Source: Ralstonia pickettii | GTDB taxonomy: Bacteria > Pseudomonadota > Gammaproteobacteria > Burkholderiales > Burkholderiaceae | Assembly: GCF_000607165.1 (NCBI RefSeq) | Contig: NZ_JFZG01000002.1 | Span: 1-64,000, forward strand | Length of the DNA stretch: 64,000 nucleotides | Direction of reading: 5' to 3' | In this document: piece by piece, positions 1 through 64,000 of the stretch | How positions within the stretch are numbered: the first letter of the stretch is position 1 | How the letters are laid out: each line of letters opens with the position of its first letter | Notes under the pieces: generated by a model | Database searches by the model: none | Told to the model about the DNA's origin: nothing | The model's input: only the letters and a program-made list of their open reading frames with translations | Position numbers and translations under genes: made by a program

Positions 1-135
1 CCGTCATTCATGGCGGTCATAGCGCACGCCTAATTGATAGATAAAAACAATCAAATATACGATTCGATAGCAAGAAGATAGACTGTCTTCCATCGTGAGC
101 GCATCGCTTACTACTCAATCACCGTGGAGCCCGTC
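1..135. promoter_or_regulatory. AT-rich intergenic region upstream of the dps cluster
   Basis: This stretch is much richer in A and T than the rest of the window, especially 31-90. It contains ATAG tetramers at 37-40, 67-70 and 78-81. OxyR sites are built from ATAG/CTAT half sites spaced by about 11 bases, and dps and katG, which lie downstream, are classical OxyR targets, so an OxyR-type site is plausible. The match is only partial: the half sites at +11 and +22 are poor. An upstream gene may end at the TAA at 31-33, but too little of it is visible to name it. Confidence 0.3.
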
Positions 136-210
136 ATGTCCTTGCCGCTTGCCTCGAACACCGTCGCGACCGTGCTGGAATGGCTCGCTGCCTATGGTGA
201 ATCGCACTGA
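136..210 (+). CDS. possible 24-residue peptide
   Basis: A short frame opens with ATG at 136, six bases after a GGAG ribosome-binding sequence (126-129), and ends in TGA at 208-210. The product would be a 24-residue, mildly hydrophobic peptide. I do not recognise it. The well-placed binding sequence and the lack of another gene here are the only support; it may be chance. Confidence 0.2.
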   Translation: MSLPLASNTVATVLEWLAAYGESH

Positions 211-285
211 CCTGATGGATGCATGAAGCTGCCCGCGCTTGTCGTGCGGGCGTCAAGAACGCGCGGGGTCGCAAGGAGAAAAAGC

Positions 286-528
286 ATGGCAATGGTGCGG
301 ATGTTTGTTTCGGAATGGCAGGGGTTTGCGGGCACCGTGCGCGCGTCGCAGGCAGAGGTGCCGACGCTGTCCGGCATGCCCGGCAGCGCGGCCGGTAGGC
401 TCGGCACCCGCGCTGCGGAATCCGCCCGCCTGCAACGCAAGTGGGTGCGCAAGCAGATCGGTCTAACGATCGTGGCTGCCGGCGCTATGATCGTGCTCCT
501 GCACGGCATGGTGCAGCTCATGGTCTGA
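286..528 (+). CDS. small single-span membrane protein of unknown function
   Basis: This 80-residue protein has a soluble N-terminal half and one hydrophobic segment near the C terminus (about residues 58-79) preceded by basic residues (RKWVRKQ), which suggests a tail-anchored inner membrane protein. An upstream in-frame ATG exists at 223, but I chose 286 because AAGGAG lies at 273-278, seven bases before it. I do not recognise a family. It lies upstream of dps and katG in the same direction, so a link to the oxidative-stress response is possible but is only inferred from position. Confidence 0.5.
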   Translation: MAMVRMFVSEWQGFAGTVRASQAEVPTLSGMPGSAAGRLGTRAAESARLQRKWVRKQIGLTIVAAGAMIVLLHGMVQLMV

Positions 529-702
529 TGACCGGCCTGATGCTCGGTTGCCATCCGCTCTGCGTTTCGTCATCGGACGCTGCGACGATCGGAACTTGCT
601 GCGCGAGCGGCAACCGAAAGAAGGCTTGAAGCACGCGTGGCCCGACGCTGAATCAAGCGAAGGGCATCGCGTTTTTGCACACCACTTCATAGGGGAATCC
701 AG

Positions 703-3508
<2,806 letters not shown>

Positions 3509-3526
3509 GCTGCTTTCGGCGGGACT

Positions 3527-3562
3527 AAAATGGCGCCTTGCCTCGTGCAGGCGCCATTTTTC
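3527..3562 (+). terminator. intrinsic terminator after katG
   Basis: A perfect stem of AAAATGGCGCC (3527-3537) with its complement ending in a T run (3550-3561) is separated by a 12-base loop. It lies 19 bases after the katG stop and just before ubiA. It is symmetrical, with an A run on the left, but only plus-strand genes flank it. Confidence 0.8.
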
Positions 3563-3575
3563 TTTGGTGATTTCC

Positions 3576-4451
3576 ATGCAATCGTCCGCCGCCCAACCCA
3601 GCCGCCTCGTGCTCTATGCGCGCCTGATGCGCATGGACAAACCGATCGGCACGCTGCTGCTGCTGTGGCCGACGCTGTGGGCGCTATGGATGGCCGCTGA
3701 TGGCCATCCGCCGGTGTCGCTGGTGGTGATTTTCACGGTCGGCACATTCCTGATGCGCTCGGCTGGCTGCGCCGTCAACGACTGGGCGGATCGCGACTTT
3801 GACAAACACGTCAAACGCACCAAGGAACGGCCGCTGACCGCTGGCCTGATTGCCCCGTGGGAGGCGCTGGCGGTTGCCGCGGCGCTGTCGCTCGTCGCCT
3901 TCACGCTGATCCTGCCGCTCAATGCGCTGACCAAGTGGATGTCGGTGGCGGCCATCGTGATTGCCGGCACGTATCCTTTCTTCAAGCGGTTCTTCGCGAT
4001 TCCGCAGGCGTACCTGGGTATTGCGTTCGGGTTTGGGATTCCGATGGCGTACGCAGCGGTGCAGGATCAGGTGCCGGTGCTGGCGTGGCTGATGCTTGCC
4101 GGCAATGTGTTCTGGGCGATTGCCTACGACACCGCATACGCGATGGTCGATCGCGATGACGATCTGCTCATCGGCATCAAAACGTCGGCCATTACCTTCG
4201 GACGCTACGACGTGGCGGCGATCATGCTGTGCTACGTGGGGTTCTTTGGGATCATGGCCTGGGCTGGCCATGCGATGGCGCTAGGCGTGGCGTATTGGAT
4301 CGGGTTTGCCGCTGCCGTGGCGTTGTCGCTTTGGTATTACCCGATGCTGCAGACGCGGGATCGGATGAAGTGCTTTTTTGTTTTCCGGCATAACAATTGG
4401 CTGGGGGCTTGTTTGTTTGCTGGGGTGGTGGGGGCGTATTTGCTGCGCTAG
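3576..4451 (+). CDS. ubiA: 4-hydroxybenzoate octaprenyltransferase
   Basis: UbiA attaches the polyprenyl tail to 4-hydroxybenzoate in ubiquinone synthesis, in the inner membrane. The 291-residue product shows many hydrophobic spans and both aspartate-rich motifs that bind Mg-diphosphate: NDWADRDFD (68-76) and [12 protein letters not shown] (185-196). I chose ATG at 3576 (MQSSAAQPS) over the TTG at 3564. The last ~30 codons are unusually rich in T and G for this genome (many TTT, TTG and GGG codons), but the protein end still looks like UbiA. It is convergent with proC, with 65 bases between stops. Confidence 0.93.
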
Positions 4452-4516
4452 GGGGGTGGTGGTGCTTCACCTGTTTCAGCCCCGGCAGGGAACGAAACAC
4501 AGATGGACCGACCGCC

Positions 4517-5341
4517 TCAATCCCGCCCAAACTCCTCCCCCATCTCCTTCCCACGAGCCGCCGCAGCATGCATTGCCCGCACAAAGGCAGCCTTAATATC
4601 GGCCCCTTCCATTGAAGTCAGCGCCGCATAGGTCGTCCCACCCTTGGACGTCACGCGCTCGCGCAGTACCTCAATCGGCTCAGAGGATTGGCCTGCCAGC
4701 GTGGCCGCGCCAATAAACGTCTCGACCGCCAACGTGCGCCCATCCTCTGCCGATAGCCCCAGTTCCTTCGCTGCCTGCTGCATCGCCTCGATGAAATAGA
4801 ACACGTACGCCGGGCCGCTGCCCGAGATGGCGGTCACCGCATCAATCTGCGCCTCGGCGGGCACCCACACGCTCTTGCCGACAGCATTGGCGATGGCGCT
4901 GGCGGTTGCACGGTCGGCATCCGACAGGCCCGCATTGGCGGCCAAGCCGGTCATCCCCAGGCCGGAGAGCGCAGGCGTGTTCGGCATCGCCCGAACCACA
5001 CGTGCGTGCCCATTCAGCCAACGGGACAGATCCTGGATCCGGATGCCCGCCGCCACCGACAGCACGAGGCTGTCACCCAGATGCGGTGCGAGTTGCGCAC
5101 AGACCTCACGCATTTGCTGCGGCTTGACGGCCAGGACGATCACGTCGCGGTCGGCCAGTTCTGCGCCCGGGGAGGCGGCGGTGCGAGCGCCCCAGGTTTG
5201 TTCGGCGCGGCTGCGGGCAGGCTCGGTCGGGTCCACCACCACGATGTTGGCGCCGTGCGCGCCCTTGGCAATGAGGCCGCCGATGAGGGCCGCTGCCATG
5301 TTGCCGCCGCCGATGAAGCCGAGTTTCAGAGTGTCGAGCAT
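4517..5341 (-). CDS. proC: pyrroline-5-carboxylate reductase
   Basis: ProC catalyses the last step of proline synthesis, reducing 1-pyrroline-5-carboxylate with NAD(P)H in the cytoplasm. The 274-residue length is typical. The N-terminal dinucleotide-binding loop GFIGGGNMA begins at residue 8, and the C-terminal helical dimer domain carries the family signature AVTAISGSGPAYVF. It is the second gene of a minus-strand pair, 30 bases after yggS, an arrangement common in proteobacteria. Confidence 0.95.
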   Translation of the reverse strand: MLDTLKLGFIGGGNMAAALIGGLIAKGAHGANIVVVDPTEPARSRAEQTWGARTAASPGAELADRDVIVLAVKPQQMREVCAQLAPHLGDSLVLSVAAGIRIQDLSRWLNGHARVVRAMPNTPALSGLGMTGLAANAGLSDADRATASAIANAVGKSVWVPAEAQIDAVTAISGSGPAYVFYFIEAMQQAAKELGLSAEDGRTLAVETFIGAATLAGQSSEPIEVLRERVTSKGGTTYAALTSMEGADIKAAFVRAMHAAAARGKEMGEEFGRD

Positions 5342-5371
5342 GAGAATGGTGGTGTGAAAGAAAACAGGAAT

Positions 5372-6088
5372 TCAGGCGGTTGCATACTGCCGCGCCCCGA
5401 AGATGGCGCTGCCGACGCGCACAATGGTGGCGCCTTCGGCAATCGCGTCTTCCAGGTCGGCGGACATGCCCATCGACAGCGTATCAAGCGGGATGCCAGC
5501 CTCGCGCAGCCGACCTGCCAGGGCACGCAGATCAGCAAACGGCTTGCGCTGCGCGGCAGGGTTATCGCTCGGCTCGGGCACGGCCATCAGGCCGCGTAAC
5601 TGCAGGCGGGGCAGCGCCGAGACGGCTTGTGCCACGGCAAGCACTTCATCGAAATCGGGCAGCAGACCATGCTTGCTGGCCTGGCGGCTGATGTTGATCT
5701 CAAGACAGACCTGCAGCGGCGGCAAGGTGTCGGGGCGCTGGGCTGACAGCCGCTCGGCAATTTTGAGGCGGTCGACGCTGTGTACCCAGTCGAACTGCTC
5801 GGCCACGGTGCGGGTCTTGTTGCTCTGCAGGGGGCCGATGAAATGCCAACGGATCGGGTCGGCGCCCGTGCGCAAGTCGGACAGCGTGTCGATCTTGGCA
5901 ACGCCTTCCTGCACGTAGTTTTCGCCAAAGAGGCGTTGCCCTGCGGCATGTGCGGCGCGTACGGCATCGGCGTCGAACGTCTTGGAAACGGCCAGCAATG
6001 TGACACCCGCAGCATCGCGCGAAGCCAGTGTGCAGGCCGTTGTGATCCGTTGACGCACGGCTTGCAAGTTGGCGGCGATTACAGACAT
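5372..6088 (-). CDS. yggS: YggS/PROSC-family PLP homeostasis protein
   Basis: This 238-residue protein is a single-domain alanine-racemase-like barrel that binds pyridoxal 5'-phosphate and buffers free vitamin B6. The PLP lysine is K36 in LLAVSKTFDA, and the later motifs FGENYVQE and HFIGPLQSNK are diagnostic. The frame extends upstream to 6118, but the conserved start MSVIAANLQ is at 6088. It is the first gene of the yggS-proC pair and is divergent from pilT. Confidence 0.93.
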   Translation of the reverse strand: MSVIAANLQAVRQRITTACTLASRDAAGVTLLAVSKTFDADAVRAAHAAGQRLFGENYVQEGVAKIDTLSDLRTGADPIRWHFIGPLQSNKTRTVAEQFDWVHSVDRLKIAERLSAQRPDTLPPLQVCLEINISRQASKHGLLPDFDEVLAVAQAVSALPRLQLRGLMAVPEPSDNPAAQRKPFADLRALAGRLREAGIPLDTLSMGMSADLEDAIAEGATIVRVGSAIFGARQYATA

Positions 6089-6210
6089 AATCCGGCGACG
6101 TTTGTTACAAATAAACAAGGTTCCGGCACGTCAAATCAACGGCTCGGAGCGCGTCTGGAGGCGCCATTGCGACGCCCGGGCGACATAAAAAAGTCGGGGG
6201 TCATTATAAG

Positions 6211-7254
6211 ATGGACATCGCGCAGCTTCTGGCGTTTTCCGCCAAGAACAAGGCGTCGGACTTGCACCTGTCGGCCGGACTGCCGCCGATGATCCGGATC
6301 CACGGCGACATGCGCCGGATCAACGTGCCGCCGCTCACGCACCAAGATGTGCACTCCATGGTGTACGACATCATGAGCGACGGGCAGCGCAAGGTCTACG
6401 AAGAGAACCTGGAAGTCGACTTCTCGTTTGAGATTCCAGGGCTCTCACGTTTCCGGGTCAACGCGTTCAACCAGAACCGCGGTGCTTCAGCGGTGTTCCG
6501 GACGATTCCGTCGAAGGTGCTCTCGCTGGATGACCTGAAGGCGCCGGCCGTGTTTGCGGACCTGGCGATGAAGCCGCGCGGCCTGGTGCTCGTCACGGGC
6601 CCGACCGGTTCGGGCAAGTCGACGACGCTTGCCGCGATGGTCAACCACCGCAACGAAAACGACATGGGCCACATCCTCACGGTGGAGGACCCAATCGAAT
6701 TCGTGCACGAATCGAAGAAAAGCCTGATCAACCAGCGCGAGCTTGGTCCGCATACGCACTCATTCGCCAATGCGCTGAAGTCGGCACTGCGTGAAGACCC
6801 GGACGTGGTGCTGGTCGGCGAATTGCGTGACCTTGAGACCATTCGCCTGGCGCTCACCGCCGCAGAAACCGGCCACTTGGTGTTTGGCACGCTGCACACC
6901 AGCTCGGCCGCCAAAACAATCGACCGGGTCGTCGACGTGTTTCCGTCGGACGAGAAGGAGATGGTCCGGACCATGCTTTCCGAATCGCTGGAGGCGGTGA
7001 TCTCGCAGACGCTGCTCAAGACGCGCGACGGTTCGGGCCGGATTGCGGCGCATGAAATCATGATTGCCACGCCGGCCATCCGTCACTTGATCCGCGAGAA
7101 CAAGATCTCGCAGATGTACTCGATGATGCAGACGAGCAGCGGTATGGGCATGCAGACGCTCGACCAGTGCCTGTCGGAGCTGATCAAGCGCTCGGCGATC
7201 AACTACGCAGACGCGCGCGCCATCGCCAAGAACCCGGACGCGTTCGCGAGCTGA
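6211..7254 (+). CDS. pilT: type IV pilus retraction ATPase PilT
   Basis: PilT is the hexameric cytoplasmic motor that depolymerises type IV pili and powers twitching motility. The 347-residue length is typical. The N-terminal PAS-like domain is followed by a RecA-like domain with Walker A GPTGSGKST (about 130-138), an Asp box (EDPIEFVHES), Walker B (VLVGELRD) and the His box (GHLVFGTLHT). The C-terminal retraction helix with AIRHLIRENK is intact. pilU follows after 66 bases; the two genes probably form an operon. Confidence 0.97.
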   Translation: MDIAQLLAFSAKNKASDLHLSAGLPPMIRIHGDMRRINVPPLTHQDVHSMVYDIMSDGQRKVYEENLEVDFSFEIPGLSRFRVNAFNQNRGASAVFRTIPSKVLSLDDLKAPAVFADLAMKPRGLVLVTGPTGSGKSTTLAAMVNHRNENDMGHILTVEDPIEFVHESKKSLINQRELGPHTHSFANALKSALREDPDVVLVGELRDLETIRLALTAAETGHLVFGTLHTSSAAKTIDRVVDVFPSDEKEMVRTMLSESLEAVISQTLLKTRDGSGRIAAHEIMIATPAIRHLIRENKISQMYSMMQTSSGMGMQTLDQCLSELIKRSAINYADARAIAKNPDAFAS

Positions 7255-7320
7255 CACGCGAACTGATGCGCTGACTGACACGTCGGCGCGCTTTCCAATT
7301 TTCTTCAGGAGGGGCACGCC

Positions 7321-8460
7321 ATGCTGGACCGCGAAGCCGCCACCAAATACATCCACGAACTCTTGCAGTTGATGGTGAACAGCCGTGGCTCGGACTTGTT
7401 CATCACGTCGGAATTTCCGCCCGCGATCAAGGTGGACGGCAAGGTCACGCCGATCTCGCAGCAGCCGCTGAATGCCGTGCAGGCTGTCGGTCTGGTCAAG
7501 TCGATCATGAACGAGAAGCAGCTGCGCGAGTACGAAGACAGCTCGGAATGCAACTTCGCCATCACAGCGCCGGGTGCGGGGCGTTTCCGCGTGTCGGCGT
7601 TCATGCAGCAGGGCCGCGCCGGCATGGTGCTGCGGACCATCAACACGAAGATCCCGACGCTGGACGAACTGGATTTGCCGCCGAGCCTGAACGAGATCGT
7701 GATGAGCAAGCGCGGGCTGGTGATCGTGGTGGGTGCAACGGGCTCGGGCAAGTCGACCTCGCTGGCGGCGATGGTGGGCTATCGCAATGCGAATTCGTAC
7801 GGCCACATCATCACCATTGAAGATCCGGTGGAATACGTGCACACGCACCAGAACTGCGTGGTGACGCAGCGTGAGGTGGGCGTGGATACGGAGTCCTGGC
7901 ACGTGGCGCTGAAGAACACGCTGCGCCAGGCGCCGGACGTGATCCTGATCGGCGAAATCCGGGACCGCGACACGATGGAATACGCCATCCAGTATGCGGA
8001 AACGGGCCACCTGTGCCTCGCCACGCTGCACGCCAACAGCTCGAACCAGGCCATCGACCGGATCATCAACTTCTTCCCGGAAGAGAAGCGTCAGCAGTTG
8101 CTGATCGACTTGTCGCTGCACCTGCGCGCGATGATCGCGCAACGCCTGCTGCCGCGTCAGGGCAGGAAAGGGCGCGTACCGGCGGTCGAAATCATGCTGG
8201 CCACCCCGCTGGTGCAGGACCTCATCTTCAAGGGCGAGGTGCATGAGCTGAAGGAGGTCATGAAGAAATCCCGCGAGCAGGGGATGATCTCGTTCGACCA
8301 GGCGCTGTTCGAGCTGTACGAGGAAAACAAGATCACCTACGAGGATGCGCTGCGCAACGCGGACTCCCTCAACGATCTGCGCCTGCAGATCAAGCTGCAC
8401 AGCAAGCGCGGCGGGCAGACAGATCTGTCTGCCGGCACTGAACATCTCAACGTCGTGTGA
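7321..8460 (+). CDS. pilU: PilT-dependent pilus ATPase PilU
   Basis: PilU is an accessory retraction ATPase that works with PilT. The 379-residue protein has Walker A GATGSGKST (about 138-146), an aspartate box (EDPVEYVHTH), Walker B (VILIGEIRD) and the His box (GHLCLATLHA). The longer C-terminal tail distinguishes it from PilT. A strong AGGAGG ribosome-binding site precedes the ATG. The gene lies between pilT and the minor pilin operon in the same direction. Confidence 0.95.
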   Translation: MLDREAATKYIHELLQLMVNSRGSDLFITSEFPPAIKVDGKVTPISQQPLNAVQAVGLVKSIMNEKQLREYEDSSECNFAITAPGAGRFRVSAFMQQGRAGMVLRTINTKIPTLDELDLPPSLNEIVMSKRGLVIVVGATGSGKSTSLAAMVGYRNANSYGHIITIEDPVEYVHTHQNCVVTQREVGVDTESWHVALKNTLRQAPDVILIGEIRDRDTMEYAIQYAETGHLCLATLHANSSNQAIDRIINFFPEEKRQQLLIDLSLHLRAMIAQRLLPRQGRKGRVPAVEIMLATPLVQDLIFKGEVHELKEVMKKSREQGMISFDQALFELYEENKITYEDALRNADSLNDLRLQIKLHSKRGGQTDLSAGTEHLNVV

Positions 8461-8494
8461 TGTGTCGAAAGCGCTACACCATTTGAGGTAATTT

Positions 8495-8517
8495 GCGGCG
8501 CATAACGTTTGCGCCGC
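8495..8517 (+). terminator. stem-loop after pilU
   Basis: A perfect 8-base stem (8495-8502 with 8510-8517) has a 7-base loop, 35 bases after the pilU stop. There is no T run after it, so it may act as an RNA-stabilising end or a weak terminator between pilU and the minor pilin operon. Confidence 0.4.
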
Positions 8518-8645
8518 TCGGAAGGCCACCCGGCCGTCATGATCTTTCCTTAATATTTGCTGAGAATTGCCGTTTAAGCGGTGAGCGGGCCTGCCAAGTC
8601 ATCGGCGGGCGCGCATCAAAACGATAAAAGCAACAGCAAATCCGG

Positions 8646-9095
8646 GTGGGTAAAAACGTGGCAAGCAAGCCGAGGTGTCAGCGCGCGCGGGCGGCGCGGG
8701 GCTTTACGCTGATTGAGCTGATGATCACAGTGGCCATTGTCGCCATCCTGTCGATCATTGCGTATCCCAGCTACGTCCAGTACATCGTCCGCTCCAATCG
8801 CGCAGCGGCGGAATCCTTCATGCAGGAAGTGGCGTCCGCGCAGGAGCGCTTCCTGCTCGACAACCGTGCCTATGCGCCGGACCTCACGACGCTGCAATAC
8901 GCCAGCAATGTGCCGGCCAACGTTTCGCCAAACTACACCTTCACGTTGAGCGCCAGCAGTGTGCCGCCGTCCTACCAACTGGCGGCGACTCCGCAGGGCT
9001 CGCAGCAGGTGAACGACACCGCATGCGGCACGCTCACCCTGACCAACACTGGTGCCAAGGGGGCGTCCACTGGCGCCTCGAACTGCTGGAAGTGA
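8646..9095 (+). CDS. pilE: type IV pilin-like protein, PilE family
   Basis: This 149-residue pilin-like protein carries a class III signal: a basic leader ending AARG, then FTLIELMITVAIVAIL with Glu at +5 of the mature protein. Cleavage by PilD is expected after G19. The C-terminal half has a cysteine pair (C at TACGTL and at SNCWK) that would form the pilin D-loop. Start is GTG at 8646 or GTG at 8658; neither has a strong binding site. It opens the operon pilE-fimT-pilV-pilW-pilX-pilY1, so it is more likely a minor pilin that primes assembly than the major subunit. Confidence 0.85.
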   Translation: MGKNVASKPRCQRARAARGFTLIELMITVAIVAILSIIAYPSYVQYIVRSNRAAAESFMQEVASAQERFLLDNRAYAPDLTTLQYASNVPANVSPNYTFTLSASSVPPSYQLAATPQGSQQVNDTACGTLTLTNTGAKGASTGASNCWK

Positions 9096-9103
9096 GGCGA
9101 GGC

Positions 9104-9577
9104 ATGAATATCCTGCGCAAGCCCATTCAAGGTTTCACGCTGACCGAGCTGATGGTCACGCTGGCCGTGCTCGCCATTCTCGTGACGATTGCCGTGCCGT
9201 CGTTCTCCGGAATGATTGCGACGCAGGCCACACGCAATGCGTCGTTTGATCTGTCGTCCGCCGTGTCGTTGGCGCGTGCGGAGGCGGTCAAGCAGAACGC
9301 CATCGCCACCGTCTCGACCACCAGCACGTGGGCGACCGGCTGGACGCTGACGGTGGGCACGCCCGCCACGGTGATCCGCACGTTCGGCCCGTACAGCGGC
9401 GTCACCATTGCCGCGAGCAACGGCAACACGCTGTCGTTCGGCAACGATGGCCGACCGACTGCAGGTGGCGTCACGTTCCAGGTCACGCCGACGAGCGCGT
9501 CGCAATCGGTCTCGTCGAGTTGCGTACAGGTGGGCGGCACCGGCCGCGTCGCCGTGGTTTCGGGAACGTGCTCATGA
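9104..9577 (+). CDS. fimT: minor pilin FimT/GspH family
   Basis: This 157-residue prepilin has the leader MNILRKPIQG followed by FTLTELMVTLAVLAILV, with Glu at +5. The remainder matches the FimT/GspH minor pseudopilin pattern (SFSGMIATQATRNASFDL, SLARAEAVKQN). The start at 9104 is chosen because it gives a normal short leader and has GAGGCGAGG directly upstream; the frame is open further upstream inside pilE. Its stop overlaps the pilV start by ATGA. FimT homologues can bind DNA during uptake in some competent bacteria; whether this one does is not visible. Confidence 0.87.
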   Translation: MNILRKPIQGFTLTELMVTLAVLAILVTIAVPSFSGMIATQATRNASFDLSSAVSLARAEAVKQNAIATVSTTSTWATGWTLTVGTPATVIRTFGPYSGVTIAASNGNTLSFGNDGRPTAGGVTFQVTPTSASQSVSSSCVQVGGTGRVAVVSGTCS

Positions 9578-10176
9578 ACGCCATCGCACATTTGTCACAT
9601 CGCCGGTTACGCAAGGCCGGGCAGCGTGGGTCGACGCTGATCGAAATCCTGATTTCGGTCGTGATCCTGCTGGTGGCGCTGCTGGGCGCGGCCGGAATGA
9701 TGGTTCGCTCGAACCAGTCCGAGATGGAGTCCTACCAGCGCGTGCAGGCCCTGACGCTGTTGCAGGACATGGCTGCGCGGCTCAATGCCAACCGCCAGGT
9801 GGCCTCGTGCTACGCCGTGGCCGGTGCGATCACCACGGCCGGCACGGGCGGTGTCTCGGCACCCAGTTGCACGACTGGCACGGCCGCGCAGCAAGCCACT
9901 GTCACCACCGATCTCGCGGCTTGGAACAATGCGCTGCTCGGCAATACGGAGACCGCCGCCAGCGGCACCGTTGCCCTGGGCGCCATGATCGGCGCGCGCG
10001 GCTGTATCGAGGCCGTCGACACGGTCAACCAGATCTATCGCGTGACCGTCGCATGGCAAGGCCTGGTGCAGACCGTGGCGCCGGCGCTGCCTTGCGGCAG
10101 CGGCAGCGGCAATTACGGTAACGACGCCTATCGGCGCGCCATCAGCGTGCAGGTGCGCATGGGGGTGCTGTCATGA
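9574..10176 (+). CDS. pilV: minor pilin PilV
   Basis: This 200-residue prepilin has a leader ending GQRG, then STLIEILISVVILLVALLG with Glu at +5. PilV is one of the minor pilins forming the tip complex with PilW, PilX and PilY1. The start at 9574 overlaps the fimT stop (ATGA), and the stop overlaps the pilW start in the same way, which indicates translational coupling. The longer open frame starting at 9328 is out-of-gene extension. Confidence 0.87.
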   Translation: MNAIAHLSHRRLRKAGQRGSTLIEILISVVILLVALLGAAGMMVRSNQSEMESYQRVQALTLLQDMAARLNANRQVASCYAVAGAITTAGTGGVSAPSCTTGTAAQQATVTTDLAAWNNALLGNTETAASGTVALGAMIGARGCIEAVDTVNQIYRVTVAWQGLVQTVAPALPCGSGSGNYGNDAYRRAISVQVRMGVLS

Positions 10177-11210
10177 CGCCGAATCGCACCTTGCGACGTT
10201 TGCAGCGCGGGATGTCGCTGGTCGAACTGATGGTCGGCTTGGCGCTGGGGCTGTTGCTGCTGACCGCGTTGGCAAGCCTGTATGCGTCCACCTCGCAATC
10301 GCGCGTGCAACTGGGCAACAGCGCCACGCAGATCGAGAACGGCCGCTATGCGCTCGACATCATCAGCCAGGAAGTCGGGCTCGGAGGCTTCCTCGGTGAT
10401 CTGAATCTGCTGGGAACCTCAGCGCTGGCCACGCCCGATGTGTGCGCAAGCGCCACCAACGCACTTGGCTTTACCAACAGCCCTGCCACGGTGCCCGTTG
10501 CCATCTACGGCTATGCCGCCAATACGAACCCGGCAACGTGTTTGCCGAACCTATCGCTCAATTCGGAAATCCTGGTGGTGCGACGCGTGTCAACCGCGGC
10601 CGTGTTGCCCAGTGCGATCGTTGCGGGTCAGACCTACTTGCAGGATTCGTTCTGCAGTACGGACACCGCCCCCTTTGTCTTCAGCAGCAACAGCGCGGAC
10701 TTCGTGTTGAAAGACAAAACCTGTGCAAATCCGGCCCCGGTGCGCCAGGTGAGCATACGGGCTTTCTATATTGCTACGTGTGACCGCTGCAACGGCAGCG
10801 ACAACGGGCTCAATACGCTCAAGATGGTCGAGTTCTCCAATGGCGCGCTGCAGCCGCCCAACTCAATCGCCCAGGGCATCGACGACTTGCATTTCGCCTA
10901 TGGCGTTGACATGGACGGCAACGGTTCGCCCGATTGCTATGTCGCCAATCCGGGCATCGACAACAGCGCCGCGTGCACCAATGTGGCCGGCTACAACTGG
11001 ACCGCATCCGCCGCCACGAACTGGAGCAACGTGACCGCCGTACGCATCAACGTGCTTGCGCGCACGCTGGGCGTGTCGCCGGGCTGGACGGACACGCGGT
11101 CTTACGACATGGGCCGCGGCACGCTCACCGCCCCTTTCAACGATGGCTATAAGCGACACGTCTATGCGGAACTCGCACGCGTCGCCAATGTAGCCGGCCC
11201 ACGGGAGTAG
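10173..11210 (+). CDS. pilW: minor pilin PilW
   Basis: This 345-residue protein has the leader MTPNRTLRRLQRG followed by MSLVELMVGLALGLLLL, with Glu at +5, then the PilW-typical ENGRYALDIISQEVGLGGF. PilW joins PilV and PilX in the priming complex that carries PilY1 at the pilus tip. It overlaps pilV by four bases and is followed by pilX after two bases. Confidence 0.9.
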   Translation: MTPNRTLRRLQRGMSLVELMVGLALGLLLLTALASLYASTSQSRVQLGNSATQIENGRYALDIISQEVGLGGFLGDLNLLGTSALATPDVCASATNALGFTNSPATVPVAIYGYAANTNPATCLPNLSLNSEILVVRRVSTAAVLPSAIVAGQTYLQDSFCSTDTAPFVFSSNSADFVLKDKTCANPAPVRQVSIRAFYIATCDRCNGSDNGLNTLKMVEFSNGALQPPNSIAQGIDDLHFAYGVDMDGNGSPDCYVANPGIDNSAACTNVAGYNWTASAATNWSNVTAVRINVLARTLGVSPGWTDTRSYDMGRGTLTAPFNDGYKRHVYAELARVANVAGPRE

Positions 11211-11212
11211 CC

Positions 11213-11782
11213 ATGCGGCGCTTATCGGTTCGCCAATCGGCACGTCAGTCGGGCGTGACCCTTGTTGTCACGCTGATTTTCCTGGCGATCTTCATGGGCA
11301 TCGTCGTGATGATGATGAACTCGGGCGTGATCAACACCAAGATCGCCGCCAACCAGCAATACGGCCTGGAAGCGCGCAGCGCTGCGCAGCAGGGCATTGA
11401 GCAGGTCATCAGCGTCGATTTCACCTCGAACCCCGTCGCCACCAACGTGCCGGTGGACGTGAACGGCGATGGCAAGACGGACTACACGGCGCAGGTGGCA
11501 GCGCCAACATGTCTGGCGACCAAGCAGATCTCCAATACCCAGTTGACGTTAGACCCGACCAACCCGAATTTCGCCACCGATTCATCCTGCTTTGGTGGCG
11601 TCAACACCAATTCCGATACGGGGCTGCTGACCAAGGCGGGCACCCCTGGCGGCATGTCGAACTGTAGCGCGACGCAATGGGACGTCTCCGCCACCGTCAA
11701 CGATGCGAACGCAACAAAAACGAACACCACATTACATCAGGGTGTCGCTGTACGGGTACTGACTGGCACGTTGTGCCCGTAA
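11213..11782 (+). CDS. pilX: minor pilin PilX
   Basis: This 189-residue pilin-like protein has the basic leader MRRLSVRQSARQSG followed by VTLVVTLIFLAIFMGIVVMM. It lacks the +5 glutamate (Val instead), as is usual for PilX-type minor pilins that cap the filament. The ARSAAQQGIEQ motif after the helix is characteristic. It sits between pilW and pilY1 in a tightly packed operon. Confidence 0.88.
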   Translation: MRRLSVRQSARQSGVTLVVTLIFLAIFMGIVVMMMNSGVINTKIAANQQYGLEARSAAQQGIEQVISVDFTSNPVATNVPVDVNGDGKTDYTAQVAAPTCLATKQISNTQLTLDPTNPNFATDSSCFGGVNTNSDTGLLTKAGTPGGMSNCSATQWDVSATVNDANATKTNTTLHQGVAVRVLTGTLCP

Positions 11783-11812
11783 GCCCGAACGCGCCAAGCC
11801 AGGAAGACTGAC

Positions 11813-14800
11813 ATGCGCTCATTTGCCAAACGTATCGCCCTCACCGCAACGGCGAGCCTCATGCTCGCGCTGGCGGGATCGCCGCCAGCAGGTGCGGAGG
11901 ATATCGATCTCTATACGGGGTTGCAGCAGAACGCTGGCAAGCCGAATGTGCTGATCATCTTTGATGACGGCGCCAACTCTGACGCTAACGCCCAGTTCAC
12001 CTGCTCTGTGCAAGGCCTGACCGTCGCCAACCCAAAGAAAAGTTCCGGCGCAGAGCAATGTGCGTTGTATGGAGCCATCCAGTCGATCAACAGTACTTCG
12101 CCGCTGCTGGGTAACCTGAACCTCGGGTTGATGATGTTCGACCCGAAGAGCCCGGGCGGAATCTTCCGGTTCCCGTCTGCAAGCTCGCCGTCCGCGCAAG
12201 CCCTGCAGCTGATGGATGGCACGGGGGTGAACAGTTTCCTGTCGTACATGCAGAATCAGTTCCCAAGCGATCTGAACGGCAACAACGTCCAGACGTCGGG
12301 TGCGATGCAGGAGGCCTGGTCCTTTTACTATGGGTACCATTCCTCGCTCAACAAGATGATTGCGTTGTCGGGCAACCAGTACACGTCGCCCCTCACGGAT
12401 CCGTGTCAGCGCAATTTCATCATCTACATCGGTAACGCCACCAACAGCGGGCATCCGGCTGAAAGCGACTCGCAGATGTACAACGCGCTGGCGGCCGCTG
12501 CGCCGACGCCGACTTCTGCACAGCTCCAGCAGATTGTCATCCCCACGTATAACAAGTATCAAAGCAACTGGGGAGACGAGTGGGCGCGCTTCATGTATCA
12601 GACCGATCTGCAGGGAACGGCCAATTCGGCCAATCCGCAGAACGTCGTGACCTACGCCATCACGGTCACGGATGGTAATAACCCCGACTACGTCGCGTTC
12701 GACAACAGCATGGCCACCAACGGTGGCGGCAAGGCCTACACCATCCAGCTCGGCGACGTGCAAGGGTTGCAGCAGGCCCTGTTGTCGATCCTGAATGAGA
12801 TCCAGGCCGTCAACAGTGTCTTCGCATCGGTCAGTCTGCCTGCCGCTGTCAACACCCAGGGTCAGTTCCTGAGCCAGGTCTACATCGGTATGTTCCGCCC
12901 GGATGCCACTGCCGCGCCGCGCTGGATGGGCAACCTCAAGCAGTATCAGGTCGGCTACGACACGAGCGGCAATATCGTCCTGCAGGATTCTCTTGGGAAT
13001 CCTGCCATCAGCAGTGCGGGCACGGGCTTCATCGCGCCAACAGCGGTGAGCTTCTGGACCCAGGATCCGCCATTGACGTTCGGTGCGGGCAGCTATGGGA
13101 CATCGGGTGTATCCGGCTGGCCAACCAACGGTTTTTGGCAGAACAGTCCATCAGGCGTGGGCTGGAACCTCGATTCACCTGACGGCCAGATCGTCGAAAA
13201 GGGTGGCGCCGGCGAGATGATGCGTGCCCAGAACGTGACCAGCCAGTCAGGACGGACGCTCTACACGTGCAATGGCGTGGGCACCTGTCCGCTCGGCACG
13301 GCCATGCCGTCTTTCGATACGTCCAACAACTGGCTCACGGGCACCAACGGATTGAATGCGATCAATTCCGGCACCAGCGGCGCTCCCACGATCACCTCGG
13401 CGCAACAAAACTATCTGATCAACTGGGTACGCGGGCGCGACGTCTATGCGCTTGACGGTGGGGCAAGTACCGGCGCTGGGCAGGAGGCCGAGACCGGACC
13501 GGGCGGATCCGTGACCGTGCGCAGTTCGATTCACGGCGACGTGCTGCATTCGCGCCCTGTGGTCGTGAACTATGGGGGTAGCATCGGCATCGTGGCGTTC
13601 TATGGCGCCAATGATGGTGTGTTTCATGCCGTCAATGCGAACCAGACCATGGGCATCAACGGCGTCCGGCCGGGTGGTGAACTGTGGGGCTTCATTGCGC
13701 CCGAGTTCATCGGCAAGCTGAGCCGTCTCTACGCCAACTCGCCGGAAGTGCAGCTTTCCACGACGCCTAAAGGTATTTCGCCGACGCCGACGCCGCGCGA
13801 TGATTTCTTTGACGGCAGTACGACCGTCATGCAGGACCAGCGGAATCCGGGAAACCCGCGCACGATCATCTTCCTGACCGCGCGTCGCGGCGGTAACTTG
13901 ATCTACGCGTTGGACGTGACCAATCCGACGAGCCCGCAATACCTGTGGTCACGCAGCAATAGCGACATTCCGGAACTCGGTCAGACCTGGTCAAAACCGC
14001 GTCTCATGACGGTGGCGGGCTACTCCGGCCCACTGCTGATCATGGGGGCTGGCTATGACGCGTCCTCCGAGGACAGTGATCCCGCGCCCGGCACCGATAC
14101 GGTGGGCCGCGGCATCATCGTGCTCGATGCCTACACGGGTGCGCCGGTGTGGAGCGCGCTTCCCAACTGCACCGGCATGCCTGGTGTATGCGTGAAGAAC
14201 ACCGGTCTGACCCGGTCGATTCCCTCTGACGTCACGGTGGTCGATCGCACGGGCAGCGGCTATATCCAGATGGCTTACGCCGGAGACGTCGGCGGCAATA
14301 TCTGGCGCGTGGATTTCCAGACGGCCGCAGGCAACACTCCGTCCAACTGGACGATCACCCAGCTCGCTACCCTGGGCGGCGCAGCCAACACCAATAACGC
14401 GCGCAAGTTCTTCTATGCCCCCGACGTGGTGCCCACCTCCGCCTACAACGCCATCATGGCGGGCACCGGCGATCGGGAACACCCGCTGTATTCTTCCAAC
14501 ACGATGCCGGGTACGGCCTACAACGTAGTCAACCGGTTCTACATGGTGAAGGATTCGAATCTCGGCAGCATGCCCGCGAGCTGGACCCCCATCACCGAAG
14601 CCAATCTGTTCAATGCATCGACGCTGGCGTACGACGGATCGGGTTCGGGCTTCTACATCACACTGCCCAACCCGGGTGAGAAGGTGGTGAACGCTCCGCT
14701 GACGGTGGCCGGATACACCACCTTCGGGACGAACACCCCTGCCATTCCCACGGCAGGCCAGTGCTATCCCAACCTGGGTGTTGCGCGCGCCTACTCGGTC

Positions 14801-15061
14801 GGCTTCCTGACCGGTACCGGGCAGAATCCGAACCGCTCGGTTGTTCTCGACGGCGGTGGCTTCCCGCCCTCGTCGGTGTATGGCGTTGTCCTGATCAATA
14901 ACGGCAACGGCACCACCTCGTCTGTGCCGGTGTGCTTCGGCTGCGGCAATCAGACGGGCACAAGTGGAGGCGGCTCCGCGCTGGCCCCCGTCCAAGTGAC
15001 ACCTAAGGGCCTCGGCAAACGCAAGCGCACATTCTGGTTCGCCGACACCGACAAGCATTGA
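11813..15061 (+). CDS. pilY1: pilus tip adhesin PilY1
   Basis: This 1082-residue secreted protein has a Sec signal peptide (about 1-28, ending GAEDID). An N-terminal region resembles a von Willebrand A domain (VLIIFDDG near 46) but lacks a clean DxSxS metal site. The C-terminal half is the PilY1 beta-propeller (AYAGDVGGNIWRVDF near 825). The calcium loop normally just before that motif reads DRTGSGYIQ (811-819) here, so only its first aspartate is kept. PilY1 sits at the pilus tip and governs extension, adhesion and surface sensing. Last gene of the minor pilin operon; AGGAAG precedes the start. Confidence 0.9.
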   Translation: MRSFAKRIALTATASLMLALAGSPPAGAEDIDLYTGLQQNAGKPNVLIIFDDGANSDANAQFTCSVQGLTVANPKKSSGAEQCALYGAIQSINSTSPLLGNLNLGLMMFDPKSPGGIFRFPSASSPSAQALQLMDGTGVNSFLSYMQNQFPSDLNGNNVQTSGAMQEAWSFYYGYHSSLNKMIALSGNQYTSPLTDPCQRNFIIYIGNATNSGHPAESDSQMYNALAAAAPTPTSAQLQQIVIPTYNKYQSNWGDEWARFMYQTDLQGTANSANPQNVVTYAITVTDGNNPDYVAFDNSMATNGGGKAYTIQLGDVQGLQQALLSILNEIQAVNSVFASVSLPAAVNTQGQFLSQVYIGMFRPDATAAPRWMGNLKQYQVGYDTSGNIVLQDSLGNPAISSAGTGFIAPTAVSFWTQDPPLTFGAGSYGTSGVSGWPTNGFWQNSPSGVGWNLDSPDGQIVEKGGAGEMMRAQNVTSQSGRTLYTCNGVGTCPLGTAMPSFDTSNNWLTGTNGLNAINSGTSGAPTITSAQQNYLINWVRGRDVYALDGGASTGAGQEAETGPGGSVTVRSSIHGDVLHSRPVVVNYGGSIGIVAFYGANDGVFHAVNANQTMGINGVRPGGELWGFIAPEFIGKLSRLYANSPEVQLSTTPKGISPTPTPRDDFFDGSTTVMQDQRNPGNPRTIIFLTARRGGNLIYALDVTNPTSPQYLWSRSNSDIPELGQTWSKPRLMTVAGYSGPLLIMGAGYDASSEDSDPAPGTDTVGRGIIVLDAYTGAPVWSALPNCTGMPGVCVKNTGLTRSIPSDVTVVDRTGSGYIQMAYAGDVGGNIWRVDFQTAAGNTPSNWTITQLATLGGAANTNNARKFFYAPDVVPTSAYNAIMAGTGDREHPLYSSNTMPGTAYNVVNRFYMVKDSNLGSMPASWTPITEANLFNASTLAYDGSGSGFYITLPNPGEKVVNAPLTVAGYTTFGTNTPAIPTAGQCYPNLGVARAYSVGFLTGTGQNPNRSVVLDGGGFPPSSVYGVVLINNGNGTTSSVPVCFGCGNQTGTSGGGSALAPVQVTPKGLGKRKRTFWFADTDKH

Positions 15062-15076
15062 CCCGCATCGCCCCTC

Positions 15077-15101
15077 AACGGCCCGCCCAGCGCGGGCCGT
15101 T
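15077..15101 (+). terminator. stem-loop after pilY1
   Basis: A perfect 10-base stem (15077-15086 with 15092-15101) with a 5-base loop lies 16 bases after the pilY1 stop. The tail is TACAATTCC, so the T run is poor, but the hairpin is strong and well placed to end the pilus operon before the peroxidase gene. Confidence 0.55.
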
Positions 15102-15158
15102 ACAATTCCGGACAGATGCCGGAGCACCCCCGTTCCCGCAACCACCCGGAGAGTAGCC

Positions 15159-15656
15159 ATGAGTGACGTCTACGCATTCGAGGCCGATTCGTTGACCGGC
15201 CAGCGCGTGCCGCTGTCGCAGTACAAAGGCAAGGTCCTGCTGATCGTGAACACGGCGAGCAAGTGCGGATTCACGCCGCAATACGCCGGTCTGGAGGCGA
15301 TGTACAAGCGGCTGCATGAGAAAGGCCTCGAGGTGCTTGGCTTTCCGTGCAACCAGTTCGGCAAGCAGGAGCCGGGCGGCGAAGACGAAATCGGCGCGTT
15401 CTGCGAGAAAAACTACGGCGTCTCGTTTCCGATGTTCGGCAAGATCGACGTGAATGGTTCGAACGCGCATCCGCTCTACAAGTGGCTGACCTCGGAAAAG
15501 CCCGGCGTGCTCGGCATCGGAGCGGTCAAATGGAACTTCACCAAGTTTCTGCTGCGCCGCGACGGCACGGTCTACAAGCGCTATGCGCCCATGACCAAGC
15601 CGGAAGAGATCGCCGACGATATTGAGCGGCTGCTGGCGGAGCCGGATCCCGCCTGA
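15159..15656 (+). CDS. glutathione peroxidase family protein (thioredoxin-dependent type likely)
   Basis: This 165-residue cytoplasmic peroxidase reduces hydroperoxides. The catalytic set is visible: Cys36 in NTASKCGFT, Gln70 in NQFGKQEPG and Trp125-Asn126 in VKWNFTKF. A second cysteine at position 82 (GAFCEKNYGV) fits the resolving cysteine of the thioredoxin-using bacterial members, so glutathione may not be the real reductant. It uses cysteine rather than selenocysteine. GGAGAG precedes the ATG. It stands alone between pilY1 and a convergent regulator gene. Confidence 0.9.
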   Translation: MSDVYAFEADSLTGQRVPLSQYKGKVLLIVNTASKCGFTPQYAGLEAMYKRLHEKGLEVLGFPCNQFGKQEPGGEDEIGAFCEKNYGVSFPMFGKIDVNGSNAHPLYKWLTSEKPGVLGIGAVKWNFTKFLLRRDGTVYKRYAPMTKPEEIADDIERLLAEPDPA

Positions 15657-15663
15657 GGTTGGG

Positions 15664-16362
15664 TCAGCCCGACGACCCCCGCACCTTGCGCATGAAATCC
15701 GCCAGCGAGCGCTCGGCGGATTCGGCAAAGTGGCGCTCCAGGATGTCGACCTTGACGCAGCGGTCGAGGCGGAAGGTGCGGTAGTCCTGACGGTGCTCGC
15801 ACCAGGCGGCCACCAGCCAGACTTGTCCCCAGAAGAACAGGCCGAGCGGCTGGATACAGCGCTCGGTCAACTGACCTTGCGCATCCCGGTAAGACAGCCG
15901 CGCAACGGCGTGGCGGCCGAGCGCCGCATGCAGCGTGTCAAAGATCTGTTTGACCTCGCTGCCCATGCCGTAGCCGGGGGCGAAGATGCGTGTGGTCTCG
16001 GCTTCGTTGCGGCGCTCCGCAGGCAGGGCGCCCATCAGTTTTTCCAGTGCCGCTTCCACCGAGTCGGCCATGGTGCCGCCGCTCCACGCCTTGATCATCC
16101 GCGCGCCGGCCACCAGGGCCTCGACTTCATCGGCGGTGAACATGAGCGGCGCGATATCGAAGCCCGCGCGCATGCGGTAGCCGATACCGGCTTCGCCTTC
16201 GATCGGCACGCCCGAGACGGACAGGTCGCGGATGTCGCGATACACCGTGCGCTCGGACACGCCGAGGCGCTCGGCCAGCATCGCCGCCGTGGTCAAGCGG
16301 CGGCCTCGCAGGATCTGGGCAATCTGGAACAGGCGGTCGGCGCGGCGGGTCATGCGCGGCAT
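15664..16362 (-). CDS. YafY-type HTH/WYL-domain transcriptional regulator
   Basis: This protein of about 232 residues has an N-terminal DeoR-like winged helix (TRRADRLFQIAQ, TVYRDIRDLSVSG) and a C-terminal WYL domain that senses a ligand. The first basic stretch MTRRADRLFQ is the usual family start; ATG at 16362 (MPRMTRR) and at 16353 are both possible, and the frame is open to 16398. WYL regulators often control neighbouring genes; the cupin and VOC genes immediately upstream on the same strand are candidate partners, but I see no defined operator. Confidence 0.85.
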   Translation of the reverse strand: MPRMTRRADRLFQIAQILRGRRLTTAAMLAERLGVSERTVYRDIRDLSVSGVPIEGEAGIGYRMRAGFDIAPLMFTADEVEALVAGARMIKAWSGGTMADSVEAALEKLMGALPAERRNEAETTRIFAPGYGMGSEVKQIFDTLHAALGRHAVARLSYRDAQGQLTERCIQPLGLFFWGQVWLVAAWCEHRQDYRTFRLDRCVKVDILERHFAESAERSLADFMRKVRGSSG

Positions 16363-16403
16363 TGTAGTGGCCTTCGGCCCGGGTGCAATGCGCGCCATAT
16401 CCC

Positions 16404-16883
16404 CTACGCGCCGAAGGGCGTCAGCTCACGTTGCGGGTGGATGTCCACCACGTCGACCTGCTCGCCACGGCGCAGCATGCGCTTGCCCAGTCGCGGGAAA
16501 TCGGCAATCTCGATGTTCAGATGTTCGCCGCCGCACAGATAGACGAGGTCTTCCTTGCCGCAGTTGCGCAGGTGGTGCGCGATGCCCGTGGGGAACGCCA
16601 TGAAATCGCCGGCGCGCACGGTGAACATGCTGTCTGCGATTTCAGCCTGCGCTTCGCCAGAGAGGATGTAGATCCATTCCTCTTCGCGCTGGTGCGAGTG
16701 ATAGACGAATGATTCCTTGCCCGGCGGCACGCGCGCGAAATTCACGCCGGTGCGCTTGAGCCCGAGTAGCCGGCCCATCATGGTGCCGTGGATTTCCGAC
16801 AGGCTGTTCCAGGGGTGCGAAAACGACTGCGTGCGCGCGGTGACATCCGCTGCACGCATGAGATACGGGGATTGGCTCGGCAT
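16404..16883 (-). CDS. cupin-domain protein
   Basis: This 159-residue single-domain cupin has motif 1 at HSHQREEEW (62-70), giving H62, H64 and E68 as metal ligands, and motif 2 at GDFMAFPTGIAHH (92-104) with the histidine ligand. The substrate cannot be read from sequence. It lies between the WYL regulator and the VOC protein on the same strand, 41 bases from the former and 60 from the latter, so the three may share a role in handling a small toxic or xenobiotic compound. Confidence 0.85.
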   Translation of the reverse strand: MPSQSPYLMRAADVTARTQSFSHPWNSLSEIHGTMMGRLLGLKRTGVNFARVPPGKESFVYHSHQREEEWIYILSGEAQAEIADSMFTVRAGDFMAFPTGIAHHLRNCGKEDLVYLCGGEHLNIEIADFPRLGKRMLRRGEQVDVVDIHPQRELTPFGA

Positions 16884-16911
16884 GGTGTTCTTCTTCTCTG
16901 TCTCGTAGTGA

Positions 16912-16935
16912 AGGCCGGCGCCCGCGCACCGGCCT
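16912..16935 (-). terminator. stem-loop after the VOC gene
   Basis: A 10-base stem with one G-T pair and a 4-base loop lies just after the stop of the VOC gene (reading the minus strand). No clear T run follows, so termination may be partial and the cupin gene could be read through. Confidence 0.4.
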
Positions 16936-16943
16936 CGGGGGCG

Positions 16944-17339
16944 TTACTGCTGTAGCAGGTACGCCTGTGTCTTGGCGTCCGGTTCGTGCAGGCCGACGCG
17001 GTTGCCTTCGGTGTCGACGATGTGGGCGATGCGGCCCATGTGGTCGGGCAGCGTCATCGGGCCGAATACGCATTGGCCGCCACTGCCGTTCACGCGTTCC
17101 AGCACCGCATCCAGATTGGGTGCGTTCAGGTAGACCACGCTGCCCTTGTCGGACGGCGCAAAGCCTTCGCCCTTGACCAGGGCACCATGGACGGTCGTCT
17201 CACCGGCCGGAAACACGCCCATGGTCAGATCGCCCATGTCTTCCTGCTTGAGCTGCGTGTCGAAGACGTTCTCGTAAAACTTCACCGCGCGCGGGAAATC
17301 GTTAGCGGGGATTTCAAACCAGTTGATCACGCTTGCCAT
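16944..17339 (-). CDS. VOC-family (glyoxalase/bleomycin-resistance fold) protein
   Basis: This 131-residue protein has the paired beta-alpha-beta-beta-beta modules of the vicinal oxygen chelate fold: VINWFEIPANDFPRAVKFYENVF at the start and MGRIAHIVDTEGNRVGLHEP near the end. Similar proteins are annotated as glyoxalase-like or as PhnB-like, but the substrate is unknown. It is probably the first gene of the minus-strand group that includes the cupin and the WYL regulator. Confidence 0.85.
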   Translation of the reverse strand: MASVINWFEIPANDFPRAVKFYENVFDTQLKQEDMGDLTMGVFPAGETTVHGALVKGEGFAPSDKGSVVYLNAPNLDAVLERVNGSGGQCVFGPMTLPDHMGRIAHIVDTEGNRVGLHEPDAKTQAYLLQQ

Positions 17340-17412
17340 GTTGTCGCTCCGGTTGATGAGGCAGGCGGTTGGGGGAACCTGTCTCGTTAAGGTGGAGCGA
17401 TTCTGGCGGGGG

Positions 17413-17438
17413 GCTCCTGACAGCGTTCTGTCAGGAGC
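17413..17438. repeat. perfect 11-base inverted repeat
   Basis: An exact 11-base stem (17413-17423 with 17428-17438) with a 4-base loop lies in the 168-base gap between lrgB and the VOC gene. Neither strand has a following T run, so it is a weak terminator for lrgB (whose stop is 70 bases away) and might instead be an operator for the VOC-cupin-WYL group. Confidence 0.5.
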
Positions 17439-17507
17439 ATTCAGGAGGACTGCGGAGTGTGTTGAACATTGCCCAGGCAGTGAACTCCGGGCGGAGGGGG
17501 AAACAGT

Positions 17508-18239
17508 TCAGTGCGGAATCCAGCCCGCCAGCAGCGGCACCAGCACCGCCGTCAGCACGCCATTCAGGCCCATGCCAAGCGCGGAGAACGCACCCGCCTC
17601 CGGATTGACCTGAAACGCGCGCGCCGTACCGATGCCATGCGCCGCAATGCCGGTAGCAAATCCGCGCACGCTGTACTCGCGCACGCGCAGCAGATTCAGC
17701 AGCCGCGTCGTGGTGGTCGCACCGACAATGCCGGTAATGAGCACCAGCACCGCCGTAATGGTCGGTGCGCCGCCGATCTTCTCCGAGATGCCCATCGCGA
17801 TCGGGATCGTCACCGATTTCGGCGCCATGGAGCGTAGCGTTTCGGGCGATGCGCCCAGCAGCCATGCGATGCCCACGGCTGACACCACCGCCACGATCGA
17901 CCCTGCCAGCAGCCCGCCCACCAGCGGCAGCGCGTGGCGGCGCAGCTTCGCCCATTGCTGGAACAGCGGTACGGCCAGCGCGACGGTGGCCGGGCCCAGC
18001 AGAAAGTGCACGAACTGCGCGCCGTCGAAGTACGTCTTGTACGGCGTGCGCGTGAGCGTCAGCAGCGTGCCCAGGATGACGACCGCAATCAGCAGCGGAT
18101 TGACCATCGGGTTGAAGCGGCTGCGCTCGTGCAGGCGCACGCCGATCAGGTAGGCAATGAGCGTGGCGGTCAAGCCCAACAGCGGGCTGGCGGCCAGGTA
18201 GACCCAGAGCTGGTGCAGGTTGGGAGCCATCGCGTTCAT
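17508..18239 (-). CDS. lrgB: LrgB-family membrane protein
   Basis: This 243-residue inner membrane protein has six or more hydrophobic spans and the LrgB/CidB signature (PKSVTIPIAMGISEKIGG, AAHGIGTARAF). LrgAB/CidAB are holin-like partners linked to murein hydrolase control; in several bacteria the pair transports pyruvate or related organic acids, and a plant chloroplast homologue exports glycolate. Its start overlaps the lrgA stop (ATGA). The adjacent glycolate oxidase genes fit a role in organic acid movement, which is my inference. Confidence 0.92.
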   Translation of the reverse strand: MNAMAPNLHQLWVYLAASPLLGLTATLIAYLIGVRLHERSRFNPMVNPLLIAVVILGTLLTLTRTPYKTYFDGAQFVHFLLGPATVALAVPLFQQWAKLRRHALPLVGGLLAGSIVAVVSAVGIAWLLGASPETLRSMAPKSVTIPIAMGISEKIGGAPTITAVLVLITGIVGATTTTRLLNLLRVREYSVRGFATGIAAHGIGTARAFQVNPEAGAFSALGMGLNGVLTAVLVPLLAGWIPH

Positions 18240-18613
18240 GGGGCCAGCTCCTCGTTGCCTTCGCCGCTGTCACCCATGCGGCGCATCAGCGCGCGGGTGA
18301 CGAGCGCACCGGCGGCGATCGATAGCCACGTCGACACAACGGTCGCCACGACGATCGGCAGCCACTCCTGCCCGATGCGGTTCAGTTGCGTCATCACGCC
18401 CACGCCGGCCGGCACGAACAGGATGGTCAGATGTCGGAGCAGGTCACTGACGGTGCCCTGCATGACTTCGAGCACGCGGCCCTTGTCTACCAGCAGGTAG
18501 ATGACCAGCAGCACCATGCCGATCACCGGGCCGGGCACCGGCAGGTGCAGCGAATACGTCAACAGCTCTCCCACCGACTGGAACGTCAACAGGATCGCGA
18601 AGGTTTGCAGCAT
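18236..18613 (-). CDS. lrgA: CidA/LrgA-family holin-like protein
   Basis: This 125-residue protein has four hydrophobic spans and the family pattern FQSVGELLTYSLHLPVPGPVIG near the N terminus. It forms a unit with lrgB, which it overlaps by four bases. It lies 52 bases downstream of glcF on the same strand and may be co-transcribed with the glycolate genes. Confidence 0.9.
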   Translation of the reverse strand: MLQTFAILLTFQSVGELLTYSLHLPVPGPVIGMVLLVIYLLVDKGRVLEVMQGTVSDLLRHLTILFVPAGVGVMTQLNRIGQEWLPIVVATVVSTWLSIAAGALVTRALMRRMGDSGEGNEELAP

Positions 18614-18665
18614 GGGGCCTCCGGGTGAAACGAAGCGCCAAGTATAGAACCCGGCTGCGTTCGTT

Positions 18666-19910
18666 TCAGCCCAGCATGCGGTCGACCAGTTCGATCCAGT
18701 GTTCGACCGGCGTGTCTGTGCCGCTCTGCAGATGCGTCACGCAGCCGATGTTGGCGGTGACGATGCGCTCGGGCTGCGTCGCTTGCAGCTTGGCGAGCTT
18801 GTCGTCGCGCAGGCGGTAGGCGAGCTCCGGTTGCAGCACTGAATACGTGCCCGCCGAACCGCAGCACAGGTGGCTGTCGGCGCAGAGCTTGACGTCCACG
18901 CCCAGCGAAGCGAGCAGCGTTTCGACCGCGCCACGAATCTGCTGACCGTGCTGCAGCGTGCAGGGCGGGTGCCACGCCACGCGCGGCCGTTGCGCTTCCG
19001 GTTTGGCCTTCTGCAGAAGCTGTTGCGAGAACGCTGGCAGCACCTCGCACAGGTCGCGCGTCATGGCGGACACGCGCGCCGCACGCTCGGCATAGGCCGG
19101 ATCGTCGCGCAGCAGGTGTCCGTATTCCTTGACCATCGCGCCACAGCCCGAGGCGGTCATGACGATGGCCTCGGCGCCGGCTTCGATATGCGGCCACCAC
19201 GCATCGATGTTGGCGCGCATGTTGCCGAGGCCGCCTGCGTGGTCGTTCATGTGATACCGGATGGCGCCGCAGCAGCCCGCGCGGTCTGCGCTGATGAGCT
19301 GCACGCCCAGCTTGTCGAATACGCGCGCCGTGGCTGCATTGATGTTGGGAGACATGGCGGGTTGTACGCAGCCTTCGAGCAGCAGCATCTTGCGTGCGTG
19401 CGCGGTGTTTGGTCGCACGCCAGCGTGGGGCTGCTTGGCCGGGACCTTGTTGCGCAGCACTTGCGGCAACATCGGCCGCACTGCCTGCCCGAGCTTGAGC
19501 GCGGAGCCAAACAGCGCCGGCCGTGTCAGCCCCTCGCGCAGCGCCCAGCGCACGGCGCGTTCGCCCAGGGGGCGCGACTCTCCTTTCGCGTCGAGCTGGT
19601 CATCGACGATCTTGCGGCCGATCTCCACCAGGCGCCCGTAGGTCACGCCGGATGGGCAGGTCGATTCGCAGTTGCGGCAGGTCAGACAGCGGTCCAGGTG
19701 CAGACGCGTTGCCTCACCGGCGGGTTGGCCCTCCAGCACCTGCTTCATCAGGTAGATGCGTCCTCGCGGGCCGTCAAGCTCATCGCCGAGTAGTTGGTAG
19801 GTCGGGCAGGTGGCCGTGCAGAAACCGCAGTGCACGCACTTCTGCACGATGCTTTGGGCTTCTTCGCCCTGAGGGGTGTTGCGCAGGAACGCCGCGAGCG
19901 TGATTTGCAT
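18666..19910 (-). CDS. glcF: glycolate oxidase iron-sulfur subunit GlcF
   Basis: GlcF is the electron-transfer subunit of the membrane-associated glycolate oxidase that turns glycolate into glyoxylate. The 414-residue protein has two [4Fe-4S] cysteine clusters near the N terminus (C25, C28, C31, C35 and C75, C78, C81, C85), each ending in CP, followed by two CCG domains (GCCGAIRYHM and LCCGSAGTYS). It is the last of the glc genes, 12 bases after glcE. Confidence 0.95.
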   Translation of the reverse strand: MQITLAAFLRNTPQGEEAQSIVQKCVHCGFCTATCPTYQLLGDELDGPRGRIYLMKQVLEGQPAGEATRLHLDRCLTCRNCESTCPSGVTYGRLVEIGRKIVDDQLDAKGESRPLGERAVRWALREGLTRPALFGSALKLGQAVRPMLPQVLRNKVPAKQPHAGVRPNTAHARKMLLLEGCVQPAMSPNINAATARVFDKLGVQLISADRAGCCGAIRYHMNDHAGGLGNMRANIDAWWPHIEAGAEAIVMTASGCGAMVKEYGHLLRDDPAYAERAARVSAMTRDLCEVLPAFSQQLLQKAKPEAQRPRVAWHPPCTLQHGQQIRGAVETLLASLGVDVKLCADSHLCCGSAGTYSVLQPELAYRLRDDKLAKLQATQPERIVTANIGCVTHLQSGTDTPVEHWIELVDRMLG

Positions 19911-19922
19911 GATGGGCTTGCG

Positions 19923-21056
19923 TTAGAAGTCGGCGTACAGACGGCCCGGGTTGAAGATGCCGTGCGGATCGAAGCTGTCCTTCAGGCGCTTGTGCACAGC
20001 CATCAATGGCGTGGCGACAGGCGTGAAGATGTCGCTGGCGCGGTCGCCGTTGCGGAACAGCGTGGCGTGGCCGCCGGCCTTGCTTGCTGCGTTGCGGATA
20101 ACGTCAGCCGAGGTGTTGGCGGTGTCGATCCACCAGCGCTGGCCGCCGCCCCATTCGACGAGTTGCTCGTCGGCAGACGCATGGCCGAGCGCCAGTGGCG
20201 GCGTAGCCGGGGGCAGGGCGATGCGCCACAGCGGCAGGCTGCCCTGCACGGCACGCGCAAAGAACGCATGCGATTGCTCGCGCAGGTCGCGCCAGAACGT
20301 CGCGCCTTCTGCGTCGTCAACGCGCTCGCCGCCGAGCTTGGCAATGGCTGCGCGCACCGCCGCATCGGCACCGCTCAGGCGTACCCACAGCACACCGTCG
20401 ATCCACGCAGACGCCGCGATCGGCAGCGGCTGGCCGCCCCAGCGGTTCAGGGTATCGATGGCTTCGCCTTGCGCCATGGCAAAGCGCAGCGTTGCATCGC
20501 AGGACGGTATCGGCAGCACCTTGAGCGACACCTGCACGATCAAGCCGAGCGTGCCGAGCGCGCCGGCCATCAGACGCGAGACGTCGTACCCGGCCACGTT
20601 TTTCATCACCTGGCCGCCGAAGTTGAGTATGTCGCCGCGGCCATCCATGACGACGGCGCCGAGAACGAAATCGCGCAGCGCGCCCACCGACTGCCGGCGC
20701 GGGCCGGACAGGCCGGATGAAAACGCACCGCCGACGGTCGCCTGCTTGCCATCCGCGGCAAAGTGGGGCGGTTCGAACGCCAGCATCTGCCGGTGCTCGG
20801 CCAGCGCGGCTTCGATCTCGACGAGGGGCGTGCCGCTGCGCGCCGTGATGACGAGTTCGGCGCAGTCGTAGTCGACGATGCCGGACCATTCGCGTGTGTC
20901 GAGCACGGTGCCGTGGGGTGCCGGTGCGCGGCCGTAGAAATCCTTGGTACCGCCACCACGCAGGGTGAGCGGCGTTCGGCTTTCGGTGGCCTGGGCAACG
21001 GCGTCACGAAAGCGCGAGAGCGCGGGCGAAAGGGCAGTGTCTGGGGTGGTTGGCAT
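19923..21056 (-). CDS. glcE: glycolate oxidase FAD-binding subunit GlcE
   Basis: This 377-residue subunit carries the FAD-binding type 4 fold (PLTLRGGGTKDFYG, VGGAFSSGLSGPRRQSVGAL, GALGTLGLI) but lacks most of the C-terminal cap seen in GlcD, as is normal for GlcE. The frame is open back to 21224, but I start at ATG 21056 (MPTTPDTAL), which gives the family length. It follows the ion-channel gene and precedes glcF. Confidence 0.92.
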   Translation of the reverse strand: MPTTPDTALSPALSRFRDAVAQATESRTPLTLRGGGTKDFYGRAPAPHGTVLDTREWSGIVDYDCAELVITARSGTPLVEIEAALAEHRQMLAFEPPHFAADGKQATVGGAFSSGLSGPRRQSVGALRDFVLGAVVMDGRGDILNFGGQVMKNVAGYDVSRLMAGALGTLGLIVQVSLKVLPIPSCDATLRFAMAQGEAIDTLNRWGGQPLPIAASAWIDGVLWVRLSGADAAVRAAIAKLGGERVDDAEGATFWRDLREQSHAFFARAVQGSLPLWRIALPPATPPLALGHASADEQLVEWGGGQRWWIDTANTSADVIRNAASKAGGHATLFRNGDRASDIFTPVATPLMAVHKRLKDSFDPHGIFNPGRLYADF

Positions 21057-21078
21057 GTCGAACTTTCTGGCGGGCAGC

Positions 21079-22008
21079 TCACTGGCTGCCAGCTGTCTCC
21101 GTTGGAAGCTGTGGGAGCCGGGTGCCGCAGCGCTTGCAGAATGCGGCGTCTGTATCGTGACGGTCGAGCGTGCAGCCGCTGCACGCGCGGGTCTGCGGTG
21201 GGGTGGCGGAGCCGGAGCCTTCACGCATGGTGTTCACCAGTTCCGCGCCGATGATGCCGGTGGGAAACGCGATGATGCTGTAGCCGAGGAGGATGGTGAG
21301 CGAAGTGATGAACTGCCCCAGCGGTGTCTTCGGTACCAGGTCGCCGAAGCCAGTGGTGGTGAGTGTGACCACCGCCCAATACATGCTGACCGGAATGCTG
21401 GTGAAGCCATGCTGCGGGCCCTCCACCACGTACATCACGGTGCCCAGGATGATGGTGATGATGAAGACGGTGCCCAGGAACACGAAGATCTTGTGCCGCG
21501 CGTTCAGCAGCGCACGCAGGAGGATCTGCGCCTCTTCAAAGTAGACCGTGATCTTCAGTATCCGGAAGATGCGCAGCAGGCGCAGCAGCCGCACATCGAG
21601 CAGGTAGGCCAGTTCGGGCACAAAGATCGCCAGCCACGTCGGCAGGATCGAGATGAAATCGATGACGCCGTAAAAGCTGAGCACGTAACGCCACGGCCTG
21701 CGTACCACGAGGATGCGCATGACGTATTCCGCCGTGAACAGCAGCGTGAAGAGCCACTCGAGCACCGTGAACAGCGTGCCCGCGCGGCCGCTGACGCTCG
21801 GCAGGCTGTCGAGCATCACCACCAGAACGCTGGCGAGGATGGCGCCAAGCAGGGTCAGGTCGAACAGCCTGCCGGCGCGCGTGTCGGCTTCGAAGATGAC
21901 GCTGTACCAGCGTTGGCGCCAACCGCTCTCGGGCTTGCCAAGATGCTCGCCAAGGCGCGCGTTGTGGGCGTGCCAGCGGTTCCGGGCGGTACGGGGCGGA
22001 TTCGTCAT
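21079..22008 (-). CDS. voltage-gated-like potassium channel with C-terminal zinc ribbon
   Basis: This 309-residue membrane protein has six spans: a voltage-sensor-like S4 with arginines at 140, 143, 146 and 149 (RLLRLLRIFRILK), then a pore loop and S6. The selectivity filter reads TTTGFGD (217-223) instead of the usual TVGYGD; Phe for Tyr occurs in some potassium channels, so potassium selectivity is likely. The cytoplasmic tail has CxxC pairs at 276/279 and 291/294 that look like a small zinc ribbon. It sits between glcD and glcE, with gaps of only 11 and 22 bases, so it is almost certainly co-transcribed with glycolate oxidase. Confidence 0.88.
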   Translation of the reverse strand: MTNPPRTARNRWHAHNARLGEHLGKPESGWRQRWYSVIFEADTRAGRLFDLTLLGAILASVLVVMLDSLPSVSGRAGTLFTVLEWLFTLLFTAEYVMRILVVRRPWRYVLSFYGVIDFISILPTWLAIFVPELAYLLDVRLLRLLRIFRILKITVYFEEAQILLRALLNARHKIFVFLGTVFIITIILGTVMYVVEGPQHGFTSIPVSMYWAVVTLTTTGFGDLVPKTPLGQFITSLTILLGYSIIAFPTGIIGAELVNTMREGSGSATPPQTRACSGCTLDRHDTDAAFCKRCGTRLPQLPTETAGSQ

Positions 22009-22019
22009 GACTGCGGGCT

Positions 22020-23519
22020 TCAGAAGCGCGGCAAATCGGGATGCGGCAGCAGGCCGTTGCGCACGTGGAGCTTGCCGTATTCGGCGCAGCGCGCGAGCGT
22101 GGGGATGGCCTTGTCGGGGTTCAGCAGGCGTACCGGATCGAAGGCCGCCTTCACGCGCAAAAAGGCGTCACGTTCTTCCGTCGAGAACTGCACGCACATC
22201 GAGCTGAGCTTTTCCACGCCCACGCCGTGTTCGCCCGTCACGGTGCCGCCCAGTTCCACGCAGGTCTCCAGGATGTCGGAGCCGAACAGCTCGGCGCGGT
22301 GCCACTCGTCCTGGTCTTCGCCGTTGAAGAGGATGAGCGGGTGCATGTTGCCGTCGCCCGCATGGAACACGTTGATGCAGCGCAGGGCGTACTTCTGCTC
22401 CATCTGCTGGATGCGCCGCAGCAGCGTGCCGATGTGCTTGCGCGGGATGGTGCCGTCCATGCAGTAATAGTCCGGCGAGATGCGGCCGGCTGCCGGAAAC
22501 GCGTTCTTGCGTCCGCTCCAGAACTTCAGGCGCTCGGCTTCGCTTTGCGAGACCTGGATGCGCGTGGCACCCGAGGCGCGCAGCACTTCGCTCATGCGCG
22601 CGATTTCTTCGGCCACTTCTTCGGGGGTGCCGTCGGACTCGCACAGCAGGATGGCTGCCGCATCGAGGTCGTAGCCGGCGCAGACGAATTCTTCAACAGC
22701 GGCGGTGGCGGGCTTGTCCATCATTTCCAGCCCCGCCGGGATGATGCCTGCGGCAATCACGTCGGCCACGGCGTTGCCGCCGGATTCCACATCGTCGAAG
22801 CTCGCCATGATCACCTGCGCCAACTGCGGCTTGGGGATCAGGCGCACGGTCACTTCCGTCACCACGGCCAGCATGCCTTCGGAGCCGACCACCGTGGCCA
22901 GCAGGTCCAGGCCGGGTGCGTCGGGTGCTTCGCTGCCGAATTCGACGACCTCGCCATCCATCATCACGGCGCGCACGCGCAGCACGTTGTGCACGGTCAG
23001 GCCGTATTTCAAGCAGTGCACGCCACCCGAGTTTTCATTGACGTTGCCGCCAATGGTGCAGGCAATCTGCGACGACGGATCGGGTGCGTAATACAGCCCG
23101 TGCGGATTGGCGGCTTCAGAGATGGCGAGGTTGCGTACGCCCGGCTGCACGACCGCCGTACGCGTATAAGGATCGACCTTGATGATGCGTTTGAACTTGG
23201 CCAGCGACAGCACCAGCCCGCCCGGCGTCGGCATTGCACCGCCCGAGAGGCTCGTCCCCGCGCCGCGCGGCACCACGGGCACGCCCATGCGGTGGCACAC
23301 ACGCAGGATTTCGACGACCTGCGCCTCGGTATCCGGCAGCACCACGGCCAACGGCACCTGCCGGTAAGCGGCGAGGCCATCGCATTCATACGGGGTGGTG
23401 TCTTCGCGCTCCCAGAGCAGCGCGTCGTCGGACACGATTCGGGACAGCGCGGCCGTCAGCTCGGCCTGCAGGGCAGATTGATCGCGGGCGGTAGCTGACA
23501 AAGACGATGGCGCATTCAT
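22020..23519 (-). CDS. glcD: glycolate oxidase FAD-linked catalytic subunit GlcD
   Basis: GlcD is the catalytic flavoprotein of glycolate oxidase. The 499-residue protein has the FAD-binding type 4 domain (VPVVPRGAGTSLSGGA, CTIGGNVNENSGG, TVVGSEGMLAVVTEV) and the C-terminal FAD-oxidase domain with NVFHAGDGNMHPL and TGEHGVGVEK. The start is ATG 23519 (MNAPSSL) although the frame is open to 23570. It heads the minus-strand run glcD, ion channel, glcE, glcF and probably lrgAB. Confidence 0.94.
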   Translation of the reverse strand: MNAPSSLSATARDQSALQAELTAALSRIVSDDALLWEREDTTPYECDGLAAYRQVPLAVVLPDTEAQVVEILRVCHRMGVPVVPRGAGTSLSGGAMPTPGGLVLSLAKFKRIIKVDPYTRTAVVQPGVRNLAISEAANPHGLYYAPDPSSQIACTIGGNVNENSGGVHCLKYGLTVHNVLRVRAVMMDGEVVEFGSEAPDAPGLDLLATVVGSEGMLAVVTEVTVRLIPKPQLAQVIMASFDDVESGGNAVADVIAAGIIPAGLEMMDKPATAAVEEFVCAGYDLDAAAILLCESDGTPEEVAEEIARMSEVLRASGATRIQVSQSEAERLKFWSGRKNAFPAAGRISPDYYCMDGTIPRKHIGTLLRRIQQMEQKYALRCINVFHAGDGNMHPLILFNGEDQDEWHRAELFGSDILETCVELGGTVTGEHGVGVEKLSSMCVQFSTEERDAFLRVKAAFDPVRLLNPDKAIPTLARCAEYGKLHVRNGLLPHPDLPRF

Positions 23520-23608
23520 GGGGTGTCTCTCATGGTTCTGCCCGCCAGCGGTGGCCGGGGTGGGAGGCACTATAGCCCGGCCGCCGCGCCGCGCGGCGTG
23601 TTAAGGAC

Positions 23609-23675
23609 TTTTGCTGCGATGAATTTGGCTCGCCGGGGCGGCCAATGTGGTTCATCGCGATGCAGCAATACGAAG
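23609..23675 (-). terminator. long imperfect hairpin between lysR and glcD
   Basis: On the minus strand, TTGCTGC plus GATGAA pairs with TTCATCGCAGCAA about 45 bases later, with a 5-base bulge and a second small stem inside. It ends in GCAGCAAAAGTCC. It lies just after the lysR stop and before glcD, so it may terminate lysR or lie in the glcD leader. Confidence 0.35.
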
Positions 23676-23680
23676 CGCGG

Positions 23681-24571
23681 CTACCAATCCAGCCCAAGCA
23701 ACCAATCGACAAACTGCCGCGCCTCGGGCTTCATCGGCGCCTGTTCGCGCTGGACGATGTAATAAGCATGTGGCGAGGCCGACTCGATGTCCAGTAGCCG
23801 CACAATCTGCCCCGAGCCCAGCCAGTTGCGCGCCATCGCCTGCCGCACCAGCGCGACGCCCTGGTTGGAGGCCACCGCTTCGAGCATCAGGCCGATGTCG
23901 TTGAACAGCGAGCCGGTGGCGGGCTCCGCCGCGTCCAGCCCCGCCGCCTCAAACCAGGGGCGCCACGGCTCCAGCGGACTACGCAGCAGCGTGAGGTTCA
24001 GCAACTGCGACGCTTCGGTGATGGTGTTGCCGCTGATCTGCTCAAAGTAGCCCCGCCCGCATGCCGGGAACACCGGCTCGTTGAGCAGCAGCGTCGTCTT
24101 CAGGTCCGGATAGCGGCCGGTGCCGTAGCGGATCTCGACATCGGTGTCCTCGGCTTTCACGTCAAGGAACGGGATGGAGAGATGCAGTTCCAGATCAATG
24201 TGCGGGTACAGCGCGTTGAATTCCGGCAGACGCGGCACGAGGTGCTGGCGGCCGAACGTGGGTGGGATCGCCACGCGCAGCCGCGCGCGCTGCTTGCTGA
24301 ATTCCGGCCGCGCCAGTTCGTGCAGCGTGTCGAGCGCGACTTGTACGCTGCGCAGGTAGCGCGTGCCCGCGGCGGTCAGCCGCAGCGCGGTGCCGGTGCG
24401 CACGAACAGGTCTTCGCCCCATAGCTCTTCGAGGTTCTTGATGCGGTGCGATACCGCGCTGGGCGTGACGGACAGTTCTTCGGCCGCACGCGCGAAGCTC
24501 GCATGGCGCGCCCCCGCCTCAAAGGCAATCAGCAGATGCAGCGGAGGAACGCGCTTGAAGACGGAGGACAT
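23681..24571 (-). CDS. LysR-family transcriptional regulator (GcvA-like)
   Basis: This 296-residue regulator has an N-terminal winged helix (AFEAGARHASFARAAEELSVTPSAVSHRI) and a C-terminal effector domain. The SAVSHRIKNLEE helix and the PPLHLLIAFEA start are typical of the GcvA-like branch. It lies between a D-lactate dehydrogenase-like gene (27 bases upstream on the same strand) and glcD, so it probably senses a hydroxy acid or related metabolite; the effector is not known. Confidence 0.9.
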   Translation of the reverse strand: MSSVFKRVPPLHLLIAFEAGARHASFARAAEELSVTPSAVSHRIKNLEELWGEDLFVRTGTALRLTAAGTRYLRSVQVALDTLHELARPEFSKQRARLRVAIPPTFGRQHLVPRLPEFNALYPHIDLELHLSIPFLDVKAEDTDVEIRYGTGRYPDLKTTLLLNEPVFPACGRGYFEQISGNTITEASQLLNLTLLRSPLEPWRPWFEAAGLDAAEPATGSLFNDIGLMLEAVASNQGVALVRQAMARNWLGSGQIVRLLDIESASPHAYYIVQREQAPMKPEARQFVDWLLGLDW

Positions 24572-24598
24572 GCGGGCGGTCGCTGGTGGGTGAGTCGG

Positions 24599-26017
24599 TT
24601 ACAGGTGGAAGATCTTGCCGGGGTTCAGGATGTGCTTCGGGTCCAGCGCCTGCTTGATGCTGCGCATCAGGTCGATCGCATCGTTGCCGTGTTCGGCGAT
24701 GAGGAAGTCCATCTTGTGCAGGCCCACGCCATGCTCGCCCGTGCAGGTGCCGTCCATGGCGATCGCACGCGCAACGATGCGCTGGTTGATGCGCTCGGCT
24801 TCTTCCAGTTCTTCCGGCTTGTTCGGGTCGATGAGCAGCGCGACGTGGAAGTTGCCATCGCCCACATGGCCGACGATGGGGGCGGGCAGCTGCAGCGCGC
24901 TGGCGAGCAGATCCTTCTCGGTTTCCACCACGCAGTCGGCCAGGCGCGAGATCGGCACGCATACGTCGGTGGTGACGGCGCGGCAGCCGGGCTTGAGCTG
25001 CAGAAACGCAAAGTAGGCGTTGTGGCGGGCGTTCCACAGGCGGCTGCGGTCTTCGGGGCGCGTTGCCCATTCAAAGCCTTGGCCTTTGTGTTCAGCGGCG
25101 ATCTGCTGGACGGTCTCGGCCTGTTCCTGCACGCCGTGCTCCGAGCCGTGAAACTCGAAGAACAACGTCGGCATCTCGGGCAGCGTGAGCTTGTCGTACT
25201 GGTTGATCGCGCGGATGGCGAGCGCGTCGACAAACTCCACGCGCGCGATCGGCACGCCCATCTGGATGGTGTCGATCACAGCGGACACCGCATCGCCCAT
25301 GCTCGGGAATGCACACACCGCCGCAGACACGGCTTCGGGCTGCGGATACAGCTTCAGCGTGATCTCGGTGATGATGCCAAGCGTGCCTTCGCTGCCGATG
25401 AAGAGGCGCGTGAGGTCGTAGCCCGCCGACGATTTGCGTGCACGGTTGGCCGTCTTGATGATGCGGCCGTCAGCGGTGACCACCGTCAGGTTCAGCACGT
25501 TCTCGCGCATCGTGCCGTAACGCACGGCATTGGTGCCGGACGCGCGTGTCGCGCACATGCCGCCGATGGACGCATCCGCGCCCGGGTCGATCGGGAAGAA
25601 CAAACCGGTATCGCGAATCTCGGTATTGAGCTGCTTGCGCGTGACGCCCGGCTCGACCGTCACCGTCAGGTCTTCGGGGTGCACCGACAGCACGTGGTTC
25701 ATCTGCGAGAGATCCAGGCTCACGCCGCCGGCCACGGCCAGGAGATGGCCTTCGAGCGACGACCCGGCGCCATACGGGATCAGCGGAATCTCATGTTCAA
25801 AGCAGAGTTTGGCGACGGCGGCGACTTCCTCGGTGGTCTGCGCGAAGACGACGGCGTCGGGCAGCATCGGGTCGTAGGCGGATTCATCGCGGCCGTGGTG
25901 GGCGCGTACGGCTTCGGTGGTGGAGATGCGATCGCCGAAGCGGGTGCGCAGCGCGTCGAGCATCGCAGGCGGAATCGGTTTGCGGATGCTCTGGGAGGGA
26001 GGGGCTGGGTGGTTCAT
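24599..26017 (-). CDS. FAD-linked D-2-hydroxyacid dehydrogenase, D-lactate dehydrogenase (cytochrome)-like
   Basis: This 472-residue flavoprotein has the FAD-binding type 4 domain (IPLIPYGAGSSLEGH, GADASIGGMCATRASG, LFIGSEGTLGIITEI) and the FAD-oxidase C-terminal domain (GHVGDGNFHVAL, TGEHGVGLHKMDFL). The GAGSSLEG and CATRASGT motifs are those of the mitochondrial-type D-lactate:cytochrome c oxidoreductase group. D-lactate is the likely substrate, with D-2-hydroxyglutarate or similar acids as alternatives. The clustering with glcDEF suggests a hydroxy-acid oxidation locus feeding the respiratory chain. Confidence 0.88.
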   Translation of the reverse strand: MNHPAPPSQSIRKPIPPAMLDALRTRFGDRISTTEAVRAHHGRDESAYDPMLPDAVVFAQTTEEVAAVAKLCFEHEIPLIPYGAGSSLEGHLLAVAGGVSLDLSQMNHVLSVHPEDLTVTVEPGVTRKQLNTEIRDTGLFFPIDPGADASIGGMCATRASGTNAVRYGTMRENVLNLTVVTADGRIIKTANRARKSSAGYDLTRLFIGSEGTLGIITEITLKLYPQPEAVSAAVCAFPSMGDAVSAVIDTIQMGVPIARVEFVDALAIRAINQYDKLTLPEMPTLFFEFHGSEHGVQEQAETVQQIAAEHKGQGFEWATRPEDRSRLWNARHNAYFAFLQLKPGCRAVTTDVCVPISRLADCVVETEKDLLASALQLPAPIVGHVGDGNFHVALLIDPNKPEELEEAERINQRIVARAIAMDGTCTGEHGVGLHKMDFLIAEHGNDAIDLMRSIKQALDPKHILNPGKIFHL

Positions 26018-26135
26018 GGCGTCTCGCGTGGGGCGGCGGTCTGAAGCCGGCTCGGGCTGTCATTCTAACGCCGGGGGCATGCCGCCCTTGCGATAATGGC
26101 GCCACCAACATTGACGCTATACAGGGAGACGCACC

Positions 26136-26693
26136 GTGGGCAACCGCCTATCCAAAATCGCTACCCGCACCGGTGACGACGGCACGACCGGCCTCGGCGA
26201 CGGCAGCCGCACGGCCAAGGACAGCCTGCGCATTGCCGTCATCGGCGACGTCGACGAACTGAACTCGCACATCGGCGTGCTGCTCACGGAGACGCTGCCC
26301 GAGGGCGTGCGCGCCGCGCTCACGGCCATCCAGCACGACCTGTTCGATCTGGGTGGCGAATTGTGCATTCCCGGCTACACGATGGTGACGACTGCGCACG
26401 TGCTGCGGCTCGACCAATGGCTGGCCGATTACAACGCCGATCTTCCGCGGCTGGCCGAATTCATCCTGCCCGGCGGCAGCCGCGCTGCGGCACAGGCGCA
26501 TGTCTGCCGCACCGTCGCGCGCCGTGCCGAGCGCAGCATCGTCGCTTTGGGCCGCGCAGAGACCATCGGCGAGGCGCCGCGCCAATACGTCAATCGCCTG
26601 TCGGACCTGTTGTTCGTGCTGGCGCGCGTGCTCAATCGCGCAGATGGCGGCACGGACGTCCTGTGGAAGCGAGACGAGCACAAGCCGACCTGA
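26136..26693 (+). CDS. PduO-type cob(I)yrinic acid a,c-diamide / cob(I)alamin adenosyltransferase
   Basis: This 185-residue enzyme transfers the adenosyl group from ATP to cob(I)alamin to make coenzyme B12. Family motifs are visible: the N-terminal ATP loop IATRTGDDGTTGLGDG, DVDELNSHIG, and RRAERSIVAL with NRLSDLLFVLAR near the C terminus. Start is GTG at 26136 with GGGAG at 26124-26128. It is a single gene facing the mscS gene, with a shared terminator. Confidence 0.93.
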   Translation: MGNRLSKIATRTGDDGTTGLGDGSRTAKDSLRIAVIGDVDELNSHIGVLLTETLPEGVRAALTAIQHDLFDLGGELCIPGYTMVTTAHVLRLDQWLADYNADLPRLAEFILPGGSRAAAQAHVCRTVARRAERSIVALGRAETIGEAPRQYVNRLSDLLFVLARVLNRADGGTDVLWKRDEHKPT

Positions 26694-26713
26694 TCGCAGT
26701 CGGCGCACCAAAC

Positions 26714-26745
26714 AAAATGGCCCGGTTGCGTACCGGGCCGTTTTG
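26714..26745. terminator. bidirectional terminator
   Basis: AAAA, a perfect 7-base GC stem (26719-26725 with 26733-26739), a 7-base loop and TTTT lie midway between the convergent adenosyltransferase and mscS genes. It can end transcription from both sides. Confidence 0.8.
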
Positions 26746-26761
26746 CTTTGCAGCGCGTGGA

Positions 26762-27664
26762 TCAGTTCACGCTGGTCGGCGTGGTCGTGGTTTGTGCCAC
26801 GGCAGCCAAGCCTGCCAACTGCCCCGGCGTCGTGATGGTCAGCGCCTGTGATGGCGTCGGCGCCGGGAAGCCGCCTTCGGCCAGCGCTTCCTTGATCGTG
26901 CGGTTGGTGTCGAAATAAACCTGCCAGTAGCTGTCGTTGTGCGTGTACGGGCGCACGGCCAGCACGGGCCCCACCAGGTTGAACTCCAAAATCTCCACGT
27001 CGACGGCCGGATCGCTCAGCACGTTCGGAATGGCGGAAACCTTCTCCTTGAGCAGCGCGATGGCGGCGCGGTGGTCGGCGCTTCCGGCCAGTTGCGCCTT
27101 CAGCTCGACGCGGCGGTAGGGGTTCAAGGTGTAGTTCTGGATCGTGTCTGCGAAGATCTTGCCGTTGCCGACCATCGTGACCACGTTGTCCGGCGTATTG
27201 ATCGTCGTGGCAAACAGGCCGATCTCCTTGATCGTGCCCGTCACGCCGCCGGCCGTCACGAAGTCGCCCACCTTGAACGGCCGCAGCACGATCAGGAATG
27301 CGCCCGCCGCAAAGTTCGACAGCAGGCCCGACCACGCCATGCCGATGGCCACACCGGCTGCGGCAATCAGCGCCGCGAACGTCGTCGTCTGGATGCCGAA
27401 ATAACCCAGGATGCCGATCACCAGCAGCACGTTCAGTGTGACGGTAATGATTGAGCCCACATAGCGCAGCACGGTCGGGTCAACCTTCTGCCGGCTCAGC
27501 GAGCCTTCCACCATGCGCACCGCCAGATTGATCAGCCAGCGGCCGACTACCCAGAAGACGATGGCGCCGAGGACCTTCATGCCGACGTCGGCGGCGTATT
27601 GCGCCACGATCGCCTGGTACTTGTTTGCGGTGTTGACGGCGGTGTCCGCCAGGGTGTCTGCCAT
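26762..27664 (-). CDS. mscS: MscS-family mechanosensitive ion channel
   Basis: This 300-residue inner membrane channel has three N-terminal spans; the third, pore-lining helix is glycine/alanine-rich (AALIAAAGVAIGMAWSGLLS), followed by the MscS beta domain (RPFKVGDFVTAGGVTGTI, TPDNVVTMVGNGKI). Its size is that of the small-conductance MscS class that releases solutes on hypo-osmotic shock. The start MADTLADTA at 27664 is preferred to 27748 because it gives the usual short N terminus. Confidence 0.92.
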   Translation of the reverse strand: MADTLADTAVNTANKYQAIVAQYAADVGMKVLGAIVFWVVGRWLINLAVRMVEGSLSRQKVDPTVLRYVGSIITVTLNVLLVIGILGYFGIQTTTFAALIAAAGVAIGMAWSGLLSNFAAGAFLIVLRPFKVGDFVTAGGVTGTIKEIGLFATTINTPDNVVTMVGNGKIFADTIQNYTLNPYRRVELKAQLAGSADHRAAIALLKEKVSAIPNVLSDPAVDVEILEFNLVGPVLAVRPYTHNDSYWQVYFDTNRTIKEALAEGGFPAPTPSQALTITTPGQLAGLAAVAQTTTTPTSVN

Positions 27665-27794
27665 GGATGCCTCCGGGGGAGCAGGGGGAATCCACCTACG
27701 ATATGTCAAAGACAACGCACTTGTGTGACTTTGGTGCGTCTTGCTCACATTTGTTATATGTTGCGCCGCACCAGTGCCCGCACCGGCAACAGAA

Positions 27795-27832
27795 GGCGCC
27801 CCCGACGGCCTTTGCCGTCATTTCATGGCGCC
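27795..27832 (-). terminator. two-tier hairpin after the cytochrome gene
   Basis: On the minus strand two nested perfect 6-base stems (GGCGCC outer, GACGGC inner) with a 4-base loop lie about 24 bases after the cytochrome stop, followed by TTCTGTTG. This is a reasonable terminator for the pentaheme cytochrome gene. Confidence 0.5.
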
Positions 27833-27855
27833 TATGTTGCATAGGAGGGCCGTGG

Positions 27856-30117
27856 TCAATAGCGAGCATCGCCGGGTTTCTTATCCTTCGGCCAGTCATT
27901 GACCTTGGGCGCAAAATCCGGGCGGGGCATGTGTGAGAAGAACTGCGCCACATCCACTGCCTCTTGATCCGTCAGCCCGCCTTGACCCAGTGGGAAGCGA
28001 TTGTGAAATGCGATCGGCATGTTGTGCTTCACAAAGGCTGCCGCAGTGTAGGTGCGCGCCATGCCTGCGCCAATGTTGAACGACTGGTCACCCCAAAGCG
28101 GCGGATAGACATATTGGCCTTGCGCGTTCGTGATGCCTTCTCCGTTGGCACCGTGGCACAGCGCACACTGGGCCGTATAGATGTTCCGTCCATTTTCCAC
28201 ATTGGGCACCAGACTCTTGTCGATCTTGCCCACGCCGCGTCCAGGGACCTTGTCTTCCGGCTTGGTCTCGCGCTTCATCCAGTCGAAATAGGCGACCATG
28301 GCTTTCATCTCTTCGGAATTCACCGGCAAAGGCTTGCCGTTCATCGAGCGAAGGAAGCAACCATTGATGCGCTCTTCGAGCGTTATGACACGCCCGGCGC
28401 GCGGTGCGTAGCTGGGGAAGAAGGCAGAGATTCCGACATAGGGCGACCCGTCGGCAACCGTGCCTGCATTGAGGTGACAACTGGCGCAATTGAGCTTGTT
28501 GCCAACATTCTTGGGCAGCATGTTGTGCGTATCGATGTTCAGGCGCGCGCCTAGCACCAACTGCTTGGCGTTGGGTTCATCAAGCACGGCGGCCAAGCGC
28601 GGTGTTTCGAACGGGGTGGCATCCAGTTTCCTGACCTCCAGTTCCTTGCGTGCCTTGCCCACGTCGGATGCAGCCACTTGTTGCTGCTTGGCGCTGCCCC
28701 AGCTTTCGCGCGTGAAGTTCACGATCTCGGCGATTTCCTGGTCGCCCAGCCGAGCAAACGAAGGCATGGTTAGCACTCGGGCATGGCTGACCGTCTGTGC
28801 AGTGGCAGAGCCAGTCAGCAGAATATGCAGCAGCGTGGCCGGGCTGCTCTCGCCCAGTACCGGGTTGCCTGCCAGTGGCGGGAACACGTTGGGCACGCCA
28901 TCGCCGTTGCTGCGGTGGCAATCGGCACAGAACTGCAGATACCCCAAGCCGCCGCGGCTGGTGTAGAGATTTGGCGGCGGGTTGGGCGCGCCGGTGGCAT
29001 GCTGCACCGGCTGTGTCGATGCCCCTGAGGCAGGTGGGACGATCACGGGCGCAGGACCTTGCGCAATCTGCATCGGCTTGTCGATTTTGCTGGTGGGCAA
29101 GGACTTCAGGTACTCGCCAATCGCCAGCAAATCGCCGTCCGTCATGTACTGCGTGCTGTGCTGTACTACGTCCACCATGTTGCCCGAGACGGCGCCATGG
29201 CGGTTGCGCCCGGTCTTGAGCATTTCAGCGACATCCTGCGGTGTCCAGAGGCTGCGCAGACTCAGGGCACGCCAGCCTTCGACCGTTTCACCGGCCAGGA
29301 AGTATCTGCCGTTGGAGTCGGCCTCGGTCATGGTCTTTTCCTGAAAGCCGATACCGCGCGGCGTATGGCAGGCGCCGCAGTGCCCCAGGCCTTGCACGAT
29401 GTAAGCCCCCCGGTTCCACTCCTGAGATTGCGAAGCATTCGGCCGGAACGGCTGGCTATCCAGAAAAGCCCAGTTCCACAGCGACAATCCCCAGCGCTGG
29501 TTGAAGGGAAACGACATACCCAGCGGCCTGTTGGTCTGCTGCACTGGCGCCACACCCTTCATCAGATAGGCGTACAGCGCTCGCATGTCCTCCGGCGTCA
29601 TCTTGGCGTAGGACGGATACGGCATGGCCGGATACAGGTTGTGACCATCCGCGGCGATGCCCCTACGCATCACGCGATCAAACTGGTCAAAGGTATAGCG
29701 CCCGATGCCTGTTGTGGCTTCTGGCGTGATGTTGGTCGAATACAGCACGCCAAACGGCGTCTGCAGTGCAAGCCCGCCGGCCATCGGCTTGGATTTATCG
29801 CTGGTATGACATGCGACGCAGTCGCCCAGCCGCGCCACATAACGCCCTCGCGCCACTTGCGCGCGCGTCGCATCGTCCATGTTCTTCGCATCGCTCGCAG
29901 GCAGGTCGTCAATCACCTGGGGCAACTGCGTATGGGCAGCGGCGATGGTATGAGCCGCGGGTGTCGTCGTACCCAGCGAAGCGCCAGAGGCATGCGTAGG
30001 CGCGACCGGCTGTAGTTGGGCTTGCGCCCCGCACTGCCACGCGGCAAATGTCGCGGTCATGAGCATGAACTGCAAAAGCCGCTTTTTCGTACGCTTGGCT
30101 GCGTGGGAGTTGGGCAT
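27856..30117 (-). CDS. pentaheme c-type cytochrome, alcohol dehydrogenase-type triheme module fused to a TsdA-like diheme module
   Basis: This 753-residue periplasmic protein has a signal peptide (about 1-33) and five CxxCH heme sites: 100-104, 247-251, 397-401, 544-548 and 651-655. Residues ~85-475 resemble the triheme cytochrome subunit of membrane alcohol, gluconate or sorbitol dehydrogenases. Residues ~515-730 resemble diheme thiosulfate dehydrogenase TsdA (GARLNIDTHNMLP, ITLEERINGCF, RSMNGKPLP), including Cys587, which would be the unusual cysteine heme ligand. No dehydrogenase subunit gene is adjacent, so the electron donor is unknown. GGAAG precedes the ATG. Confidence 0.85.
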   Translation of the reverse strand: MPNSHAAKRTKKRLLQFMLMTATFAAWQCGAQAQLQPVAPTHASGASLGTTTPAAHTIAAAHTQLPQVIDDLPASDAKNMDDATRAQVARGRYVARLGDCVACHTSDKSKPMAGGLALQTPFGVLYSTNITPEATTGIGRYTFDQFDRVMRRGIAADGHNLYPAMPYPSYAKMTPEDMRALYAYLMKGVAPVQQTNRPLGMSFPFNQRWGLSLWNWAFLDSQPFRPNASQSQEWNRGAYIVQGLGHCGACHTPRGIGFQEKTMTEADSNGRYFLAGETVEGWRALSLRSLWTPQDVAEMLKTGRNRHGAVSGNMVDVVQHSTQYMTDGDLLAIGEYLKSLPTSKIDKPMQIAQGPAPVIVPPASGASTQPVQHATGAPNPPPNLYTSRGGLGYLQFCADCHRSNGDGVPNVFPPLAGNPVLGESSPATLLHILLTGSATAQTVSHARVLTMPSFARLGDQEIAEIVNFTRESWGSAKQQQVAASDVGKARKELEVRKLDATPFETPRLAAVLDEPNAKQLVLGARLNIDTHNMLPKNVGNKLNCASCHLNAGTVADGSPYVGISAFFPSYAPRAGRVITLEERINGCFLRSMNGKPLPVNSEEMKAMVAYFDWMKRETKPEDKVPGRGVGKIDKSLVPNVENGRNIYTAQCALCHGANGEGITNAQGQYVYPPLWGDQSFNIGAGMARTYTAAAFVKHNMPIAFHNRFPLGQGGLTDQEAVDVAQFFSHMPRPDFAPKVNDWPKDKKPGDARY

Positions 30118-30431
30118 GCTGACTTGTTCTTCCGGGGGGGGGAAGGGTGGACTTAAGGGGGAGTCACCATTTTATTAAGAGGGGTAACCGTAAGATCACA
30201 TCGTGCTCGCTTCTATTTGATCTATCGCACGATTGCCCCGTTGGGTGGGTTGCTCACTTCAAGCGCGGGGATCGGGAGCCGATCCAGGTGCGGCAAGACG
30301 ACAGAGAGAACAACTTGCCCATCGCGGTTCTGGTCAGCCTCCGGATCGCCCCGGTTTGCAGCGTTCGTCCTGCGCGGAAACAAAAAAAAGGACGCCCTAA
30401 GGCGCCCTTCTTTGCGTCACTCTGGCGTGAC
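30118..30431. other. 314-base intergenic region between aroG and the cytochrome gene
   Basis: Besides the aroG terminator (30382-30413) this stretch holds an AT-rich segment around 30165-30200 that is a plausible promoter for the cytochrome gene on the minus strand, including a TAATAAAAT sequence. I see no credible gene. A plus-strand open frame starting at 30147 runs through into the antisense of aroG and is not real. Confidence 0.5.
30382..30413 (-). terminator. intrinsic terminator after aroG
   Basis: On the minus strand a 7-base stem (one G-T pair) with a 4-base loop is followed by eight T residues. It lies 18 bases after the aroG stop and is a standard intrinsic terminator. Confidence 0.8.
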
Positions 30432-31511
30432 TCAGTTGCCGCTGCCCGGCACCAGACGGCGCTTGCGCACGGCGTCGGCCAGCGTTTCCAGCACCTTCAC
30501 CGAATCGTCCCAGCCGATGCACGCATCGGTCACGCTCTGGCCGTAGGCCAGGTCCGACACCGGCGTGCCCTGCACGTGGTCCTGGCGACCAGCGTTGATG
30601 TGCGACTCCACCATCACCCCCACGATGCGGTTGTCGCCGGCAGCCATCTGGCGGCCGATGTCTTCGCACACCGGGATCTGGTTTTCATGCTTCTTGCTGC
30701 TGTTGGCGTGCGAAGCGTCGATCATCAGGCGCGCGGCCAGGCCCGACTTGGAGATGGCGTCGCAGGCTTCCTGCACGCTGGCGGCGTCATAGTTGGGCGC
30801 TTTGCCGCCGCGCAGGATGATGTGGCAGTCCTCGTTGCCCGCCGTCGACACGATGGCCGAATGGCCGCCCTTGGTGACTGACAGGAAGTGGTGCGGCTGC
30901 GATGCGGCCTTGATGGCGTCCACGGCGATCTTCACGTTGCCATCGGTGCCGTTCTTGAAGCCGACCGGGCACGACAGACCGGAAGCCAGCTCGCGGTGCA
31001 CCTGCGATTCCGTCGTGCGCGCGCCGATTGCGCCCCAGCTCACCAGATCAGCGATGTACTGCGGGCTGATCACATCGAGGTATTCGGTGCCGGCGGGCAG
31101 GCCCAGCTCGTTGATGTTCATCAGCAGCTCGCGCGCGGTGCGCAGACCGTCGTTGATCTTGAAGCTGCCATCCATGTGCGGGTCGTTGATCAGACCCTTC
31201 CAGCCGACCGTGGTGCGCGGCTTCTCGAAGTACACGCGCATCACGATTTCCAGCTCGTTTTTGAAGCGCTCGCGCTGCTCGACCAGGCGGCGGGCGTAGT
31301 CCATCGCTGCCTTGGTGTCGTGAATGGAGCAGGGGCCGATGATGACGATCAGGCGATCATCCATGCCGTGCAGGATGCGGTGCATCGCGTTCCGGCTTTG
31401 GTAGATCAGGTCGGACACGGTGTCGCTGCACGGGAATTCGCGGATCAGATGCGACGGCGGCGTCAGCTCTTTCAGTTCGCGAATGCGCAAATCATCGGTG
31501 TTCTTCGGCAT
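30432..31511 (-). CDS. aroG: 3-deoxy-D-arabino-heptulosonate 7-phosphate synthase (class I alpha, AroG type)
   Basis: AroG condenses phosphoenolpyruvate and erythrose 4-phosphate, the committed step to chorismate and all aromatic amino acids. The 359-residue protein is typical class I-alpha: LIVIIGPCSIHD (metal cysteine), YFEKPRTTVGWKGLINDP, GARTTESQVHRELASG, and DASHANSSKKHENQ. Phe, Tyr or Trp feedback type cannot be assigned safely from sequence. The gene has its own promoter and an apparent ribosome-mediated attenuator (31816-31610) with a leader peptide rich in Phe, Tyr and Trp. That predicts expression rises when aromatic aminoacyl-tRNAs are scarce. Confidence 0.97.
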   Translation of the reverse strand: MPKNTDDLRIRELKELTPPSHLIREFPCSDTVSDLIYQSRNAMHRILHGMDDRLIVIIGPCSIHDTKAAMDYARRLVEQRERFKNELEIVMRVYFEKPRTTVGWKGLINDPHMDGSFKINDGLRTARELLMNINELGLPAGTEYLDVISPQYIADLVSWGAIGARTTESQVHRELASGLSCPVGFKNGTDGNVKIAVDAIKAASQPHHFLSVTKGGHSAIVSTAGNEDCHIILRGGKAPNYDAASVQEACDAISKSGLAARLMIDASHANSSKKHENQIPVCEDIGRQMAAGDNRIVGVMVESHINAGRQDHVQGTPVSDLAYGQSVTDACIGWDDSVKVLETLADAVRKRRLVPGSGN

Positions 31512-31609
31512 GGAAAGCTCCGGGGATGTGTCTTGAGTTCTATTGGAAACGTCTACTGTGTTCGGATCGTGTTTCGCGTCGGTGCCGGGGTGGGGCAGGT
31601 GACTGGGCG

Positions 31610-31640
31610 AAAAAAAACCGCCAGGGTCGCTGGCGGTTTT
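31610..31640 (-). terminator. attenuator terminator in the aroG leader
   Basis: On the minus strand an 11-base stem (31640-31630 with 31624-31614, AAAACCGCCAG and its complement) with a 5-base loop runs into eight T residues. It lies 19 bases after the leader peptide stop and about 100 bases before the aroG ATG. The left arm (CCGCCAGCG, 31636-31628) is also perfectly complementary over nine bases to CGCTGGCGG at 31696-31688 inside the leader peptide frame, so this terminator has a mutually exclusive antiterminator. Confidence 0.88.
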
Positions 31641-31658
31641 CGGTATCTGCTGGGTGCT

Positions 31659-31742
31659 TTATTTTTGCTGCAAGCGCCCCTCTCCTTCCGCCAGCGGTGC
31701 GAGATGCCAAAAGTAAAAGTAAAAAAACTTGGCGAAGGACAT
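31659..31742 (-). CDS. aroG leader peptide, rich in aromatic codons
   Basis: This frame has ATG at 31742, 27 sense codons and TAA at 31661-31659. Residues 5-14 read KFFYFYFWHL, and Phe is also at position 3, so eight of the first twelve residues are Phe, Tyr or Trp. A ribosome stalled on this run would cover TTCGCCA (31736-31730), which can otherwise pair with TGGCGGA (31693-31687), and would free the antiterminator segment. The product is probably not itself functional. There is no good ribosome-binding sequence ahead of the ATG (CCTCTC), which is the main weakness. Confidence 0.8.
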   Translation of the reverse strand: MSFAKFFYFYFWHLAPLAEGEGRLQQK

Positions 31743-31815
31743 GAGAGGAAAACGCGTCGATGCAGGAAAAATTGTGGCGCAGAGGTGACTTGAAACTACT
31801 GCGCCGCACCAATCG

Positions 31816-31851
31816 AACCGTCTTTATAAACCCTTTCTTTGAGGGCTGCAA
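31816..31851 (-). promoter_or_regulatory. sigma-70 promoter of the aroG leader
   Basis: On the minus strand TTGCAG (31851-31846) is followed after exactly 17 bases by TATAAA (31828-31823). A start near 31816 would give a transcript of about 75 bases before the leader peptide and 305 bases before aroG. It lies 48 bases after the tldD stop, where I see no convincing tldD terminator, so some read-through from tldD is also possible. Confidence 0.75.
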
Positions 31852-31899
31852 GCGCGGATTTTCCGGGCCTGCGGCGCCAAAACGACGGTTTCAGGGCAA

Positions 31900-33363
31900 T
31901 CAGGCCGTGCCGCCCACCGTCATGTTCTCCATGCGCAGGGTCGGCTGACCGACGCCCACCGGCACGCTCTGGCCTTCCTTGCCGCACACGCCAATGCCCG
32001 AATCGAGGCGCATGTCGTTGCCGATCATGGTCACGTGCTTGAGCGATTCCGGGCCGCTGCCGACCAGCGTCGCGCCCTTGACCGGGGCGGTGATCTTGCC
32101 GTCTTCGATCAGGTAGGCCTCGCTGGCCGAGAACACGAACTTGCCGTTGGTGATGTCGACCTGACCGCCGCCGAAGTTGACCGCATACAGCCCCTTCTTG
32201 ACGCTGGCGATGATCTCTTGCGGGTCCTTGTCGCCGCCGAGCATGTAGGTGTTGGTCATGCGCGGCATGGGCAGGGCGGCGTAGCTCTCGCGGCGGGCGT
32301 TGCCGGTCACGGGCATCTTCATCAGGCGCGCGTTGAGCGTGTCCTGCATGTAGCCCGTGAGGATGCCGTCTTCGATGAGCGTGTTGCACTGCGTGGGGTT
32401 GCCCTCGTCATCGAGGTTGAGCGAGCCGCGGCGGTTGGCAAGCGTGCCGTCGTCCACCACGGTGACGCCCTTGGCGGCCACGCGCTCGCCCATGCGTCCG
32501 GAGAACGCCGACGAGCCCTTGCGGTTGAAGTCGCCTTCCAACCCGTGGCCGATGGCCTCGTGCAACAGCACGCCGGGCCAGCCCGGGCCGAGCACCACGG
32601 TCATCGTGCCAGCCGGGGCCGGCTTGGCTTCCAGGTTGACGAGTGCGGAGGAGACTGCCTCGTCCACGTATTCCCGCAGCAGTTCGTCGGTGAAGTAGCC
32701 GTAAGCATAGCGGCCGCCACCGCCGGAACTGCCCATTTCGCGGCGCCCGTTCTGCTCGGCAATGACGGTCACGGAGATGCGCACCAGCGGGCGCACATCT
32801 GCCGCGATCACGCCGTCGCTGCGCGCGACCAGCATGACGTCGTATTCACCGGCCAGGCCGGCCATCACCTGCACGACGCGCGGGTCCTTGGCGCGGGCAA
32901 GCTTTTCGATCCGCTCCAGCAGGGCGACCTTCTCGGAGGCTGTCATCGAATCGAGCGGGTCGTTCGGCGCATACAGCGAGTGGCTGCCCGGGGTGCTCGC
33001 CAGGCTGCTCGCCACCTTCACGCGGCCGGCGCCGGCCTTGCCAATGGTGCGCGTGGCGCCGGCGGCCTGCATCAGCGCGGGCAGGCTGATATCGTCGGAA
33101 TAGGCAAACGCGGTGCGGTCGCCCGAGACGGCGCGTACGCCCACACCCTGGTCGATGCTGAAGCTACCGGATTTGACGATGCCTTCTTCCAGGCTCCACG
33201 CCTCGTTGCGGGTGTACTGGAAGTAGAGGTCGGCATAGTTCACGCGGTGCGTGAAGATGTCGGCCAGCGCGCGCTGCAGGTGCGCTTCATCAAGGCCGTA
33301 GGGGTCGAGCAGCACGCGGCGCGCGATGGACAGATTCTGGATGGCGATGTCGCCTGCGTTCAT
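31900..33363 (-). CDS. tldD: metalloprotease TldD
   Basis: TldD pairs with TldE/PmbA to form a zinc protease that trims small peptides, including modified peptide natural products and antitoxins. The 487-residue protein has the [11 protein letters not shown] zinc motif (H268, E269, H273) and the conserved GLDE...[22 protein letters not shown]-terminal region. The start is ATG 33363 ([11 protein letters not shown]); the frame is open upstream to 33513 inside the neighbouring gene. The partner gene is not in this window. It follows the nitrilase gene by 29 bases. Confidence 0.95.
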
Positions 33364-33392
33364 GATCGGTTCTCGCAAAAAATTCGATTGGC

Positions 33393-34262
33393 TTACATCA
33401 CGCGGTGCTTGAGCGCCGGCAAATCCCGGCGCACTTGTGCGATGCGGGCGGGGTCCATGTCGCCGATGGCAACGCCTTCGCCCTCGGGCACGGAGGCGAT
33501 GACTTCGCCCCACGGGTCGACGAGCATTGAATGGCCCCAGGTACGGCGGCCGTTTTCATGGCGCCCGCCCTGAGCGGCGGCGAGCACGTAACACTGGTTC
33601 TCGATGGCGCGGGCGCGCAGCAGGATTTCCCAGTGCGCGGCGCCCGTCACGTAGGTGAAGGCCGCCGGCATCAGAATCAAGTTCAGGTTGCCTTGCGACG
33701 CCAGCGCCCGGTACAGCTCAGGAAACCGGAGGTCGTAGCACACCGACATGCCCACGCGGCCGCACGGCGCATCGAAGGTGACCGGCGTGGCGCCGGGCTC
33801 GATGGTACGGGCCTCGTCGTAGCGCTCTTCACCGCGGACGAAGTTGAACAGGTGGATCTTGTCGTAGCGCGCGACACGCAACCCGGCCGGGTTGAATGCG
33901 AGCGACGTATTGCGCACGCGCTGTTCGTCTTCGCACCACATCGGCAACGTGCCGCCGACGAGCCACAGCTTGTGGCGGCGCGCGGCATCGGCGAGGAAGG
34001 CCTGGATCGGGCCCTCCTGGTCGTCCTCGCGGATGGCGACCTTGTCGCTGTCCTTACGGCCCATCATGCAGAAGTATTCCGGCAGCAGCGCGAGTTGCGC
34101 GCCCTGGGCGGCCGCCTCGGCAAGCAGCGCATCTGCGCGCGCCAGGTTGGCGTCCACGTCGACGGCCGTCACGGTCTGGATGGCGGCGACGCGAAAAGGT
34201 GCATCGAAAGGCGCATCCATACCGGATGCGACGGGGGCCGGGGCAACGGTGGTCGAAGTCAT
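33393..34262 (-). CDS. carbon-nitrogen hydrolase (nitrilase superfamily, Nit-like amidase)
   Basis: This 289-residue protein has the nitrilase catalytic triad: Glu62 in [10 protein letters not shown], Lys135 in YDKIHLFN and Cys175 in [15 protein letters not shown]. It fits the Nit1/Nit2 branch that removes faulty metabolites such as deaminated glutathione, though the substrate is not proven by sequence. It lies five bases after yhdP and 29 before tldD, so the three are probably one operon. Confidence 0.92.
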
Positions 34263-34267
34263 GGGGG

Positions 34268-37200
34268 CTATTTTGCCGAGGTTTGCGATTGGCTGCCCGA
34301 ATTACCGTTGGATGCGACTTTCTCGATCTTCGGATCAGCCCAGCTACCGGTCACGTGGTACTGCGTGACGAATGCCTTCGACAACTGATCGCCCAGAACC
34401 AACTGCGCGGCCAGCGTGCCCAGCCCGAGGGCCGGATTGATGAACGCCGCCGCCAGCGAGGCCGACGTGGCGTCCACCTTGGGCGTGACCTTCACGCGCA
34501 GGTCCTGCGTTTCATCGAGGATGTTGGCCGAGCCTTGCATGGCCACCTGGAACTGCGGGCCCTTGACGGCGAAATCTTCGGTGTGGGCAACGCCGCTGGC
34601 GATGGTGCCGGTGGCTGCCACGCTCTCGAACGGCGTGCCACGGCCTGTGGCGCTGCGCAAGTCGGTTGCGAAATGCAGTAGCCCCTGCAGGCTCAGCACG
34701 CCGGCCAGCTTGGCCAGGCCCGGATCGACTGGCAGGAACTGGCCGCGCTCCAGGTTCAGCGCCATGCGGCCGTTGAGCGTGGGATAGTCGATCGACATGG
34801 GCGAGCCGCGCCAGACCACGCGGCCTTCGAGCTTGCCCTTGGCACCGTCGATCACCTTGGCGAAGCCCATCTTCTGCAGCAGGTCTCCGGTGTCGCGCAG
34901 GTCGAGGTTGAAGTCGAGCAGCGTCCGACGCTCAGGATCATCGCCACCGCCACGCAGGCGTCGCGGGATGCGCCACGTGCCGCGTGCCGTCAGCGTGGCG
35001 GCGGGCTGCTCGATCTTCAGCGTCTCAAGCGTCCAGACGGGCGCGCCGTCGGTGATCTGGTTGCGCGCCTTGATCTCCAGCTTGCCGAGCGCCTTGCCAC
35101 GCAGGTCGAATTTGTCGGCAACGAGGTCGACCGATGGAATTTCGTGCGAGCTGCTGGCCAGCGATTCGGTGAGCGCAGTCTCTTCCTTCGCATCCGGGAT
35201 GCTCATGCGCGACAGACGCATCGTCAGCTCGCCGAAGGGCACGGCGGCGCTTTCGGCGTGCCAGCGCGCGCTGCCTGCAATTTCGCGCGAATCGATGGTC
35301 GATTGCCAGTTGGGGCCGTCGCGCGTGGCATCGATGCGCACGGCGTTGAAGTCGCGGCCCAGGATGCGCAGCGTTTGCGCGCGGGCGCTCAGGTGGCTCG
35401 GCAGATATGCGCTATGGCTGTCGGAGGCGTTGGCGGCATTGGCCGCATGTTCGGCCGCAGTCTGGCTGGCGCTCTTGTCGGCAGCGGGCGCGGCAAACAC
35501 CTGGCGCCAGGCGTCGATGTCCAACTGATCCAGCGCCAGGTTGGCCTGCACGCCTTCCTGGGGCTGCGGCACGGGCTGCCGTATGCCGATGCCGCCTCGC
35601 AGCACCTCGGTGCCGTTGCCCGTGCTGCGTTGTTCGTAACGCGCGCTGACGATATTGCCGATCTGCAAAACGATTTCGTCGATGGCGTTGTTGGAAGCCA
35701 GCGGCTGCATCTCGAAACGCACCGGCAGCGGCTGCCCGGCGGCCTTGTTCAGCGGTGCCGGCAAACGCACCGTCATCGGCGTGAGGTCGGACTGCACCTG
35801 GATGAGCGGGCGATGCTGCTTGACGCTGATGGTCGCGCTGTATGGTGCGCTGCCCTCCAGCGAACGGGCGATGGCGGCCACCGGGCTGTTCTCCGGCGTC
35901 GTGTCCCGCAGCCCTTGCGCCGATGCGGTGCCCGCCACCTGGATGCGGATCGTGCCGTCGGGTGCGGTGCCGCCCGTGGGGCGGATTTCGCCGCCGGCAA
36001 AGCGCGCGCGCAGGTTGTCGAAACCGATGCCTTTTTGCGTAAAGGTCAGCGCGCCGTTGACGTCGGTGAGCGGTGGCGCCTGCGGAACAAGCGTGACGTC
36101 ATTGCGCACGAACGTGACGCTACCCTGGGCGCGCGTCGAATGCATCTCGTGCAGCGGCAGGTCCAGCTTGAGCGCCAGCGTGGCGTTGCCCTGGGCGTGT
36201 GCGTCCTTGGTGAAATGCCCGATCCACTGGCCGATGGGGCTGGCCTCGACGTATTGCAGGAAGTTTTGCGTGGCGCCATCGCCGCGACCATCGATGGTGA
36301 GCAGCGGGCTGCGGTCGCCCATGTCGGGCAGGCTGCCATTCACGTCCTGCAGATTCACGCCCATTACCTTGGCGCGCGCCACCTTGAACGACAGGGATGC
36401 CCGATCGAAGATCACCGTGCCGTCGATGTTGGTGAACGCCGGCCAGTCACCCGGGTGCGTGGGCACGCGGCCCGGCGGATTATGCGCGGCTTCGGGCGGC
36501 GCCGATTGGTACGTCACGTCCTGGATCGGCACTTCCACGCGGAAGACGCCCTTGTGCGGCGGCCGGAACGGGAAGTCGTGCAGATCGCCCGCCAGTGCGA
36601 AACCGACGTTGTTGGCCGTGCCGGCTTGCAGCGCACCGCCCAGGTAGTCACGCAGATGCTGTCCGATCGACAGCGGCAGGTAGCGCGGCACACGTGGAAC
36701 GTTAGCGCGGTCCAGCGTGCCCTTCAGATCGATGGTCCCGAGATGGCTGGTGTCTGGCGCGTGACGATAGCTGCCCGTGATGCGCGCCGACAGGTCGTCG
36801 TTGGAGAACGCAAGGTTGTCGCTGGTGACGACCAGTTCCTGCTTGCGATACGTCCAGTTGAACGTGCCTTGCAGCCGGTCCAGCGGCACACGGGCGTCGG
36901 CAAAGGTGCCGGGCAGCAGCAGCGCGGTGTCATTGGACTCGATGCGCAGCGTGCCCTTGTCGTTGGAGAAGACCGCGTTGCCGGAGATGTTTTCAACGCC
37001 GGGCACGGCTGGCTCGGGATGCTGGCCCGGCGGCACCGCGGGCAGCGCGCCGGGGCCGAACGACACCTGGCGCATCGTGGCGCGGCCCGTGAAGTGCACG
37101 GGCGCCGGCGCATTTGGCCGCCAGCGGGAGACATCGCGCTGCCAGTTGATGTCGAGATCGTCGATGCGGCCGGACGGTTGTTTGGTACGCAGCGGTTCGA

Positions 37201-38548
37201 GCACGCCGGCGGGCAGCGGCAGCGCAGTGGCGATGTTGCGCAAGTCTGCCAAATCCAGTGTCGTGGCTTTGACTTGCAGGCTGCGCAGCGCATTGCGCGA
37301 GTCGAGCGCCCACCCCACGGTGACATTGCGCAAGCCACGCGGCGTGCCAGCCGGGTTGGCCGGCGCCTGGATGCCGGGTCCTGCCAGTTCGGGCGCCGAC
37401 GGCGGTTGGGCGGGTGGATTCAGCGGCTGCCAGAGCAACGTGTCGACGCGCAAGGTGTGCTCGCCGCGCGCATTGCGCTGATGCGTGGCCAGCGCCTGGA
37501 GGCTGCGCAGCTGCAGCGGGTCCAGATCCTTGCGGACCTGCAGATCGAGCTGCTGCCCCGTCAGCCGAGCCTGGCTGCGCGTGAATACGCCGTCGGCAAA
37601 CTCCACCGACCCGTCGGAGGTGAGCGTGCCGCTTTTTGCGGCGGCCAGCACGGGCACATAGCGCTGTACGGAAGCCAACTGCAGCGTATCGACCTGCCAG
37701 GAGGCCTGGCCGCGCCAGTGGCGCCAGTCGCCTGGGCGGGCCAGCAGGTCGTGACGGAAATCGGCGTGCAGTTTGATGGGGCCGTTGAACAGCGTGGGCG
37801 AGGTCCCGCTGGCCTCCAGCCGGTGCCGCGTCGGGCCGCTGCGTAGCTGCACCCGCACATTGCCCAGCGCCACTTCGGGCACCTTCTGCTGCTCGTCGAG
37901 CCAGCGGACGGCGCCTTGCTGGAAATCGATGTCTCCTTGGGAGAGGAGCTGGTCGAGGAAATCGCTGTCGCCGCCGGTGTCCGGGCCGAGTGGCATGCCT
38001 GCGACGAGCAAGGCGCCCTGAGCGTTGCGCCGTACCAGCACGTCGGCCTGGCTGGCGTGCAGGGAGGCAAAGGTGATCTGCATGCGCAGCAACGAGCGCC
38101 AGGACAGCCGCGCCTGCACGTCCTGTACCGCGAAGGTGCGACGGCCGGCAGTGTCGTGCGCGTCGATGCGCTGGGCGCGGAAGGCCGGGTGCCAGCCCTC
38201 CCAGTAGGTCTCAAGCGAGCCGATGCCGACGGTGGCGTGCAGTGCGCTGGACGCCTCGCGCTCCATCCATTCGCGCGCCAGGCTTACGCGCGGCCACAGG
38301 ATGAAGCGCACCGCCAGCATGCCCACGATGGTCAGGACGGCCAGCGCCGCCGCCGTCTTCCAGAGCACGCGCCACAGCTTGCGCCAGATCGGGGCGCGCA
38401 AAACAGTCCCAACGCCCGTGCCGATCCGGCTGACGAATCGCACCAACCACGCCCAGGCCGTGGGCCGGCCCACCCCGCGTGTGGACAGGGTGCTGGCGTG
38501 TCCACCATCGGACTTCGGCGATTCTGGGGGCTGGGACGGGCGAGGCAT
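34268..38548 (-). CDS. yhdP: YhdP-family AsmA-like envelope lipid transport protein
   Basis: This 1426-residue protein has one N-terminal membrane anchor (around residues 60-85) and a very long periplasmic part built of AsmA-like beta repeats, ending in the conserved C-terminal block (GVLSLQGLLHFATDLRS, AAFINPALGLGTLAAQLVLG). YhdP-type proteins form a bridge between inner and outer membranes for phospholipid transport. The start MPRPSQPPE at 38548 is preferred to 38725, which would overlap the divergent glnE start. It is the first gene of the yhdP-nit-tldD group. Confidence 0.92.
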   Translation of the reverse strand: MPRPSQPPESPKSDGGHASTLSTRGVGRPTAWAWLVRFVSRIGTGVGTVLRAPIWRKLWRVLWKTAAALAVLTIVGMLAVRFILWPRVSLAREWMEREASSALHATVGIGSLETYWEGWHPAFRAQRIDAHDTAGRRTFAVQDVQARLSWRSLLRMQITFASLHASQADVLVRRNAQGALLVAGMPLGPDTGGDSDFLDQLLSQGDIDFQQGAVRWLDEQQKVPEVALGNVRVQLRSGPTRHRLEASGTSPTLFNGPIKLHADFRHDLLARPGDWRHWRGQASWQVDTLQLASVQRYVPVLAAAKSGTLTSDGSVEFADGVFTRSQARLTGQQLDLQVRKDLDPLQLRSLQALATHQRNARGEHTLRVDTLLWQPLNPPAQPPSAPELAGPGIQAPANPAGTPRGLRNVTVGWALDSRNALRSLQVKATTLDLADLRNIATALPLPAGVLEPLRTKQPSGRIDDLDINWQRDVSRWRPNAPAPVHFTGRATMRQVSFGPGALPAVPPGQHPEPAVPGVENISGNAVFSNDKGTLRIESNDTALLLPGTFADARVPLDRLQGTFNWTYRKQELVVTSDNLAFSNDDLSARITGSYRHAPDTSHLGTIDLKGTLDRANVPRVPRYLPLSIGQHLRDYLGGALQAGTANNVGFALAGDLHDFPFRPPHKGVFRVEVPIQDVTYQSAPPEAAHNPPGRVPTHPGDWPAFTNIDGTVIFDRASLSFKVARAKVMGVNLQDVNGSLPDMGDRSPLLTIDGRGDGATQNFLQYVEASPIGQWIGHFTKDAHAQGNATLALKLDLPLHEMHSTRAQGSVTFVRNDVTLVPQAPPLTDVNGALTFTQKGIGFDNLRARFAGGEIRPTGGTAPDGTIRIQVAGTASAQGLRDTTPENSPVAAIARSLEGSAPYSATISVKQHRPLIQVQSDLTPMTVRLPAPLNKAAGQPLPVRFEMQPLASNNAIDEIVLQIGNIVSARYEQRSTGNGTEVLRGGIGIRQPVPQPQEGVQANLALDQLDIDAWRQVFAAPAADKSASQTAAEHAANAANASDSHSAYLPSHLSARAQTLRILGRDFNAVRIDATRDGPNWQSTIDSREIAGSARWHAESAAVPFGELTMRLSRMSIPDAKEETALTESLASSSHEIPSVDLVADKFDLRGKALGKLEIKARNQITDGAPVWTLETLKIEQPAATLTARGTWRIPRRLRGGGDDPERRTLLDFNLDLRDTGDLLQKMGFAKVIDGAKGKLEGRVVWRGSPMSIDYPTLNGRMALNLERGQFLPVDPGLAKLAGVLSLQGLLHFATDLRSATGRGTPFESVAATGTIASGVAHTEDFAVKGPQFQVAMQGSANILDETQDLRVKVTPKVDATSASLAAAFINPALGLGTLAAQLVLGDQLSKAFVTQYHVTGSWADPKIEKVASNGNSGSQSQTSAK

Positions 38549-38690
38549 GATGCGGATTATCCGATATTCAGGAGGCGGCGCCACATTTGGAGTTGGGCGT
38601 CGCGCCTGCCCAGCGGCAAGCACGCCCAATGCCCATGAACGTTGGTGACCACGGATTGCCCTGCGTTTATCGGCGCGCATTTCAGCGAGA

Positions 38691-41567
38691 ATGGATGTTT
38701 CCGCCAATGCTCGATGCGTCCGCATGACTGATTCCGCCTTGTCCGCCCAGCCATTTCTGCAAGCTCCGGCCCGCGTGCCGGAGGCTCCCGCCGCTGCGCT
38801 GCCTTTTGCACTTGCGTATTCGCGCTATCTCCAGCGCCAGGCGCAAGCGCGTGAGGGCTGGGCCGAGCGCGTGCAGGCCGGCGCAGGCCACCCGATTGAC
38901 GTGACGTGGCTGTCGGCGCGCTTTACCGAGTTGTTCGACACCAAGGCCGTGGAGGTCGAGACTGCGCTCAAGCGCGCCTTGCGCCTGCTGCGCAATGAAG
39001 TCTTCGGCGCACTGGTTGAGCGTGACCTGTCCGGCGCCGCGACGCTCGATGAGGTCACGGGCACGATGACCGACCTGGCCGAGTTTGCCGTGCGCATGGC
39101 CATTTCCGTGATCGGCCAGGAACTGAGCGCGCTGCACGGCCAGCCGATCGGGCAATCCTCGGGCGAGGTGCAGGAACTAGTGGTGGTTGGCATGGGCAAG
39201 CTGGGCGGGCGCGAGCTGAACGTCTCGTCCGACATCGACCTGATCTTTCTCTACGACGATGACGGCGACACGCAGGGCGGCCCGCGCCCGCTCTCCAACC
39301 ACGAATATTTCACGAAGCTTGGCCGGCGGCTGATCAACGCGCTGGCCGATGTGACGGAGGACGGCTACGTCTTCCGCGTCGACATGCGCCTGCGGCCGAA
39401 CGGCGATGCAGGGCCGCTCGCGTGCAGCCTGGGCATGCTCGAGGAGTACTTCGTCGTGCAGGGCCGCGAGTGGGAGCGCTACGCCTGGATCAAGGGCCGC
39501 GTGATCACCGACCCGGCCAGCCCGCATGCGGCCCGGGTGATTCAACAGTTGGAGCGCGTGACGGGCCCGTTTGTCTTCCGGCGCTATCTCGATTACGGCG
39601 TGATCTCCGCCATTCGCGCGCTGCATGCGCAGATCCGCAACGAGGCCGCCAAGCGCAGCAATGGTGCCAACCAGCAGCGCGATAGCACGGGCCACCTGCA
39701 GGCACGCTCGCCCAACATCAAGCTCGGGCGGGGCGGCATTCGCGAGATCGAATTCGTCGCGCAGGTGTTTCAGCTCATTCGCGGCGGGCAGGATTTCGGG
39801 CTGCGCGTGCGGCCTACGCTGGAGGTGCTTCGGGCGGCGTCAGAGCGCGGCCTGATCGACGCCGAAGCCGTGGCGCGCCTGACCGAGGCCTATCGCTTCC
39901 TGCGCCAGCTTGAACACCGCCTGCAGTACATCGAAGACGCGCAAACGCACAACCTGCCGGGCTCCCCGGAAGATCAGCTGCGCGTGGCACGCATGATGGG
40001 CTTTGACGATTATGCGGCGCTGGTCACCAAGCTTGAGGCGTATCAAGACGAAGTCGCCCAGCATTTCGATCAGACCTTCTCCGACAAGCAGGACAGCCAG
40101 CCGCCGTGTGCCGAAGTCTGGCATGCAGATCTGCTCGACGAGGAGCACACGGAAACCGCCCGCGCACAGCTCGCCGAACTCGGCTACGCGAATCCCGACA
40201 GCGTGCTGGAGCGGCTGCGCGCGACGCGCAATTCGCCGCGTTATCGCGCGTTGTCTGAAGTCAGCCGCCAGCGTTTTGACTTGCTGATCAACCGCGCGCT
40301 TGACCAGGCATCGCGGCAGACAGATGCCGATGTCACCATCGCGCGCTTTCTCGATTTCTTTGACGCGATCAGCCGGCGCTCGTCGTATCTGTCGCTGCTG
40401 AGCGAATACCCGCAGGCCATGGAGCGCGTGGCCCACACGCTGCACGCGTCGCGCTGGGCGGCGGACTACCTCACGCGCCATCCGCAACTGCTCGATGAGC
40501 TGCTCGACGTGGAAGCGCTGTCCGCCGAGCCCGATTGGCCCGCCTTCCGTGCGCGCGTGCGAGACCGTCTGCAGGCAGCGTCCGACCATGTCGAGATGCA
40601 GATGGACATCCTGCGCCAGGAGCACCATGCAGAAACCTTCCGCGTGCTGCTGCAGGACCTGCAGGGCATGCTGAGTGTCGAGCACATCAGCGACCGGCTT
40701 TCCGATCTGGCAGATGCCGTGCTGGACCTGACGCTTGAGACCGTCTGGCAGCAGGTCACCACGCGTCACCGGGAGGTGCCGCGCTTTGCCGTGGTCGCCT
40801 ACGGGCGGCTCGGCGGCAAGGAACTCGGCTATGCGTCAGACCTCGACGTCATCTTCCTCTACGACGACGATGACGAACGCGCGCCCGATGTCTACGCGTC
40901 ATTCGCGCGCAAGCTCATCACGTGGCTGACGAGCCATACCGCTGCGGGCATGTTGTTCGACGTCGACACGCGCTTGCGCCCGAACGGCGCGGCGGGCTTG
41001 ATGGTCACGCACTTCGAAGCCTTCCGCCGTTATCAAATGCGCGAGGGCGACAACGCGGCGTGGGTGTGGGAGCACCAGGCGCTTACGCGCGCACGCTTCT
41101 GCGCGGGCGATGCGGAAATCGGCGAGCGCTTCGAGGCGCTGCGCACCGCCGTGTTGCGCCAAGCGCGCGAACCCGGTCCGCTGCGCGACGAGATCGTGGC
41201 AATGCGCGAGCGCGTGGCAGAAGGCCATGCGAATCCCACGGGGCTGTTTGATCTCAAGCACGATCGCGGAGGCATGGTCGATATCGAATTCACCGTGCAA
41301 TTCCTGGTGCTGCTGCATAGTGCGGCGCATGCCGAGCTGACCCTCAACAAGGGAAACATCGCGCTACTGCGCATGGCTGGCGAACTCGGGTTGATCGATG
41401 CGACAGCCGCCGCGCAGGTGGCCGATGCCTATCGGGACTTCCGCGCGCGCCAGCACAAGTTGCGGCTCGACGGGCAATCCGTTGCGCGCGTACCGGTCGA
41501 CACCTGCGCGGACGAGGCCGCGCACGTACGTGCGTTGTGGGAGCAGGTGTTCGGGCCTGCGCAATGA
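38691..41567 (+). CDS. glnE: bifunctional glutamine synthetase adenylyltransferase/adenylyl-removing enzyme
   Basis: GlnE adenylylates and deadenylylates glutamine synthetase in response to PII signals. The 958-residue protein has the two nucleotidyltransferase domains: GMGKLGGRELNVSSDIDLIF in the N-terminal adenylyl-removase half and AYGRLGGKELGYASDLDVIF in the C-terminal adenylyltransferase half, with the GlnD-type helical linker between. The start is uncertain: ATG 38691 or in-frame ATG 38724 (MTDSALSAQ); neither has a well-spaced binding site. It overlaps the next gene by ATGA. Confidence 0.95.
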   Translation: MDVSANARCVRMTDSALSAQPFLQAPARVPEAPAAALPFALAYSRYLQRQAQAREGWAERVQAGAGHPIDVTWLSARFTELFDTKAVEVETALKRALRLLRNEVFGALVERDLSGAATLDEVTGTMTDLAEFAVRMAISVIGQELSALHGQPIGQSSGEVQELVVVGMGKLGGRELNVSSDIDLIFLYDDDGDTQGGPRPLSNHEYFTKLGRRLINALADVTEDGYVFRVDMRLRPNGDAGPLACSLGMLEEYFVVQGREWERYAWIKGRVITDPASPHAARVIQQLERVTGPFVFRRYLDYGVISAIRALHAQIRNEAAKRSNGANQQRDSTGHLQARSPNIKLGRGGIREIEFVAQVFQLIRGGQDFGLRVRPTLEVLRAASERGLIDAEAVARLTEAYRFLRQLEHRLQYIEDAQTHNLPGSPEDQLRVARMMGFDDYAALVTKLEAYQDEVAQHFDQTFSDKQDSQPPCAEVWHADLLDEEHTETARAQLAELGYANPDSVLERLRATRNSPRYRALSEVSRQRFDLLINRALDQASRQTDADVTIARFLDFFDAISRRSSYLSLLSEYPQAMERVAHTLHASRWAADYLTRHPQLLDELLDVEALSAEPDWPAFRARVRDRLQAASDHVEMQMDILRQEHHAETFRVLLQDLQGMLSVEHISDRLSDLADAVLDLTLETVWQQVTTRHREVPRFAVVAYGRLGGKELGYASDLDVIFLYDDDDERAPDVYASFARKLITWLTSHTAAGMLFDVDTRLRPNGAAGLMVTHFEAFRRYQMREGDNAAWVWEHQALTRARFCAGDAEIGERFEALRTAVLRQAREPGPLRDEIVAMRERVAEGHANPTGLFDLKHDRGGMVDIEFTVQFLVLLHSAAHAELTLNKGNIALLRMAGELGLIDATAAAQVADAYRDFRARQHKLRLDGQSVARVPVDTCADEAAHVRALWEQVFGPAQ

Positions 41568-42184
41568 GTGCGCATCGGCAAACGCTGTACACGTGGGGCG
41601 CATGCGCCGGTGTGGCCGCGCTGTCGGCGGCCTTCTCTTTCGTGCCGTGGCTGTACGCGGTCGGGCTGTATCAGCGCGAGGCTGTGCGCGCGGGTCAGTG
41701 GTGGCGCATCGTCACCGCCATGTGGGTGCATCTAGACACGTGGCATTGGTTGGCGGATGCGATGGCGGCGGTAGGGCTCATCCTGCTGCTGGCGCGTGTG
41801 TTGCGGCCGCAAGTCATCGTTGGCACGCTGGTGGTGTGCGGGGTGCTCGTGCAGATCGCACTGCTCAATCAGCCGACGGTGCAGTGGTACGGCGGGCTCT
41901 CCGGCGCGCTGCATGGCCTGGCGGCATGGGGCGGGCTGCGGCTGCTGAAGCCGTCTGCGGACGGGGCGGAGGATCGTTTCTCACGCTGGATTGGCGTGGC
42001 GCTGTGCGCAGGCGTGCTGGTGAAGGTGTGGCTCGAACAATCGTGGCTGTCGCCCATCGCCTATGACCCGCACTGGGGGTTTGGCGTGGTGCGCATCGCG
42101 CATGCATTTGGCGCGGCCAGCGGGTTGCTGATTTGGGTGTTGGGGGAGTGGCGCGCGCAGGGCAGGCGGCAGGCGCACGGTTGA
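41564..42184 (+). CDS. rrtA: rhombosortase, rhomboid-family intramembrane serine protease
   Basis: This 206-residue inner membrane protein has about six hydrophobic spans and the rhomboid catalytic dyad: Ser113 in WYGGLSGALHG and His180 in VVRIAHAFGAASG. Short rhomboids of this kind are rhombosortases, which cut and sort proteins carrying a C-terminal GlyGly-CTERM tail. The assignment is supported by context: three adjacent genes on the opposite strand encode subtilisin-like proteases that end in a glycine run, a hydrophobic span and a basic tail. The start overlaps the glnE stop (ATGA), so the two are translationally coupled. Confidence 0.85.
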   Translation: MSAHRQTLYTWGACAGVAALSAAFSFVPWLYAVGLYQREAVRAGQWWRIVTAMWVHLDTWHWLADAMAAVGLILLLARVLRPQVIVGTLVVCGVLVQIALLNQPTVQWYGGLSGALHGLAAWGGLRLLKPSADGAEDRFSRWIGVALCAGVLVKVWLEQSWLSPIAYDPHWGFGVVRIAHAFGAASGLLIWVLGEWRAQGRRQAHG

Positions 42185-42213
42185 TCGCCTGAGCGATCGC
42201 ATTCGCATGCATG

Positions 42214-42253
42214 AAAAAACGGACACGCTGGAGGCGCCAGCGTGTCCGTTTTG
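42214..42253. terminator. bidirectional terminator
   Basis: A nearly perfect 16-base stem (42214-42231 with 42237-42252) flanked by A and T runs separates the convergent rhombosortase and first subtilase genes and can serve both. Confidence 0.85.
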
Positions 42254-42272
42254 CGTTTGCACGATAGCTCGA

Positions 42273-44330
42273 TCAGGCTTTGCGACGGCGGAAGGCGAGC
42301 GCTCCTCCGACGAGCAGCAGGCCTGTAAGCCACAGTGGGAGCGCACCACCGCCGCCGCTCTGGTTCAGCGGACCTGTGCCGCTCGTGCCACCGCTGAAGG
42401 GCAGGGTGCCCGAGCCGGTGCCGGGAGTGGTAGTCGGCGGTGCCGTGACCGTGACGGAAGTCGAGGCCGATGCCGTGCCGCCCAGGTTGTTCGTCACCGT
42501 AATCGTGAAGCTGTAGGTACCTGCGGCGCTCGGGGTGAATGTGGCAGTGACGTTGCCGTTGCCATCCGGGCCGGCCACCGTCGGAGTCACGCCCGGCCCG
42601 CCGGTCTGCGCCCACTGGACACCCCCACTGGGCAGCGTATTGCCAAAGCCCGCACCAACCACGGCTGTCAGCGTGACAGCGTTGTTGGCCACAATGGTGC
42701 TCGCCGAGCTCGATACGGTGACCGTTGGTGTGCCGACCGACAGTGCGATGGCGGCTCCGGCGTCCAGCATGCCTGCCCCACAGATACCCGGGTTCTGCGT
42801 GCAGAACGTACCCGCCGGGAATGCGCGCGCCGATTGGCTCAGGATCGCCTGGACATCGTCCACGCTCAACGTTGGCTTGTGGGACAGCAACAACGCAGCA
42901 ACGGCAGCCACGTGCGGCGTGGCCATCGAGGTGCCCATCTCGGTGGTGTAGTAGCTTGTGCCTGCGTCCGGCGTGGTGAGGCTCTGATTGGACAGCGACA
43001 CAATTTGTCGGCTGGTGACGGCGCCATTGCTGCCCGTATTGATGATCGCACCAGGGCCGCCTCCAGGGGCACTGAGCGTCGTGCCGCTGCCCACATTGGC
43101 GTAGACGGCGAGGTCGCCATCGACCGTATGCGCCGTCACTGCAATCACACCCTTGCAGTTTGCCGGCGAGCTGATGGTATTGAGACCGTCATTGCCCGTC
43201 GCCACCACGATGGTCGCGCCACGGGCGCGGGCCGCGCTGATGACGGCTTGTTCTGCACTCGAGCATGCCCCTTGACCGCCCAAGCTCATGTTGACCACCT
43301 GCGCCATCGGCGAATTCGGTTGCAGGGCCGTGCCGCCAGCGCCCGGTACATTGCTCGCGCCGGTCACCCAGGCAAGGGCATCCATGATGTCCGAGGTGAC
43401 ACCACCGCACCTACCCAGCGCTCGGGCCATCTGGATTGTCACGTTGGGTGCAATGCCGGCAATGCCGACAGAGTTGTGCTGCGCGACGATCTGGCCGGTG
43501 ACGAACGTGCCGTGCCAACTGCTGTCGGAAGCTCTGCCGCAATAGGTCGGATAGTCGGTTGCGTTCTGGGTGGTCACCCAGTCGCCGGGGTCCGACGGGT
43601 TGGTGTCGCGGCCGGCCGGCGTGTCCAGCGGGTCGTTTTCGACGAAGCCCAGCGGCACCGTCTTGTGACTGGCCGGGTCGGGCATCGCGTTGTAGGCATC
43701 GTTGCTGATGAAGTCGTAGCCCGGGCGGATATTGGCGCCCACGAAGTCCTCGTGGTTGGCTAACAGACCCGTATCGATAACGGCGACGTTGACTGTACTT
43801 GCGCCCTTGGTCGAATCCCATGCGGTCGTGATGTTGGCTCCGCCGACAGCCGTGGTGGCAGGGCCGTTGGCGACAACGGTACTCGGCCACAGGCTCCATT
43901 GGTCGACGAACTTCGGATCATTGGGCACGGAGCTAGGCCGCATGATGCGGTCCGGCGACACATACTCGAACTGGCCACTGGCCTCCATCCGTTGGGCCAC
44001 CGCCTGCGCGTCGGCAACCGACATCGTGCTCGGCAGCGTAACCACGTGTGCGCCGCCCGACATCGCACGCTTATAGGTCACCGGCAGTTGTGCTGCGACC
44101 GACCAACGTTGCACTGTCGCAACGTCCGCGCGTGCAATGGGGGCGCCGACCGCAACCGATTGCGTCTTCAGCCCACTGCTTTTCTCTTTGACGATGAGTT
44201 GCGTCACCCATTGCAGTTGCGGTGCAGGGCTGGTGGTCCTACCCCCTGCCACCGCCGGCACTGCGTGATACGACACCAGCGCGAGCGCTACCAGCGCCCG
44301 AGCCACACCCCCTGAAACCCCTGTCTTCAT
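42273..44330 (-). CDS. S8 subtilisin-like serine protease with GlyGly-CTERM tail (protease 1)
   Basis: This 685-residue secreted protease has a signal peptide (about 1-28), an I9-like propeptide (about 40-131, ending in SPDRIMRP), and a subtilase domain with Asp186 (VAVIDTG), His273 (SSWHGTF) and Ser468 (GTSMATP). A PKD/Ig-like domain follows (about 535-630), then a glycine-rich linker, a hydrophobic span and RRRKA, which form a GlyGly-CTERM sorting signal (GGGGALPLW). It is the nearest of three such genes to the rhombosortase and probably its substrate: exported, cut and displayed or released at the surface. Confidence 0.9.
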   Translation of the reverse strand: MKTGVSGGVARALVALALVSYHAVPAVAGGRTTSPAPQLQWVTQLIVKEKSSGLKTQSVAVGAPIARADVATVQRWSVAAQLPVTYKRAMSGGAHVVTLPSTMSVADAQAVAQRMEASGQFEYVSPDRIMRPSSVPNDPKFVDQWSLWPSTVVANGPATTAVGGANITTAWDSTKGASTVNVAVIDTGLLANHEDFVGANIRPGYDFISNDAYNAMPDPASHKTVPLGFVENDPLDTPAGRDTNPSDPGDWVTTQNATDYPTYCGRASDSSWHGTFVTGQIVAQHNSVGIAGIAPNVTIQMARALGRCGGVTSDIMDALAWVTGASNVPGAGGTALQPNSPMAQVVNMSLGGQGACSSAEQAVISAARARGATIVVATGNDGLNTISSPANCKGVIAVTAHTVDGDLAVYANVGSGTTLSAPGGGPGAIINTGSNGAVTSRQIVSLSNQSLTTPDAGTSYYTTEMGTSMATPHVAAVAALLLSHKPTLSVDDVQAILSQSARAFPAGTFCTQNPGICGAGMLDAGAAIALSVGTPTVTVSSSASTIVANNAVTLTAVVGAGFGNTLPSGGVQWAQTGGPGVTPTVAGPDGNGNVTATFTPSAAGTYSFTITVTNNLGGTASASTSVTVTAPPTTTPGTGSGTLPFSGGTSGTGPLNQSGGGGALPLWLTGLLLVGGALAFRRRKA

Positions 44331-44420
44331 GCGGACCGCCCCGATTGTTTTTGTGGACTTGTGAAATTTGCCAAGGCATTTTCCTGAAGGATTTCCGGGG
44401 CCGCGAACGTGTTTTGGGTT

Positions 44421-44435
44421 TAAGTAGAAACCCTA
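44421..44435 (-). promoter_or_regulatory. TAGG-N7-CTTA motif upstream of protease 1
   Basis: On the minus strand TAGGGTTTCTACTTA lies 91 bases before the ATG. Protease 2 has the closely matching TAGGGTTTATACCTA 88 bases before its ATG (12 of 15 bases identical), and that copy is a TAGG/CCTA inverted repeat. This suggests a shared activator or response-regulator site of the LuxR/NarL type; the regulator is unknown. Confidence 0.45.
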
Positions 44436-44477
44436 GTTTCGTTGGCCGGGGCAGGTATGTTGCCGTCCATCGGGGTG

Positions 44478-44508
44478 AAAAAAAACCGCCTCACAAGGAG
44501 GCGGTTTC
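44478..44508 (-). terminator. intrinsic terminator after protease 2
   Basis: A 10-base stem (44483-44492 with 44498-44507) with a 5-base loop is followed on the minus strand by eight T residues, 19 bases after the stop of protease 2. The stem sequence AAACCGCCTC is the same as in the terminator of protease 3 (46650-46677). Confidence 0.85.
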
Positions 44509-44526
44509 GCGATGCGCAGGTCCGTG

Positions 44527-46506
44527 TCAATGCGAAAGCGAACGCCGCTTCCAACCTGTCAGCCCCCCGGCCACCAGCAGACCTGCAACCCACAGTGGGA
44601 GCGCGCCACCGCCACCGCCACCGCTACTGCTAGTCGCAGTACCGCTACCCGTGCCTGAGCCCGATGTCGCCGCCGCCGCGGTAGTAGTCACGCTGACCGT
44701 ATCTGACGCAGTTGCGCCCGAGCTATTCGTCAACGTCACGCTAAAGCTGTACACGCCCGCGACGCCCGGCGTGAACGTGGCGGTGCTGACGCCGTTGGCA
44801 TCGGGGCCAGTCGTCGTCAGGGTGATGGGCGTCCCGGCGGTCTGGGCCCAGACGGTGCTGCTGGTCGTTTTGTTATAGCCGGCGCCTCCTATGGACGTCA
44901 GCGTGACGGCCGTGTTGGCGGTCACGCTCGACGCCGATGCCGTGGCATGCACGGTCGGCGAGCCTTGCGCCTGCGCGACGGCTGCACCGGCGTCCAGCGT
45001 ACCGGCACCGCACACGCCAGCGTGTGTTGCGCAGTAAGTGCCGGCCACGAACGGTCGGGCAGATTGCCTGATGATCGCCGTGATGTTGTCTGGGGTCAGT
45101 GCCGGCTGAACCGACAGCATCAGCGCTGCGGTCGCGGCCACATGGGGCGTGGCCATCGACGTGCCGATGTCCTGCGCGTAGGCGTCGCCTGCGGGAGATG
45201 CCACCGGTGTTGTCGTGCCAGTATTGGACAGCGACACAATTTTGCTGGCGGAGCCGGGAATGACCGTGCCCGCACCGCCGCCAGGGGCGCTGATCACCGT
45301 CTGCGCGCCGACATTGGCGTAGAACGCGTTGTCGCCTTCCTGCGAGTGTGCCGTCACGGCGATGGTGCCAGTGCAGTTGGCCGGCGCATCCACGGGCCCA
45401 GCTTCGTTGCCGGTGGCCGCCACGATGGTGACGCCCAACGCACGCGCTGCGGTAATGCTGTTCTGCTCGAGTGTCGAGCAGCTTCCGGAACCGCCCAGGC
45501 TCATGTTGATGACTTTGACGGGCGTCGGGTTGTTGGTTACGCCCGGCACCGAGCCGCCGGACAGCCACGTCACGGCGTCCATGATGTCGGAGGTTGCGCC
45601 GCCGCACTTGCCCAGTGCCCGCGCCATTTGCACACGCACGCGGGGGGCGATGCCTGCGATACCGATGCCATTGTTGCGCTGCGCCCCGATCTGGCCGGCG
45701 ACGAAGGTGCCATGCCAGCTGCTGTTGCTTACCGAGCTACCGCAAAACGTGGGATACAACGCGGCGTCGCTGCTGGTCACCCAGTCGCCGGGGTCGGAGG
45801 GATCGGTATTCGTGAGCGTGTTGTTGGCGCCGTTGTTGACGAAACCGGATGGGATCGTATTGCCCGTCTTCGGATCAGAGCTGCCGGTCATGGCGCTGTT
45901 GCTGACGAAGTTGCGGCCCGTGCCGAAGCTCAGCCCAACGAAGTCGGCATGGTCTGCACGGATGCCGGTGTCGACAATGCCAACGCCAACGGTATTGACG
46001 CCGGTCGTGGTATCCCACGCGGCTGTCACGTTGGCGCCGCCGGGCGCGCTGGCCGTCGGCGCCAGCAGGTTCCATTGCTGTCCAAACAGCGGATCGGTGG
46101 CGAGTGCCATCGGCCGCATGATGCGGTCGGGCGACACATATTCAAACTGGCCGCTGGCCTCCATCCGCTGCGCGACGGTCTGGGCGTCTTCCAGCGTCAT
46201 GACGTTGGGCAGCGTCAATACGTGGGCCCCGCCCGACATCGGGCGCTTGTATGTCATCGGCAACTGCGCTGCCGCCGACCAGCGTTGCACGGTCGCCACG
46301 TCTGCGCGAGTTGCCGCGCCGTCTGTTGCAACCGATTGCGTCTTCAACCCCGTGCTTTTCTCTTTTACGACCAGCTGCGTCACCCATTGCATCTGCGTAT
46401 TGAACGTTGTGGATTTCTCCACGGCCAGCGCTGGCGCAACGTGATACGACACCAACCCAAGCGCTAACAGCGCCTGTACTACACCCCCGGCAACCATTGT
46501 CTTCAT
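44527..46506 (-). CDS. S8 subtilisin-like serine protease with GlyGly-CTERM tail (protease 2)
   Basis: This 659-residue paralogue of protease 1 has a signal peptide, an I9-like propeptide (RPMSGGAHV near 88-96, SPDRIM at 125-130), catalytic Asp179 (GIVDTGI), His265 (SSWHGTF) and Ser450 (GTSMATP), an Ig/PKD-like domain and a tail of glycines, a hydrophobic span and KRRSLSH. The first 130 residues are largely identical to protease 1, pointing to a recent tandem duplication with divergence mainly in the catalytic and tail regions. It has its own terminator and an upstream motif shared with protease 1. Confidence 0.9.
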   Translation of the reverse strand: MKTMVAGGVVQALLALGLVSYHVAPALAVEKSTTFNTQMQWVTQLVVKEKSTGLKTQSVATDGAATRADVATVQRWSAAAQLPMTYKRPMSGGAHVLTLPNVMTLEDAQTVAQRMEASGQFEYVSPDRIMRPMALATDPLFGQQWNLLAPTASAPGGANVTAAWDTTTGVNTVGVGIVDTGIRADHADFVGLSFGTGRNFVSNSAMTGSSDPKTGNTIPSGFVNNGANNTLTNTDPSDPGDWVTSSDAALYPTFCGSSVSNSSWHGTFVAGQIGAQRNNGIGIAGIAPRVRVQMARALGKCGGATSDIMDAVTWLSGGSVPGVTNNPTPVKVINMSLGGSGSCSTLEQNSITAARALGVTIVAATGNEAGPVDAPANCTGTIAVTAHSQEGDNAFYANVGAQTVISAPGGGAGTVIPGSASKIVSLSNTGTTTPVASPAGDAYAQDIGTSMATPHVAATAALMLSVQPALTPDNITAIIRQSARPFVAGTYCATHAGVCGAGTLDAGAAVAQAQGSPTVHATASASSVTANTAVTLTSIGGAGYNKTTSSTVWAQTAGTPITLTTTGPDANGVSTATFTPGVAGVYSFSVTLTNSSGATASDTVSVTTTAAAATSGSGTGSGTATSSSGGGGGGALPLWVAGLLVAGGLTGWKRRSLSH

Positions 46507-46593
46507 CGGAGCAGTCCTGTCTTTTTGTAAGGGATTACAAAGCTTGCATTTGCATTGTCCAAAAGGATTGAGACAGCGTGCAGTAGATCGTAT

Positions 46594-46608
46594 TAGGTAT
46601 AAACCCTA
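46594..46608 (-). promoter_or_regulatory. TAGG-N7-CCTA inverted repeat upstream of protease 2
   Basis: On the minus strand TAGGGTTTATACCTA forms a TAGG/CCTA inverted repeat 88 bases before the ATG. It matches the motif at 44421-44435 ahead of protease 1 in sequence and in distance to the start codon. Protease 3 lacks it. Confidence 0.5.
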
Positions 46609-46649
46609 GTATCTGGCGACGGAAGGGGTGTGCAGGAGCACCACAAATG

Positions 46650-46677
46650 AAAACCGCCTCCAGAGGGAGGCGGTTTC
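46650..46677 (-). terminator. intrinsic terminator after protease 3
   Basis: A stem with AAACCGCCTC paired to its complement and a short loop lies 20 bases after the stop of protease 3; a short T run follows on the minus strand. Its stem is identical to that of the protease 2 terminator. Confidence 0.75.
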
Positions 46678-46696
46678 GGTCAAGCCAAAGGCCGCG

Positions 46697-48340
46697 TCAA
46701 TGCGGTAACCCACGCTTGCGCCGACATGCAACCCCCAGCGCCAACAGCAGCGCCGCGCCAACTAGCGGGATGGCTCCGCCGCCTCCGCCACCACCGCTGC
46801 TCGTACTCCCGGTCGATCCCCCCGACCCCGTCGTGCCACCACCCGAGCCGGCCGGCGCCGTGTTCTGGGCATAACTGACGGCACCGGCGGTATCCAGCAG
46901 GCCAGCGCCGCAGATGCCGGTGTTCACAGCGCAGAAGGTGCCGCTCGGGTGCGGCCGCGCGGTCTGCTTCAGGCCAGCCAATACCTGCGCGTTCGACAGC
47001 TGTGGTTGCACGCTCAGCATGAGCGCGATGGTGGCGGCTGTTTCCGGTGTCGAAAAGCTCGTGCCTGCCACCGACTTGACCGTGGGGTTGCCGACAGTCT
47101 GTGCACCATCGTTGGAGTCGGCCTGGATAACGGAAACGGGCTCTGCACAAGTCGCCGGAGTTGTACTCGTGACGACTTTCGAGTTGCCGCAGCCACCGCC
47201 CGGCGCGGACAACGCCACCTGGGGTCCCACGTTTGCGTAGCTGGCGTTCTCGCCGCTGTCGACGTGCGCAGTGACGGCGATGGCGCCCGTGCAATTGGCC
47301 GGCGCATCAACGGTCTGCGCGGCTTCATTGCCGGCGGCCGCCACCACGATGGCGCCGCGTGCGGCCAACTGGTTCACCGCGTCCTGTTCTGCCGCAGAGC
47401 ACTGTGTTGTGCTGCCCAGGCTCACGTTCACCACCCGTGCCGGGTTGGCGTTGGTCGGCACGCCAGACACGTTGATGCCGCCTGCCCACAGCATGCCGTC
47501 CACCGTATCGGATAGCAGCGCGCCGCATTTGCCCGACACGCGCACCGGTACGATCGGTGTGTTCCAGCCTACCCCTGCAATATCGAGGGTGTTGTTTGTC
47601 TGGGCGGCGAGCACGCTGCTGACCTCGGTACCGTGCCAGCTGCTATTGGCGATGTCGCTGCTGGTGCAGCCGGAAATGTTCGCGACATCCGTGCTCGTTA
47701 CGCCATCGCCCAGGTCATGCGCGTCCGTTCCGCGGCCGAAGGTGTTACCGGCGCGGGCTGGGTCGGAAATGAAGTTGTAGCCCGGCAGGATCTTGGCTGA
47801 CAGGTCGGGGTGATCGGTATAGCCGGTATCGACCACTGCCACCACGATGCCCGTGGAGCCCTGCGTGATGCTCCACGCCGCGGCCGCGTTGATGCCGCCA
47901 GGTACCAGCGCCGGCGCGGCCAGGTTGTTCTGCGTGGCGAACAGCGGATCGTTCGGAATGGTGTTGGGCCGCAGGATGCGATCAGGCACCACGTAGGCCA
48001 CGCGGGCGTCCTGCGCGATCTTGTCGACGGTAGCCTGGATGCTGGCGGCATCGGTCAGCCCTGTGCGCATGAGCTGCGCGTTGGTGCCCAGCGTGCGCTT
48101 GACCTGCAGCGTGCTGCCCGCCGCTTGCGCTACCGACAGCAACCGGTTGTTCGCCTCGCTGGCGGAGAGCGTCTTGCGCGCGCCGCTCGTGTCGTCGCGC
48201 CATTTGATGATCAGGTCACCGGTGTATTGCGGCAGCGGCGCGGCAGCTGTAGCGACCTGGCTGCCCATCACCCAGGCAAGACAGGCAAGGCTGGCGCCCG
48301 CGCGGAGCCAAGACTTCAACCGGAAGAGGGAGGGGGTCAT
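46697..48340 (-). CDS. S8 subtilisin-like serine protease with GlyGly-CTERM-like tail (protease 3)
   Basis: This 547-residue member is more divergent: signal peptide (about 1-33), I9-like propeptide (about 40-125, VVPDRILRP), then catalytic Asp171 (VVDTGYTDHPD), His236 (SSWHGTE) and Ser428 (GTSFSTP). It lacks the Ig/PKD-like domain; a serine/glycine linker leads straight into a glycine run, AIPLVGAALLLALG and CRRKRGLPH. Extra cysteines in the catalytic domain suggest disulfides. It is the third probable rhombosortase substrate at this locus. Confidence 0.9.
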   Translation of the reverse strand: MTPSLFRLKSWLRAGASLACLAWVMGSQVATAAAPLPQYTGDLIIKWRDDTSGARKTLSASEANNRLLSVAQAAGSTLQVKRTLGTNAQLMRTGLTDAASIQATVDKIAQDARVAYVVPDRILRPNTIPNDPLFATQNNLAAPALVPGGINAAAAWSITQGSTGIVVAVVDTGYTDHPDLSAKILPGYNFISDPARAGNTFGRGTDAHDLGDGVTSTDVANISGCTSSDIANSSWHGTEVSSVLAAQTNNTLDIAGVGWNTPIVPVRVSGKCGALLSDTVDGMLWAGGINVSGVPTNANPARVVNVSLGSTTQCSAAEQDAVNQLAARGAIVVAAAGNEAAQTVDAPANCTGAIAVTAHVDSGENASYANVGPQVALSAPGGGCGNSKVVTSTTPATCAEPVSVIQADSNDGAQTVGNPTVKSVAGTSFSTPETAATIALMLSVQPQLSNAQVLAGLKQTARPHPSGTFCAVNTGICGAGLLDTAGAVSYAQNTAPAGSGGGTTGSGGSTGSTSSGGGGGGGAIPLVGAALLLALGVACRRKRGLPH

Positions 48341-48544
48341 CAGCGGGTGCTCCGTGGGGTCTCGTTGTAATGAGAAACGTCGTCAGGATGTGATCGTTGA
48401 CATACCGTTACACAAAACCAAAGGTAGCACGCGACTTGTCCGCTTGGTGTGGCGGCGATGGCCGATCACGTTTGCGAGGGGAAAAAGGCCGGTTGTGAGT
48501 TGCTGCTGAAGCAGAATGCGGGCCTGGCGACGGAACGTGGAGCA

Positions 48545-48569
48545 GGAAACCGGACGCCACGCGGCGCCC
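48545..48569 (-). terminator. stem-loop after the lipoprotein gene
   Basis: On the minus strand a 7-base stem with one G-T pair and a 4-base loop is followed by GGTTTCC, about 35 bases after the lipoprotein stop. It is a weak intrinsic terminator candidate. Confidence 0.4.
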
Positions 48570-48603
48570 GCTCTTTCACAGTGTGGAGCGGTGTCGCGGT
48601 GGT

Positions 48604-49068
48604 TCAGCGTTGGATTTTCATGATGCGATCCGGGTCGGCCGAGGCGATGCCGGGCGTGCTGCGCAACGCCGTCACTGCGCCATCCAGCGTGGCCGATGCA
48701 TCGCCCGAGCTGGCGCGCACCACCCAGAACCCGCCCGACATCGGACGTACCACCGCAAAGGCCAGGCGCGGCGTTGCGCGTGCGCCCGCGGCATCCAGCA
48801 CACCTTGCACCGTGGTGGACGAGGTGGTCGGCGTGCTCAGGCCGATGATGATGTCGCCCAGATTGTGCGCAGCCGACACGGAGGCTGGAGGCTGGGTGTT
48901 GGCCGAGGCCGGGTCCATGGCAGGCGGTTTTCCCGGGTCAATGGCCGGCACGGACTTGCACGCGGTCAGCAAGCACAGGCCGAGAGCTATCGCCAGTGCA
49001 GGCTTGGCGGACGACAGCAGGGATCGAGGGCGGGCAGCCGGTTGGATCGTGCGGGCCATGCGGGCCAT
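48604..49068 (-). CDS. lipoprotein with a free subtilase propeptide (I9-like) domain
   Basis: This 154-residue protein has a type II signal with lipobox LLTAC (Cys37) followed by Lys-Ser, which favours the outer membrane. After a proline-rich linker, residues ~68-150 follow the pattern of the propeptides of the neighbouring S8 proteases: DIIIGL, then VVRPMSGGFWVVRAS (107-121), then SADPDRIM (143-150), where the proteases have RPMSGGAHVLTLP and SPDRIM. It stops four residues later, exactly where the protease domain would begin. It is probably an anchored inhibitor or folding helper for those proteases. AGGAG precedes ATG 49068; the frame is open to 49143. Confidence 0.8.
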   Translation of the reverse strand: MARMARTIQPAARPRSLLSSAKPALAIALGLCLLTACKSVPAIDPGKPPAMDPASANTQPPASVSAAHNLGDIIIGLSTPTTSSTTVQGVLDAAGARATPRLAFAVVRPMSGGFWVVRASSGDASATLDGAVTALRSTPGIASADPDRIMKIQR

Positions 49069-49161
49069 GAAGTTCTCCTTGGATTCGGTAGAGGATGTTT
49101 GTCGCGTCTGCAGCCGGAACATTCGTGCCAACCCTGGCAGCAATGGTTCCGGTATAGGCGA

Positions 49162-50868
49162 TCACTGTGCCGCGCGGCGGGATTTCCGCGCCGTAGATTC
49201 CGGTGCCAATTGCGCACGGCCCGCGGCGAGCATCTCGTCTGCGTGGCGGCGCGTGGTCTCGGTCAGCGATGCGCCGCCCAGCATGCGGGCAATCTCATCC
49301 ACGCGGCCCGTGGCGTCCAGCACCACGAGGTCGGACCGCGTGCTGCCGGCCACCGTCTGCTTGGCGACCTGGATGTGGTGATTGGCGAGCGCGGCCACTT
49401 GGGGCAGGTGCGTGACGCACAACACCTGGCGGCGCATGCCGAGTTCGCGCAGGCGCCGGCCCACGACTTCTGCCACCGCACCACCAATGCCGGAATCGAC
49501 TTCGTCGAAGATCAGCGTGGGGGTCGGGCTCGCTTCGCTGGCAATTACCGAGATGGCCAGGCTGATCCGCGCGAGCTCGCCGCCCGAGGCGACTTTCGCC
49601 AAAGGCCGCGGCGACACGCCCGCATGCCCCGCGACGAGGAATTCGACCTGCTCCAGCCCCGCCGCGCCGCCGTGTTCCAGCGCGTGCAGCGCGATGTCGA
49701 AGCGCCCACCGGCCATCGAGAGGCCTTGCATGGCGCCGGTCACTGCGTCAGCCAGCTCGCGCGCGGCCTTGGCGCGGTCGCGCGACAGCGATTGCGCGAC
49801 CGTCATATACGCGGCGTGGGTTTGCGCTTCCTGGGCTTGCAGCGCATCGAGATCGGATGCAGCTTGCAGCGCGGCGAGTTGCGCCTGACGTTCAGCCAGT
49901 TCAGCCGGCAGCGTTTCGGGAGCGACCCGGTACTTGCGCGCCATGGTGTGCAGCGCCTGCATGCGCGCGTCGACTTCTGCCAGGCGGTCCGGGTCCAGCT
50001 CTGCTCGATCGGCATAGCGAGCGAGCGTGTGCACGGCTTCCTGGATTTGCACCTCGGCCGGTTCCAGCGCGGCCAGCACATCAGCCAGCGCGGGGTCGAT
50101 CTCGGCCAGTTCACGCAGCGTATGGAGCGTCGCGCCCAGTTGCGTGAGCACCGCGCCTTCCGACTCGGACAAACCATCCAGCGCCTCGCGCGTGCCTTCG
50201 ATCAGGCTGGCAGCGTGCGACAGGCGGTGGTGCTCGGCCTGCACGTCTTCCCACTCGCCCGGCTGGGGACCAAGCTTCTGCAATTCGTTGACCTGCCATT
50301 CAATGCGCTCGCGTTCGAGCTGGACTTCGCGCGACTGCTGCTCGGCAGCTTCGCGTGCGCGCACCACGGCGTGCCATTCCCGGTAGTGTTCGCCGACCAC
50401 GCGCACAGCACCTTCCAGGCCCGCGTGGGCGTCGAGCAGGCTGCGCTGCGCATCCGCCTTGAGCAGCAGTTGATGCGCGTGCTGGCCGTGGATGTCGACC
50501 AGTTGCTCGCCCACTTCGCGCAGTTGCGCCAGCGTGACAGCCGCGCCGTTGATGAAGGCTTTGCTGCGGCCTGCGGCATCGACCGTACGGCGGAGCAGGA
50601 TCACGCCCTCGTCGTCGTGCAGTTCATGCGCCTCCAGCCATGCGGCCACATGCGGATGCACGTCGAACTCGGCGGTGATGTCGGCGCGCGGCGCGCCTTC
50701 TCGCACGACGGCCGCATCGGCGCGCTCACCCAGCGTGAGTGCAAGTGCATCGATCAGGATGGATTTGCCCGCGCCGGTCTCGCCCGTAAACACGGTAAAA
50801 CCGTCGGCCAGATCGAGATCCAGCGCGTGAACGATGACGAAATCGCGGATGGTGAGGCTGCGCAGCAT
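49162..50868 (-). CDS. recN: DNA repair protein RecN
   Basis: RecN is an SMC-like ATPase that holds broken DNA together during recombinational repair. The 568-residue length is typical. Walker A is GETGAGKS (29-36), the ABC signature region reads LAKVASGGELARISLAI, Walker B is PTLIFDEVDSGIGG, and a long coiled coil lies between. It shares the usual minus-strand neighbourhood with nadK, but an inverted-repeat element separates them here. Confidence 0.95.
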   Translation of the reverse strand: MLRSLTIRDFVIVHALDLDLADGFTVFTGETGAGKSILIDALALTLGERADAAVVREGAPRADITAEFDVHPHVAAWLEAHELHDDEGVILLRRTVDAAGRSKAFINGAAVTLAQLREVGEQLVDIHGQHAHQLLLKADAQRSLLDAHAGLEGAVRVVGEHYREWHAVVRAREAAEQQSREVQLERERIEWQVNELQKLGPQPGEWEDVQAEHHRLSHAASLIEGTREALDGLSESEGAVLTQLGATLHTLRELAEIDPALADVLAALEPAEVQIQEAVHTLARYADRAELDPDRLAEVDARMQALHTMARKYRVAPETLPAELAERQAQLAALQAASDLDALQAQEAQTHAAYMTVAQSLSRDRAKAARELADAVTGAMQGLSMAGGRFDIALHALEHGGAAGLEQVEFLVAGHAGVSPRPLAKVASGGELARISLAISVIASEASPTPTLIFDEVDSGIGGAVAEVVGRRLRELGMRRQVLCVTHLPQVAALANHHIQVAKQTVAGSTRSDLVVLDATGRVDEIARMLGGASLTETTRRHADEMLAAGRAQLAPESTARKSRRAAQ

Positions 50869-50891
50869 GGAAGCGGTGGGCGTGGAGTTTT

Positions 50892-51014
50892 AGAACCTGC
50901 TCATGATTCGTAGCGAGCGGCTCGAGGTTGAAGCGAGAAGCGCAGCCGTACATGCGTACGGCGAGCATCGCAGGTTCAAGATCGGGCCGCGCAGTAGGAT
51001 CATGGGCAGGTTCT
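50892..51014. repeat. inverted-repeat (REP/MITE-like) element between recN and nadK
   Basis: A 123-base unit has imperfect terminal inverted repeats: AGAACCTGCTCATGAT at 50892-50907 and its near complement at 50998-51014. Inside is a perfect 7-base hairpin (GCCGTAC, 4-base loop) at 50944-50961. The whole unit can fold as one long hairpin. The right end overlaps the nadK stop codon by one base. No coding potential is seen. Confidence 0.65.
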
Positions 51015-51958
51015 TAGAGCCGGTTGTCTTCGGTCGGATACTCGTGCCAGTGCAGCTTCTTGCGCAGCGTGGCGTAGTAGTTGTAACCGATCGGGTGCAG
51101 CAGCCGCACCGTGCGCTCCGAGCGGCGCACCACAATGCGGTCGCCGGGCAGCAAGGACGTGAGCGACTGCATGTCGAAGTTGACGCTGGCATCGCGCCCG
51201 CTGGTGACCTGGATGACCACCTCCGCGTCTTGCGGAATGACGATCGGGCGGTTCGACAGCGAGTGCGGTGCGATCGGCACCAGCACCAGACCCGAGAGCG
51301 CCGGATGCAGGATCGGCCCGCCCGCAGACAGTGCATACGCCGTCGAGCCCGTGGGCGTGGAAACGATCAGGCCGTCCGAACGCTGGTTGTACATGAAGAA
51401 GCCGTCGACCGACACGGCCAGCTCCACCATGCCCGAGGTGCCCGAGCGGTTGACCACCACGTCGTTGAAGGCGAGGGCGGAGAAGATGACTTCGTCGTCG
51501 CGCACGACCTGGGCCTGCAGCAGCGTGCGGGTTTCGGCCTCGTAGCGGCCCGATAACATGTCGGGCAGCACGGTGTGCACGTCGTCGAACGGGATGTCGG
51601 TCATGAAGCCGAGCCGCCCGTGGTTGACGCCGATCACGGGGACGCTGGCACCGGCCAGGTGGCGCCCGATGCCGAGCAGCGTGCCGTCGCCGCCGAGCAC
51701 GACGGCCACATCGGCGTGGCGTGCCATCTCTTCGGGCGGCAGGGCAGGGTAATCCTGGACGCCGATGTTGAGCGCCGTGTCTCGCTCGAACACAATGTCA
51801 TGCCCGCGCCCGGCAATGCACGACGCCAGTTCCATGAGGGGACCGGCAATGTTGGCGGCCGAATACCGGCCGACCAGCGCAACGGTCTTGAAAGGCGAAA
51901 CAGGCGAAGGCGAGGCGGCGGGAGCTTGCGGGGCCACGGCGGACGGGGGAATCGACAT
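51014..51958 (-). CDS. nadK: NAD kinase
   Basis: NadK phosphorylates NAD to NADP using ATP. The 314-residue protein has the GGDGTLL motif (89-95), the FNDVVVNR motif and the [16 protein letters not shown] signature. I start at ATG 51958 ([10 protein letters not shown]) rather than 51994. It is divergent from hrcA, a pairing common in betaproteobacteria. The stop codon lies at the edge of the inverted-repeat element. Confidence 0.95.
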
Positions 51959-52069
51959 GCGCGCATTACACCATATCGATATGGCCGTCGCCACGTCGGC
52001 GCGTGTTTAGTGGAGAAACGCCGACATCACCCGTAGATTGGCGCCGATTTTGCGTAAAATTGAAGAATC

Positions 52070-53128
52070 ATGGACAAGCGCGCAACCATCCTTCTCAAGA
52101 CCCTGATCGAACGGTATATCGCCGAGGGCCAGCCCGTGGGCTCGCGCACCTTGTCGAAGTATTCGGGGCTCGATCTTTCGCCGGCCACCATCCGCAATGT
52201 GATGTCCGACCTGGAGGAGATGGGTTTCATCGCCAGCCCGCACACCTCGGCCGGGCGCGTGCCGACGCCGCGTGGCTATCGCCTCTTTGTCGATACGATG
52301 CTGACGGCCAGCCCGCTGGATGTGCTGAGCACGCACGACCGCATGGCGCAGCAGATGGTCGGCGCGATTGCAGAGCAGGTGCGCACGCAGATGGCGTCGC
52401 ATGGCTCGGAATCGTCGCAGCGGGTGATTGCGGCGGCGGCGCAAACCTTGTCCAACCTCTCGCAGTTTGCCGGCATCGTGATGACGCCGCGACGCACGCA
52501 TGCGTTCCGGCAGATCGAATTCCTGAGGCTGTCGGAGTCCCGCATCCTGCTGATCGTCGTCACGCCCGAAGGCGACGTCCAGAACCGCATCATCCATACC
52601 GATACGCCCTACACCCCGTCGCAATTGGTCGAAGCCGCCAATTACATCAACGCGCATTACGGCGGCCAAACGTTCGATGCGGTGCGCGAAAGCCTGCGCG
52701 GCGAGTTGTCTGCGCTGCAGGCCGACATGACCGCGCTGATGCAGGCGGCCGTGGAGGCGGGCAGCAGTGCCGTGTCGGAGGAAGAACCGGTCGTCATCTC
52801 GGGCGAGCGCAAGCTGCTGGAGGTGGAAGACCTGTCCTCGTCCATGGACAAGCTGCGCCGGCTCTTTGCTGTGTTCGAGCAGAAGACCGGATTGCTGCAG
52901 TTGCTGGACGTATCCAGCCGCGCCGAGGGCGTGCAGATCTTCATTGGCGGCGAGAGCAGTCTCGTGCCGCACGAAGACATGGCGGTCATCACCGCGCCGT
53001 ACGAGGTGGACGGCAAGATCGTCGGCACACTGGGCGTGATCGGGCCGATGCGCATGGCGTATGAGCGCGTGATCCCTATCGTGGATATCACGGCCAAGCT
53101 GCTGTCCAGCACACTCAGCCAGTATTGA
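52070..53128 (+). CDS. hrcA: heat-inducible transcription repressor HrcA
   Basis: HrcA represses groESL and sometimes dnaK operons by binding CIRCE elements and is kept active by GroEL. The 352-residue protein has the N-terminal winged helix ([37 protein letters not shown]) and the GAF-like core ending in [19 protein letters not shown] saw no CIRCE sequence in this window. Its usual downstream neighbours hemH-hslR-grpE are here displaced by about 7 kb of AhpD-like and hut genes. Confidence 0.96.
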
Positions 53129-53169
53129 GGCAGCGTAGCCTGCAGCGGGCGAAGCGGCCCGCCAATGTC

Positions 53170-53517
53170 TCAGGCCGAGAATTGCTCAAACGCCGCCAGC
53201 GCATGCGTGGCGTACATCATCGAAGGGCCGCCGCCCATATAGACGGCTGTTCCCAGTACCTCTTCCAGTTCGGCACGGGTTGTGCCGAGCTTGACCAGCG
53301 CCTGGACATGGAAGCCGATGCAGTCGTCGCAGCGGCTGGCGATGGCTATTCCCAGCGCCACCAGTTCTCGGGTCTTTTTGCTCAGTGCGCCATCTTTTGT
53401 GCCGGCTGCCGCCAGTTGGCTGAATGCCGTCATCAACTCCGGCTGCGATTCGCGCAAGCTGCGCATGTGCGCAGACACATCTTTGACCACGCTTTTGAAT
53501 TCGGGCATGCCGCTCAT
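53170..53517 (-). CDS. carboxymuconolactone decarboxylase/AhpD-family protein
   Basis: This 115-residue helical protein has the AhpD-like redox motif CDDCIGFH with a CxxC pair and histidine, and the preceding ELVALGIAIASR. Such proteins act as peroxidase partners or general thiol redox enzymes rather than true decarboxylases. The start ATG 53517 (MSGMPEFKS) has AGGAG just upstream; the frame is open to 53751 but would overlap hutC. It is convergent with hrcA. Confidence 0.88.
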   Translation of the reverse strand: MSGMPEFKSVVKDVSAHMRSLRESQPELMTAFSQLAAAGTKDGALSKKTRELVALGIAIASRCDDCIGFHVQALVKLGTTRAELEEVLGTAVYMGGGPSMMYATHALAAFEQFSA

Positions 53518-53648
53518 GACAGTGCTCTCCTGGGCCGGGTGTGGAGTGAGGTAGCGGGCTGGGCATATCGGCATAAGCCGCCGCGCATCCTTTCGAGCAT
53601 TCTCGTCCGCGCCCAGGGGCAAGGTCATGATGTAGCGCAACGACGCGC

Positions 53649-54362
53649 TCAGAAACTGCCCGTGAATTGATACCGCCCACCCGGATGCCACATGGTCGCC
53701 AGCGATGCGACCTGGCCTTGCGATAGCGTCTTGCGCCGTAGCATCAGACACGGTTCGCGCACATCCATCTGGAGCATTTCGGCGATCTCGCGCGGAGGCA
53801 GGCGGGCCTCGATGCCGTAATCCACGCCCTGCAACGGGGCGGCACGCATGAGGTAGGCGTTTGGCGTGGTCTGCGTGAAATCCTGCTGCATATAGTCGGG
53901 GGCCAGCTCGGCATTCACCCAGCGGTCTTCCACCTGGATCGGCAGGTCATTCTCGAAGTGCACGATCAGCGAATGGAACAGGGCACGCCCCACCGGCACG
54001 CCGAATGATGCGGCCATCGCATCGTTGGCGCGTGCACGTTCGAGCTTGTGCAGTTCCGCACGGTGCCTGTGGCCGCGTGCGGCAATTTCCTCAGCGATAT
54101 TGCGGATGGCCACCAGCGTTGCCTGGTACTTCTGCTGCGCGACGAACGTTCCCAACCCCTGCACCCGCGTGAGGATCTGCTCGGCGGTCAGCTCGCGCAG
54201 CGCGCGGTTGACCGTCATGCGCGACACGCCAAAGGTCTGCGCGAGCGTGGTCTCCCCCGGAATCATTTCGCCTTCTTGCCACTCGCCGCTGCGGATGCGC
54301 ATGAGGATGTCTTCCTTGATGCGCTGGAAGGCGGGGGTGCTGGCGGACGGGTCGTGTGGCAT
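53649..54362 (-). CDS. hutC: GntR-family histidine utilisation repressor HutC
   Basis: HutC represses histidine catabolism genes and is released by urocanate. The 237-residue protein has the GntR winged helix (GEMIPGETTLAQTFGVSRMTVNRALRELT) and the UTRA effector domain (GVDYGIEARLPP, EPCLMLRRKT). It is divergent from hutU, and the 154-base gap between them holds a palindrome of the HutC type, so it likely controls hutUHGI and itself. Confidence 0.93.
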   Translation of the reverse strand: MPHDPSASTPAFQRIKEDILMRIRSGEWQEGEMIPGETTLAQTFGVSRMTVNRALRELTAEQILTRVQGLGTFVAQQKYQATLVAIRNIAEEIAARGHRHRAELHKLERARANDAMAASFGVPVGRALFHSLIVHFENDLPIQVEDRWVNAELAPDYMQQDFTQTTPNAYLMRAAPLQGVDYGIEARLPPREIAEMLQMDVREPCLMLRRKTLSQGQVASLATMWHPGGRYQFTGSF

Positions 54363-54460
54363 GGACGTGGCTTGCGGTGCGGTTTGGGCGGCCGATGTGA
54401 TGTGCGGATGGCGGTCATCATCAGGGTTTGCTCTTAGCTTGTAAAGTTTTCTTGCCTAAG

Positions 54461-54472
54461 TTGTATATACAA
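54461..54472. promoter_or_regulatory. putative HutC operator
   Basis: TTGTATATACAA is a perfect 12-base palindrome located 45 bases before the hutU start. It matches the TGTATATACA core known for HutC sites in other proteobacteria. Placement in the divergent hutC/hutU region would allow control of both transcripts. Confidence 0.8.
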
Positions 54473-54516
54473 CATAAGATGCGCTCCATGACAAAGGAGT
54501 TCGCAGGAGACCTCAC

Positions 54517-56286
54517 ATGAACGCCCCGACCAACGCTGCCCACCTGACCAACGACCCGCGCTACGACGCCTCGCGCGAAATCCGCGCCCCGCGCGGCACC
54601 GAGCTGCACTGCAAGAGCTGGCTGACCGAAGCCGCTTACCGCATGCTCCAGAACAACCTCGACCCGGACGTGGCCGAAAACCCCAAGCACCTCGTCGTCT
54701 ACGGCGGCATTGGCCGCGCAGCGCGCGACTGGGCCTGCTTCGACAAGATCCTGGAAACGCTGCGCGAGCTGAACGATGACGAATCGCTGCTCGTGCAATC
54801 GGGCAAGCCGGTGGGCGTATTCAAGACCCACCCGGATGCGCCGCGTGTCCTGATCGCCAACTCCAACCTCGTGCCGAAGTGGGCGAACTGGGAACACTTC
54901 AACGAACTGGATCGCAAGGGCCTGTTCATGTACGGCCAGATGACCGCTGGCAGCTGGATCTACATCGGCAGCCAAGGCATCGTGCAAGGCACGTACGAGA
55001 CGTTTGCCGAAGCGGGCCGCCAGCATTATTCGAACAGCCCCTCGCCCTTGTTGGCACAAGGGCGGTCTCCCGAGGGGACGAGCGGCAACCTCGCCGGCCG
55101 CTGGATCCTGACCGCCGGCCTGGGCGGCATGGGCGGCGCGCAGCCGCTGGCCGCTACGCTGGCCGGTGCCGTGTCGCTGAACATCGAGTGCCAGCAATCG
55201 AGCATCGATTTCCGGCTGCGTACCCGCTACCTCGACAAGCAGGTCAAGGACATCGACGACGCATTCAATCTGATTCGCCACCATTGCGAGCGCGGCGAGG
55301 CCGTGTCCATCGGCCTGCTCGGCAATGCGGCGGAAATCCTGCCAGAGCTGGTCAAGCGTGCCCGCGCTGGCGGCCTGAAGCCGGATCTGGTGACCGACCA
55401 GACCTCGGCGCATGATCTGGTCAACGGCTACCTGCCGGTTGGCTGGACGGTCGAGCAATGGCGTGCTGCGCAACGCGATCCGTCGCAGCACGCCCGCCTG
55501 ACCGACGAGGCCGCGAAGTCGTGCGCCGTACACGTGCAAGCCATGCTCGACTTCCAGGCCATGGGTATTCCGACCGTCGACTACGGCAACAACATCCGCC
55601 AAGTCGCGTTCGACCAGGGCGTAAAGAACGCCTTCGACTTCCCGGGTTTCGTGCCGGCCTACATCCGTCCGCTGTTCTGCGAGGGCAAGGGCCCGTTCCG
55701 CTGGGTGGCACTGTCGGGTGATCCGGAAGACATCTACAAGACCGACGCGAAGATCAAGGAACTCTTCCCGCACAACACGCACGTGCACCGTTGGCTCGAT
55801 ATGGCGCGGGATCGCATCGCCTTCCAGGGCCTGCCCGCACGCATCTGCTGGCTGGGCCTGGGTGAGCGTCACTTGGCCGGTCTGGCCTTCAACGAGATGG
55901 TCAAGAACGGCGAGCTGAAGGCACCGATCGTGATCGGCCGCGATCACCTCGACACCGGCTCTGTCGCCAGCCCCAACCGCGAAACCGAAGCCATGCGCGA
56001 CGGCACCGACGCCGTGTCGGACTGGCCGCTGCTCAACGCGCTGCTCAACACAGCCGGCGGTGCGACGTGGGTGTCGCTGCACCACGGCGGCGGCGTCGGC
56101 ATGGGCTATTCGCAGCACTCGGGCGTGGTGATCGTCGCCGACGGGACGGACGCTGCGGCAAAGCGCCTGGGCCGTGTGCTCGTCAACGATTCGGGCTCCG
56201 GCGTCATGCGCCATGCAGATGCCGGCTACGAAACCGCCATTGCCTGCGCCAAGCGCAACGGTTTGAACCTGCCGATGATCGGCTAA
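54517..56286 (+). CDS. hutU: urocanate hydratase, with a 17-residue insertion
   Basis: HutU converts urocanate to imidazolone propionate with tightly bound NAD. The protein is 589 residues, longer than the usual ~555-570. The NAD motif [13 protein letters not shown] and family blocks ([47 protein letters not shown]) are intact. At residues 172-189, where relatives go directly from RQHY to a Gly-Asn/Asp-Leu, an extra [18 protein letters not shown] is present, encoded by a DNA hairpin (55038-55077). The reading frame is kept, and the extra loop lies just before the NAD-binding strand. First gene of hutUHGI. Confidence 0.95.
55038..55077. repeat. hairpin-forming insertion inside hutU
   Basis: Two nested perfect inverted repeats occur: CCCTTGT (55045-55051) with ACAAGGG (55056-55062) around a 4-base loop, and CCCCTCG (55038-55044) with CGAGGGG (55071-55077), with an 8-base bulge on the right. 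The segment coincides with about 51 bases of extra coding sequence relative to typical hutU. It looks like a small palindromic element that inserted in frame. Confidence 0.65.
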
Positions 56287-56312
56287 GTTAAAGACATCCT
56301 GCTCGTATTGCT

Positions 56313-57869
56313 ATGAACACCATGACCACGCCCCCCATCCTCACACTGCAACCGGGCGAAATGTCCTTTGCAGATCTGCGCCGTGTATGGCTCGCCCCCA
56401 CGCCTGTCGCCCTGTCCGGCGACTGTGCGGCCGCGATCGAAGCATCCGCTGCCACCGTGCAGGCGATTGTCGCCAAGGGCGCGCCTGCCTATGGCATCAA
56501 CACCGGGTTCGGCCTGCTGGCCAAAACGCAGATCGCTACGCACGAGTTGGAGCGCCTGCAACGCAACCTGATTCTGTCGCATGCAGTCGGCACCGGCGCA
56601 GACCTGAGCGACAGCGTGGCGCGCCTCGTGTTGCTGATGAAAGCGGCCAGCCTCGCACGTGGATATTCGGGCGTGCGCCGGGTCGTGATCGACACCCTGC
56701 TGGCGCTGCTGAACGCAGGCATCGTGCCGTGCATCCCGTCCAAGGGTTCGGTGGGCGCGTCGGGCGATCTGGCACCGCTGGCGCACATGACGCTGGCGCT
56801 GCTGGGCGAGGGCGACGTGCGGGTGAATGGTGTGCGCACGCCGGCACGGGCGGCACTGGCTGCGGCCGGGATCGAGCCGATTGCGCTGGCCGCCAAGGAA
56901 GGCCTGGCGCTCATCAACGGCACGCAGGTGTCGACCGCGCTGGCGCTCAACGGCCTGTTCCTGGCCGAGCGTCTGCTCCAGGCGGCCACCGTGTCTGGTG
57001 CCTTGTCGGTGGATGCCGCCAAGGGCAGCGATGCGCCGTTCGACCCGCGCGTGCACGCCGTGCGTGGCCAGCCTGGGCAAATTGCCACCGCCGCGGTGTA
57101 CCGCAACCTGCTGGCCGGCAGCGCCATCCGCCAGTCGCACCTCGTGGGCGATAAGCGCGTGCAAGATCCGTACAGCCTGCGCTGCCAGCCGCAAGTCATG
57201 GGCGCGTGTTTCGACCTGATCCGTCAGGCCGGCGCCACCCTACTCACCGAAGCCAATGCGGTGACCGACAACCCGCTGGTCTACGCTGACGCCGGTGAAG
57301 TGATTTCGGGCGGTAATTTCCATGCCGAGCCGGTGGCGTTTGCTGCCGACATGCTCGCGCTGGCGATTGCCGAGATTGGCGCGTTGTCCGAGCGCCGCAT
57401 CGCGTTGCTGATCGACTCCACGCTGTCGGGCCTGCCGCCGTTCCTGGTCGAGCAGCCGGGCCTGAACTCGGGCTTCATGATCGCGCACGTCACTGCGGCC
57501 GCGCTGGCATCGGAAAACAAGACGTTCGCCCACCCGGCCAGCGTTGACAGCCTGCCGACCTCCGCCAACCAGGAAGACCACGTCAGCATGGCGACCTTTG
57601 CCGGCCGCCGTCTGCAGGACATGGCAGAGAACACGGCCACCATCGTCGGCATCGAAGCGCTGGCGGCAGCGCAGGGCATCGACTTCCACAAGCCGCTGGC
57701 GACGTCCGACACGCTGCAGAAGGCGCATGGCTGCATCCGCGCGCGTGTGGCGTACTACGGTGAAGATCGCCTGTTCGCCCCCGACATCGAAGGCGCCCGC
57801 CGCCTCGTGCTCGACGGCGATCTGGGCGATTCGTGCCGCACGCATATCAGCGAACTTTCGCTCGGTTGA
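56313..57869 (+). CDS. hutH: histidine ammonia-lyase
   Basis: HutH removes ammonia from L-histidine to give trans-urocanate. The 518-residue protein has the Ala149-Ser150-Gly151 triad ([15 protein letters not shown]) that cyclises to the MIO cofactor, and the [12 protein letters not shown] and [12 protein letters not shown] blocks. It lies 26 bases after hutU; hutG follows within 2 bases of its stop, indicating one operon. Confidence 0.96.
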
Positions 57870-57871
57870 TC

Positions 57872-58849
57872 ATGCTCGCCCAAGCTGAATCGAACGTCTG
57901 GCAGGGCCGCGTCGACGCGGAGGAGGGCCCGCTAGGCTTGCGTTGGCACCAGACCGTGCGCCGCATCGATGCATCCACGCCACTGGCCAATACCGTCGCC
58001 CTGGCGGGCTTCGCCTGCGACGCGGGTGTCGCGCGCAACCACGGGCGAACCGGTGCACAGGCGGGCCCCGCAGCCATCCGCAAGATGCTCGCGAACTTGC
58101 CCGCGCGTGCCGGGCGGGTTGTCGTCGATGCGGGCGACGTGACCTGCCAGGGCGATGCGCTGGAAGATGCGCAGAGTGTGTTGTCCGGTGTGCTGCATGA
58201 TCTGCTCGACCGCGGTGCGTTCCCGATCGCGCTCGGCGGCGGGCATGAGATTGCATGGGCATCGTTTGGCGGCTTGGCGCGGCATCTGGCAGCGAAATCC
58301 GATCAGCCTCCGCGCATCGGCATCCTCAATCTGGATGCACATTTCGATTTGCGTGCGGGCGAGCGCGGCAGCTCGGGCACGCCGTTCCGCCAGATCGCCG
58401 AAGACTGCGCGCGGCGCGGCTGGCCGTTCCACTACGCCTGCCTGGGCGTGAGCACCTACGCCAACACCGAAGCGCTGTTCGCGCGTGCGCGGCAGCTCGG
58501 CGTGCGCTGGATGCACGACGATGAGATGGACGTCATGCAGCTCGCCCACGTGCTGAAGGTGGTCGAGGTGTTCTTGAGCCAGGTCGACCATGTCTATCTG
58601 ACGATGTGCCTGGACGTGCTGCCGGCCGCTGTTGCCCCCGGCGTGAGCGCGCCATCCGCGCGCGGCGTGGGGATGGACGTGATCGAGCCCATCGTCGATC
58701 GCGTCGTCAGCTCGGGGAAGCTAAGGCTGGCGGATGTGGCGGAGCTGAACCCGTCGCTCGACATTGACAATCACACGGCACGTGTCGCTGCCCGCCTGGT
58801 TGCGCGGGTGGCAGACGGCATTGGCCTGCAAGGAACTGCTCATGGCTGA
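57872..58849 (+). CDS. hutG: formimidoylglutamase (arginase family)
   Basis: HutG of this type splits N-formimidoyl-glutamate to glutamate and formamide in one step, so hutF is not needed. The 325-residue protein has the arginase-family metal motifs GGGHEIAW (His125) and DAHFDLR (Asp155, His157, Asp159). The third motif reads [13 protein letters not shown], with Cys246 where the canonical DxD of arginases has its first aspartate; Asp248 is kept. The start is ATG 57872 (MLAQAES), right after the hutH stop; the hutI start overlaps its end. Confidence 0.9.
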
Positions 58850-60077
58850 TCCGGCCAACCCGCACTGGGATGCGCTCTGGACCAACGTCCACCTCGCCAC
58901 GCTCACGGCCGACGCTGACGGCTACGGCGAGATCCGCGACGGTGCCATCGCCGTCAAGGACGGCCGCATTGCGTGGCTGGGCTACCGCGCCGATCTGCCC
59001 GCCAATGCCCGCGCCATGCGCGAGCACGACGGCGGCGGCGCGTGGCTCACGCCCGGCTTGATCGATTGCCACACGCATCTGGTCTATGCTGGCAACCGCA
59101 GCAATGAATTTGAAGCGCGCCTGAACGGCGTGCCGTACGAAGAGATCGCGCGGGCGGGCGGGGGCATCCTCTCCACCGTCCGCGCCACGCGTGCGGCCAG
59201 TGAGGCGGCGCTTGCAGAAGCGAGCCTGCCACGCCTGAACGCACTGCGCGCCGAAGGCGTTACCACCGTCGAAATCAAATCCGGCTATGGCTTGAATCTG
59301 GAAACCGAGCGCCGCATGCTGCGTGTTGCCCGCCGCTTCGGCCAGTCGTTGCCGGTGCGCGTGCGCACGACGTTCCTCGGCGCGCACGCCGTGCCGCCGG
59401 AATTTGCTGGCCGTGCGGATGACTACATCGACCACCTCTGCGCCGATGTGCTGCCCGCTCTCGCTGCAGAGGGTCTGGTCGATGCCGTTGACGCCTTTTG
59501 CGAAACCATCGGCTTCACGCCTGCACAAACGGCACGCATGTTCGATGCCGCGCAGCGGCTGGGTCTGCCGGTCAAGCTGCACGCCGAGCAGCTCTCCGAT
59601 CAGGGCGGCGCGGCATTGGTCGCGCGCTACGGCGGCCTTTCTGCGGATCACCTCGAATGTCTGACCGAGGCCGGCATCGCAGCCATGGCACGGGCCGGCA
59701 CGGTGGCCGTGCTGCTGCCCGGCGCGTTTTACTGCCTGCGCGAAACGCGCCTGCCGCCGATGGCCGCGCTGCGTGCCGCCGGTGTACCGATGGCCGTGTC
59801 GACCGACTGCAACCCCGGCACGTCGCCGCTGTCGTCGCTGCTGCTGGCGATGAACATGGCGTGCACGCTGTTCCGTCTGACGCCACTGGAAGCACTGACC
59901 GGCGCCACGCGTCACGCTGCCGCTGCGCTGGGTCTGTCCGGCACGTGTGGTGTGCTTGCCCCGGGCTGCGCGGCAGATTTCGCGCTCTGGCGCATCGACC
60001 GGCCTGCCGATCTGGCCTATGCGATGGGGCTCAACCCATGTACCAGTGTGGTCAAGGATGGCGTGGTGGTGGCGTAA
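58842..60077 (+). CDS. hutI: imidazolonepropionase
   Basis: HutI opens the imidazolone ring to give N-formimidoyl-glutamate. The 411-residue amidohydrolase has the metal motif [10 protein letters not shown] (His77, His79), [15 protein letters not shown], and [10 protein letters not shown] with the metal aspartate. The start is ATG 58842, which overlaps the hutG stop and has AAGGAA upstream; the frame is open to 58764. It is the last hut gene and completes the histidine-to-glutamate pathway HutH-HutU-HutI-HutG. Confidence 0.95.
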
Positions 60078-60113
60078 GGCACACCCGATGACTCGGCTCG
60101 TATAATCGGCCGG
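60078..60113 (+). promoter_or_regulatory. sigma-70 promoter of hemH
   Basis: A perfect TATAAT at 60101-60106 lies 28 bases before the hemH ATG. The -35 region 17 bases upstream (60078-60083, GGCACA) is weak. It would give a leader of about 22 bases. Confidence 0.5.
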
Positions 60114-60134
60114 GTCTATCGCGAACCCGCGCCC

Positions 60135-61250
60135 ATGCCTTTCTTGCCCGAACCCCTGTTCCAGCACGGTCAGCCCGATCGCACGGCGATCCTGCTCGTC
60201 AACCTCGGCACGCCCGACGGCACGTCGCCGCGCGAGGTGGGCCGCTATCTGCGTCAGTTCCTGTCCGACCCACGCGTGGTGGAGATTCCGCGCGCTGCGT
60301 GGTGGTTCATCCTCAACGTGCTGATCGTGCCGTTGCGTTCGCGGGCGTCGGCGCACAAGTACGAGAGCATCTGGCTGCGCGAGGCCAACAAGACGGGCTC
60401 GCCGCTGCTGGTCTATAGCGAGCGGCAGGCGCACGCGCTGCAGCAGCTGCTGAACGCCCAGGGCCACGATGTGGTGGTCGCCTGCGCGATGCGTTACGGC
60501 AATCCGTCGATCTCGTCGGTCATGCAGGCGCTGCGCAAGCAGGGCGTCGAGCGCATCCTCGTGTTCCCGATGTATCCGCAGTATTCCGGCACGACCACTG
60601 CCACGGCCTTCGACGAGGTCTTCCGAGTCCTGGGCGAAATGCGCAATCAGCCAGAGTTGCGACTGGTCAAGCATTTTCACGATGACCCCGCTTACATCAA
60701 TGCGCTGCACCAGCAGGTGGGGGCGTATTGGGCACAACATGGCGCGCCCGATTTTGCGCATGGCGACAAACTGGTGCTGTCGTTCCATGGCGTGCCGCGG
60801 CGTACGCTGGAGTTGGGGGACCCCTACCACTGCGAATGCCTGAAGACAGGCCGCTTGCTGGGCGAAGCGCTCGGCCTGCAGCCGGGGCAGTACCTGGTCA
60901 CGTTCCAGTCACGCTTTGGCCGCGCCGAATGGCTACAGCCGTACACCGCGCCCACTCTGGAAGAGCTTGGCCGCGTTGGCACCAACCGCGTCGACGTGTT
61001 CTGCCCAGGCTTCCCGGCCGATTGCCTGGAGACGCTGGAAGAAATCGCCATGGAGGGGCAGTCGACCTTCCGTGTCGCCGGCGGCAAGGAATTCCATTAC
61101 ATCCCGTGCCTGAACGACAGCGAAGCGTGGATCGCCGGCATTGCGGACATCGCGCTGGCGCACCTCCAGGGCTGGCCGCTCACGCTCACGCATCCGCATG
61201 TGCTGGAAGCCAGCCGCACACGTGCGCAGAGCAAGGGGGCCGCCGCATGA
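60135..61250 (+). CDS. hemH: ferrochelatase
   Basis: HemH inserts Fe(II) into protoporphyrin IX, the last step of heme synthesis. The 371-residue protein has [25 protein letters not shown] near the start and the LSFHGVP motif with catalytic His218, followed by [15 protein letters not shown]. It overlaps hslR by ATGA. The hemH-hslR-grpE order is common in betaproteobacteria. Confidence 0.96.
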
Positions 61251-61645
61251 AGGTGAGCACCGACGCGGCCGATCGCGTGCGCATCGACAAATGGCTCTGG
61301 GCGGCGCGCTTCTTTAAGACACGGTCGCAGGCGACGGATGCGGTGGAAAGGGGGCGCGTGCAGATCAACGACCAGCCGGTTCGCCCCGCCAAGGATGTCA
61401 AAATTGGCGACCGCGTGCGAGTGCACGCGCATGAACAACAGTGGGAAGTAGAGGTGCTGGCGCTGGCCGAAGTACGCGGCCCAGCTTCCGTTGCACAAAC
61501 GCTCTATGCCGAGACGGACACCAGTCGCTTAAAACGCGAAGAGAACGCCGACAAACGCCGGCTGTATCGAGAACCCGCCACACAAATTGCTGGCCGGCCG
61601 ACCAAGCGAGACCGGCGACGCATCGACAAACTCGGCGGAGAATGA
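61247..61645 (+). CDS. hslR: Hsp15-like RNA-binding S4 domain protein
   Basis: This 132-residue protein has an S4 RNA-binding domain ([26 protein letters not shown]) and a basic C terminus (KRDRRRIDK). Hsp15 binds 50S subunits that carry stranded nascent chains and helps recycle them after heat shock. The start overlaps the hemH stop; the frame is open far upstream inside hemH. Its heat-shock role fits the neighbourhood with grpE and hrcA. Confidence 0.9.
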
Positions 61646-61666
61646 CGCATGCCGCGCGAGTGTGTG

Positions 61667-61861
61667 CTAACTTGATACGCTCAAGCCGCGCGACATCTGC
61701 TGCATTTGCGCAGGCTTGATGATGTAGTGCTTGAAGAATGCCTTGCCGCTACCGTACTCCGTATAACGCGGTGTGACGGCGCCAGACAGGCAAATGAACG
61801 TTGTGGCTGCGGTCAGGGTCAACAGCAGGAGCACGGTCAGAACGGGCAGCTTGTTGTGCAT
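61667..61861 (-). CDS. small single-span membrane protein of unknown function
   Basis: This 64-residue protein has one strong hydrophobic segment (about residues 5-27, LPVLTVLLLLTLTAATTFICL) and a short polar tail (KAFFKHYIIKPAQMQQMSRG), probably outside. ATG 61861 has GAGGG about eight bases upstream; a longer frame to 61996 lacks support. I do not recognise a family. It is convergent with hslR and divergent from grpE. Confidence 0.55.
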   Translation of the reverse strand: MHNKLPVLTVLLLLTLTAATTFICLSGAVTPRYTEYGSGKAFFKHYIIKPAQMQQMSRGLSVSS

Positions 61862-62017
61862 GGTACGAACCCTCAAAGAAGCTCGCGCCCCCCAGTTTTT
61901 TCTTGCATCATAGGCGGCCCATAAGGGCCTCGCAATTGCTGTGCCGTTGCAGTCTGATGAAAGTTGTAACCCCATATTTCGTGATGCACGGCGCACAGTT
62001 GCCGCGCATCCGGCGCC

Positions 62018-62046
62018 CTTGAAAAGCGCGCCAAATGCCCCATAAC
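62018..62046 (+). promoter_or_regulatory. sigma-32 heat-shock promoter of grpE
   Basis: CTTGAA (62018-62023), a 14-base spacer and CCCCATAAC (62038-62046) match the heat-shock sigma factor consensus very well. Transcription would begin near 62053, about 70 bases before the grpE ATG. Confidence 0.85.
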
Positions 62047-62124
62047 GGGGACAAATCGTTTGTAAAAATCCAGCGGATCGTCTTCAGGCACATGCCGTGC
62101 GTCGATTCCCTTTTATCCAGCGCT

Positions 62125-62772
62125 ATGAAACACACTCCGGACACCCCCTCGAACTCGGACATGCCAGCGGACACCCAAGCCACCCAGCCGAACCAGTCGG
62201 CGACGGGCCAGGCGGCCCACGCTTATTCGAGCCAGGCTCAGCGCGCAAGCGCCGACGCTCAGGCTGTCGCCGGTGACGAAGCCGCCGTGGCAGAAGCCGT
62301 GGCCGACATGGACATCGCTGAACTGCGCCGTCAACTGGAAGCCGCTGAAGAAAAGGCGCGCCAGAATTATGAAAACTGGGCGCGCGCCACGGCCGAAGGC
62401 GAGAACATCCGCCGCCGCGGTCAGGACGATGTGGCGAAGGCCCACAAGTTCGCCATCGAAGGTTTTGCGGAATACCTGCTGCCGGTGATGGACAGCCTTC
62501 AGGCCGCTTTGGCCGACACGTCGGGGGATGCCACCAAGCTGCGTGAGGGCGTTGAACTTACGCTCAAGCAGCTTTACGCCGCGTTCGAAAAGGGGCGTGT
62601 GACCGAGCTGAACCCCGTGGGTGAAAAGTTCGATCCGCATCGTCATCAAGCCATCTCGATGGTGCCGGCCGATCAGGAAGCCAATACCGTGGTGACGGTG
62701 CTTCAGCGCGGCTACACGCTGGCCGACCGCGTGCTGCGCCCTGCCCTCGTGACGGTGGCCGCGCCCAAATAA
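62125..62772 (+). CDS. grpE: nucleotide exchange factor GrpE
   Basis: GrpE releases ADP from DnaK. The 215-residue protein has a low-complexity polar N terminus (about 1-60), the long dimer helix ([20 protein letters not shown]) and the beta-wing domain ([37 protein letters not shown]). The start is ATG 62125 (MKHTPDTPS); the frame is open to 62035, which would overlap the promoter. The partner dnaK is presumably just beyond the window. Confidence 0.96.
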
Positions 62773-62783
62773 GCCAGCCGCCC

Positions 62784-63212
62784 GTGATCCTCCAGAACGC
62801 AACCACTTCGCAAGACGCCAACGGCGCGATCCCGGTCGATAAGACCGCGTTCGCGGCGTTTGGCATGCGCGAAGTGAATACCGGGACCTTCGACGCGGCC
62901 ATTGTGGCGGCGGGTGATGCGCTCGTGTGCGTATTCTTCTGGGGCGTGGATTGCTTCAACTGCGAGATGGCCAAGAAAGCCATGCTCGCGCAACCGGCCG
63001 CTGTGCGCGAGCTTGGGCTGAACTGGCTGCATGCCAACGTCTACGCGCACCCGGAGCTGGGCCAGCGCTTTGGCCTGCACGGTATTCCCGTGTTCATGTT
63101 CTTCCATCGTGGCAAGAAGCTTGGCCGGGCGACCGGTTGGCATGGCCACGCGCAGTTTGCCGCCGCCGTTGCCAATGCGCGCAACAAGCTGGCGGGCAAG
63201 CCGCTTATCTGA
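62784..63212 (+). CDS. thioredoxin-fold protein with CFNC motif
   Basis: This 142-residue protein has the thioredoxin core: VCVFFWGVDCFNCEMAKK with the CxxC pair at 57/60, then NVYAHPELGQRFGLHGIPVFMFF with the cis-proline. There is no signal peptide, so it is cytoplasmic. The start is GTG 62784, 11 bases after the grpE stop, so it is likely co-expressed with grpE under heat shock. A role in disulfide repair during stress is an inference. Confidence 0.88.
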   Translation: MILQNATTSQDANGAIPVDKTAFAAFGMREVNTGTFDAAIVAAGDALVCVFFWGVDCFNCEMAKKAMLAQPAAVRELGLNWLHANVYAHPELGQRFGLHGIPVFMFFHRGKKLGRATGWHGHAQFAAAVANARNKLAGKPLI

Positions 63213-63225
63213 GGCAGCGACCATC

Positions 63226-63366
63226 ATGACGTCGATGCCGATGGCTGCGGCCTTCCTTATCGTTTCGTCCGTCCGTGCCGTGCGCCGCAAGCGTGTGGCG
63301 CGCACCTCGCCGCGCGCCGCCCAGGCGATGACCGCGGCCCTTGCCGCCGCCCGGCGGTTGTTCTAG
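63226..63366 (+). CDS. possible 46-residue basic protein
   Basis: A short frame starts at ATG 63226, with GAGG 11 bases upstream, and ends at 63366. The product has a hydrophobic stretch near the start (MAAAFLIVSSVRAV) and a very basic C-terminal half (RRKRVARTSPRAAQ). The frame overlaps nothing else and follows the thioredoxin-like gene. I do not recognise it; it may be a small protein or chance. Confidence 0.3.
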   Translation: MTSMPMAAAFLIVSSVRAVRRKRVARTSPRAAQAMTAALAAARRLF

Positions 63367-63542
63367 TGCCCTTGCGGCACGTTGCCGCCGGGCTCTCTTC
63401 ACTCCCACCGAAGTTTCAGTTTCGTATCACCGCCGGCCGGCCCGTGCGCCCGCTGGTTTTCTTGCCGCTGCGTTGCATTGGCCCGGGAGGCTATCGGCAG
63501 CGGCTTTGCCTAGTGTTGAACATTGACCTGTAGGAGATCGTC

Positions 63543-63950
63543 ATGTCCAAAGCAGCCACCATCTACCTGACTGAGCTGGACCTCACCCGTCTGGAAAATG
63601 CCGCCACCCGCGCGGGCAACAACTCGCCGCTGGCCGATCTGGTCGATGACCTGATTACCCGTGCCAACGTGGTGCCCGGCAACAAGATTCCCGCCGATGT
63701 GGTGACCATGAACTCCGTCGTCTGCGTGGTTGATGACGCCGGCGCAGAGCAAGAGTGGACGCTCGTCTACCCGGAAGACGCCAACGTGACGTCGGCCAAG
63801 CTGTCGGTGCTCTCGCCGATGGGCACAGCGCTGCTGGGTGCGCGTGCGGGCAAGTCGATCAAATACTCGGCGCCCAATGGTGCCGAGCGTTCCTTGCGCA
63901 TCGATCGCGTGGCGTTCCAGCCCGAGGCCAGCGGCCAGCACACCCTGTAA
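63543..63950 (+). CDS. rnk: Rnk/GreA-like nucleoside diphosphate kinase regulator
   Basis: This 135-residue protein has an N-terminal coiled region (LTELDLTRLENAATRAG) and the C-terminal GreA/GreB FKBP-like domain (MNSVVCVVDD, EWTLVYPEDAN, LSPMGTALLGARAGKSI). Rnk binds RNA polymerase near the secondary channel without the Gre cleavage activity. TAGGAG precedes the ATG. Upstream (63367-63542) I see only a GC-rich promoter region. Confidence 0.9.
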   Translation: MSKAATIYLTELDLTRLENAATRAGNNSPLADLVDDLITRANVVPGNKIPADVVTMNSVVCVVDDAGAEQEWTLVYPEDANVTSAKLSVLSPMGTALLGARAGKSIKYSAPNGAERSLRIDRVAFQPEASGQHTL

Positions 63951-64000
63951 GCCGGCCGCGTCCTATCGCGAGAGGCTGTACCCGACACGCAACTGCGAGC

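Follow-up and report, generated by a model that had tools for sequence, protein, structure and literature searches.

In the pheA (PheL) and trp (TrpL) attenuators of E. coli, a leader peptide rich in the residue that is sensed is followed by mutually exclusive 2:3 and 3:4 hairpins, the latter ending in a U-run. Where a pathway branches, more than one of its end products can also be represented by codons in a single leader, as in the branched-chain ilv operons. The nearest known case to the element described here, aroR of Corynebacterium glutamicum, was reportedly first described by Neshat et al. in 2014. It is reported to encode a Phe-Tyr-Phe leader peptide and to control the aroF (DAHP synthase) operon through ribosome-mediated attenuation, with Phe being effective and Tyr without effect (PMC11802643, PMC4046766). 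In Sinorhizobium meliloti, the transcript of the leader trpL (peTrpL) is described as beginning at the ATG itself (PMC7298713).

Attenuators of aromatic genes have also been predicted by comparison of genomes. A table of predictions from 2005 lists attenuators of tyrA operons, among them DAHP synthase-tyrA in Vibrio and the long gyrA-serC-pheA-tyrA operon of Bordetella parapertussis (PMC1173090). The accessible part of a comparison of proteobacterial regulons covers TrpR, TyrR and gammaproteobacterial attenuators, and mentions there no aroG attenuator of the order studied here (PMC5343134). A literature search covering mostly open papers found no such attenuator. As far as we searched, therefore, the element is undescribed, although it is of a known kind.

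We describe herein a candidate attenuator upstream of aroG in Ralstonia pickettii. The window, i.e., the whole stretch of 64,000 nucleotides that was analysed, comes from contig NZ_JFZG01000002.1. The element resembles C. glutamicum aroR, by anatomy only, in placing a Phe/Tyr leader before a DAHP synthase gene; it differs in belonging to another phylum and in having a run of six or seven aromatic residues rather than Phe-Tyr-Phe. An earlier note on this DNA had described the arrangement as a departure from known practice, which is too strong a wording, since a Phe-Tyr-Phe leader already precedes a DAHP synthase gene in C. glutamicum, according to those same sources. Compared with pheA and trp of E. 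coli, the window element precedes the first common step of the pathway, its leaders combine Phe with Tyr and, in some cases, with Trp, segment 2 lies within the open reading frame (ORF), and there is no Shine-Dalgarno sequence. Its mixture of residues recalls the ilv leaders, which belong to another pathway.

Results

Anatomy of the locus

All elements lie on the minus strand. The features are as follows.

31823-31851, minus strand: promoter-like sequence TTGCAG-17-TATAAA, read from the sequence and kept in the genus
31659-31742, minus strand: leader peptide ORF of 27 codons, MSFAKFFYFYFWHLAPLAEGEGRLQQK, from sequence and conservation
31730-31736, minus strand: segment 1, TTCGCCA, pairing with segment 2 in most Burkholderiaceae-type loci
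31707-31727, minus strand: codons 6-12, putatively regulatory, reading Phe Phe Tyr Phe Tyr Phe Trp, with Phe/Tyr kept by synonymous variation and Trp not universal
31688-31696, minus strand: segment 2, CGCTGGCGG, within the leader ORF (codons Pro-Leu-Ala-Glu)
31628-31636, minus strand: segment 3, CCGCCAGCG, able to pair with segment 2 by nine complementary bases
31610-31640, minus strand: intrinsic terminator, 3:4 stem plus a run of 8 T, backed by covariation, fold -16.0 kcal/mol
30432-31511, minus strand: aroG, encoding a type I DAHP synthase and presumed to be the gene under control, 359 codons plus stop, by NCBIfam match

The aroG frame opens with the ATG at 31511, and its product scores above the NCBIfam AroG cut-off (NF006723, 589.7 versus 568 bits). 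The upstream neighbour on the same strand is tldD (NF008006, 687.9 versus 513 bits). Direct reading and recomputation returned every part of the anatomy that the earlier note had listed. The leader ORF runs from the ATG at 31742 to the TAA at 31661-31659, with KFFYFYFWHL as residues 5-14. The part of segment 2 that faces segment 1 is TGGCGGA (31693-31687), and the nine-base match of segments 2 and 3 is where it had been placed. The terminator stem is of 11 bp (31640-31630 with 31624-31614) and is followed by 8 T at 31617-31610, four of which are able to pair inside the stem.

The promoter-like sequence consists of TTGCAG (31851-31846), a 17-nt spacer and TATAAA (31828-31823). It is the best match 5' of the leader to a promoter matrix, and TTGCNG-17-TATAAA recurs in 16/16 same-genus sequences. 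It is probably in use, and transcription is predicted to start near 31816, about 74 nt upstream of the leader ATG. A built-in consensus scan of the window listed neither promoters nor terminators (0 of each), the former because TATAAA lacks the T that the scan demands in a -10 box, and the latter probably because four of the eight T were counted as stem.

The 211-nt leader RNA folds more stably than its shuffles (z = -3.62; 0/200 equally stable). When both strands of the window were searched with ATG, GTG or TTG starts, this was the sole ORF of 12-50 amino acids with at least five Phe/Tyr/Trp per ten codons.

A separate observation concerns AAAGACGGTTCGATTGGTGCGGCGCAGTAG (31796-31825, minus strand), which extends from the -10 box into the predicted 5' UTR. 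It shows at most one change in 16 same-genus sequences, a conservation for which the attenuator gives no explanation, and the window copy is able to form a GGCGCAG/CTGCGCC stem.

Conservation and distribution

The best 80 of 583 aroG relatives found in a scan of named genomes were compared. An aromatic-rich ORF stands upstream of aroG in 79/80, and after every one of these 79 leaders comes a hairpin whose 3' arm is GGCGG-like, together with a T-run. A strict leader-plus-terminator test was passed by 78/80 relatives, as opposed to 0/80 reverse strands and 0/800 dinucleotide shuffles. Of the two failures, L079 has aroG close behind the upstream gene and L032 has a frameshifted leader. Across the family, the leader region has a DNA match at E <= 0.001 in 230/299 genomes, a count of matches alone. 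The peptide is identical in 15/16 genomes of the same genus, with one substitution in the sixteenth.

A wider, hand-picked sample covered 21 families of the order with 60 upstream regions. Fourteen passed the strict test (0/60 reverse strands and 0/1200 shuffles did), and nine more had a leader and terminator by eye, bringing the total to 23/60 in nine families including the window's own. No leader was seen in 37/60 regions, nor in 12/21 families, each represented by one to four regions. Beyond the order, 40 regions were taken in rank order with three places skipped (two for an internal stop, one for a contig end). The fortieth, L194, proved to come from a tenth family of the same order and has a leader. 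Judged by these sequence signatures, the element recurs in nine further families of the order. The other 39 regions, all from other orders, yielded one candidate, L185. In L183, L196, L205, L206 and L214, 4-5 aromatic residues were found, with no terminator-like T-run rightly placed.

Several loci depart from the pattern. The leader frame of L022 (Caballeronia megalochromosomata) and L032 (Candidatus Burkholderia humilis) is shifted just past the aromatic run, and in L032 the shifted frame continues through the terminator. In L079, L122 and L117, aroG lies close behind the end of a tldD-like gene without leader or terminator, an apparent loss of the whole element.

Within the R. pickettii genome, no leader-like ORF was found before pheS (TIGR00468), the PF00800 gene, the PF04715 gene or a second type I DAHP synthase gene, whose product is 59% identical to AroG; the search required at least four aromatics per ten codons in the 400 nt ahead of the frame or in its first 120 nt, so that operon-internal genes could escape it. 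Across the genome, an RNA model of the element (R1) is matched over its full length once, and the 27 further matches listed are partial, mostly to the terminator end. The second-best leader-model match in the window (44476-44563, minus strand) ends in CCGCCTCCTTGTGAGGCGG plus 8 T and looks like an ordinary terminator. The PF04715 region of the same genome (L223) holds a 28-codon ORF, MFLNRKRVDAGGDRGAWPWRPWHALVRA, with three Trp in ten codons; it begins 389 nt ahead of the trpE-type gene frame, has no T-run nearby and could be due to chance.

Comparison with Rfam, as the earlier note had suggested, placed no family on the window at its gathering threshold; the Phe_leader model (RF01859) reached 22 bits versus a gathering score of 55 (E 0.22). 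NCBIfam profiles gave 0 families for the three leaders tried, and peptides so short may escape them.

Coding constraint on the leader

In 55 Burkholderiaceae-type (type-A) leaders, aromatic codons fill 328/330 of the six positions from -10 to -5 ahead of Pro-Leu-Ala, and at those positions TTT/TTC and TAT/TAC vary among leaders. The codon table omits L022, L032, L064 and L081, which fit neither type. The 14 distinct aromatic blocks differ by 18 synonymous and 8 non-synonymous changes (uncorrected for relatedness), and seven of the eight non-synonymous changes swap one aromatic residue for another. This coding constraint supports the predicted translation of the leader.

Phe is encoded by TTT in 282/347 cases (81%) in the 79 leaders, versus 55/491 (11%) in the aroG genes next to them, counted over their first 340 codons. 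Slower decoding, or keeping the stretch unstructured, are possible reasons for the excess.

The segment 2 codons CCG CTG GCG are unchanged in 55/55 type-A leaders, and the same codons are also common in aroG (74%, 61% and 45% of their residue, respectively). More telling are 22 divergent leaders, where a GGYGG core lies 2-17 nt past the aromatic run in 20, as opposed to 5.3 expected under synonymous recoding. Segment 2 is thus constrained at the base level, beyond what the peptide alone would demand.

Terminator and alternative pairings

The earlier note had called for covarying stems, and this expectation held for the terminator, where four pairs show two-sided changes in 12 cells, a level that 0/500 shuffles reached. 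Covariation is slight in the 2:3 helix, which is intact in 90% of cells and has two-sided changes in 3 cells only, matched by 12/500 shuffles; the 2:3 core is nearly invariant and thus little informative on its own. The 22 divergent leaders all have a stable hairpin ahead of a T-run (22/22), the set having been picked for it.

Synonymous recoding offers a second measure. A 2:3 helix equally strong occurs in <=5% of recodings at 36/57 loci of L002-L058 and 3/22 loci of L059-L081; among the divergent leaders it does so at 7/22, with the remaining 15/22 above 5%. The corresponding numbers for 1:2 are 14/57 and 1/22. The 1:2 helix is present in most Burkholderiaceae-type loci and weak or absent in the Oxalobacteraceae type. 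The full 1:2, 2:3 and 3:4 logic that had been proposed fits most of the former loci; in the latter, 1:2 is poorly kept.

By the usual anatomy of an attenuator, the locus has a leader ORF with codons for the end products and a terminator before the structural gene. Complementarity, the recoding control and simulation likewise point to an antiterminator that has one arm in common with the terminator and that a stalled ribosome would set free.

The note had named as a weak point that the leader stop lies about 27 bases past segment 2. The distance is indeed 27 nt in the window, the upper end of a range of 5-27 nt among 77 loci (L022 and L032, with their frameshifts, being left out). With a tail as long as this, a ribosome at the stop codon would leave segment 2 uncovered, and 1:2 may re-form behind it.

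Two further ideas were rejected. A local hairpin in segment 2 (TCTC..CCG-CTGG-CGG..GAGA), considered as a pause signal, falls short of synonymous recodings in stability (mean z +1.33; 1/79 loci below -1 and 12 below 0). Compensation of a longer distance between stop and segment 2 by a stronger 1:2 helix was not borne out (Spearman -0.19, p 0.10, 77 loci).

Geometry of a stalled ribosome

In the window ORF the aromatic codons occupy nt 16-36 and segment 2 begins at nt 47. Stalling was simulated at 14 chosen loci, 11 of the Burkholderiaceae type and three of the Oxalobacteraceae type, the RNA being treated as available for pairing once it is 12 nt past the first base of the A-site codon. Only RNA ahead of the front edge of the ribosome was simulated, and 1:2 is thus beyond the reach of this model.

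At L002, a locus of the window type with the same peptide, stalls at any of codons 6-12 permit 2:3 to form before segment 4 is made, and those from codon 15 onward do not. In all 11 Burkholderiaceae-type loci, the antiterminator is possible up to a stall codon between 13 and 15 and is gone one or two codons later. In two of the three Oxalobacteraceae-type loci, stalls early in the aromatic run yield little 2:3 (0.05-0.14 at codons 6-11 of L068 and 0.30-0.36 at codons 4-6 of L076). Under equilibrium folding, the terminator is usually favoured despite the stalled ribosome (0.73-0.87 for L002) and falls below 0.5 only at codon 10 of L013 and codon 13 of L048. Antitermination would thus have to be kinetic. 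Kinetic control is also assumed for the E. coli trp attenuator.

Initiation of leader translation

The lack of a clear ribosome-binding sequence, another weak point named beforehand, is real and general. None of 102 leader starts has a Shine-Dalgarno match of at least 5 nt, and 11 have one of 4 nt; at aroG starts, matches of at least 5 nt occur in 37/80 and of at least 4 nt in 76/80.

Outside the window's family and the family of the Oxalobacteraceae type, 15/19 leaders have a TANNNT box ending 5-10 nt before the ATG, eight of them at 6 nt; in control windows shifted away from this position the box averages 4% and never exceeds 11%. A -10-like box so close to the start codon predicts leaderless or nearly leaderless translation in these more distant families. 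Such a transcript start at the leader ATG would resemble that of S. meliloti trpL; the latter differs in sensing Trp and preceding trpE, and the window leader is not predicted to be leaderless. Leaderless mRNAs are reported for B. cenocepacia and C. metallidurans, and the supplement of one paper reportedly lists 82 short 5' UTRs of B. cenocepacia (PMC5688073).

The box at 5-10 nt is found in 0/83 leaders of the window's and Oxalobacteraceae-type families. The window and most of the same-family loci listed have a -10-like box 35-80 nt ahead of the ATG instead, which argues that the window leader is not leaderless. Their sequences predict a 5' UTR without a Shine-Dalgarno sequence, from which the leader would have to be translated.

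Discussion

Most probably, with a probability of about 0.85, the element attenuates the transcription of aroG in the trp-type, ribosome-mediated manner. Sequence comparison lends good support to the core of the earlier proposal, in which an aromatic leader peptide serves a putative attenuator of aroG. In the mechanism that we propose, a ribosome would translate the leader peptide close behind RNA polymerase. With ample charged tRNA-Phe (and tRNA-Tyr), it would pass over segment 2; where segment 1 exists, 1:2 could re-form behind the passing ribosome. Segments 3 and 4 would then pair, and transcription would end before aroG. Under a shortage of Phe or Tyr, the ribosome would stall at codons 6-11, covering segment 1 or keeping it off segment 2. 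The freed segment 2 would pair with segment 3 before segment 4 is made, and aroG would be transcribed. It is from this arrangement that we infer a response to tRNA charging.

When each of 101 leaders (79 + 22) is scored over its densest 12 codons, Phe is present in 101, Tyr in 99 and Trp in 58, with means per leader of 4.3, 2.3 and 0.6, respectively. Phe is thus most likely the main signal and Tyr the second, with Trp being optional. The statement that one leader senses all three aromatic amino acids was accordingly overstated, given Trp in 58/101 leaders versus 101 for Phe and 99 for Tyr. A narrower version, in which the attenuator integrates all three in this genus so that shortage of any one turns aroG on, deserves a tentative place. 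The Trp codon is kept in 16/16 same-genus genomes and in 44/55 type-A leaders, and with codon 12 (Trp) of L002 in the A-site, the simulation still frees segment 2 and gives 2:3. Trp sensing in the window's genus is therefore possible. Against integration of all three stand the single Trp codon beside six Phe/Tyr codons and the replacement of Trp in other type-A leaders (Ser in 7/55, Ala in four); Ser-Asp takes its place in 6/10 loci named Cupriavidus, and Ser in 20/20 Oxalobacteraceae-type leaders. Moreover, C. glutamicum aroR, with both residues in its Phe-Tyr-Phe run, is described in a review as acting on Phe limitation and not on Tyr availability (PMC11802643). On balance, we doubt that all three are integrated.

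Neither TrpR (PF01371) nor a TyrR-type helix-turn-helix (TIGR04381) has a match in the genome, and an E. coli control was positive for both profiles. A joint reading can be put together, in which an attenuator of at least ten families replaces TyrR/TrpR, works without a Shine-Dalgarno sequence, is leaderless in several families, senses any of Phe, Tyr or Trp in this genus, and does so mainly through otherwise rare UUU Phe codons. That all of these parts hold at once seems unlikely to us.

A terminated leader might also have a function in trans, whether as small RNA or as peptide, for which peTrpL/rnTrpL of Sinorhizobium meliloti sets a reported precedent; this addition is improbable here, as the cis function already accounts for the observed conservation. 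The peptide might instead be a TnaC-like nascent arrest peptide that responds to aromatic amino acids in free form rather than to tRNA charging. It is short and near-identical within the genus, and aromatic ligands would suit such a sensor; however, little is kept across families but aromatic density and the segment 2 codons, the order, spacing and flanks of Phe and Tyr vary in a way unlike an arrest motif, and the aromatic run changes in length by whole codons, all of which make this reading very improbable. That the hairpin is merely the terminator of tldD, with the ORF incidental, is scarcely credible, for although tldD lies upstream on the same strand and aroG is close behind it in L079 and L122, two loci that lack the leader ORF, a genus-conserved promoter-like sequence separates tldD from the leader, the leader and segment 2 are under coding and nucleotide constraint, respectively, and the 5' arm of the terminator is complementary to the ORF.

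The trp-type attenuator, if real, bears on several matters beyond this locus. It would be a compact natural case in which to ask how two or three amino acids are weighed by a single leader, and by what means translation of an attenuator leader proceeds without a Shine-Dalgarno sequence. The divergence among families, with aromatic density and the placing of segment 2 kept, provides a series for the rule of ribosome spacing, and the element is a candidate for a new Rfam family. It is also a possible handle for the production of aromatic compounds in laboratory strains of Cupriavidus or Paraburkholderia. It would explain how entry into the aromatic pathway is controlled in a genome without a match to TrpR or a TyrR-type regulator, and perhaps in many of its relatives.
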